From assembly GCA_021462845.1 (NCBI GenBank), contig JAJTXU010000023.1:1-34166 (forward strand): 34,166 nucleotides of DNA, in the 5' to 3' direction. A program made the translations under genes and the position numbers. The DNA comes from Anaerolineales bacterium. Lineage in GTDB: Bacteria > Chloroflexota > Anaerolineae > Anaerolineales > Villigracilaceae. Every line of letters begins with the position of its first letter. Within the stretch, counting starts at the first letter, position 1. The notes beneath the pieces are model-generated. The model worked only from the letters and a program-made list of their open reading frames with translations. It was not told the origin of the DNA and did not search any database. Positions 1-34,166 of this stretch are shown here, piece after piece.

Positions 1-1251
1 GCGATGGTCAATGTGTTTGAGGATGCGGATGATGTTGGTGATGTGACCGCTGAACGTGCTGAGCGATTGCTCGATGGATTGCTCGTCGCCGATGTCGGCA
101 AAGACGCTGTGAAAAAATGGGATCTCCGAGCCGCTCTGCGCAGGGATGTGCAATCCGCTTTGCGCCATGAGGGCGAGCAAGCCGACCGTTTTGAGCGAGA
201 CCGTTTTGCCGCCCGTGTTCGGACCCGTGATGATGATCGCGCGTGTGCCATCTTTCGGGTTGATGTCAATCGGCACGACGGTTTGGGAATCTAAAAGAGG
301 GTGCCTAGCCTGCATTAAACGAAAGACGAAAGAGGAAAGATGACTATCAGCGTTCTTTCGTCTTTCATCTTTCATTTTGTGAAGAACTGGCTCAGATGCT
401 TTGAGTTCCTCCGCATACTTCGCCTTCGCAAAGATGAGATCGAGCATGGCGAGATTTTCAACGCCGTATTTGAACTCCTCCGCATGTTCGCCGACTTGGG
501 CGGAAACCTCGGCGAGGATTCTTCGTTCTTCGTCGCGGGCTTTCAATTCGAGTTCGCGCAGTTCGTTGTTGAGTTCCACAACGGGAAGAGGCTCCACGAA
601 CAACGTCGCGCCGCTGGAGGATTGATCGTGAACGACGGCTTTGATGCTCCCTTTGAACTCGGCACGCAATGGGATAACGTAACGCCCATCGCGTTGGGTG
701 ATGATCGGCTCCTGCAACTTGTTCGCAGACTCGGTGAGATACTTTTGCAGGCGCGACATCAACCGTCCGTGCGCGATCTTGATCTCGCGGCGCAGGTCGG
801 CGAGTTTGGGCGAGGCAGAGTCCAACACTTCGCCGCGGTCGGAGAGGATGCGGGTGATCGCGTCCACGATTCCGTGAGAGTCGGGCAACCCAACTGCAAT
901 TTGGGAGAGACGCGGGTACTCATCTGTTTTTCTTTCAAGCGATTTCTTCAACTCGCGGCACGAAATGAGCGTGGATTTTATGTCCAGCAATTGCTCAGGG
1001 TCGAGAACGCCGCCGCGCGCGGCGAGGTCAACGGCTTGGCGAATGTCGTGCGCGCCGCCGATGCCAATATCGCTGGTGGCAAACAATAATCGCGCTTCAC
1101 TAGTTTCGGCAATCCGCGCAAGCGCGAGATCATAAGAGTCAGTTGGCTCCAACGCCAGCGCAAGTTCCATCGAAGCGGAAAAATCGCAAAAGGCTTTGAG
1201 CCGTTCGCGGACCTTGTTGTATTCAAGGACTTGCAGGGTTTTAGAATCCAT
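1..1251 (-). CDS. mutS2: Endonuclease MutS2, 5' part (truncated by window edge)
   Basis: Translating the minus strand from the ATG at 1251 gives 417 open codons running off the window. The N-terminal part has the MutS-type lever/clamp region (residues about 1-310), then the ATPase domain. The Walker A GPNTGGKT is at residues 343-350, followed by the MutS-family stretch DIGDEQSIEQSLSTFSGH. The absence of a MutS1 mismatch-recognition domain and the early ATPase position identify MutS2. The C-terminal Smr nuclease domain expected in this family (about 780 residues in all) lies outside the window. MutS2 proteins act on branched or recombination intermediates, and in some bacteria on collided ribosomes. 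A repeat-derived stretch (bases 321-375) is read in frame just before the QARHPLL motif. A TATAAT box lies 9 bases upstream of the ATG and no Shine-Dalgarno is visible. Confidence 0.93.
   Translation of the reverse strand, partial: MDSKTLQVLEYNKVRERLKAFCDFSASMELALALEPTDSYDLALARIAETSEARLLFATSDIGIGGAHDIRQAVDLAARGGVLDPEQLLDIKSTLISCRELKKSLERKTDEYPRLSQIAVGLPDSHGIVDAITRILSDRGEVLDSASPKLADLRREIKIAHGRLMSRLQKYLTESANKLQEPIITQRDGRYVIPLRAEFKGSIKAVVHDQSSSGATLFVEPLPVVELNNELRELELKARDEERRILAEVSAQVGEHAEEFKYGVENLAMLDLIFAKAKYAEELKASEPVLHKMKDERRKNADSHLSSFVFRLMQARHPLLDSQTVVPIDINPKDGTRAIIITGPNTGGKTVSLKTVGLLALMAQSGLHIPAQSGSEIPFFHSVFADIGDEQSIEQSLSTFSGHITNIIRILKHIDHR
321..375. repeat. GAAAG-rich inverted repeat read in frame inside mutS2
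   Basis: Two GAAAG-rich arms face each other: GAAAGACGAAAGAGGAAAG at 321-339 and its approximate reverse complement ending at 375. Translated within mutS2 it gives a Lys/Arg-rich stretch (about residues 293-315) with no counterpart I know of in the family. Similar GAAAGTGGAAAG sequence occurs at 26818-26906 and inside the DEAD-box helicase gene near 6610-6690, so this appears to be a dispersed repeat. Confidence 0.6.
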
Positions 1252-1260
1252 TGCGGGAGA

Positions 1261-1266
1261 ATTATA
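1261..1266 (-). promoter_or_regulatory. Putative -10 box of mutS2
   Basis: TATAAT on the minus strand ends 9 bases before the mutS2 ATG. I see no good -35 hexamer, so this is tentative. If it is used, transcription would start only a few bases before the start codon. Confidence 0.35.
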
Positions 1267-1304
1267 ACAATGGAGCAAATAAAAAGGCTTCCCGTTTTTA
1301 TTGC

Positions 1305-1376
1305 CTGACGGCGTAGTAGCGACTTCAGTCGCTTTTTAGCCGTAACAAGACGACTAAAGTCGTCACTACGTGTCAG
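1305..1376. repeat. Palindromic dispersed repeat (CTGAC...GTCAG)
   Basis: The left arm, beginning CTGACGGCGTAGTAGCGACT, pairs imperfectly with the right arm ending CACTACGTGTCAG. The arms are about 26 bases with a loop of about 20. It lies between mutS2 and the MITE-like element, carries no ORF, and looks like a REP-type element. Confidence 0.65.
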
Positions 1377-1409
1377 CCATTCAGGGTTATTCTGAATAGG
1401 CGGGGTTTA

Positions 1410-1517
1410 GGAACTGTCCAAAAATAACTTGAACAGTTAATGCGTTCAACGGCGAAAATTAGCCTACTTTCAGAGCATTTTTATGCCAAAGTGCTCAACT
1501 TATTTTTGGACAAAGCC
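1410..1517. mobile_element. MITE-like element, ~108 bp, with terminal inverted repeats
   Basis: The left end reads GG-AAC-TGTCCAAAAATAA and the right end, on the other strand, GG-CTT-TGTCCAAAAATAA; both continue into (C/G)TTGA. The outer GG/CC pair is flanked by TTA on both sides (1407-1409 and 1518-1520), compatible with a 3-bp target duplication. There is no room for a transposase, so it would need one supplied in trans. The parent IS family is not identified. Confidence 0.6.
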
Positions 1518-1565
1518 TTAGGCGTGGAAACTCTTGACCATGAATTGACATGGCTGACCTATGTA

Positions 1566-3107
1566 TTAAACCGATCCGTGTGAATTCATGAAGCCTGCGG
1601 CTGAGGTCTTTAGCAGTATCCATTCCAGAAACGCGCAGGCGACGAGAAAAATAAACATGGATTGCAGACCAATCAGCGGCGCTTGATAGCGGCGATAGAA
1701 GGATGTGAGGACATAGGGCGCAAGATAGATCAGGTAGAGCAGGACGGAAAGCGTAAAGGCTGGGTTTGTGCGAATTTTTCCGATGAGCAACCCGATGATG
1801 ATACAAAGCGATGGGATGATGGACAGGAAGAGGGTCTTCAATACGATCTTCCAACTTTGTTTGTGCGCCTCAAGAGCCGCTGTTTGGCGCGACCAATCCT
1901 GAATCACCGCAGATGAATCGTTGAGTTCCAGCGGAGCGATCCGCGCTTCGAACTCGCGTTGAGACAGGGTGGTGGAAATCCAGTACGGCACGTTTGTTTC
2001 GTCGATGTAGATGAGCCCAGCCTGTTGCAGGGTGAGAATGTCTTCCATGGTCAGCGCGTTGGGTGTGATATGCGGAATATCTTCCACGTAATGCGAATAG
2101 ACGAACGCGCTGAAAGCGCGCCTGCCGATGTTGGCGAGCAGTTGCGACGGGTGAGCGCGAATCCATGCTGTGGATAAGCCGTGATATGACTCGGTAAAGC
2201 GGGCTTCCCCTTCCGCCAAGTAGCGTTGCTGATTTTCGTTTTTGTTGATGAGGTGATATTTGGCGAACGTTTCGTTGGAGGTCAGCCCATCGGTATCGAG
2301 AGCGTTTGCCTGATAGAAGTCGTACCAAAAATTGGATTTGATGGGGATGAGCGCGCCGAATACTTGGTAATTTCGCGCCGTCCATAAGGATGTGGATGCG
2401 GCGAGCAGGACGACGAGTATGGCTGGTTCCCATCGGTGGGAGCGCGACCCGCCTTCTGAACGGGACAGGAGGGCGAACCCCTCGGCAACGGCAAAAGCCA
2501 GCGTGAGTACGGGATTGGTCAGCGGTAATAGGGTTGCCAGCAAATATAAATGCGAGCGAGCCTCTTTGAACGATTCGGTCGTCTGCCTGAATAGGGCAAA
2601 TAAAGCCCAACACACAAAAAATAGATTCACCCAGTCGTCGTGCAGGGAACGGAAGAAGATATCGCGGTTGAAAAAAATCAACGCGGTGAAGATCAACGAC
2701 AGAAGGGGTTTGAAGCGTCCGTATCCTGCCGCCCGGGTAACGGAGAGTAAAAAATACAGTGACACGGCGAGCGCGGCATATTTGACCGCGAACACCGCCC
2801 ACATCGAAGCCAGGGATTTGATGCCGAATATTTTGAACACGCCCGCGAGGAAGAACACAAACAGCGGCGGCATCCACGCGGTGGGTCCGCTCTGCGGCGT
2901 GAAGGCGTTGGCGAATCCGCGCCCGAGGGCGAGCGATTCGGCGATGTTGCCATATTCCCAGCCGAATTTGATGTTGAGGAATTCAGGTTCGGGAAGATTG
3001 TAGTACGCGGCGGCGGTGATGAACAACAGGAAGACGGCTATTGCCGCCGCGCGATCGGTAATGAATTTATTCAAGCGTTGTGACAATGAAATCGTCAAAG
3101 GTGACAT
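1566..3107 (-). CDS. Polytopic membrane protein, GT-C-like glycosyltransferase candidate
   Basis: The protein has 513 residues if started at the ATG at 3107. That start overlaps the end of the upstream kinase gene by 41 bases; the frame stays open to 3200, but the earlier start lies deeper in the kinase gene and adds a polar, unconserved-looking tail. An N-terminal hydrophobic segment is followed by a loop with EYGNIAESLALGRGFAN and GPTAWMPPLFVFFLAGVF. That arrangement is typical of GT-C/PMT-like family 39 proteins, in which a first-loop acidic residue is catalytic. Several further hydrophobic helices follow, then a polar central domain (about 270-420) and C-terminal helices. GT-C enzymes transfer sugars from polyprenyl-phosphate donors outside the membrane. 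The function is an inference from these motifs and the acceptor is unknown. Confidence 0.6.
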   Translation of the reverse strand: MSPLTISLSQRLNKFITDRAAAIAVFLLFITAAAYYNLPEPEFLNIKFGWEYGNIAESLALGRGFANAFTPQSGPTAWMPPLFVFFLAGVFKIFGIKSLASMWAVFAVKYAALAVSLYFLLSVTRAAGYGRFKPLLSLIFTALIFFNRDIFFRSLHDDWVNLFFVCWALFALFRQTTESFKEARSHLYLLATLLPLTNPVLTLAFAVAEGFALLSRSEGGSRSHRWEPAILVVLLAASTSLWTARNYQVFGALIPIKSNFWYDFYQANALDTDGLTSNETFAKYHLINKNENQQRYLAEGEARFTESYHGLSTAWIRAHPSQLLANIGRRAFSAFVYSHYVEDIPHITPNALTMEDILTLQQAGLIYIDETNVPYWISTTLSQREFEARIAPLELNDSSAVIQDWSRQTAALEAHKQSWKIVLKTLFLSIIPSLCIIIGLLIGKIRTNPAFTLSVLLYLIYLAPYVLTSFYRRYQAPLIGLQSMFIFLVACAFLEWILLKTSAAGFMNSHGSV

Positions 3108-4743
3108 CTGCTGTGGGGGTATTTTCGCCGCTCCACGCGTAGAGACCGACGATACCGCTGGCGAACGTGCCGTCTGTGACCGATGCGATCTGCTGACCAT
3201 CCACGTACAAGGTTAGCCTGCCGTTGCCGCAATCTGCGCCGACGCGGTAAGTAGATTTGTTTTCCACGATCAAATCAGAATGATCCCATTGATCGTCGTT
3301 GGTTAAGAATAGGTCGGTTTCGCCTTCTTTTGTCAGGGCGATTGCGTAATTTCCGCCGGGCGTCATAACGAGGTAGTAATACGAATCGCTTGTTGCTTGC
3401 AGGTGGCACATGATTCCGAACGCGGTGGATGCTTCGCCGTCGTTGTTGGTGGCGGTAACTTCGACGTGGATATTCTGATACGCCTCGTCGCTTGCCGTGG
3501 TCCACACGAACCAACTCGTCTGTTGGAAGACCTTCATCCGTAATGCTTCGCCGTCGTATTCAACGGAGTAATCTGCATTGGTGATCGTTCCCCATTGATC
3601 GCTATTAGAGAAATCATCTTGTACAAGGACTTTGCTGTTGATGATTGGCGCAGCGGTTTGTGTAGGAAGCGGGGTAAGCGTTGGGATTGGCGTCGATGTG
3701 GCGGGAGTCAGGAAGGCTGGAGTTTGCCAATTGAGGAAGAGAATGCCAATGCCCGCGACACCGAATACAAGACAGACAACAACAAGACAACCAACGATCC
3801 AGCCTGTGAGTCCTCTTGAAGAGGAGGGAGCGGTTGACGGAGCAGGAGCAGGCGTCCCCCCTGCGCGAGAGGCGGGCGCGGATTTCGGCTCGGGCGCCTG
3901 TTGGATTGTTTCTCCTTCGGCGAGCGCGCGCTTCCACGCGGAGAGAAATTCGGCGGCGGTGGAGTAGCGGTCGCTTGGGTCTTTGGCGAGCGCTTTGAGG
4001 ATTACTTGTTCGATGGACTCGGGAATATCTTTTTTGCGAACAGAGGGCGGCGGCAACGGATCGCTGATATGTTTGAGGATGACGGCAAGCGGCGTGTCGG
4101 CGACGAATGGCACACTGCCTGTGACCATTTCATAGAGGATGATGCCAAGCGAATAAATGTCGGAACGCTGGTTGATACTTTCCGCTTTTGCCTGTTCGGG
4201 GCTGATGTAGGCGGGCGTGCCGAGGATCGCGTCGGTTTGAGTGAGGCGAGGGGAGGCGCTTTCGAGCAGTTTGGCGATGCCAAAATCGGTGAGGAATAAA
4301 TTTCCGTCGTTGTCAATGAGGGCGTTGGCGGGTTTGAGGTCTCGATGCACAATGCCGTGACCGTGCGCGTAATTCAAGGCTTCAGCAAGTTGGGTGAAGA
4401 GACGGTCAATCTCATTCAACGAAAGCGGACCCGTTTCCATTTTTGTTTTGAGAGTCCCCGCTTCGAGGTAGCGCATCACGAAATAGGTGACGCCGTCGCT
4501 CTCGCCGAAGTCGAACACCGGCAAAATGTGCGGATGTTCGAGCCGGGCGATGATGCGCGCCTCTTGTTGGAAGCGCGCCGCGAATTCCGCGCTCTCCGCC
4601 AGTTGGCGCGGCAGGACTTTGATCGCCACGTTCCGATCCATGGACGCTTGGTACGCCTTGTAGACGGTTGCCATGCCTCCTTTACCGACTTGACTGACTA
4701 TTTGGTAGGAGCCAAGCATTTGCCCGGGTTGAAGTGTGTCCAT
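3067..4743 (-). CDS. Membrane-anchored Ser/Thr protein kinase with extracellular beta-sandwich domain
   Basis: The protein has 558 residues from the ATG at 4743, which has AGGA six bases upstream. The frame stays open to 4914, but the extra N-terminus reads through a palindromic repeat and is rejected. Kinase motifs in order: glycine loop VGKGGMATVYKAY near 19-31, catalytic Lys in VAIKVL (42), HRDLKPAN (133-140), DFG (153-155), GTPAYISPEQ. This is a complete PknB/Hanks-type kinase. An Ala/Pro linker (about 285-310), one transmembrane helix (about 313-338) and a Thr/Pro-rich external linker lead to a roughly 190-residue domain beginning VQDDFSNSDQW, of the concanavalin/DUF1080-like type. The external domain may sense a ligand. 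The membrane protein gene follows with overlap, so the two are probably co-transcribed. Confidence 0.9.
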   Translation of the reverse strand: MDTLQPGQMLGSYQIVSQVGKGGMATVYKAYQASMDRNVAIKVLPRQLAESAEFAARFQQEARIIARLEHPHILPVFDFGESDGVTYFVMRYLEAGTLKTKMETGPLSLNEIDRLFTQLAEALNYAHGHGIVHRDLKPANALIDNDGNLFLTDFGIAKLLESASPRLTQTDAILGTPAYISPEQAKAESINQRSDIYSLGIILYEMVTGSVPFVADTPLAVILKHISDPLPPPSVRKKDIPESIEQVILKALAKDPSDRYSTAAEFLSAWKRALAEGETIQQAPEPKSAPASRAGGTPAPAPSTAPSSSRGLTGWIVGCLVVVCLVFGVAGIGILFLNWQTPAFLTPATSTPIPTLTPLPTQTAAPIINSKVLVQDDFSNSDQWGTITNADYSVEYDGEALRMKVFQQTSWFVWTTASDEAYQNIHVEVTATNNDGEASTAFGIMCHLQATSDSYYYLVMTPGGNYAIALTKEGETDLFLTNDDQWDHSDLIVENKSTYRVGADCGNGRLTLYVDGQQIASVTDGTFASGIVGLYAWSGENTPTADVTFDDFIVTTLE

Positions 4744-4812
4744 ATTCATTCCTGTTTGCTCCATTCTACACGGTTTGAGATGATTTTCGGTTGCGATTTC
4801 GATGCGTTGCTC

Positions 4813-4843
4813 GTTCGTCCAGCAGTTTAACTGCTGGACGAAC
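4813..4843. repeat. Near-perfect 31-bp palindrome upstream of the kinase gene
   Basis: The arm GTTCGTCCAGCAGTT is followed by one base and its exact reverse complement. There is no T-run on either side. It lies about 70 bases before the kinase start, so it could be a dispersed REP-like palindrome or an operator. Confidence 0.6.
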
Positions 4844-4880
4844 ATAATAGACTGTATCCGTAACAAGTCGAGAAACTTTT

Positions 4881-4952
4881 GGGACGCTGAAAACGCTGAT
4901 TGCCGCTGATTCAAAAAGAAAACCTGCGTTTTTCAGCGTGAATCAGCGTCCC
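4881..4952. repeat. Inverted repeat with GGGACGCTGA / TCAGCGTCCC ends
   Basis: GGGACGCTGA at 4881 pairs with AATCAGCGTCCC ending at 4952. The interior repeats CGCTGA several times. It lies in the divergent intergenic region between the kinase and helicase genes and looks like a dispersed palindromic repeat. Confidence 0.5.
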
Positions 4953-5023
4953 TTTCATTTTGGACAAAGTCAAATATGGATATGCCGGTTAAGAACAGTT
5001 TTGTGCAAACCCATCAGGTGTTT

Positions 5024-5052
5024 TTCATTACCCTTCAAAACCGTGTTATACT
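5024..5052 (+). promoter_or_regulatory. Putative promoter of the DEAD-box helicase gene
   Basis: The -10 hexamer TATACT (5047-5052) lies 17 bases after a weak -35 (TTCATT, 5024-5029). It would start an mRNA with a leader of about 225 bases. The spacing relative to the downstream terminator hairpin resembles the cold-shock gene at 6998-7104. Confidence 0.5.
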
Positions 5053-5101
5053 CCCGCCGCTGTAATACTCTGGGAATTGTTTTGATACACTCCGAACGAA
5101 C

Positions 5102-5129
5102 GCCCGATGAACGTGTGTCGGGCTTTTTT
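5102..5129 (+). terminator. Intrinsic terminator/attenuator in the helicase leader
   Basis: The stem GCCCGA/TCGGGC with a 10-base loop is followed by TTTTTT. It lies after the predicted promoter and about 155 bases before the start codon, so it is placed to attenuate helicase transcription rather than to end an upstream gene: the upstream gene runs the other way. Confidence 0.65.
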
Positions 5130-5283
5130 GTTGGGCAAGCCGACCTGAAAAGGCAGGCTTGATTTGCAAGAAGGAAGTGAAACGGAGTCGTCAAAACCTA
5201 GTCGCATTGTTGGTTGGTCTTGTAGTCTGATAGCCCTGACCGACCGCTTGTCGACTATCCGACTATCTGACTAAAGGAAAACG

Positions 5284-6993
5284 ATGACAACCGAATTTAC
5301 TTCTTTAAACCTGCGTGACGAGATCATGCAGGCGATCACCGAACTCGGCTATTCGACACCGACGCCGATCCAAGCCGCGATGATTCCGATCATGCTCACG
5401 GGGGCAGATGTGATCGGGCAGGCGCAGACGGGCACAGGCAAGACCGCCGCGTTTGCGCTCCCCATTCTCCATAATTTTCAAAGACAAAAAAATCCGCAGG
5501 CGTTGGTGCTTGCACCCACGCGCGAGCTCGCGTTGCAAGTTGCCAATTCGATGACCGAATACGGCAAACATCTTCACATCCGCGTGTTGGCTGTGTATGG
5601 CGGTCAGCCGTATGGTCCGCAGATCAACAACCTCAAACGCGGCGTGGATATTGTCGTCGGCACGCCAGGTCGTTTGAATGACCTGCTTGAACGCAAAGTT
5701 CTAGTGTTGAATGACATCAAAACGGTCGTGCTGGATGAAGCCGACGAAATGCTTAACATGGGATTCGTGGAAGAGGTGGAAAAGATCCTGGCGACGACTC
5801 CAGCGGAGAGGCAGACCGCGTTGTTCAGCGCCACCATGCCTGCGCGGATCCGCAAATTGGCAGACCGCTTCATGCGCGACCCTCAAACTGTCGCAGTGAA
5901 ACGAAGCGCACTCACCGCCTCAGCCATCGAACAGCGTTATTATCTCGTCCACGAATCGGACAAGACCAACGCGCTCACGCGTCTCTTCGAGATCGAGCCG
6001 ATCAAAAGCGCGCTGATCTTCGCCCGCACCCGCGCAGAGACCGCGTCGCTTGCCAACGAACTTGTCGTGCGAGGAATCCCAGCCGAAGCAATTCACGGCG
6101 ATCTCGACCAAAACGCCCGCGAACGCGTGCTTGGGCGTTTCCGCGCGAATCAATTGAAAGTATTGGTAGCCACAGATGTCGCCGCGCGCGGACTCGACAT
6201 TGACGATATTTCGCACGTGTTCAATTTCCATTTACCTGATGATGCCGAAGTCTATATTCACCGCATCGGTCGCACGGGACGCGCGGGCAAAACAGGCGTC
6301 GCTATCACGTTACTTTCACCGCGCGAGAGACGTCGCATGCGCGAAGTGGAAGCGTTGACGAAGCAACCCGTCACCAAGATGGAACTTCCCACCGTTGGCG
6401 ATATTCATCGTCACCGCGAAAATCAAGTCATCGAGACGATGAAGATCTGGCTCGGGCGCGGACGATTCAAGCGCGAACTCGAAATGGTGAATGAGTTGAT
6501 TGCGGCAGGGCATGATCCGTTGAATGTTGCCGCGGCGGCGATCAAGATCGCGCGGGCGGATGAGAAGCAGAGACCGATTGCGGAAATTTCTGAGGTGAGG
6601 ACGGATCACAAAAGGGAAGGGGAAAGTAGAAAGTGGAACCCTTCGGCTCCGCTCAGGGCAGGCGAGGAAAGAGGAGGACGAAGCGAAAAGTTTGGGCGGC
6701 GCGAAGAGTCGGGGAGGGGAGGCAGGCAACGGCTTCGTGGCGATTCGTCGCACGAGGAGGGAATGGTCCGCTTGAAGTTGAACAAAGGCAAGTCGAGCGG
6801 AATCCGCCCGAATGACATCGTCGGCACGATCGCTTTCCATGCGAATATCCCGGGCTACACGATTGGGAAGATCCGCATCGAGGATAAGTTCACGTTTGTG
6901 GATGTGCCCGAGGATCTGGTGGAGCAGGTGCTAAAACATAATGGAAATTACCGACTCGGAAAAGAAAAATTGACATTGACGAAGGCTACATGA
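5284..6993 (+). CDS. deaD: DEAD-box ATP-dependent RNA helicase, CsdA/DeaD type
   Basis: The protein has 569 residues; the ATG follows AAAGGA at 6-base spacing. All helicase motifs are present: Q-motif region TPIQAAMIP, AQTGTGKT, PTRELALQ, TPGRL, DEAD, SAT, then in domain 2 HGDLDQNARERVLGRFR, ATDVAARGLDID and HRIGRTGRAG. The C-terminus (about 493-569), with GIRPNDIVGTIA and IRIEDKFTFVDVPE, matches the DbpA/CsdA RNA-binding domain. Such helicases remodel RNA and assist ribosome assembly, often in the cold. A charged linker (about 440-490) is encoded by purine-rich and palindromic repeat sequence. A cold-shock protein gene follows under its own promoter. Confidence 0.96.
   Translation: MTTEFTSLNLRDEIMQAITELGYSTPTPIQAAMIPIMLTGADVIGQAQTGTGKTAAFALPILHNFQRQKNPQALVLAPTRELALQVANSMTEYGKHLHIRVLAVYGGQPYGPQINNLKRGVDIVVGTPGRLNDLLERKVLVLNDIKTVVLDEADEMLNMGFVEEVEKILATTPAERQTALFSATMPARIRKLADRFMRDPQTVAVKRSALTASAIEQRYYLVHESDKTNALTRLFEIEPIKSALIFARTRAETASLANELVVRGIPAEAIHGDLDQNARERVLGRFRANQLKVLVATDVAARGLDIDDISHVFNFHLPDDAEVYIHRIGRTGRAGKTGVAITLLSPRERRRMREVEALTKQPVTKMELPTVGDIHRHRENQVIETMKIWLGRGRFKRELEMVNELIAAGHDPLNVAAAAIKIARADEKQRPIAEISEVRTDHKREGESRKWNPSAPLRAGEERGGRSEKFGRREESGRGGRQRLRGDSSHEEGMVRLKLNKGKSSGIRPNDIVGTIAFHANIPGYTIGKIRIEDKFTFVDVPEDLVEQVLKHNGNYRLGKEKLTLTKAT
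6608..6715. repeat. Dispersed repeat block read in frame inside deaD
   Basis: Purine-rich GGAAAGTAGAAAGTGG is followed by CCCTTCGGCTCCGCTCAGGG, a palindromic repeat core also seen in related form at 22284-22372, then more GGAAAGAGGAGG-type sequence. In the antisense frame it reads ACPERSRR, a peptide string I associate with this kind of repeat in draft genomes. It encodes the Arg/Glu/Gly-rich helicase linker. Confidence 0.6.
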
Positions 6994-6997
6994 TTCA

Positions 6998-7026
6998 TTG
7001 ACACATCGCTTACCTCATGTTATCTT
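6998..7026 (+). promoter_or_regulatory. Strong promoter of the cold-shock gene
   Basis: TTGACA (6998-7003), a 17-base spacer, then TATCTT (7021-7026). Transcription would start near 7033, leaving a leader of about 140 bases that contains a terminator hairpin. Confidence 0.8.
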
Positions 7027-7069
7027 AAGCGGCGTAGGATACCAGTAGTTTGCTTTGGAAGTACCAGGT

Positions 7070-7104
7070 GGCTCACGGATCGTCCGTGAGCCGCTTTGTT
7101 TTTT
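7070..7104 (+). terminator. Intrinsic terminator/attenuator in the cold-shock gene leader
   Basis: The ten-base-pair stem GGCTCACGGA/TCCGTGAGCC with a 3-base loop is followed by GCTTTGTTTTTT. It lies between the promoter and the start codon at 7173, so most transcripts should end here unless the hairpin is opened. Confidence 0.75.
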
Positions 7105-7172
7105 CGCCGTTGCGGCGATTCCGATGCAATACGTGGTTACCTCCAAATTTTTTATTGCCACAGGAGGCAAAC

Positions 7173-7385
7173 ATGTCGGATCGTATCAACGGTACAGTCA
7201 AATGGTTCAATGGGACCAAGGGGTACGGCTTCATCGAGCGCGAAAGCGGACCCGATGTTTTCGTACACTTCTCCGCCATTCAAGGCGATGGGTTCAAGAA
7301 CCTGCAAGAGGGCCAAAAGGTCGAGTTCACTGTCGAACAGGGACCGAAGGGACCCCAAGCCGCGAACGTTGTCGTTTTAGGCTAA
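7173..7385 (+). CDS. csp: Cold-shock protein (CspA family)
   Basis: The protein has 70 residues starting [20 protein letters not shown]; the ATG follows CAGGAGG at good spacing. It contains RNP1 (KGYGFIE) and RNP2 (VFVHFSAI) and spans a single cold-shock OB fold of normal length. The open frame extends upstream to 7050, but only through the leader hairpin, so the short start is chosen. These proteins bind single-stranded RNA and melt hairpins, including terminators. A strong terminator follows the stop by about 25 bases, so the gene is monocistronic. Confidence 0.97.
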
Positions 7386-7409
7386 TTGACTGAATCAGTC
7401 TGACAAAAA

Positions 7410-7440
7410 ATCCCCGCGATGAAGATCGCGGGGATTTTTG
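7410..7440 (+). terminator. Rho-independent terminator after csp
   Basis: ATCCCCGCGAT and ATCGCGGGGAT form an 11-bp stem with a GAAG loop. It is flanked by an A-run and a T-run, so it may work in both directions. Confidence 0.9.
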
Positions 7441-7581
7441 ATTCGCGCCCGAATGTCACTCTGAGCGACAGCGAAGAGTCTCCTCGTGCCGTAGCCGAAA
7501 TTTTTGGGGTTTATCTTAAATCTGCCAAAGAGTCGATGCCTCCGAATTGATCTATGGTTTTCTCATGATCGCTTGACAAAA

Positions 7582-7687
7582 CCAAACCCTTGGAACGCGA
7601 ATGCCACGAATGGGCGAATTTTACCAATTCTCAAAGGTTTTTTCGCGTCATTCGCTCATTGGCGTAATTCGCGTTGAAAAAGTTTGG
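7582..7687. repeat. Inverted repeat between csp and arsR
   Basis: The ends CCAAAC/GTTTGG enclose a second pair, GGAACGCGAATG.. and ..TAATTCGCGTTG, with internal CGAATGGGCGAA / TTCGCTCATTGG. It looks like a degenerate palindromic element. The rest of 7441-7724 holds a fragment like the 22284-22372 repeat (TGTCACTCTGAGCG at 7454) and no gene. Confidence 0.5.
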
Positions 7688-7724
7688 ACTTTGAGAAAGC
7701 CATACGAATTGATCCTGATCACTC

Positions 7725-7752
7725 TTGACAAATAGACAAACTTCTATATAAT
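7725..7752 (+). promoter_or_regulatory. arsR promoter with ArsR operator-like site 1
   Basis: TTGACA (7725-7730) and TATAAT (7747-7752) are 16 bases apart. The 18-bp sequence ATAGACAAACTTCTATAT (7732-7749) fills the spacer and enters the -10. Its ends ATAGA/TCTAT are symmetric, as in ArsR/SmtB operators, so binding would block polymerase. The expected transcription start coincides with the GTG start at 7759. Confidence 0.8.
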
Positions 7753-7758
7753 AAACTT

Positions 7759-8070
7759 GTGAAATTCGACCCTGTCCTCTTTGCCAAAGCCATCGCCGAC
7801 GAAACCCGTCAGCGCATTATGAGCGCCTGCTGTTGCCGCGAACTCTCGGTCAGCGACATCGTCGCAAAGATCGGCTACTCTCAGCCCACCATTTCGCATC
7901 ACCTCGCCATCCTGCGCGATGCCAATTTGGTGAATACTCGCGAAGAAGGCAAGCAAACGTTCTATACGCTTAATCAGGAACACATCGCAGTCTGTTGCGG
8001 TCAGATCATGGTCAAGTTCGCGCCTGAATCTGTCACAACCGAAAACCTGTTGAAAACCCTCAAGGCATAA
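7759..8070 (+). CDS. arsR: ArsR/SmtB-family arsenic-responsive repressor
   Basis: The protein has 103 residues from a GTG start that matches the predicted transcription start, so the mRNA is probably leaderless; no Shine-Dalgarno is visible. The winged helix-turn-helix is clear: LSVSDIVAKIGYSQPTISHHLAILRDANLV, followed by the wing REEGKQTFYTL. The classical ELCVC metal site is absent. Instead there is a CCC cluster just before the HTH (about residues 24-26) and a CC pair in the C-terminal helix (about 78-79), so the As(III) site must be arranged differently. Its context beside arsM and arsP and the three repeated operator-like sites support an arsenic-sensing autorepressor. A terminator follows immediately. 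Confidence 0.92.
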   Translation: MKFDPVLFAKAIADETRQRIMSACCCRELSVSDIVAKIGYSQPTISHHLAILRDANLVNTREEGKQTFYTLNQEHIAVCCGQIMVKFAPESVTTENLLKTLKA

Positions 8071-8108
8071 ACGGGATTCGTCCACGGCCGGGACACTCCC
8101 GTTTTTTT
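8071..8108 (+). terminator. Rho-independent terminator after arsR
   Basis: ACGGGA directly after the stop codon pairs with TCCCGT, followed by a run of T. An inner GTCC/GGAC pair extends the stem. Confidence 0.8.
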
Positions 8109-8120
8109 GCGGCAAATATA

Positions 8121-8138
8121 ATAGACAAACTTCTATAT
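8121..8138 (+). promoter_or_regulatory. ArsR operator-like site 2, upstream of the arsM unit
   Basis: ATAGACAAACTTCTATAT is identical to site 1. A TATAAT (8117-8122) abuts its left end. It lies 15 bases before the small ORF at 8153. Confidence 0.75.
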
Positions 8139-8152
8139 GAAAGGAAGCAACA

Positions 8153-8242
8153 ATGGAAAAAGGAATTCTCTACCTGCTCACGAACGGCGTCTCGCTGTGC
8201 GGCTTCTGCAAATGCAAACGATCGCAAGGGAGGTCAAAATGA
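8153..8242 (+). CDS. Small Cys-rich ORF (29 residues) translationally coupled to arsM
   Basis: The ATG at 8153 follows a good Shine-Dalgarno (AAGGAAG, 5-base spacing). The frame encodes 29 residues and its TGA overlaps the arsM ATG (ATGA). The N-terminal half is fairly hydrophobic. Residues 16-21 are CGFCKC, a CxxCxC cluster suited to binding trivalent arsenic, followed by a basic tail. It is the first cistron behind operator site 2. It could be a leader peptide controlling arsM translation, a small arsenic-binding protein, or a relic. I recognise no family. Expression is inferred only from the RBS and the overlap. Confidence 0.55.
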   Translation: MEKGILYLLTNGVSLCGFCKCKRSQGRSK

Positions 8243-9039
8243 CACAATCTCCCACCCCCGTTCATGACGCCGTCCGCGAACACTACGCCGGGCGGATCAA
8301 AAACAACGCCTCGTGCTGCGGATCTTCGGACTGCTGTTCCACCGAAAGCAGTCTCTACCCTGTAGATTTGCTCGCGACCGTTCCCCCCGAAGTTGCCAGC
8401 GCCAGTTACGGCTGCGGCGACCCGATCACGCTTGCCTCGCTGAACCCCGGCGAGACAGTTCTTGACCTCGGCTCCGGCGCAGGACTCGACTGCCTGCTGG
8501 CGGCGCGGAAAGTTGGCGAGACCGGACGCGTGATCGGCGTGGATATGACTCCCGAAATGATCGAACGCGCCCGCGCAAACGCGAAGCGGGTCAACGCGAC
8601 GAACGTCGAATTCCGCCAAGGGTATCTCGAAGACCTGCCCGTCGAATCAAATAGCATTGACGTGGTCATCTCGAACTGCGTCATCAACCTCGCGCCCGAT
8701 AAAAGCAAAGTCTTTTCAGAGATCGTCCGCGTGCTGAAGACGGGAGCAAAACTCGCCGTCTCCGATATCGTCACCGATGGGGCGCTGCCCGCAGAAATCA
8801 AGAAGAGCCTGAGCGCGTGGGCTGGCTGTATTGCGGGCGCGTTGGATGTGAAAGAATATCAATCCATGATGGAAGCCGCCGGGCTGACCGACATCGAGAT
8901 CAAGCCTGTGTACTTCGACAAGGAAATGATAGACGAAGTTGCCCACGATATGAAAGACACCATCGAACTCAAGCAGTTCTCGCAGGACGAAATGTACAAG
9001 ACGGTCTTCAGCGCAAAGATCACCGCGCGCAAAGCCTGA
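8239..9039 (+). CDS. arsM: Arsenite S-adenosylmethionine methyltransferase ArsM
   Basis: The protein has 266 residues. The start at 8239 is chosen because GGGAGG lies 5 bases upstream; the same frame is open from 8137, but that start lies inside the operator. After an N-terminal Cys-rich segment (SCCGSSDCC) come YGCGDP, the SAM-binding motif VLDLGSGAGLDCLLAA, VIGVDMTPEM, SNCVINLAPDK and the CIAGAL segment. The conserved Cys residues of ArsM enzymes are seen in YGCG, GLDC, SNC and GCIAGA. The enzyme methylates As(III) to methylated arsenicals using SAM. The neighbouring permease is of the type that exports methylarsenite. Confidence 0.95.
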   Translation: MTQSPTPVHDAVREHYAGRIKNNASCCGSSDCCSTESSLYPVDLLATVPPEVASASYGCGDPITLASLNPGETVLDLGSGAGLDCLLAARKVGETGRVIGVDMTPEMIERARANAKRVNATNVEFRQGYLEDLPVESNSIDVVISNCVINLAPDKSKVFSEIVRVLKTGAKLAVSDIVTDGALPAEIKKSLSAWAGCIAGALDVKEYQSMMEAAGLTDIEIKPVYFDKEMIDEVAHDMKDTIELKQFSQDEMYKTVFSAKITARKA

Positions 9040-9091
9040 AAGCAGGCGGCGGTTGCTCTCATCGAACCGCCGCTAATTTTTACAACAACAC

Positions 9092-9109
9092 ATAGACAAA
9101 CATCTATAT
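9092..9109 (+). promoter_or_regulatory. ArsR operator-like site 3, upstream of the permease
   Basis: ATAGACAAACATCTATAT differs from sites 1 and 2 at one base. TATATA at its right end can serve as a -10, and the ribosome binding site AAGGAG begins one base later. The permease and SDR would thus be a third ArsR-controlled unit. Confidence 0.75.
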
Positions 9110-9119
9110 AAGGAGAAAA

Positions 9120-10052
9120 ATGAATCTCGTCGAAACTTTTCTATTTGCCATCGGCAAAGCCTGGGAAACCTTTTTGGGTCTCTGGCCCCTTTTGCTTCTG
9201 AGCGTCCTCGTCAGCGTCGCGCTCAAACTCTTTGTGGATCAAGACCGTGTGGCGCGCTTCCTGCGCCGCAACCAACGCAACGGCGTCGTCATGTCCACCG
9301 CGCTTGCCGTTGCCACTCCATTCTGCTCATGCGGCACCACCGCCGTCGTCCTCGGCATGATGGCATCCACCATCCCCTGGGCGCCCATCGTCGCCTTCCT
9401 CGTCGCATCGCCGCTCACCTCTCCGCAACAGATGCTTTACAGCGCGGGATTATTCGGCTGGCATTTCGCTCTCGCCTTCATGGCGGCTTCGATCCTGCTC
9501 GGACTGGTTGGGGGAGCCATTGCGGGATTCGCCGAATCGCGCGGCTGGTTGGCGAATCAAGCCCGCCTCGTTTCCCGACCTGAAACTGTCCCGCCTACCC
9601 TCGAACAGACTCCTCCCCCGGGCAACCCGCGCGTCACCGCGAAAATATTCGGCAGGGAAACTTTCGATGTGTCGTGGAAATTATTATTGATGTTCTTCGC
9701 CTTTTCATTCCTCGGCTATTTTCTGAATGGGTTGATCCCCCAGGAATGGATCCAAAACGCCTTTGGCGCGGGAAACGCATTCAGCATCCCATTTGCCGCC
9801 GTTCTCGGCATTCCGTTTTATCTCAACACCGAAGCCTCCATGCCGCTCGTCAAAGCCTTCATGGACTCTGGCATGAGCGCGGGCGCGGCTCTCGCCTTCC
9901 TCATTACCGGCGCAGGAACATCCATTGGCGCGTTGACCGGCGCGCTTGCCATCGCCCGCTGGCGGGTCATCGCCATCGTGCTGGGCGTTCTGGTCACGGG
10001 AGCCGTTGCGTTCGGCGCGGCATACGACCTGCTTGCGCCGATGTTCGGATAA
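9120..10052 (+). CDS. arsP: ArsP-type permease (probable methylarsenite efflux)
   Basis: The protein has 310 residues with about eight hydrophobic helices in two halves joined by a Pro-rich loop (about 155-180). The first half has TPFCSCGTTAVVLGM, the hallmark of the DUF318/ArsP_1 permease family; ArsP uses the paired Cys to bind organoarsenicals. The second half has the matching GIPFYLNTEASMPLVKAFMDSGMS and LITGAGTSIGALTGAL. Family knowledge and its place after arsM suggest export of methylarsenite made by ArsM. Start: ATG with AAGGAG at 5 bases. The SDR gene starts 4 bases after the stop. Confidence 0.88.
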   Translation: MNLVETFLFAIGKAWETFLGLWPLLLLSVLVSVALKLFVDQDRVARFLRRNQRNGVVMSTALAVATPFCSCGTTAVVLGMMASTIPWAPIVAFLVASPLTSPQQMLYSAGLFGWHFALAFMAASILLGLVGGAIAGFAESRGWLANQARLVSRPETVPPTLEQTPPPGNPRVTAKIFGRETFDVSWKLLLMFFAFSFLGYFLNGLIPQEWIQNAFGAGNAFSIPFAAVLGIPFYLNTEASMPLVKAFMDSGMSAGAALAFLITGAGTSIGALTGALAIARWRVIAIVLGVLVTGAVAFGAAYDLLAPMFG

Positions 10053-10056
10053 AAAA

Positions 10057-10812
10057 ATGAAACATACAAGCGATAAACGCGCCGTCATCATTGGCGCATC
10101 CAGCGGCATCGGCGCGGAACTGGCGCGGCAACTTGCCCGTGAAGGATATCAACTCATGCTACTCGCCCGCCGTGAAGATAAACTCAAGGCGCTTTACATG
10201 GAAATCAACCGGGAGGTTCGGGAAAGGCGCGCGCAATACATCGTACATGACGTGACCGATTTTCAATCCATCCCCCTGCTGTTCGATCAGATTCTGGGCA
10301 TCCTGGGCAGGATAGACCTGATCGTTTACAACGCGGGCATTCTACTGCCCGCAGGCGAACGTGAATTCAATTTCTCGAAAGACATGGCGATCATGCAAAC
10401 AAACGTCCTGGGCGCAATGGCATGGCTGGATCTTGCGGCGGAATATTTTCAAAAACGAGGCGCGGGACAGATCGTCGGCATCAGTTCCGTTGGCGGCGAG
10501 CGCGGACGGGCTGGCGCGCCCGCATACAACGCTTCTAAAGCCGCGCTGAATACCTATCTGGAAGCGCTGCGGAATCGATTGGCGCGTTTTGGCGTGCATG
10601 TGCTGACGGTTAAACCGGGGTTCATTTCAACGGATATGATACAAAATGCAAAAGAAAGTTTCTGGGTCGCGCCGGTTGACCTTGCCGTATCAGACATCCT
10701 GATCGGAATCCGCAAACGAAAGCAGGAAGTCTACACCCCAAAAAGATGGCGGGTGGTGGGGTGGCTCATGCGTAACGCGCCATCTTTTGTAATGAGGCGG
10801 CTTGCCATCTAA
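10057..10812 (+). CDS. Short-chain dehydrogenase/reductase
   Basis: The protein has 251 residues. The Rossmann motif GASSGIG is at 13-19, NAG at 92-94, the catalytic Ser at 143/144, and YNASK gives Tyr157 and Lys161, so the classical SDR active site is complete. The PGFISTDM segment after beta-6 is also typical. It follows the permease by 4 bases with no separate promoter seen, so it should be induced with the arsenic genes. The substrate is unknown. The overall pattern resembles the SDRs annotated as general NAD(P)-dependent oxidoreductases. Confidence 0.88.
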   Translation: MKHTSDKRAVIIGASSGIGAELARQLAREGYQLMLLARREDKLKALYMEINREVRERRAQYIVHDVTDFQSIPLLFDQILGILGRIDLIVYNAGILLPAGEREFNFSKDMAIMQTNVLGAMAWLDLAAEYFQKRGAGQIVGISSVGGERGRAGAPAYNASKAALNTYLEALRNRLARFGVHVLTVKPGFISTDMIQNAKESFWVAPVDLAVSDILIGIRKRKQEVYTPKRWRVVGWLMRNAPSFVMRRLAI

Positions 10813-10916
10813 GAGCAATATCAATGTCTGTTTCGGTTGGCGAATGGTGAAACGCGGCTTACCCAAAAAAACTGATAGCGGTCCCGCCAATCATCGCACA
10901 ACAGACTTCCTCTCAA

Positions 10917-10950
10917 ACAAACTGGCGGCTGTTACGCCGCCAGTTTTGTG
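10917..10950. terminator. Bidirectional terminator between SDR and higA
   Basis: AAACTGGCGGC and GCCGCCAGTTT pair around a short loop, between the convergent ends of the SDR and higA genes. A nearly identical stem recurs at 11715-11753 in opposite orientation. Confidence 0.75.
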
Positions 10951-10956
10951 AGTGGA

Positions 10957-11256
10957 TTACGCCATTGCGTGAACATGCACTTCTTTTGCCAGCCTGCCTT
11001 CGAGCCTGTCTTTTTCCATTTCGATATCATAGCGTGTTTGCAGATTCATCCAAAAACGTTCGGACAAACCAAAGTAAAGGGATAACCGCAAAGCCGTATC
11101 TGGCGTGATCGAACGAGCGCCAAGCACGATCTCATTAATGCGGCGCGGATGCACGCTGATATCTTTGGCAAGCCTGTACTGGCTGAGTCCCATTGGCTTT
11201 AGGAATTCTTCGAGTAGGATTTCGCCAGGGTGAATCGGCGGTAATTTTTCGGTCAT
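10957..11256 (-). CDS. higA: HigA-type antitoxin (XRE family)
   Basis: The protein has 99 residues. The start at 11256 has AAGGAG seven bases upstream, though the frame is open to 11373. It contains IHPGEILLEEFLKPMGLSQ and a helix-turn-helix with ISVHPRRINEIVLGARSITPDTALRLS, diagnostic of the HigA/VapI antitoxin family. It neutralises the toxin encoded just upstream (10-base gap) and should repress the shared promoter through the palindrome at 11559-11575. Gene order is toxin first, as is usual for HigBA. Confidence 0.93.
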   Translation of the reverse strand: MTEKLPPIHPGEILLEEFLKPMGLSQYRLAKDISVHPRRINEIVLGARSITPDTALRLSLYFGLSERFWMNLQTRYDIEMEKDRLEGRLAKEVHVHAMA

Positions 11257-11266
11257 TTCAATCTCC

Positions 11267-11548
11267 TTAGTGATAATCCACGATTTCGACTTCGTAGCAA
11301 TCGCCATTCTTCCATCGAAAACAAATGCGCCATTGCTGGTTGATGCGTATGCTGTATTGACCTTCGCGGTCACCGCTTAATTTCTCCAGTCGGTTTCCAG
11401 GCGGGACCTTTAAATCGTCCAGTTTTTCCGCCGCGTCGAGAATCTCCAGCTTCAACCGCGCCTTGTGTTGAATATCCACTGGCAGGAAACGGGATCTTTG
11501 GCGTTGAAAGAGTTTTTCCGTTTCTTTATCGGCGAAGGTTTTTATCAT
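11267..11548 (-). CDS. higB: HigB-type toxin (RelE superfamily mRNA interferase)
   Basis: The protein has 93 residues from the ATG at 11548. It has MIKTFADKETEKLF, the helical ILDAAEKLDDLKVPPGNRLE, then GQYSIRINQQWRICFRW and EVEIVDYH, the conserved pattern of the HigB/RelE-like toxin family that cleaves mRNA on the ribosome. The open frame continues upstream to 11701, but only through its own promoter and a repeat. The predicted transcription start coincides with the ATG, so translation is probably leaderless. Confidence 0.93.
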   Translation of the reverse strand: MIKTFADKETEKLFQRQRSRFLPVDIQHKARLKLEILDAAEKLDDLKVPPGNRLEKLSGDREGQYSIRINQQWRICFRWKNGDCYEVEIVDYH

Positions 11549-11555
11549 TGATTGA

Positions 11556-11584
11556 ATAATAACGCACGGCGTTATGGCTGTCAA
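11556..11584 (-). promoter_or_regulatory. higBA promoter with overlapping palindromic operator
   Basis: On the minus strand TTGACA (11579-11584) and TATTAT (11556-11561) are 17 bases apart. The perfect 7-3-7 palindrome ATAACGCACGGCGTTAT (11559-11575) covers the spacer and the -10. It is the likely HigA autorepression site. Confidence 0.85.
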
Positions 11585-11649
11585 GTTTTCCGCATAACGG
11601 ACTCCCCTCTCCCGTTCGTTGAGAGAAGGGTTGAGGGTGAGGGCGCAGT

Positions 11650-11695
11650 CCCCCCGAATTGTTGAGTCGAGCTGGTGGTTGAGCCTCCCGAAACC
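11650..11695. repeat. Direct repeat, copy A (~45 bp)
   Basis: CCCCCGAATTGTTGAGTCGA followed by GCTGGTGGTTGAGCC. Two diverged copies lie at 12465-12513 and 12666-12711 in the same orientation. It has no ORF of its own. Confidence 0.65.
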
Positions 11696-11714
11696 ATCCA
11701 TGAATAATCGAAGG

Positions 11715-11753
11715 GAATGAAAATGGCGGCGTAACAGCCGCCAATTTCATTCC
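11715..11753 (-). terminator. Hairpin at the end of the RelE/antitoxin operon
   Basis: GGAATGAAAATGGCGGC pairs with GCCGCCAATTTCATTCC, a 17-bp stem with one mismatch. It includes the antitoxin stop codon. Its core, GGCGGCTGTTACGCCGCC on the minus strand, matches the plus-strand core of the hairpin after higA. Confidence 0.65.
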
Positions 11754-12136
11754 GTCTTTTCCACCACATCATCCAGTGACACATCCAGCGCCTTCGCAAT
11801 CGCGGACAGGATATCCATTGTCCCTTTCCGTTTGCCCGTCTCAATTTGCGAAAGATACGGTTTGCTGATTCCCGCTTTGTCCGCCAATTGTTGTTGAGTC
11901 AGCCCGCGATATTCGCGCCAGACTTTGATGGGATTTTCTCCGTCAAGAATGGCATGGACGACTTCTCCAGGAATTAATTCATCTTCGCCGCGTTCCAGCG
12001 CGGCTTTCGCGGCATCGTAGTCGCGAATATCTTCCAATTCCTCGGCTTGTTCAAGCAACGCGAGATACTCTTCGTAGGGAAGGACAGCCCATTCGGGTTT
12101 GCCATCGCGTTCAATAAGTTGTATGTTCTCTTTCAT
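11747..12136 (-). CDS. Antitoxin with Phd-like N-terminus and XRE helix-turn-helix
   Basis: The protein has 129 residues from the ATG at 12136, which overlaps the toxin stop by 4 bases (ATGA); the frame is open to 12217 but lies inside the toxin gene. Residues 1-65 (KENIQLIERDGKPEWAVLPYEEYLALLEQAEE) resemble Phd/YefM-type antitoxins. Residues about 74-125 form an HTH_3 domain with YRGLTQQQLADKAGISKPYLSQIETGKR. The N-terminal part would bind the RelE-like toxin and the HTH would bind the palindrome at 12401-12415. Confidence 0.9.
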   Translation of the reverse strand: MKENIQLIERDGKPEWAVLPYEEYLALLEQAEELEDIRDYDAAKAALERGEDELIPGEVVHAILDGENPIKVWREYRGLTQQQLADKAGISKPYLSQIETGKRKGTMDILSAIAKALDVSLDDVVEKTE

Positions 12137-12390
12137 CGGTACGCCTCTCCGCGTGGAGCAATTCTCAAAACCAATATGACCAGTTGCTCGTTTTGTATTT
12201 CGTAAATCACTCGCCACTCTCCAACCCTCAGCCGATAACCTTCTCTGCCTTGCAGTTTTTTTGCGTTGGGATGTTCAGCGTATGGGTCGGCTGCGATTGC
12301 TTCTATCTTCTCGTGAATCGTCTTCGCCACATTGCGTGGAAGCCTGTTCAGAGACTTTGCGGCTTCTTTCTTGAAGATGATTTTGTACAC
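12133..12390 (-). CDS. relE: RelE/ParE-family toxin
   Basis: The protein has 85 residues from a GTG start. It has YKIIFKKEAAKSLNRLPRNVAKTIHEKIEAIA, then YRLRVGEWRVIYEIQ and LVILVLRIAPRGEAYR, the RelE fold with the basic residues used for mRNA cleavage on the ribosome. No Shine-Dalgarno is present; the -10 box ends 7 bases before the GTG, so a leaderless message is likely. The antitoxin follows with a 4-base overlap. Confidence 0.93.
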   Translation of the reverse strand: MYKIIFKKEAAKSLNRLPRNVAKTIHEKIEAIAADPYAEHPNAKKLQGREGYRLRVGEWRVIYEIQNEQLVILVLRIAPRGEAYR

Positions 12391-12397
12391 AGAAAGA

Positions 12398-12426
12398 ATA
12401 TTAGCATATTGCTAACTTTTTTTCAA
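12398..12426 (-). promoter_or_regulatory. relE operon promoter with overlapping palindromic operator
   Basis: TTGAAA (12421-12426) and TAATAT (12398-12403) are 17 bases apart on the minus strand. The perfect palindrome TTAGCATATTGCTAA (12401-12415) overlaps the -10 and spacer. It is the likely binding site of the HTH antitoxin. Confidence 0.82.
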
Positions 12427-12464
12427 GGATTTGTTTGCAGATTGACGGATCGAGCCATTGACCT

Positions 12465-12513
12465 TCCCCCCAATCTGTTGAGTCAAACTGACGGTTGAGG
12501 TTGCCGACAAACC
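12465..12513. repeat. Direct repeat, copy B
   Basis: CCCCCCAATCTGTTGAGTCA followed by AACTGACGGTTGAGG, a diverged copy of the repeat at 11650-11695. It lies in the 379-base gap 12391-12769, which apart from the relE promoter holds only repeats, short palindromes and no convincing gene. Confidence 0.6.
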
Positions 12514-12665
12514 CCTCTCCCGTCTCCCCCAACCCTAAAGGGCGCTGCGCAGGGGGGAGAAGCCAATGCCTCCTGAAACAAGAGTTGCTTTGCTACGGAA
12601 AAATAACATAACCATCAACCGATTGGCTCCCTTCCCATTTGGGAAGGGCGGGGGGGATAGGTCAC

Positions 12666-12711
12666 TCCCCCGAGTCGTTGAGTCAAGCTGACGGTTGAGC
12701 CTGCCGAGACC
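12666..12711. repeat. Direct repeat, copy C
   Basis: CCCCCGAGTCGTTGAGTCAA followed by GCTGACGGTTGAGCC, the copy closest to A. It is preceded by the small inverted repeat CTTCCCATTTGGGAAG. Confidence 0.65.
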
Positions 12712-12769
12712 CCACCGAAGCAAGAGACCGCTCTTCCCCCTTCTTCGCCTTGATTCAAGAAGCAAATCT

Positions 12770-14401
12770 CTAGTCTATCAACAAAGCATCCAAAATATCT
12801 TCAATTGCCTGTGAATGATTTACCTGAATGAACAATCGCTTTCCATACTCCATTTTGTAATCGAGTTTTCCTAAAGATTGAGAAACCCCATCGCCTTCCA
12901 CAGCAATGGAACTCATTTCAAACATAATCTTTGCGCCGTCCGTCCAATTCTTTTGCGCCTTTTCCACAAGTTGACTAACAATATTTTTGTTTGATATATG
13001 AAGACTGATTATTGTTACCCCAGTATCTTTCAACAATGCCGTTGCCTCAGGCAAAAATTTATCCCTAAATTCACCGTCAGAAATCGTAATTAATATCTTC
13101 TTGTGCCGAGCAAAGTTTATGTCCATTAAACGCAATGAGGCTTTTTTTATTGCGTTGTGTATCGGGGTTGTGCCAAACATGAATTTGTCAGAATATATTT
13201 CTTGTTCTAAAGCATCTGGCAAAACGTTGACTATATCTTTTATCGACCTAACAACCTCACGACTGGAAGCTAAATCTAACCATTCGTAAAATCTGGATTT
13301 CGCGCTTTTCTGAAAGGCGTCTTTGAAAAGATCGTTTACGACTATTCTTACAAATCGTCTTAATTTCTCCCATACAATTTTTTGAATTGTCTCTTCAGTC
13401 ATCTTTTTGACGTGCGCATTGTCAATTCTTCCGCCAATTAGATTAGTTATCACATTCAGTCGCGCGCGGTTTGATAGCCAAGTAAGCTGGATTTTGGGAC
13501 GAACATCCTGTTCAATGTGGTCGTAGATGTTCTTGGCAAGGCTAAAAACCCTGTTTTCATCGAAAGTGTCAAAAACCTTCTGGGGAGAATGCCCAAGCGT
13601 TAGTAATTCCAAAACTTGGTCGCTTTGTTCCGACACAAACTCATCCAACGTTGAGCGAATGTGTTTCTCATATTCGTTAACTGAACTGTCCGCGATTTCT
13701 TTGGCTACGACTTTTATGCTATCAAGATACGTATCACTTTCATTGAATGAAGTTAGTCTTATCCGCTCTTCTCTTTTGACAAACCATGCGCTCAATTTAT
13801 CTGTTTGGTGGTCTAGCCATTCGCTTTCTTTCAAAATCTTTCTGTTTAACAAATAGGTCAATAATCTTCCTCTCAACCCATACTTTAGTTTTCGTAGAGC
13901 AGTTTGATAAAGGCTTTCTCTGATAAACGACACTAAATCATCGTACAGATTTTCTCGAAAATCTATCTTTTCTAATAGTTGGTTCGAATAATTTGACCAT
14001 TTCTCATTAATTACACTCTCGATTTCATCAAGGTCGGCTTTTGTTGGAATGATTTCAGTCAATGCCAAGATATCGCATACTACAGTTGCGTCAATCAACG
14101 TTTCTGCTGTCTCGTTCAAAGGATTTTCTCTGTTTCGTGACAGGTCAACGAATTGCCATTTCTTGTGTGGTCGTTTAAAACCCATTCCAATACAGAAGAT
14201 TTCAACATCCCTTGTCTCGGGCTTAGACGAGTAAACAGATTTTATCTTCCTGATTTGACGATTCAGTCCGTCTTTTATCACCTCAATCTGAGGTAATCTT
14301 TTGCCCTCTTTATTTTTCCAGTTTTTTCTCATAGAACTAGAGACATCAATAATTATTCCAACCAACAGGGGCTTGTTTGACGGCGACAACTTTGAATCCA
14401 T
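12770..14401 (-). CDS. Cytoplasmic vWA protein with large helical insertion
   Basis: The protein has 543 residues. The N-terminus has a vWA first strand and MIDAS: LLVGIIIDVSSSM (DxSxS at 19-23). The MIDAS Thr (FGTTPIHNAI, about 411) and the ITISDGEF strand (about 438-445) come only after roughly 260 residues of predominantly helical, charged sequence (about 150-405), so the domain is split by an insertion. There is no signal peptide or membrane segment. The C-terminal ~55 residues (KIMFEMSS...RLFIQVN...IEDILDALLID) match the end of the upstream protein (TLFQCSS...MFLQVN...LEELIDI), so the two are paralogs. The start is 2 bases after the upstream stop, with AGGG 9 bases before it. The function is unknown. 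The DNA is AT-richer than its neighbours. Confidence 0.85.
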   Translation of the reverse strand: MDSKLSPSNKPLLVGIIIDVSSSMRKNWKNKEGKRLPQIEVIKDGLNRQIRKIKSVYSSKPETRDVEIFCIGMGFKRPHKKWQFVDLSRNRENPLNETAETLIDATVVCDILALTEIIPTKADLDEIESVINEKWSNYSNQLLEKIDFRENLYDDLVSFIRESLYQTALRKLKYGLRGRLLTYLLNRKILKESEWLDHQTDKLSAWFVKREERIRLTSFNESDTYLDSIKVVAKEIADSSVNEYEKHIRSTLDEFVSEQSDQVLELLTLGHSPQKVFDTFDENRVFSLAKNIYDHIEQDVRPKIQLTWLSNRARLNVITNLIGGRIDNAHVKKMTEETIQKIVWEKLRRFVRIVVNDLFKDAFQKSAKSRFYEWLDLASSREVVRSIKDIVNVLPDALEQEIYSDKFMFGTTPIHNAIKKASLRLMDINFARHKKILITISDGEFRDKFLPEATALLKDTGVTIISLHISNKNIVSQLVEKAQKNWTDGAKIMFEMSSIAVEGDGVSQSLGKLDYKMEYGKRLFIQVNHSQAIEDILDALLID

Positions 14402-14403
14402 AA

Positions 14404-15651
14404 TTAGTCCCTAAGCGGGCTAGTAATGATGTCGATTAATTCTTCGAGCATTTCTTGTTGATTGACCTGTAAGAACATCTTGGCTTTTGCTGGAACCGCC
14501 CATGATTTCTCAATAGCCATTTCTGAAACCGCTTTGCCTATTTTGCCATTTGTGTCCAATTCTGAGGAGCATTGAAACAATGTTTTAGCCTCGCTGTTCC
14601 ATTTGGAGTTTTCTTTTACGAACAAGGTTTGAGATGGCATCATATCATTTTTACCGATAAAGCCAATTACGAGAGTTATTCCATCTTCCTTGATCGCGTT
14701 TGATACTTCAATTAAATCCGAATAATTTCCGTCTGTAAATTTTCCGTTAGTAACAACAAGTAACAAAGGTTGGTACTTTTTTCCTTTTTGTTCGGTTGCA
14801 AATCTTTCGCGGACTATTTTCAAGGATTGCACAAGCGGAGCGTCGTTAAATTCCATGTCAACGTATTGTGCAAGAATACCTGTTCGGTATTTTTTCCAAT
14901 ATTTGTTTAGTTCCGCCGCATTTGGCGTGTATGGTAACTCTTCGGTGTCGGCAGCAAGTTTTAGCAAATCCCTAATAGGATCGGTAGGAACTTCTACATC
15001 AGAAGTAAGACCTAATCGTCTTGCAAACGAGTCTAACCCTTTTAGCGCGTTCCCAAAGCCAAAACCATAGAAAAATAAAGAGAACTTTGGAAGGATATCT
15101 TTTGAGTGCGGATGTTCGCAATAAGCTATTGATTTGTTGACCAATGTGTTTAGTGCTTTGATTAGCCTCTCAAAGAAGTCTTCATTCTTTTCGGATATTT
15201 CATATATTGAATCAAAAGTGGATTTTGATAAATCAAGAACTACGCCGATTAGAAAAGGTGTGACTGTACTTGCCCGTTGGGTACTAGGTTTATTTGCCAG
15301 TACATCCCGTTTGAATGAAGAGTCTTGAATCGACAAGGATATTTCGAGCTTTTCAATGTAATCCCCGCCACCTGTTTGTATATTTCGTGAATTTTGTCCA
15401 GTAGAAATTTGGGTCGAATCCCCACTTATTTCAATTTTCACGTCTTGCTTAATGTCTTTATTGCCTTTCAGGAGTTCAAGCCAATCTTTAATGCCCGTTC
15501 CTGCAGCGAGAATGCCCCCTAATAAAACTCCAACTATCGAAAGCAAATCGCCCAAACTTCTTGACGTTGTTGGTTTTAAAGCAAGATAAACTGCTGTTCC
15601 AAGCAATGCAACGCCAAGGACAAGCAATGAGAAAGCGATTATTTTCTTCAT
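14404..15651 (-). CDS. Membrane-anchored vWA protein with degenerate MIDAS
   Basis: The protein has 415 residues. Two N-terminal hydrophobic helices (about 4-25 and 35-55) are followed by a Gly/Asn/Thr-rich stretch with SGDSTQISTGQNSRNIQTGG and GDYIE, a pattern I associate with signalling and conflict proteins in Chloroflexota and cyanobacteria. The vWA domain begins FLIGVVLDLSKST (DxSxS at 140-144). The position equivalent to the partner's MIDAS Thr reads FNDAP instead of FGTTP, and the later SDGE becomes TNGK, so metal binding may be lost. It is the first gene of the pair and should tether the partner at the membrane. No RBS is obvious at the ATG, and a TATAAT lies about 40 bases upstream. 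The function is unknown. Confidence 0.85.
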   Translation of the reverse strand: MKKIIAFSLLVLGVALLGTAVYLALKPTTSRSLGDLLSIVGVLLGGILAAGTGIKDWLELLKGNKDIKQDVKIEISGDSTQISTGQNSRNIQTGGGDYIEKLEISLSIQDSSFKRDVLANKPSTQRASTVTPFLIGVVLDLSKSTFDSIYEISEKNEDFFERLIKALNTLVNKSIAYCEHPHSKDILPKFSLFFYGFGFGNALKGLDSFARRLGLTSDVEVPTDPIRDLLKLAADTEELPYTPNAAELNKYWKKYRTGILAQYVDMEFNDAPLVQSLKIVRERFATEQKGKKYQPLLLVVTNGKFTDGNYSDLIEVSNAIKEDGITLVIGFIGKNDMMPSQTLFVKENSKWNSEAKTLFQCSSELDTNGKIGKAVSEMAIEKSWAVPAKAKMFLQVNQQEMLEELIDIITSPLRD

Positions 15652-15691
15652 CGGTTATATTTTGCTTTCTTTTACAAAGCCTTTCTATGCA

Positions 15692-15697
15692 ATTATA
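15692..15697 (-). promoter_or_regulatory. Putative -10 box of the vWA pair
   Basis: TATAAT on the minus strand lies about 40 bases before the membrane vWA gene. No convincing -35 is visible, so this is a weak call. Confidence 0.35.
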
Positions 15698-15750
15698 ACT
15701 TTGGTTGACTCCTCAATCCACTACCAGCATCTTTGATAAATTCCTTCCAT

Positions 15751-15804
15751 AAGTCCGCTTCGAGCGGACTTCGTACCAATAGCACGGGTGATTCATCCCC
15801 GTGC
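15751..15804. repeat. Two adjacent palindromes (REP-like)
   Basis: AAGTCCGCT-TCG-AGCGGACTT (15751-15771) is followed by GCACGGG...CCCCGTGC (15782-15804). They lie between the vWA pair and the oxidoreductase and may act as a terminator or a dispersed repeat. Confidence 0.55.
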
Positions 15805-15901
15805 GTTCCACCACCGCAGAACCAACCTCCTCGAAACCGAATCAACCTCCTCCGCCGCGCGAAGCGACCCCATCCGCTATCCGTTTCCAAAATCCGCTAC
15901 C

Positions 15902-17545
15902 TCAAACCTCCGTCTCGTCCACATCCGTTCCCATCCGTGAATCCGCGACAAAGTCCGTTGACGACTCCGCCCCCACAAACCTCATCCCGCCTCCACCCTC
16001 CCTCAACAAATCCCTCGTCCGACAATTCAACACCGCCTTCGCCGCCTCCACTCCCGAAGCCGTGACCCCCGCCACGCCGTGGCTGGTTGTGCTTTGACCG
16101 CACAGGAACAGACCCTCGAACTCCGTCCGCGCCGTGAAGCCAAGCGGACCCACCTGCGTCGGCGATTTCTCGATCCCATATAAATTTCCGCGCGTCGCGT
16201 TGAGATAATGCTCGTTCGACAGCGGCGTGCCGAGACTCCAATACACGATGTGTTTGCTCAACCCAGGGATGCGCTTCTCCAGCCCGCGCACCATCCGCCA
16301 CGCCAGGTCTTCCTTCATCGCCTCGTAGTCCGCAGGACGCGCGCCATAGCGTGTGTGCGCCCACTGTTCAAAAGCGTTGTATCCAACGAATGCAAACGAC
16401 TCGCATGTGTGATGTCCCGCCGTCTCGCCGTGCGCCTTCATCTTGGATGGGTCTTTCAACGTCGTCACCGTCAGGAACATCCCAGGCGGCGTCTCGTCGC
16501 GCAGCAGCGCGTCGGTCAGACCGTCCGCGTAAATCTTGTCCACGTCCGCGTGATCGTAGTACCACATATTCCCCGAGTCGAGTCCCGCGCCGCGAAGGTC
16601 CATATCTGTCGCGAAGAAAAGGCTGAGGCACGAAGTCGAATAATGGACAGAATCAACTTTCCGCTTGAGTCGAGGCGAAAGGTTTTCCCTCCCGATCAAT
16701 TTGCCGAACGTCGCTTCGGGGTCGGCATTGGAGACGACAACCCCCGCGCGGATCTCCTCCCCCGATTCCAATTCGACGCCGATGACTTTTCTCCCCTCCA
16801 TCAGCATCCGCTTCACGCGTGACTTGAGCCTGATCTGCCCACTCGACCGTTTCAACGCCCGAACGAACGCGCGCGGAATCGTGAACGCGCCTCCCATGGG
16901 GTAGTATCCGCCCTCGAGATAATGATCCGTGATGCCCGCGTGCATGAACGCGCTTACCTTCGATGGCGGCAAGCCATGATCGCCCGACTGCCCCGCCAAC
17001 ACGCCGCGCAGAACGGGGTCCGTGACGTGCGCGTTGATCAAGTCTGCACCCGTCGCGCGCATCCACTTGAGAACATTCCCCGCGCCCTTCGCCGCCTGCA
17101 ACGGTTTATCCAGCCTGCCGATGTTGCGAAGTCCGCGAATCATCGCGTCCATATCGGCGAAATATCCGTCAATGCCCTGCGCCTCATGCGGGAAGTGACT
17201 CTTGAGCCGCTCGATCAAATTTTCTTTGCCCTTCGGGAAATCCACCCGCTTATCGCCGACAACGATATGGTCATATCCATCGGGGTTGAGTTCGCAAAAG
17301 ATCAAATCCCCTGACACGCCCAGCCCATCGTAAATGCGGCGCAAGCCTTCGCCCTCCTGCAAAGCGCCGATGTAATGGACGCCAGGGCTGAAGCGATAGC
17401 CGTTCAACGTGAATGAGTGCGTCCACCCGCCAGGGCGATCGTGTTGTTCCAACACCAAAACTTTTTTGCCCGCCTGCGCCAACGCAACGGCGGCAGTGAG
17501 TCCGCCCGCACCCGAACCGATCACGATCACATCGTAGTCTGTCAT
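15902..17545 (-). CDS. NAD(P)/FAD-dependent oxidoreductase, CrtI/retinol-saturase type
   Basis: The protein has 547 residues from the ATG at 17545 (GGAG 6 bases upstream; a start at 17572 is possible but less supported). The N-terminus YDVIVIGSGAGGLTAAVALAQAG is the FAD dinucleotide-binding motif, followed by VLEQHDRPGG, RFSPGVHYIG and VVVSNADPEATF. The C-terminal FAD-binding end is GLFLCGQSTTSHGVAGVTASG. This pattern fits phytoene-desaturase-related enzymes of the retinol saturase branch, which oxidise or reduce polyene or isoprenoid double bonds. No other carotenoid genes are in the window, so the substrate is open. The last ~30 residues are Gly- and charge-rich and may be a repeat-derived extension. 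Confidence 0.85.
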   Translation of the reverse strand: MTDYDVIVIGSGAGGLTAAVALAQAGKKVLVLEQHDRPGGWTHSFTLNGYRFSPGVHYIGALQEGEGLRRIYDGLGVSGDLIFCELNPDGYDHIVVGDKRVDFPKGKENLIERLKSHFPHEAQGIDGYFADMDAMIRGLRNIGRLDKPLQAAKGAGNVLKWMRATGADLINAHVTDPVLRGVLAGQSGDHGLPPSKVSAFMHAGITDHYLEGGYYPMGGAFTIPRAFVRALKRSSGQIRLKSRVKRMLMEGRKVIGVELESGEEIRAGVVVSNADPEATFGKLIGRENLSPRLKRKVDSVHYSTSCLSLFFATDMDLRGAGLDSGNMWYYDHADVDKIYADGLTDALLRDETPPGMFLTVTTLKDPSKMKAHGETAGHHTCESFAFVGYNAFEQWAHTRYGARPADYEAMKEDLAWRMVRGLEKRIPGLSKHIVYWSLGTPLSNEHYLNATRGNLYGIEKSPTQVGPLGFTARTEFEGLFLCGQSTTSHGVAGVTASGVEAAKAVLNCRTRDLLREGGGGMRFVGAESSTDFVADSRMGTDVDETEV

Positions 17546-17653
17546 GTTGACTCCATTGTTGTATCTCGTCACTGCAAGGACGGTCGAGCAGGCGGCGTTC
17601 TCACGAAGCGACCCTATCGAAGCCCAACGCCTATCTTGAATCTGCCGAAGGAC

Positions 17654-18853
17654 TCAAGATGACAAGTATGGTTTGTACTCATCCCCAAGCAATTTTTCCA
17701 AATACGGCGTGACCTGCCAGAACGATTTGAGATTTCGATATTCTTCTACCCAATGAGTGTTTCCCGCAGACGATGTCTTCACCGAACGGATCATGAGATT
17801 CTTTGCGGTGTGTTCGATGGGGACGAATTGCGTCACGTCTGTGCGATAGCCCATGATGCGCAATATCGTTGCGCGGAAGGTGTCGGTGAGGATGTCTCCA
17901 ATGCGCTCGAAGAAAATTCCATCTTTGAAAACGGATGCGAATTGCTCTGGCATGGGAACGCGCGACATCTGTGCTTGCAATTCATGCTGGCAACACGGCG
18001 CGCAGACAATTAACTTGCTCCCCCAGTGGATTCCTTGCGCGAGCGCGTCGTCGGTTGCGGTGTCGCAGGCGTGGAGGGCGAGTACCACATTTGGAATTGT
18101 CGCAGGCTTGTAGTCCGCGATCTGACCGACTTGGAAGTTCAACTGACTCCAGCCCAATGACTTGACTTTCTCTTTGTGCCGCTCGATGAGGTCCGCTTTG
18201 ATGTCTATGCCCGTGACATGCGCGTCCAGTTTCAAAATATCATGCAAATAATAGTAGATGGCAAAGGTGAGATAGGCGTTGCCACAGCCGAAGTCAACGA
18301 CGTGGATGGGTTGATCGGTGAAAGCTTGGAGCGCGTCGGTCTCATCCACAAGCCGCAAGAATTCATTGATCTGTTTGAACTTGCTCTGCATATCCGCCCT
18401 GATCTTGCCATCGCTTGTCATTATCCCAACCGCTTTGAGGAACGGCTCGGCATTCTCCGCCGAAAGGAGTCGACTCTTCTGGCGGTCGTGCGCGAGGTTT
18501 GTCTCGGCATGTGCTTTCGATGGCTTGGGCTCGCTCACCACCGCTTTTCCCTTTTTCGAGATGTTCACCTGCACATTGCCGTCCGCGCTTTCGACAAAAA
18601 TATTTCGGAAGGGGAGCGCGAGCAATTCATCCACTTTCGAGGCGGCTTCTTCCAGATAATTTTTTGTGATGTCCTTTTTGTCGTCGAAGTAGGAAAACTG
18701 CAAATGGATCTCGCCCTTGATCTCCACAGGTCGCACGACCACATTATTCCACGCCAGCGACGATCCCTTTTGCTCGCCGCTGAACGTGGCGCGAATCAAC
18801 TCATCCCTTGCGAGGATGCGTTCGCGGACGAGTCGCTTGTAGTCCTGTTCCAT
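17654..18853 (-). CDS. SAM-dependent methyltransferase (Methyltransf_32-like)
   Basis: The protein has 399 residues from the ATG at 18853 (a start at 18904 would lie upstream of the promoter). The N-terminal ~150 residues lack a recognisable motif. The C-terminal Rossmann domain has VVDFGCGNAYLTFAIYYYLHD, VTGIDIKADLIERHKEK, VVLALHACDTATDDAL and CAPCCQHEL. The LHACDTATDD and APCCQHEL motifs identify the family that includes METTL25/RRNAD1-like proteins. The target is unknown, possibly RNA or a translation factor. TATACT lies 7 bases before the ATG and no RBS is visible, suggesting a leaderless mRNA. Confidence 0.85.
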   Translation of the reverse strand: MEQDYKRLVRERILARDELIRATFSGEQKGSSLAWNNVVVRPVEIKGEIHLQFSYFDDKKDITKNYLEEAASKVDELLALPFRNIFVESADGNVQVNISKKGKAVVSEPKPSKAHAETNLAHDRQKSRLLSAENAEPFLKAVGIMTSDGKIRADMQSKFKQINEFLRLVDETDALQAFTDQPIHVVDFGCGNAYLTFAIYYYLHDILKLDAHVTGIDIKADLIERHKEKVKSLGWSQLNFQVGQIADYKPATIPNVVLALHACDTATDDALAQGIHWGSKLIVCAPCCQHELQAQMSRVPMPEQFASVFKDGIFFERIGDILTDTFRATILRIMGYRTDVTQFVPIEHTAKNLMIRSVKTSSAGNTHWVEEYRNLKSFWQVTPYLEKLLGDEYKPYLSS

Positions 18854-18894
18854 GTTGGGGAGTATATCATTCGGTGGAGGGGATGAATCAAAAA

Positions 18895-18914
18895 GGGCAG
18901 ACACATGTCTGCCC
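18895..18914. repeat. Short palindrome GGGCAGAC...GTCTGCCC
   Basis: A perfect 8-bp stem with an ACAT loop, between the lipoprotein and methyltransferase genes. It could be the lipoprotein gene's terminator or a dispersed repeat. Confidence 0.45.
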
Positions 18915-18946
18915 CTACAATTCTCTAATCTCTAATTCTCTTGCGT

Positions 18947-18985
18947 TTACCCATTCCTACTCATAAACTTTTGATTGCGATGCAG
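18947..18985 (-). pseudogene. Remnant of an aminotransferase 3' end
   Basis: Read on the minus strand, this stretch gives HRNQKFMSRNG followed by TAA. The intact aminotransferase ends HRMEKFMNRYG followed by TAA at 19719. Over 39 bases 31 match by eye. The two copies flank the lipoprotein gene like a direct repeat. Confidence 0.55.
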
Positions 18986-19006
18986 TAGGTTATAAGATTA
19001 TAAATT

Positions 19007-19726
19007 TTAAGTACAAACTTTGAAGCCTGAGGGAAAAACAGGAAAATCGCTTGCTTCTAATTCGTCGTCATGGAGTCGTAAAAAGAAAACCCCAAAATCA
19101 TCATCACCTCTTGGTTCCTTGTAGAATCCTGTCGAAATTGTTTTTTCGCAGAAGTAATCGATACTTTTTTCGTCAATTAGGTACTTGCGTAATCCCCATC
19201 GCACAGGAATATAAACAAGAGAAAATAATTTGCCATCCCAATTTTTTCCTTCGAGAATTATCCTGCCATTTTCGACTTTCACAAATCCTTCTTGTAATGG
19301 AAATCTGCCAACATCTGTAGATTCCTGTAGATAAAACTTGTTGTTACAATCGATGACCAGTACTGCTCCTCCAAAACCATCGCCGTAGGCATAAGTTCCA
19401 GTAAACTCTCTTTGAATTAAAGAATCGGTTAGGGCAGGGATTTTATTGCTTTCATTTAGGAACGGGGTTGTAGTTGGGCAAATATTTACCATTAAGGTTT
19501 CAAACGCTACCATAGTTGCTACTTCGTAGGTGGTTGGAATTGGAGTTGTTGATAGAGTGAAGGTTGTTGGTGGGGTGAAAGTGATTGTTGGCGTTTCCGT
19601 TTGAGTTGACTGAATACTGGCAGTAGAAGTTGGCGGAAAAGACGTGGCTATTCCACAAGAGCCTAGAAATGTTCCCAAAAATATAATCACCAGCAGTTTA
19701 TGTTTTATTCTGTCGTCTTTATCCAT
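19007..19726 (-). CDS. Putative lipoprotein with Thr/Pro-rich linker
   Basis: The protein has 239 residues. A short basic N-terminus and hydrophobic segment lead to FLGSC, a lipobox with Cys at about 24. A Thr/Ser/Pro-rich linker (about 28-65) follows, then a globular C-terminal domain with FTGTYAYGDGFGGAVLVIDC and DDDFGVFFLRL. I do not recognise the domain. The start overlaps the aminotransferase stop by 8 bases, so it may be translated from the same mRNA; the RBS is weak. It would sit on the outer face of the cytoplasmic membrane. It lies between the true aminotransferase end and a degenerate copy of that end, suggesting later insertion. Confidence 0.75.
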   Translation of the reverse strand: MDKDDRIKHKLLVIIFLGTFLGSCGIATSFPPTSTASIQSTQTETPTITFTPPTTFTLSTTPIPTTYEVATMVAFETLMVNICPTTTPFLNESNKIPALTDSLIQREFTGTYAYGDGFGGAVLVIDCNNKFYLQESTDVGRFPLQEGFVKVENGRIILEGKNWDGKLFSLVYIPVRWGLRKYLIDEKSIDYFCEKTISTGFYKEPRGDDDFGVFFLRLHDDELEASDFPVFPSGFKVCT

Positions 19727-20897
19727 ACCTATTCATAAACTTTTCCATGCGATGGATCGCTTCTTCTATTTTTTCATACGCGGTGGCGTAGCACATGCGC
19801 GCATACCCTTCGCCGCCGGGACCGAACGCGTTGCCGGGAACAACGGCAACCGACTCTTCGCGCAATAATTTTTCGGCGAAGGTTTCATCGTCCATGCCAG
19901 AGGCTTGAATGTTGGGAAAGGCATAAAAAGCGCCGCGCGGCTCGAACGTCGAGAGACCGAGGCGGTTGAGTCCCGCCACGAGGAGTCTTCGGCGGCGGTC
20001 ATATTCGAGGCGCATCTCCTCCACGTGAGGGTCTCCGCTTTGCAGGGCGACCAGCGCGGCATCTTGCGCGGTCGTCGGCGCAGACATGATGCTGTACTGG
20101 TGAATCCGCACGAGCCCCTGGATCAAGTCCGCAGGTCCGCAGGCGTAGCCGATGCGCCAGCCCGTCATCGCGTAGGCTTTTGAAAAACCGTTGATGAGGA
20201 TCGTGCGATTCTTGAGGCTTTCATCCAATGCGGGGAAGCAGACGTGTTGAAAGTCGTAGACGAGGCGGTCGTAGAGTTCGTCGGTGACCACGAGTAGATC
20301 GAATTCCTCCGCCATCTTTGCGATCTCGAGCATCACTTCGCGCGTGGCGACCGCGCCTGTTGGGTTGGATGGATAGCCGATGAAGATCGCTTTGGTGCGC
20401 GGCGTGATCGCTTTGCGAATGTCATCGGGGTCAATGCAGAAATTATTTGTTTCGCGGGCTGGCACTTCCACAGCCACGCCGCCCGCCATGATCACTTCGG
20501 CTTGATACGAAACGAAACACGGCGTGGGGATAATCACCTCGTCGCCAGTGTCGAGGATTGCGGTGAACGTGAGGTACAACGCCTCCGAGCCGCCGACCGT
20601 CGCGATGATCTCGTTCGTCGGATCGTATTTCACATTGTATAAACGTTGAAGATTATCGGAGATCGCCTGACGCAATTCCATTTTGCCCCAGTTCGAGGTG
20701 TAATGCGTCTCTCCGTTTTGCAGTGAGCGAATGCCCGCGTCGAGGATCGGTTTCGGCGTGGTGAAATCGGGTTCGCCGATGCCGAGCGAGATCACATCTT
20801 TCATTGTCGCGGCGATGTCGAAAAATTTGCGAATGCCCGAAGGCTTCAGTCCCGCCACCCGTTTCGATAATCGTTGAACATTCGTTACTTCTTGCAT
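19719..20897 (-). CDS. Class I/II PLP-dependent aminotransferase
   Basis: The protein has 392 residues, normal for fold-type I aminotransferases. Start: ATG with GGAGG at 5 bases. Seen in order: ISLGIGEPDFTTP (substrate N-terminal motif), YTSNWG, GGSEALYL (phosphate contact), PSNPTGAV (the conserved Asn), VTDELYD (the PLP-contacting Asp and Tyr) and NGFSKAYAMTGWRIGY with the Schiff-base Lys. The group includes aspartate/aromatic aminotransferases and PatA-like enzymes; substrate specificity cannot be fixed from the sequence. Confidence 0.93.
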   Translation of the reverse strand: MQEVTNVQRLSKRVAGLKPSGIRKFFDIAATMKDVISLGIGEPDFTTPKPILDAGIRSLQNGETHYTSNWGKMELRQAISDNLQRLYNVKYDPTNEIIATVGGSEALYLTFTAILDTGDEVIIPTPCFVSYQAEVIMAGGVAVEVPARETNNFCIDPDDIRKAITPRTKAIFIGYPSNPTGAVATREVMLEIAKMAEEFDLLVVTDELYDRLVYDFQHVCFPALDESLKNRTILINGFSKAYAMTGWRIGYACGPADLIQGLVRIHQYSIMSAPTTAQDAALVALQSGDPHVEEMRLEYDRRRRLLVAGLNRLGLSTFEPRGAFYAFPNIQASGMDDETFAEKLLREESVAVVPGNAFGPGGEGYARMCYATAYEKIEEAIHRMEKFMNRYG

Positions 20898-20985
20898 TGA
20901 GCCTCCATTTTATTTTTGCTCCTTGCGCCGCGAGCCTTAAACGGCGAGTGCGGCGCAAGCGACGCCGAGGACGGCGTCGGGAGCG

Positions 20986-21195
20986 TTAGATCGGTTGCAC
21001 TAACCATTCATCGGGAATTTCCCGATATGTCAGATCAAACGCCTGTCCATCGGCGGTCTTCACGCGGAAGCCTTTTTCAGCGGGACCGCGCCAACGCGCG
21101 ACAATTTCCGCGATCTCATATTTGCATCCGTCCCACGTCAGCGAAAGCGGACGCTCCGCATATTCCGAATCTGAACGACATTCGACCATGTTCAT
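20986..21195 (-). CDS. Small hypothetical protein (67-69 residues)
   Basis: Starts at 21195 or 21189 are possible and neither has a clear RBS. It begins 3 bases after the nucleotidyltransferase stop, so it is probably co-transcribed. The sequence LTWDGCKYEIAEIVARWRGP, then KGFRVKTADGQAFDL and DEWLV, alternates short strands and looks like a compact beta-rich domain. I do not recognise a family. The open frame, position and protein-like composition support it. Confidence 0.65.
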   Translation of the reverse strand: MNMVECRSDSEYAERPLSLTWDGCKYEIAEIVARWRGPAEKGFRVKTADGQAFDLTYREIPDEWLVQPI

Positions 21196-21198
21196 ATT

Positions 21199-22233
21199 TT
21201 ACGACAGAATGACGTAGCTATTATCGCCAACATTCAATTGGACGACTTGCCCATCGCCTCTTCCGCGGACTTGAGCCTGCTTGCCCACCATCGAGCGACT
21301 CAACGCCGCATCTTTTATCTCGCACCCCGCATCGACGATGCTCTCAGTGATCGTGCTGTTCTCGATCTTGCAGTTCGCGCCAATCGAAGCATGAGGTCCG
21401 ATGGTTGAATTTGAAATCTCAGCCGACGGATCAATCGCACAAGGCTCGATCACCTTCACCTGTTTACCTGTATACGTGTCCGCTTGCGCGTGTTTCCCTT
21501 GTTTATCCAACAACACTTTATTCGTATCCAACGTCGCTTCGATGGTGCCAGTATCCAACCACGTGTTGATCTCATGCACACGGATCTTCGTCCCATGCTC
21601 GATCATGATGGACATCGCATCGGCAAGGAAGAATTCATTTTTGAGTGTCATCTTGCGGTTGAACTGTTCTTCGATGGCGGCGATCAGGTCGCGACCTTCT
21701 TTGAAGTAGTAACAACCTGCAATCACGAGATTATTCTCCATCGTCTGCGGTTTCTCGATGAAGCGCGTCACGTAGCCATCCTTGCCGACCTCCGCCACAC
21801 CAAAGCGGCGCGGGTCGGGGACGGGCATCACCCACGCAACTGAATCAGCCGTCTCATGCGCGAGAAACGAAAAATCCGTTTCGATAAGCGTATCCGAAAA
21901 GACCATCTGCATTGGTCCGTGCAGATATTCGCGCGCCAGCCACAGCGCATGCGATTGTCCCTTCATCTCATGTTGCACAACGAAGTGAGCCTTGATCTGC
22001 GGATATTTTTCTTTGATGAATGCGGGGAGCTGCAACTCGCCGAGATACGGTCCGACGATGAACACATATTCAAGGTTCTCTTGATTCGGCATGGTCTTGA
22101 ACATGTCCATGAGGTGTTCGAGCGCGGTCTTGCCAGCCACGCTCACAAGCGGCTTCGGTTTGCTCCACGTGTGCGGACGCATCCGCGTTCCCCAGCCTGC
22201 GGTGGGGATGACGATTTTGAATGTTTCTGTCAA
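21199..22233 (-). CDS. Sugar-phosphate nucleotidyltransferase with hexapeptide-repeat tail
   Basis: The protein has 344 residues. The N-terminal nucleotidyltransferase signature IPTAGWGTRMRPHTWSKPK contains the GxGTRxxP loop and catalytic Lys; FSDTLIETD carries the metal-binding Asp, then FIEKPQ. The C-terminal ~90 residues form a left-handed beta-helix pattern (IDPSAEISNSTIGPHASIGA, CKIENSTI). This resembles long glucose-1-phosphate thymidylyl/uridylyltransferases, which make NDP-sugars for surface polysaccharide. The precise nucleotide and sugar are not determined. Start: ATG with GGAG about 9 bases upstream. Confidence 0.87.
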   Translation of the reverse strand: MTETFKIVIPTAGWGTRMRPHTWSKPKPLVSVAGKTALEHLMDMFKTMPNQENLEYVFIVGPYLGELQLPAFIKEKYPQIKAHFVVQHEMKGQSHALWLAREYLHGPMQMVFSDTLIETDFSFLAHETADSVAWVMPVPDPRRFGVAEVGKDGYVTRFIEKPQTMENNLVIAGCYYFKEGRDLIAAIEEQFNRKMTLKNEFFLADAMSIMIEHGTKIRVHEINTWLDTGTIEATLDTNKVLLDKQGKHAQADTYTGKQVKVIEPCAIDPSAEISNSTIGPHASIGANCKIENSTITESIVDAGCEIKDAALSRSMVGKQAQVRGRGDGQVVQLNVGDNSYVILS

Positions 22234-22283
22234 AGTTTGCTCCAGTTTTTAGAGATGCCTCGCTATTTTACCAATACATGTCT

Positions 22284-22372
22284 ATGTCATGCTGAGCGAA
22301 GCGAAGCATCTCCTCCCGTGTGAGGGAGACCCTTCGGTCGTGGCGCGAGGCGCCACTCCCTCAGGGTGACAT
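22284..22372. repeat. Palindromic dispersed element (~89 bp)
   Basis: The end ATGTCATGCTGAG pairs with CTCAGGGTGACAT. Internal palindromes include TGGCGCGAGGCGCCA and CCTTCGG. Related fragments occur at 7454 and inside deaD near 6643. It lies between two same-strand genes and has no ORF of its own. Confidence 0.65.
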
Positions 22373-22382
22373 GGGATTGTTA

Positions 22383-23363
22383 TTAATGCCCCAGCACGGG
22401 ATGCGGCTTGTACGGCTCTTCAAGCCGCTTCACCTCGTCATCCGTGAGTTGGATCTCAACGGCGGCGATAGCTTGCTCGAGGTGATCCATCTTCGTCGCG
22501 CCGATGATGGGGGCTGAGATGTGCGGTTTGCTCATCAGCCACGCGAGCGCGATCTGCGGCACGGTCGCTCCGCGCTCTTTTGCCAGCTCGCCCGCGCGTT
22601 CAACGACTGCGAAGTCTTCCTCGCGGAAGTACATGGAATGTCCGAACGTATCGCTTTTTGAGCGCATCGTATCGCCCCAATCCTCCCTGCGGCGGTTGCC
22701 CGCGAGAAACCCTCGCGCCAGCGGACTCCACGGGATGAGTCCCACGCCCTGATCCACGCACTGCGGGATCATCTCGCGCTCCTCTTCACGGTACACAAGG
22801 TTGTAGTGATTCTGCATCGAGACGAAACGACTCCAGCCGCGACGTTCGGCGATGTTCTGCGCTTTCGCAAATTGCCACGCATACATCGAAGACGCGCCGA
22901 TGTATCGCGCCTTCCCCGCGCGGACGATGTCATTTAACGCTTCCATCGTCTCTTCGATAGGCGTTTCGTTATCCCAGCGGTGGATCTGGTACAGGTCAAC
23001 ATAATCCATTTGCAAACGCTTAAGCGACTTGTCAATCGAGTCCATGATGTGCTTGCGCGAGAGTCCCTTGTCGTTCGGGTCATCGCTCATCTGGTTGCGG
23101 ACTTTTGTAGCGACAATAACATTCTCCCGCTTCACTCCAAAATGTTTGAGCAGGTTGCCTGTGATCCTTTCGCTTTCGCCGAGCGAATACACATCCGCTG
23201 TATCGAAGAAGTTGATCCCCGCCTCCAGCGCGCGTTGGATGAAGGGTTTGGCTTGCTCTTCATCCAGCACCCAGTCGCGCCAAGTCTTTGATCCGTAACT
23301 CATCATGCCGAGGCATAAGCGCGAAACTTTCATTCCAGTCTTGCCGAGGGTGGTGTATTGCAT
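22383..23363 (-). CDS. Aldo/keto reductase
   Basis: The protein has 326 residues from the ATG at 23363 (AAGGAG 6 bases upstream; the frame is open to 23411). The (beta/alpha)8 AKR motifs are clear: NFFDTADVYSLGESE with the catalytic Asp and Tyr, IVATKVRN with the Lys, LYQIHRWD with the His, and near the end PIIGATKMDHLEQAIAAVEIQLTDDEV for NADPH binding. It is similar in pattern to the YajO/Tas-like AKR branch. It reduces carbonyls with NADPH; the natural substrate is unknown. Confidence 0.93.
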   Translation of the reverse strand: MQYTTLGKTGMKVSRLCLGMMSYGSKTWRDWVLDEEQAKPFIQRALEAGINFFDTADVYSLGESERITGNLLKHFGVKRENVIVATKVRNQMSDDPNDKGLSRKHIMDSIDKSLKRLQMDYVDLYQIHRWDNETPIEETMEALNDIVRAGKARYIGASSMYAWQFAKAQNIAERRGWSRFVSMQNHYNLVYREEEREMIPQCVDQGVGLIPWSPLARGFLAGNRRREDWGDTMRSKSDTFGHSMYFREEDFAVVERAGELAKERGATVPQIALAWLMSKPHISAPIIGATKMDHLEQAIAAVEIQLTDDEVKRLEEPYKPHPVLGH

Positions 23364-23384
23364 AGAGGCTCCTTGTTGCTTCGG

Positions 23385-23542
23385 TGGTCGAGTAGTGGCG
23401 CCTTGCGCCACGTATCAAGACCACCACGCCGTAAAGAAATATTTGTTACAAAATTAAGTATGCGTACCAGTTGGTCTCGATACGCCCCGCGATGCTTCGA
23501 CTTCGCTATCCTCCGCTCAGCACACGCGGGACTACTCGACCA
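23385..23542. mobile_element. 158-bp element with perfect 12-bp terminal inverted repeats
   Basis: It begins TGGTCGAGTAGT and ends with the exact reverse complement ACTACTCGACCA. Internal arms (GGCGCCTTGCGCC; TGGTCTCGATACG) repeat parts of the ends. It has no coding capacity and no clear target duplication. It fills the gap between the helicase and aldo/keto reductase genes. Confidence 0.6.
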
Positions 23543-23559
23543 ACAGAGTTGGGATGACA

Positions 23560-26500
23560 TCAAATGACCTTGAGATTCGCCAGATTTGCCGACAATCTTT
23601 TTATTCCAACAGACTCAAACACCACATCCACGATTTCGTCGTCATCTTGAAGTTTGCTGTCGAGGACGATGCCTTCGCCCCACGAGGGATGTTTGATGCG
23701 CGTCCCAGCGCGGTATTTGGCTGGGGTGACTGAAGCAGGCCTCCCCTGCGTCTGATGCGTTTGCCACTTCGTCTCAGGAACCTGTCCGCGAATGGAACGT
23801 CCCGTGCGAGTTTTGCCGACGAGCAAATCCGCTGGCACGTCATCGAGATAACGCGAAGGGAAAGTTTCTTCTTGCGAGCCGCGTCCGCCGCGCTGGATCG
23901 AACGGAGGAGATAGAGTTTATCTTTGGCGCGCGTGATGCCGACGTAAAAGAGGCGGCGCTCTTCCTCCATTGATTCGGGGTTGTCGAACGAACGGCTGTG
24001 CGGAAGAATGCCATCGTCGAGACCGACGATGAAGACCGCGCCGAATTCGAGTCCTTTCGCGGCGTGGAGGGTGAGAAGCGTTGGCACGTTGCCATCTGAG
24101 ATCGTGTCTTGATCGGAGATGAGCGCGATGTTTTCGAGAAATTCATCGAGCGTGCGTGTGGAATATTCATCGGCGAGGCGTTTGAGTTCGACGACGTTCT
24201 CCCAGCGGTCTTCGCCTTCTTCGGATTGATCGTCAATATATTCTTTGAAGTTGAGGTCTTTCACCACGCGATCAAAAAGTTCTGGCACGTTGAGCGTTTG
24301 CGCGGCGATGCGCCACGTGGCGAGCAGTCCGCCGAAATCTGCGAGCGGAAGCGCGGCGCGGCCCGTGAACGATTTCCAATGCGAGGATTGATCGCCGCGC
24401 GCGAGGTCAATGAGCACGCTACCGGGCTGCATCTCGTTTTGCCGCGCGACCATGTGCAACGTGGTGAGAGTCTTCTCGCCGATGCCGCGCGGCGGGACGT
24501 TGATGATGCGGTCGAGGCTGGCTTCGTCGGCGGGGTTGTGGATGAGTCGCAGGAACGCGATGATGTCTTTGACTTCGCGCCGTCCATAAAATCTCTGCGC
24601 GCCGACGAGGCGATAGGGAAGCCGCGCTTGCAGGAACGCTTCTTCGATGAGGCGTGACATGGCGTTGGTGCGATACATCACCGCGCAATCGCCTGGCTCG
24701 AATTGCCGCGAGGCGACGAGTTGCGCGATGCTGTCCACGACAAACGAGGCTTCGGCGTAATCGTCGGGCGCTTCGTAGAAAAATATTTTCTCGCCTTCGC
24801 CTCTATCGCTGAACAATTTTTTCTTGCGGCGGTTGTGAGCGCGGTCAATGACGCCCATCGCCGCGTCGAGGATGTTTTGGCGTGAGCGATAATTTTGTTC
24901 GAGGAGAATGGTCTGCGCGTCGGGAAAGTCCTGCTCGAAGCGATGGATGTTGCGGTAGTCCGCGCCGCGCCAGGCATAGATGGAGTTGTGAACGACCATG
25001 CCATTAGCGATATAGTTGTGGAGATTTTCCACTTCAAAGTCGTAAACAACCCCATCGTACGATTCCTGCGTCACTTCAATGATTTCGTCCTCGGTAATTT
25101 TCCCATCCTTTTCAACGGCGACAATCATGGATGGGTGTAAATGACTGGCGGGCATCAAACTGAATTTAGAAGCGATGGGCGCTTTCCCTTTGTCTACTAG
25201 AAAAGCCCCAGTAACGATCTCAGCGTCATTTGCCGCTTCGCTTAATTTTTGAGCGGCTTCCTGAATGTCATCGTAATGCAAACGGTTAACGCCTACTCGC
25301 CAGTTATTTCTGCTGCGAATGCGTGGGTTGTAACCGACGGCTTTTAATTCTTTTGCCAGATTCAGTTCACTACTCCATAAATCTACGCGATGAGCATGCC
25401 AGGGAGATTCTTCTGTAACGCGACCATCGCCAAAGTAACGCAAGTTGACAATGTTGCGGTACGTCCCTTGTGGGATGTAATGAGGGAACTGTAAATCCAT
25501 TCCCAAATCAGTCATTAACAGATCCGCATTGGCGTCTGTGTCTATTGCATTGAATAACTTGTCAATATATTCCTGTGCCATTTGCATTCTTCGACCACGA
25601 ACATGGAAAACAGACGTTGGAATTCTGTAGTTTATGGAAAAGTAGGATTCCCAATAATGTGCTTCGTTTCTATTCGAGCAAACTTTCAATACCCACATTT
25701 TGGTTGCGTTTTCCTGATTGCTTCGTACTTGTAACCCAACTTTCAAACGAGTCCCATCGCTACGGGCATGTGATGCAATCCCAATTCGATAACCTTTGTC
25801 CTTACGATACATCAAGTAAACGTAATGCAACCCCGTTTTCATCCCAAGTCTTGAAAAAACAATGTGATTTGGCGTGACTTTGATGATTTGACCTGTACGG
25901 GTAACTACTCTAACAAGATTGCCTTTGAAATTCCGCTTGCCGATATGAGTAACGCGACAAGGCAAGGTGGATCCTCGTCCGCTGGCGGCTAAAACAGTAT
26001 CACCTTTTTTCAGAACTTCAATTTTCTTTTGTCCATTCGGTGTTTGTATTCTTGTGCCTGTAGGGAAACATTGGTCGGGATCGCCCACGCAGAAAATATT
26101 CTTATTAAAGGAAGCGAGTTCCTTCACTAGCGCATATTGGGCAAGGTTAGTGTCTTGAAACTCATCCACCAACACGTGACGAAAACGCTGGGCATATTTA
26201 TCGCGCACAGATGGGTTCTCTTCGAGCAGGCGCGCGGTGTAAACGAGAATGTCGTCAAAGTCCACCGCGTTGCTGGCGATGAGCCGCTTTTGATATTCGG
26301 CGTAGACGCGCTTCACTACCTCGTCACGATACGTCAGCGTGGGGTAATCGTCCGCGCCGATGAGCTCGTTCTTGGCGCGCGAGATCGAGGCGTGCACACT
26401 CGCGGGGCGATACAATTTCTCGTTGATCTTCAATTCACGGATGACATTCTTGACGATGCGTTCTTGATCGTCCGCGTCAAAGATCACGAAATTCGATTCG

Positions 26501-26814
26501 ATGGGGAGGTGTTCCGCCTCGCGCCGCAGAATCCGCGCGCAGATCGAATGGAACGTGCCGAGCATGATCCCCTCGGTGGCTTGATCGGGCAACAACTTCT
26601 TGACGCGCTCCTGCATCTCTTTCGCGGCTTTGTTCGTGAACGTGACCGCGAGAATCTGCCACGGGCGGACTCCCTCCTCCGCGATGAGGTATGCGATCCG
26701 CTGGGTCAACACCCGCGTCTTCCCGGACCCCGGACCTGCCACGACCAACACAGGTCCGTTCCCCGCTGTGACGGCGGCGCGTTGTTGAGGGTTGAGTTTA
26801 TCGAGGAAGGACAT
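23560..26814 (-). CDS. pcrA: ATP-dependent DNA helicase PcrA/UvrD with an in-frame intein
   Basis: The precursor has 1084 residues, of which 362 (249-610) are an intein, leaving a 722-residue helicase of normal PcrA length. Superfamily 1A motifs: LNPQQRAAV (Q motif), AGPGSGKT (26-33), TFTNKAAKEM, VDEFQDTN (motif II), GDPDQ/SIYAWRGADY (motif III, split by the intein), LEQNYRSRQNIL, TLLTLHAAKGLEF (motif V), EERRLFYVGITRAKDKLYLL (motif VI). The C-terminal TRIKHPSWGEGIVLDSKLQD is the PcrA tail domain linked to RNA polymerase contact. PcrA/UvrD unwinds DNA in repair and conflict resolution. The split is before Ser611, in the ATP-contacting Gln-Ser motif, so splicing should be needed for activity. 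Confidence 0.96.
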   Translation of the reverse strand: MSFLDKLNPQQRAAVTAGNGPVLVVAGPGSGKTRVLTQRIAYLIAEEGVRPWQILAVTFTNKAAKEMQERVKKLLPDQATEGIMLGTFHSICARILRREAEHLPIESNFVIFDADDQERIVKNVIRELKINEKLYRPASVHASISRAKNELIGADDYPTLTYRDEVVKRVYAEYQKRLIASNAVDFDDILVYTARLLEENPSVRDKYAQRFRHVLVDEFQDTNLAQYALVKELASFNKNIFCVGDPDQCFPTGTRIQTPNGQKKIEVLKKGDTVLAASGRGSTLPCRVTHIGKRNFKGNLVRVVTRTGQIIKVTPNHIVFSRLGMKTGLHYVYLMYRKDKGYRIGIASHARSDGTRLKVGLQVRSNQENATKMWVLKVCSNRNEAHYWESYFSINYRIPTSVFHVRGRRMQMAQEYIDKLFNAIDTDANADLLMTDLGMDLQFPHYIPQGTYRNIVNLRYFGDGRVTEESPWHAHRVDLWSSELNLAKELKAVGYNPRIRSRNNWRVGVNRLHYDDIQEAAQKLSEAANDAEIVTGAFLVDKGKAPIASKFSLMPASHLHPSMIVAVEKDGKITEDEIIEVTQESYDGVVYDFEVENLHNYIANGMVVHNSIYAWRGADYRNIHRFEQDFPDAQTILLEQNYRSRQNILDAAMGVIDRAHNRRKKKLFSDRGEGEKIFFYEAPDDYAEASFVVDSIAQLVASRQFEPGDCAVMYRTNAMSRLIEEAFLQARLPYRLVGAQRFYGRREVKDIIAFLRLIHNPADEASLDRIINVPPRGIGEKTLTTLHMVARQNEMQPGSVLIDLARGDQSSHWKSFTGRAALPLADFGGLLATWRIAAQTLNVPELFDRVVKDLNFKEYIDDQSEEGEDRWENVVELKRLADEYSTRTLDEFLENIALISDQDTISDGNVPTLLTLHAAKGLEFGAVFIVGLDDGILPHSRSFDNPESMEEERRLFYVGITRAKDKLYLLRSIQRGGRGSQEETFPSRYLDDVPADLLVGKTRTGRSIRGQVPETKWQTHQTQGRPASVTPAKYRAGTRIKHPSWGEGIVLDSKLQDDDEIVDVVFESVGIKRLSANLANLKVI
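24985..26070 (-). other. Intein in PcrA motif III, with a GIY-YIG-like insert
   Basis: It begins with Cys (CFPTGTRIQTPNG, block A), has TPNH at intein residues 66-69 (block B) and ends DFEVENLHNYIANGMVVHN, with the penultimate His and terminal Asn, followed by Ser as the +1 nucleophile. All class 1 splicing residues are therefore present. Between blocks B and F are about 240 residues without a LAGLIDADG motif. Residues 83-87 (YVYLM) and 94-99 (YRIGIA) plus Glu141 (in HYWESYF) fit the GIY-YIG nuclease pattern. A following segment with LAKELKAVGY and NNWRVGVNRL may bind DNA. The DNA here is less GC-rich than the flanking exteins. Confidence 0.9.
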
Positions 26815-26817
26815 GGG

Positions 26818-26906
26818 AAAGATGAAAGTGGAAATCAGTTATCAGTGAGCAGTGATCGGTCGGTAGAGAGTGGAAAGTGGAAAGATGAAAGAAGAAAGAT
26901 ACACGT
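26818..26906. repeat. GAAAG-rich dispersed repeat downstream of the MscL gene
   Basis: GAAAGATGAAAGTGGAAATC, then GGAAAGTGGAAAGATGAAAG and GAAGAAAGAT. It resembles the in-frame repeats at 321-375 and near 6610, and here lies between genes. Confidence 0.5.
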
Positions 26907-26943
26907 CTCGCAGTGTGTTGAATCAAAACCTGCGAGACGTGTG
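26901..26943. terminator. Stem-loop after mscL
   Basis: ACACGTCTCGCAG and CTGCGAGACGTGT form a perfect 13-bp stem with a loop of about 16 bases, between mscL and pcrA, both on the minus strand. There is no strong T-run, so termination is uncertain. The following CTGTCTACGTGTTTACTTG stretch is low-complexity. Confidence 0.5.
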
Positions 26944-26982
26944 TACCTGTCTACGTGTTTACTTGTCTACTTGTTTCCGCGT

Positions 26983-27369
26983 CTACAATTGCGATGTGCA
27001 GTTCGGGCAACGCTTGGCTTTGATCGAAATAGTGGTAATACAGTAAGGGCATTCCTTCGTGGTGGGGTCCGCGGCGGGGGCGGGCTTTTGTATTCGGTTC
27101 ATTGTCCGTATGAAAAGGAAGATGACGAAGGCAATCACGAGAAAATCAATGATGGATTGGATAAACGCTCCGTACTTGACGACCGCGTCTCCGACGGTGA
27201 GAGCCAATTCGCTGAAATTGATGCCCCCGAGTAACAGCCCGATCACCGGCATTAAAACATCTCCCACGAGTGAAGCGACGATTTTGCCGAACGCGCCTCC
27301 AATGATCACAGCGATGGCAAGGTCGATTACATTGCCGCGCATCACAAAGTCTTTAAATTCTTTCAACAT
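26983..27369 (-). CDS. mscL: Large-conductance mechanosensitive channel MscL with C-terminal zinc ribbon
   Basis: The protein has 128 residues; the ATG follows GAGGAG at 7 bases. FKDFVMRGNVIDLAIAVIIGGAFGKIVASLV is TM1 with the MscL signature, and FIQSIIDFLVIAFVIFLFIR is TM2. The periplasmic loop is short. The usual C-terminal helical bundle is replaced by CPYCITTISIKAKRCPNC, a four-Cys zinc ribbon. MscL opens under membrane tension to release solutes during osmotic downshock. It is probably monocistronic. Confidence 0.95.
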   Translation of the reverse strand: MLKEFKDFVMRGNVIDLAIAVIIGGAFGKIVASLVGDVLMPVIGLLLGGINFSELALTVGDAVVKYGAFIQSIIDFLVIAFVIFLFIRTMNRIQKPAPAADPTTKECPYCITTISIKAKRCPNCTSQL

Positions 27370-27542
27370 AGAATAGCTCCTCAGGAATATTAATGATGAC
27401 GCGAATTGTACCGTTGCGGGGAGGCGGTGTCAACAAAATCTCCGGTGGAACGTCAATACTCCTCTGGAAGGATTACATATAGTTCTAGAGAACTGATTCT
27501 TGCCGAATCCAGAGTTGGATTTGGGTTTTGCCAGTATCGCGA

Positions 27543-27570
27543 TTGACGGACTTTTAGAATGGAGTATAAT
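27543..27570 (+). promoter_or_regulatory. Promoter of the dpp operon
   Basis: TTGACG (27543-27548) and TATAAT (27565-27570) are 16 bases apart. The same hexamers and spacing, with TAGAAT in the spacer, recur at 33866-33893. It gives a leader of about 45 bases before dppD. Confidence 0.8.
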
Positions 27571-27620
27571 CTGCGCGTGTTTGGCAACAAGATTCCCAGG
27601 CTAAAAAGGAAAACATCGAA

Positions 27621-28610
27621 ATGCCTGAACTATTACTGGATGTGAAAGGGCTGGAAACAACATTCAAAACTCCAGATGGGATTGTCCATGCGGTTAATGG
27701 CGTTTCGTTTGGTCTTAAGGAAGGGGAAACCCTCGGCGTTGTAGGGGAGAGCGGGTGTGGTAAAAGCGTTACCATGCTCTCGGTATTGGGATTGATCCCA
27801 TCCCCTCCGGGAAAAATCAAATCGGGCACGGCCCACTTTTTCGGTCGCGACCTCCTCAAAATGACAACCGCTGAAATCCGCCAGATCCGTGGCGCGCAGA
27901 TCGGCATGGTCTTTCAAGACCCCATGACATCTCTGAACCCGGTCTTGACGATTGGGCGACAATTGGAGGAACCGCTGGTTGTGCACCTCGGCATGACGCG
28001 CGCGCAAGCCACCATCCGCGCGGCAGAGTTGCTGGCCATGGTGGGAATTCCAAACGCCAAAGACCGATTATCCGATTACCCTCATCAATTTTCCGGCGGG
28101 ATGCGCCAACGGGTCATGATCGCCATGGCGCTTGCCTGCTCGCCCCAAGTGCTGATTGCCGATGAACCCACCACCGCGTTGGATGTAACCATTCAGGCGC
28201 AGATTACCGATCTCGTAAAACGACTGCGCAGTGAACTAGGCATGGCGATTATTTGGATCACTCACGATCTGGGCGTGGTCGCCGGTCTGGCGCAACGTGT
28301 GATCGTTATGTACGGCGGCTTTATCATTGAAGAATCAACCGTGAATGACTTGTACGCCAACCCCACGCACCCGTACACGATCGGTTTACTGGGCAGTCTC
28401 CCGCGCGTCGATGCCTCCGGGCATGAAACCCTGACCTCGATCGAAGGCTCGCCGCCGCTTCTATATGAAAAACCTACTCGCTGTCCCTTTGCGCCGCGAT
28501 GTAAATGGGCAATGGAACGATGCTGGAAAGAAAACCCGACCCTCGAAACCATTGCGCCGGATCACCGCGTGGCATGCTGGGTGGATGTGAAGACAGGGAG
28601 AGCGCGTTGA
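27621..28610 (+). CDS. dppD: Peptide ABC transporter ATP-binding protein (DppD/OppD type)
   Basis: The protein has 329 residues. Walker A is GESGCGKS, the Q-loop [13 protein letters not shown], the signature [15 protein letters not shown], Walker [14 protein letters not shown] and the switch His WITHDLG. The C-terminal extension with [15 protein letters not shown] and [14 protein letters not shown] is the oligopeptide-ABC C-terminal domain with its Cys cluster (iron-sulfur site in related proteins). It powers import together with the second ATPase, which starts 1 base after this stop. Confidence 0.95.
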
Positions 28611-28611
28611 T

Positions 28612-29601
28612 ATGACTGATAACAATGTGTTGGTACGCGTAGATAATCTTGTAAAACATTTCCCGATCATGCGGGGCTTGCTCCAGCGCCAGGTGGGCGC
28701 GGTGCGCGCGGTGGATGGGGTCTCATTTGAATTAAAACGCGGTGAAACGCTCGGGCTCGTAGGCGAATCCGGTTGTGGGAAGTCTACCACCGGTCGCGCC
28801 GTATTACAGTTGTATCGCCCCACCTCGGGCAGTGTTCACTTTGACGGGGCAGACCTGACGAAGATCAAAGGCGAGGAATTGCGCGCCATGCGCCGCAAGA
28901 TGCAAATGATCTTTCAGGATCCGTACGCCAGCCTGAACCCGCGCATGACCGTGGGTGAGATCGTGCGCGAACCGTTGATCGTCCACAACGTGGCGACCGA
29001 ATCGGAAGCCAATGAGCGCGTCAAACAACTGCTCGAACTTGTCAAGTTGAACCCATCGTTCTCCACGCGCTACCCGCATGAATTTTCCGGCGGACAACGC
29101 CAACGCATCGGCATCGCGCGCGCGCTGGCGTTACAGCCGTCTTTCATTGTTTGCGACGAACCCATCTCGGCTCTGGATGTTTCGATCCAGGCGCAAGTGG
29201 TGAACTTACTCGAGGAACTCCAGAAAGAATTCAACCTGACCTACCTGTTCATTGCGCACGATCTATCGATGGTGCGCCATATCAGCGACCGGGTGGCGGT
29301 GATGTATCTGGGCGTTATCGTGGAACTTTCCACCCGAGATGAACTATACAGTCATCCCCTTCACCCCTATTCGCAAGCTCTATTATCGGCGGTGCCAATC
29401 CCCGATCCTTCGGCTGAAACGGCGCGTCAACGCATCATCCTGACTGGCGACGTTCCGTCGCCCGCCAATCCGCCCTCCGGTTGTCGCTTCCGCACCCGTT
29501 GCCCGATCGCTGAAGCAAAATGCGCGGAATCTCGACCGGATTTCCGTGAAATAAAGCCAGGCCACTTTGTTGCCTGTTTCTTTGCCGATCGATATTTGTA
29601 A
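28612..29601 (+). CDS. dppF: Peptide ABC transporter ATP-binding protein (DppF/OppF type)
   Basis: The protein has 329 residues. Walker A is GESGCGKST, the Q-loop [14 protein letters not shown], the signature [15 protein letters not shown], Walker [13 protein letters not shown] and the switch His FIAHDLSM. The C-terminal [15 protein letters not shown] and [14 protein letters not shown] is the OppF-type tail. The GQRQ signature marks it as the DppF/OppF member of the pair. It overlaps functionally with dppD and is followed by a MITE-like hairpin before the binding protein gene. Confidence 0.95.
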
Positions 29602-29603
29602 CA

Positions 29604-29683
29604 GGGCTTACGCATAATTGGCGTTCTCTAACGCCAACGGGCGCGTTAGAGAACGCGCCCTACACAAGGTTTTGCGTAAGTCC
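29604..29683. mobile_element. MITE-like palindromic element between dppF and the binding protein gene
   Basis: The ends GGGCTTACGCA and TGCGTAAGTCC are inverted with one mismatch. Inside, GGCGTTCTCTAACGCC and GGCGCGTTAGAGAACGCGCC form a second strong stem. It is about 80 bp with no ORF. It interrupts the operon and might act as a partial terminator. Confidence 0.6.
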
Positions 29684-29784
29684 TATGTAAGATAAAACTT
29701 GAAAGGAGGTGGTTGCTACCCCCGATACCGCTGCCCATTCGTCAAACGTCGTATCCAAATTTTAATTTTGTGAGGAAAAGAAAA

Positions 29785-31581
29785 ATGCGTAAACTGTTTA
29801 CCTTACTGAGCCTCTTTGTGCTCGCCAGCATGATCCTTTCAGCATGCGGTCCCACACCGGCGGCAACTGATGCTCCTGCTCAACCTGAGCAACCCGCGGC
29901 TACCGATGCTCCGGCTCAACCCGAAGCGACCGAAGCCCCGACCGAAGCCAAAGAGGCTGTCTTGCGGATCAACACCGGTACCTACCCCGATGTGATCGAC
30001 CCGCAGAAATCCTCCTTCGTCAATGAAATTGGTCACCTCGACAAGATCTACATGGGCTTGACCACATTGAACGAAAAACTCGAAACCGTCCCCGGCGCCG
30101 CTGATTCGTGGACGTTCAACGATGACGCCACGCAATTGGTCTTCACCCTGAAGTCCGGCCTGCTCTACAGCGATGGTTCCGTGCTCAACGCCAAGCGCTT
30201 TGAGTATGCCTTCCAACGTAATATTGACCCCGCCACCGCCGGCGAATACGCCTCCATCACCGACGAGATCGTTGGCGCTCCTGAATGGCGCGCCGCCGAC
30301 ACCGCCGCTGAAGGATATGATCCCGAAACCTTCAAAGCCGCGTTGGGCGTGAAAGCCTCGCATGCCGATGGTTCTGCTTGCGCCGACTACGAAGATACCG
30401 CCTGCGATACCCTCACCCTGAACTTCTCGAAACCCGCCCCGTACTTCGCGACCATTGCAGGGATCTGGGTTGGTTATCCTGCCAAGGAAGAGAACATTGC
30501 TGAAGGTGGAGACATCTGGTGGACCAGCTCCAAGTTCCAAATTGGTAACGGACCTTTCATCTGGAAGAGCGTGGATCCATTCGTCAAGTCCGTCTTTGTC
30601 CCGAACCCCAACTTTGTGGGTGGCGCCGTTCCAACCTACTCGATGGAATATAGCTACATCACAGACTCTGCTGTTGCCTTCGAAGCCTACCTCAATAACG
30701 AGTTCGATATCGTCGGCTCCGCGGCGGAAGACCTCCCTGTGATCGACGCTGACGCGGATCTGACAGCCCAGCACGTGAAGTATGCTGGCTCGTGCACGAT
30801 CAAGATACAATACAGTCTGCACCCCACCTGGAATGGTCAGCCGAACCCCTTCACCGACAAGAAAGTCCGCGAAGCCTTCGCTTTGGCGTTCGATGCCGAA
30901 TCCTGGGCGCGTGATGTGGATGGCTCCCTGTCCCTGCCGACCTGGACATGGATTCCTCCCGGATACCCTGGATACGATGCCAACACCCCGTTGCACTTCG
31001 ATCCGGAAGCCGCCAAAGCCGCTCTTGCCGCCGCATCTGAGCCTTTCAACTCTGCTGAAAAGTTGAACGCGATGGGACTCAAGATGGCATTTGCCGACTC
31101 TGCCCGCAACCGCCAACGCCACGAATGGATTGCCGCTCAATACAAGGAAATCCTGGGCGTGGATCTGGCGCTTGACCCGGTTGAGCCTACCACCTACACC
31201 GCCATCCAGAAAGACCCGGACACCTACCCGCTTCTTTCCCGCGGCGGCTGGTGCGCGGACTATGCGGACCAACAGAACTGGCTGAGCGTCTACTGGCGCA
31301 CAGGCACCTTCTCCTCCCGCTGGGGCTATTCGAACCCTGAGTTCGATGCTTTGGTGGATGAAGCAGATACAACAGTTGACCCCGCCAAGCGCAATGAACT
31401 GTATGCCCAAGCCCAGCAAATCCTGCTCAACGATATCCCCGGCGCTTTCGGCTACAACTCGCTCAATCACTACCTCGTGAAACCGTGGGTTACGGGTTAC
31501 CTGACCACCCCGCAAGATCACATGTTCCCCGGCGATCTCACACCGTGGACGATCACCATCGATACCTCAATGATCCCGTAA
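29785..31581 (+). CDS. dppA: Peptide-binding lipoprotein (SBP family 5)
   Basis: The protein has 598 residues from the ATG at 29785 (GAGGA 9 bases upstream). It is chosen because it starts the signal peptide; an open TTG at 29713 sits 2 bases behind a very strong AAAGGAGGT but would put 24 residues before the signal. The lipobox ILSAC is at about 20-24. An Ala/Pro/Glu/Thr linker with the repeated unit ATDAPAQPE follows. The mature domain has VIDPQKSS, GLTTLNEKLETVPGAADSW, FTLKSGLLYSDGSVLNAKRF and DVDGSLSLPTWTWIPPGYPGY, as in DppA/OppA-like proteins. It captures peptides outside the membrane and delivers them to the permease pair. Confidence 0.94.
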   Translation: MRKLFTLLSLFVLASMILSACGPTPAATDAPAQPEQPAATDAPAQPEATEAPTEAKEAVLRINTGTYPDVIDPQKSSFVNEIGHLDKIYMGLTTLNEKLETVPGAADSWTFNDDATQLVFTLKSGLLYSDGSVLNAKRFEYAFQRNIDPATAGEYASITDEIVGAPEWRAADTAAEGYDPETFKAALGVKASHADGSACADYEDTACDTLTLNFSKPAPYFATIAGIWVGYPAKEENIAEGGDIWWTSSKFQIGNGPFIWKSVDPFVKSVFVPNPNFVGGAVPTYSMEYSYITDSAVAFEAYLNNEFDIVGSAAEDLPVIDADADLTAQHVKYAGSCTIKIQYSLHPTWNGQPNPFTDKKVREAFALAFDAESWARDVDGSLSLPTWTWIPPGYPGYDANTPLHFDPEAAKAALAAASEPFNSAEKLNAMGLKMAFADSARNRQRHEWIAAQYKEILGVDLALDPVEPTTYTAIQKDPDTYPLLSRGGWCADYADQQNWLSVYWRTGTFSSRWGYSNPEFDALVDEADTTVDPAKRNELYAQAQQILLNDIPGAFGYNSLNHYLVKPWVTGYLTTPQDHMFPGDLTPWTITIDTSMIP

Positions 31582-31610
31582 GTCTGGCGTTTCATTGAAC
31601 TGAACTACCC

Positions 31611-31642
31611 CTGGGCTGGGGGACCACGGTTCCCCAGCCCAG
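31611..31642 (+). terminator. Stem-loop between the binding protein and permease genes
   Basis: CTGGGCTGGGG and CCCCAGCCCAG form an 11-bp GC-rich stem. The downstream sequence has only short T-runs (TTGCTTTTG), so it may cut transcription partly and protect the upstream mRNA, giving more binding protein than permease. Confidence 0.55.
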
Positions 31643-31714
31643 ACCTTGCTTTTGTATGCAGTCTTTTGAATTTTGCCGCTTGGTTGTTTTTATTCCGCTT
31701 ACAAGTGAGTTGCC

Positions 31715-32716
31715 ATGACCACCTACATCATCCGAAGATTACTCTGGTTAATCCCCGTCCTGCTCACCGTCTCTGCGGTGACGTTCGTAGTCATGCGCAG
31801 CGCCCCGGGCGGTCCCTGGGATACTGACGCGGAACGTCGTCAGGTGGATGCCGCCACAGCCAAATCGCTGGCGGCTTATTATGGGTTAGACAAGCCCATG
31901 TGGCGGCAGTTTTATGCCTATGTCATTGGCGATACGAATAGCCAGACCAAGGAATGGGTCTGTGGCGTGGTCTGTGGCAACTTGGGTCCGTCTTACCGCC
32001 AGCGCGGACGCACCGTGCAAAATATTCTCTTTTCGCCCCCCGAAGGGAAATCTTTCTGGCAAAGCCGTTTTGGGTATTCGGTCCGCCTCGGGGTATTGGC
32101 GCTTTCCATGGCGATTTTTATCGGGATTCCATTGGGCATCATTGCCGCGTTGAAACAAAACACGATTGTCGATTACACCGCTTTGTTCATCGCGACAAGC
32201 GGCATATCGGTGCCCAGTTTTGTGCTCGCAATTTTTCTGATCATTATTTTTGCTTCGCGCCTGCATTGGATCGATATCGTCGTGGATGATTGGACACAGA
32301 TCAAGTACTGGTTCATGCCCATGGCGGTGTTGGGTTTTGGAACACTGGCGTATACCGCCCGCCTGACGCGCTCTTCCATGCTGGAGGTGATGAGGCAGGA
32401 TTACGTCCGCACCGCGCGCGCCAAAGGACTGGCGGAGCGTGTCGTGATCTTCATCCACATGCTGAAGAATGCGCTCATCCCTGTCATCACGATCCTTGGT
32501 CCCGCGCTGGCGGGGCTGGTCACCGGCTCGTTCATCATCGAAACGATGTTCAGTTTCCCGGGCATGGGGCGCGCCTATGTGCAGGCAATCGGCCAGCGCG
32601 ATTACTCCATGATCATGGGAACCACCCTTATCTATGCTTTGCTGGTCGCGGTCGCTAACTTGAGCGTGGATATTGTTTATGTGTTTATCGATCCGCGCAT
32701 CCGTCTGGAAGAATAA
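31715..32716 (+). CDS. dppB: Peptide ABC transporter permease (DppB type)
   Basis: The protein has 333 residues. It starts TYIIRRLLWLIPVLLTVSAVTFVVMRSAPGGPW, the DppB N-terminus, with an external insertion before the core. The core has about five further helices and the EAA loop ARAKGLAERVVIFIHMLKNALIP, which docks onto the ATPases. It ends with GTTLIYALLVAVANLSVDIVY and DPRIRLEE. It forms the translocation pore with the next gene's product. The gene ends 11 bases before it. Confidence 0.95.
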   Translation: MTTYIIRRLLWLIPVLLTVSAVTFVVMRSAPGGPWDTDAERRQVDAATAKSLAAYYGLDKPMWRQFYAYVIGDTNSQTKEWVCGVVCGNLGPSYRQRGRTVQNILFSPPEGKSFWQSRFGYSVRLGVLALSMAIFIGIPLGIIAALKQNTIVDYTALFIATSGISVPSFVLAIFLIIIFASRLHWIDIVVDDWTQIKYWFMPMAVLGFGTLAYTARLTRSSMLEVMRQDYVRTARAKGLAERVVIFIHMLKNALIPVITILGPALAGLVTGSFIIETMFSFPGMGRAYVQAIGQRDYSMIMGTTLIYALLVAVANLSVDIVYVFIDPRIRLEE

Positions 32717-32727
32717 GAGGACTTGAC

Positions 32728-33714
32728 ATGACTGCTCAAACTACAGCGTCCGGCAAGATCGCCGAGTTCAACGATGTTTTTCGCCCAAGTAAAAGCCTGG
32801 GGCAGGAGGCTTGGTCGAGGCTGGTTCGTAACAAGGCATCCATGTTCGGTTTGGTTGTGATCATCTTCTTCGTATTCCTGGCTGCATTTGCCTCTGTCAT
32901 TTCCCCGATGAACCCGCTTGAATTGCATGGCGGAAAACGATTTCTCCCTCCGCCATTTGACCCGGGCGCCACGAATATCAAAGCCGAGCCTGAATTCTTG
33001 CTAGGCACCGATTCATTAGGACGCGATACCCTCAGTCGCACCATTTATGGCGCGCGCGTTTCCATCGTGGTTGGCTTTCTTCCCACAATTATCATCCTCC
33101 TGCTGGGAACCACAGTCGGCATGTTTGCAGGGTATATTGGCGGACGCACAGACAACTTCCTCATGCGCCTGACAGACGTGATCTATGCGTTCCCAGACTT
33201 GCTGTTCTTCATTATCATCATGGTTGCCTTGCGCGATACATTTATCGGGCAATTTATGAACGGCTTGGTTTTGTTGTTTGCCGCGCTTGCCATTGTAAAC
33301 TGGGTGGGTGTGGCTCGCCTCGTGCGCGGTCAGGTCTTGTCCATCAAGCAAAAAGAGTTTGTCGAAGCGGCTCGTTGTATTGGCGCCAAAGACCACCGCA
33401 TTATGTTCCGCCACATTCTCCCTAACTGCCTCAGCCCGTTGATTGTGAGCGCGGCATTTCTCATCCCGGGCTTGATCATCACAGAAGCCATTCTTGGCTA
33501 TTTGGGAGTTGGACTGCGCCCCGCCACCGACAGCGCGAGTTTCTTCATCACCAGTTGGGGCGCGCTCATGCTGGATGGGCAGTCCGCAATCAACTCACAG
33601 CCTTACCTGTTGCTTGCGCCCGCCACCTGTGTTGCATTGGTCGTGCTTGCCTTTACCTTTCTCGGCGACGGTTTGCGCGACGCGCTCGATCCTCGCATGC
33701 GCGGCACGCAATAG
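32728..33714 (+). CDS. dppC: Peptide ABC transporter permease (DppC type)
   Basis: The protein has 328 residues. The cytoplasmic N-terminus ends RLVRNKASMFGLVVIIFFV (OppC N-terminal TM). It then has FLLGTDSLGRDTLSRTIYGARVS, the DppC-specific signature, and the EAA loop EAARCIGAKDHRIMFRHILPNCLSPLIV. It ends ALVVLAFTFLGDGLRDALDPRMR. It completes the importer and is followed by the operon terminator. The ATG has AGAGGA at about 7 bases. Confidence 0.95.
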   Translation: MTAQTTASGKIAEFNDVFRPSKSLGQEAWSRLVRNKASMFGLVVIIFFVFLAAFASVISPMNPLELHGGKRFLPPPFDPGATNIKAEPEFLLGTDSLGRDTLSRTIYGARVSIVVGFLPTIIILLLGTTVGMFAGYIGGRTDNFLMRLTDVIYAFPDLLFFIIIMVALRDTFIGQFMNGLVLLFAALAIVNWVGVARLVRGQVLSIKQKEFVEAARCIGAKDHRIMFRHILPNCLSPLIVSAAFLIPGLIITEAILGYLGVGLRPATDSASFFITSWGALMLDGQSAINSQPYLLLAPATCVALVVLAFTFLGDGLRDALDPRMRGTQ

Positions 33715-33737
33715 ATATATCCATTGGTTTAATCTGA

Positions 33738-33769
33738 CATCCCGACACGTATGCGTCGGGATGTTTTTT
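33738..33769 (+). terminator. Rho-independent terminator of the dpp operon
   Basis: CATCCCGAC and GTCGGGATG form a 9-bp stem with an 8-base loop, followed directly by TTTTTTG. It lies 24 bases after dppC. Confidence 0.9.
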
Positions 33770-33865
33770 GAAAAGTAAACCCCTCTGGAGAACTGTTTTT
33801 TGGCAATACCAAAGTTCCGTTTCCTTAAATATAAGGTGTTTTCTCTCGATTCTATGGTGTTACCG

Positions 33866-33893
33866 TTGACGCTCGAATAGAATTGGATATAAT
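33866..33893 (+). promoter_or_regulatory. Second promoter resembling the dpp promoter
   Basis: TTGACG (33866-33871) and TATAAT (33888-33893) are 16 bases apart, and both spacers contain TAGAAT. Further upstream GAGAACTG (33788) also recurs at 27488. It should drive a gene beyond the window. Confidence 0.7.
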
Positions 33894-34166
33894 TCCGCTA
33901 CCTATGAGCCGGACACAGTGTCTAGTCCTATATCTGGCGCTGTCCGATGATGAATCCACTGATTCAGAAAGGAGTGTTGCGGGGAACCAATTATCCATCT
34001 CATTCGAACGTTCACATCAAAAAATTTAAATCAAAATCTGTAGGAGAGAAATCCAATGTCCAAGAATCTTTAGTTTCCGCTAACAAAGCGTCGTACTCGG
34101 GATAGCGGGGGTGTTTTGTGCCAATCGTGCCAAGTGACCTTTGGGCAAATGGGCAGTAACGGAATT
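33894..34166 (+). other. Leader of an unidentified downstream unit
   Basis: A possible hairpin CGGACA...TGTCCG lies at 33910-33947. GTAGGAGAG at 34040-34048 is a strong ribosome-binding site with an ATG at 34056, but that frame meets TAG after five codons (MSKNL). The same frame is open again from 34074 to the window edge, including CQSCQ. No family is recognised, and no riboswitch class is recognised in the leader. Confidence 0.4.

Follow-up and report, generated by a model that had tools for sequence, protein, structure and literature searches.

Which type of nuclease is carried by the intein that interrupts the pcrA/uvrD helicase gene of an Anaerolineales bacterium, and does this nuclease still help the intein to spread? 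Inteins have been described with LAGLIDADG, more rarely with HNH, nucleases. An earlier note on this DNA proposed that the insert resembles a GIY-YIG nuclease and is either a rare combination or an inactive relic.

Architecture of the intein

The window, that is, the whole stretch of 34,166 nucleotides that was analyzed, contains the interrupted helicase gene at positions 23560..26814 of the minus strand (1084 codons plus the stop codon), and all features of this gene given below are on the same strand. The intein (24985..26070) has 362 residues, Cys1 to Asn362, which are residues 249-610 of the gene. It begins after Gln248 and ends before Ser611, within what we take to be helicase motif III. 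The N-extein (26071..26814, residues 1-248), delimited by comparison with uninterrupted homologues, ends in GDPDQ, and the C-extein (23560..24984, stop codon included) starts with SIYAWRG, the serine of which is Ser+1. The reading frame is open and complete through the helicase gene. The G+C content of the intein is 43.7% versus 57.0% for the exteins, and the source genome (4.17 Mb, 362 contigs) has one copy of the intein.

All splicing residues are present: Cys1, TPNH, Asp344, the His-Asn pair and Ser+1. The intein matches TIGR01445, TIGR01443, PF14890, PF01079 and PF13403 above their cut-offs, and its predicted structure has the Hint fold. The N-terminal Hint half (25843..26070, intein residues 1-76; TIGR01445) carries TPNH at residues 66-69, and the C-terminal half (24985..25164, residues 303-362; TIGR01443) carries the His-Asn pair. 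Cys1, a block B TxxH, a C-terminal His-Asn and a +1 nucleophile are those of a class 1 intein. The agreement of motifs and Hint profiles confirms, on the level of sequence, that 24985-26070 is a complete, full-length class 1 intein within a PcrA/UvrD helicase, as the earlier note had claimed with exact coordinates.

Between the Hint halves lie the predicted GIY-YIG nuclease domain (25591..25833, intein residues 80-160), a linker (25459..25590, residues 161-204) with two predicted helices (166-175 and 178-189), and a second module (25171..25458, residues 205-300), on which the earlier note was silent. The second module has a predicted strand-strand-helix-strand-helix succession and is probably DNA-binding; there is no firm fold match for it among the structure-search results.

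Elsewhere in the window, an ordinary peptide ABC transporter cluster (27621-33714, plus strand) comprises two ATPases, a solute-binding protein and two permeases, and two frames of 543 and 415 amino acids (12770-15651, minus strand) have no Pfam family at E 1e-5. Two frames of 901 and 851 amino acids in the same genome match LAGLIDADG_3 (G000:C307:19271-19513 and G000:C319:21996-22211) and possibly contain other inteins.

The predicted nuclease domain

In the AlphaFold model of the intein (pLDDT 95.7), a Hint fold surrounds a strand-strand-helix-strand-helix core, which is composed of strands 82-89 and 93-100, helix 112-119, strand 124-131 and helix 134-148. Judged by the order of elements alone, this core is compatible with the three-strand core of I-TevI and UvrC. 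No GIY-YIG structure was found among the PDB fold matches, which were obtained with a query other than the nuclease domain by itself.

In the available part of a survey (PMC1564403), GIY-YIG enzymes are usually defined by the GIY and YIG motifs, a central arginine and a C-terminal glutamate. The window's domain has these elements in a variant form, VY-X9-RIG with R116 and E141, the plain tyrosine of YIG being absent. Tyr85 (25816..25818) is the putative counterpart of the GIY tyrosine and Arg95 (25786..25788) occupies the place of the YIG tyrosine, while Arg116 (25723..25725) and Glu141 (25648..25650) are the candidates for the central arginine and the metal-binding glutamate. In an alignment of 325 inteins (320 of 361 proteins, 41 of which were missed by the boundary pattern, and five loci), Tyr85, Met87, Gly93, Glu120, Trp126 and Pro151 are conserved at 100% when expressed to two decimals, and Arg95, Gly97, Arg116 and Glu141 at 99%. 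Tyr85, Arg95, Gly97, Arg116, Glu120, Trp126 and Glu141 are retained in 16 phage copies, of which two have the same nuclease domain sequence. The pattern that picked the rows of this phage-containing alignment itself demands Tyr85, Arg95 and Gly97; by this pattern, 10 of 341 sequences were excluded, and seven of these 10 are altered at position 85, 95 or 97.

The spacing V84-Y85-X9-R95-I96-G97 is identical to that of the motif (I/V)-Y-X9-K-I-G reported for R.Hpy188I and its family, in which a lysine takes the place of the YIG tyrosine (PMC2630997, available in part). R.Hpy188I belongs to the GIY-YIG restriction enzymes, and its structure in a co-crystal with DNA has been solved, according to the accessible portion of PMC4081073. 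One relative of the window's intein, P0137, reads KIG, with lysine at the position of Arg95.

Profile comparisons

The curated family cut-off for GIY-YIG was reached by no single comparison. The window's own nuclease domain matched no Pfam family at E 1, and at E 10 the only matches were to Hint and chance families. When 21 diverse domains were compared with Pfam one by one, PF01541 was the family matched by the largest number, namely by four (best E 0.0076, below the cut-off). T5orf172 was matched by one of the 21 (E 0.015, also below the cut-off). Three further families were matched, among them the unrelated YwpF by two domains, with a best E (0.0043) better than that for PF01541.

In a ranking test, a profile of 24 domains was run against 7,854 open frames of at least 50 codons, taken from the collected loci after removal of the intein-family frames. 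This set contained about 52 GIY-YIG loci or genes (30 + 13 loci and nine T4 genes). Known GIY-YIG proteins took 15 of the top 20 places, with T4 I-TevII at rank 4; these 15 places are not independent because many are close kin. Rank 1 was a chance frame (E 0.12), and the best GIY-YIG frame had E 1.2, none being individually significant.

In hhalign comparisons, the 24-row profile scored 25.7 against 29 PF01541-type rows (best of 150 shuffles 21.9; reversed 14.4) and 22.3 against 23 mixed GIY-YIG rows (best of 150 shuffles 16.3; reversed 14.1). Without the truncated row L115, the score against the PF01541 set was 21.7, which one of 150 shuffles exceeded (22.0); leaving out each of the other 28 rows in turn gave 25.0-26.1. 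Earlier comparisons with the PF01541 set had given 16.1 for a 331-row alignment (one of 10 shuffles gave 17.3) and 23.7 for 21 balanced rows (best of 60 shuffles 16.7). No signal was obtained against I-TevI and seven Seg proteins alone (16.9) or against T5orf172 alone (11.8). As the hhalign score is sensitive to the single row L115, the ranking test is given more weight.

The same comparisons do not place the insert in either of the usual classes of intein nucleases. The insert has no LAGLIDADG match in Pfam, the hhalign scores against LAGLIDADG_3 are at shuffle level both for the nuclease part (13.8) and for the second module (13.5), and Asp215 is kept only in the Chloroflexota copies. Membership of the HNH class fails likewise, with no Pfam match and an hhalign score of 15.0 against four T4 Mob proteins.

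The order of fold elements in the model, the motif spacing and the profile ranking suggest that the nuclease part of the insert is very probably a divergent GIY-YIG nuclease. This is in line with the earlier note, which had described the insert as GIY-YIG-like rather than LAGLIDADG or HNH, no curated cut-off having been passed.

Relatives and sequence constraint

Protein searches at E 0.001 were seeded with the window's intein, a Clostridium copy (42% identical) and a Thiotrichaceae copy (30%). They found 268, 395 and 1366 relatives, respectively, with the best 120 of each listed and a possible overlap between the sets; the description of this intein as a rare combination does not hold against such numbers. 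A scan of GTDB contigs found 28 loci, 26 of which match the intein over its whole length. Besides Chloroflexota, the records of the 28 loci include Clostridium, Elusimicrobia, Parcubacteria and Thiotrichaceae. The insertion site GD..Q|SIY is common to the seven of these loci that were inspected.

Selective constraint was compared between parts of 22 distinct Chloroflexota intein genes out of 27 (the rest being four exact copies of others and L022, which is 43% identical). The pN/pS ratio is 0.14 for the nuclease part, 0.19 for the linker, 0.19 for the second module, 0.29 for the N-terminal Hint part and 0.15 for the C-terminal Hint part; only the ranking counts because synonymous sites are near saturation, and the nuclease part is only slightly ahead of the C-terminal Hint part. 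All 22 inteins retain the seven motif residues. By these sequence measures, the splicing part is under no stronger constraint than the nuclease part. The earlier note had pointed to RIG in place of the canonical YIG as a possible sign of inactivity. RIG is no such sign, because Arg95 is 99% conserved in the 325 inteins, a lysine stands there in R.Hpy188I (PMC2630997, in the part available) and the constraint on the nuclease part is no weaker than that on the Hint halves. The reading of the nuclease as an inactive relic is thus unlikely.

Some relatives are altered at key positions, namely P0059, P0081 and P0118 at Arg95, P0108 and P0289 at Gly97 and P0350 at Tyr85, and possibly represent decaying nucleases. 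Four intein-bearing proteins of 836-853 amino acids (P0132, P0134, P0144 and P0169) are named 3'-5' exonuclease and have no N-terminal helicase domain listed; they might be split genes or have mis-set starts.

Distribution, transfer and decay

At E 1e-8, 27 of the 152 genomes of the window's family match the intein, 24 with a full-length form and three with a reduced form (G064, G456 and G417). Among the same-genus genomes listed, the intein is present in two of 18. Four same-genus genomes that lack the intein each have an uninterrupted pcrA, with an N-terminal part 91-95% identical. In the tree, the two same-genus inteins group together (91/89), and so loss of the intein within the genus is possible.

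The two inteins of genus g4 fall apart in the tree, on starred branches. The exteins of one of them, G453, are 88 and 90% identical to those of its genus mate G457 and 78% identical to those of G080 from genus g2, whereas its intein is 72% identical to that of G457 and 86% identical to that of G080. As the intein and extein identities run in opposite ways, the intein has clearly moved between genera. The correlation of intein and extein identities is 0.957 (306 proteins), which together with the grouping of the same-genus inteins indicates that much of the descent is vertical. Inteins are more alike than exteins by more than 10 points in 1.35% of 46,665 pairs, the extreme being 0.617 versus 0.395. 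The patchy distribution, the empty alleles and the horizontal transfer are those of a homing element. A plasmid search for the intein gave no match.

The reduced form in G064 has kept the Hint ends and lost most of the insert. L042 (G032) and L043 (G076) are inteins at the same site that have no nuclease and have kept a stretch similar to the second module. Their sequences indicate that G064, L042 and L043 are decay stages of the intein.

In comparison with the nearest empty allele, the identity of the flanks falls to 0.76 and 0.78 next to the site; other bins are equally low, and most of the near-site differences lie on the side of the empty allele. The empty pcrA site of a same-genus genome (L062, G337) reads GDQDQ|SVYS, with odd codons and residues, which could be due to chance, an altered target or a scar.

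Phage inteins and other host genes

A query with the phage nuclease domain found 67 phage records. In Escherichia coli phages, for example phi92 and PaulScherrer, the intein interrupts a UvrD-like helicase. Gene 34.33 of Bacillus subtilis phage SPO1 has an annotated intein of 275 residues at GDDDQ|SMY, in which the nuclease domain is present and the second module is absent. In Streptococcus suis phage Javan575 (L188:1358-3469), the short form of the intein is situated in an N6/N4 DNA methylase, and the element is therefore not confined to helicases.

One helicase gene on a viral contig can contain several GIY-YIG inteins: two in L085, two in L088 and three in L092. Their insertion sites are HN|CQDL, GD..Q|SIY, HN|SKQIP and HN|STKGAEW, of which the first is presumably in motif II, the second in motif III and the last in motif V.

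Proposed mechanism

By combining the sequence and model data, it is possible to describe how the element might work. Quite probably, it is a PcrA/UvrD intein with a GIY-YIG-type homing nuclease as insert; this nuclease would attack helicase genes free of the intein, and their repair would introduce a copy of it. Once the protein has been made, the Hint domain would excise the intein and join the exteins. Uninterrupted helicase genes would be cleaved by the GIY-YIG domain, and in the long form the second module might guide the cutting by reading the DNA around the codons of GDxDQ|SIYxWRG. Tyr85 would activate a water molecule, Arg95 would stand for the YIG tyrosine, and Arg116 and Glu141 would hold the phosphate and the metal. 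The break would then be repaired from the interrupted allele, copying the intein into the cut gene. The interrupted allele itself would be immune to cutting because its site is split.

The GIY-YIG fold might have been kept while DNA cutting was lost, in which case the intein would persist by splicing and mostly vertical descent. The RIG sequence, the correlation of 0.957, the grouping of the same-genus inteins, the reduced forms G064, L042 and L043, and the changed key residues in P0059, P0081, P0118, P0108, P0289 and P0350 are all compatible with such a loss. The conservation of Arg95, the use of lysine by R.Hpy188I, the constraint on the nuclease part, the motif residues kept in 22 of 22 Chloroflexota inteins and the recent transfer between genera, however, make it an unlikely explanation. 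It is improbable indeed that the insert has another nuclease or DNA-binding fold, for example that of a worn LAGLIDADG unit, and resembles GIY-YIG only in its motif. No curated cut-off was reached, the second module with its FGDGR and its strand-helix order is slightly like half a LAGLIDADG unit, and LAGLIDADG entries are found in the Foldseek list with a probability of at most 0.20; but both parts score at shuffle level against LAGLIDADG_3, Asp215 is not retained outside the Chloroflexota copies, and GIY-YIG proteins fill most of the top 20 ranks.

The intein could also be a domesticated switch, in which certain conditions would restrain the splicing of the helicase and the insert would have a regulatory role instead of homing. 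Such a role would agree with the interruption of a key motif in a DNA-repair helicase and with the age and wide retention of the intein. It would also agree with the available part of a review (PMC5874633), in which proteins of DNA replication and repair are the main location of inteins. Yet close relatives manage without the intein, it moves between genera, and it is present in phages, in a DNA methylase and at several positions in helicases, which leaves the switch with very little probability.

It is likely, moreover, that the GIY-YIG homing inteins form a large class that has been overlooked. Nested in Hint domains, their distinct catalytic variant Tyr-X9-Arg-Ile/Val/Leu-Gly would have spread through bacterial PcrA/UvrD and phage helicases. 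It would have occupied four or more conserved-motif sites there, with as many as three of them in one phage gene, and have jumped into a phage DNA methylase. If so, a further nuclease fold has been captured by protein splicing, in a widespread bacterial intein, and arginine joins the series of tyrosine and lysine at one catalytic position. The long, short and decayed forms together with the several insertion sites represent a record of the element's history. As SPO1 and the E. coli phages carry members of this class, laboratory phages and strains are suitable for a test of the idea.

Comparison with known systems

A literature search of partial coverage found no report of a nested GIY-YIG intein, and a prior description is possible. 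In a 2006 survey of the GIY-YIG enzymes, no member was known in inteins, as far as the available part of the text goes (PMC1564403).

The arrangement of the window's intein, with a nuclease between the Hint halves and presumed homing, is that of PI-SceI, PI-PfuI and TliVMA. These are nested LAGLIDADG enzymes, whereas the window's insert has no LAGLIDADG or HNH profile match and a predicted GIY-YIG core instead. T4 I-TevI, I-TevII and the Seg proteins share with the window's domain the motif order of Tyr, basic or Tyr-Ile/Val-Gly, and Glu. They are, however, encoded in introns or as free genes and not nested in an intein, and I-TevI and Seg as a set have no significant profile match with the window's family. 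The R.Hpy188I family has the same Val/Ile-Tyr-X9-basic-Ile-Gly spacing with a basic residue for the YIG tyrosine (PMC2630997, in the part available), a likeness drawn from the published motif and not from direct sequence comparison; the basic residue is lysine there and arginine, inside an intein, in the window.

According to the accessible part of a 2020 paper (PMC7891396), a GIY-YIG reading frame lies between the two halves of the split intein AceL NrdHF. The GIY-YIG enzyme is located there at the usual position of the nuclease, as in the window; by the same part of that paper, it has a gene of its own between the intein halves, whereas the window's nuclease is nested in a continuous intein. 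Further counterparts are the UvrD inteins of phages SPO1 and CampHawk and of phi92 and PaulScherrer, which have the same nuclease domain, the SPO1 site being GDDDQ|SMY. They are recorded as inteins or helicases, with the type of nuclease unnamed in the feature tables (for SPO1, in the part available) and in the accessible CampHawk text.
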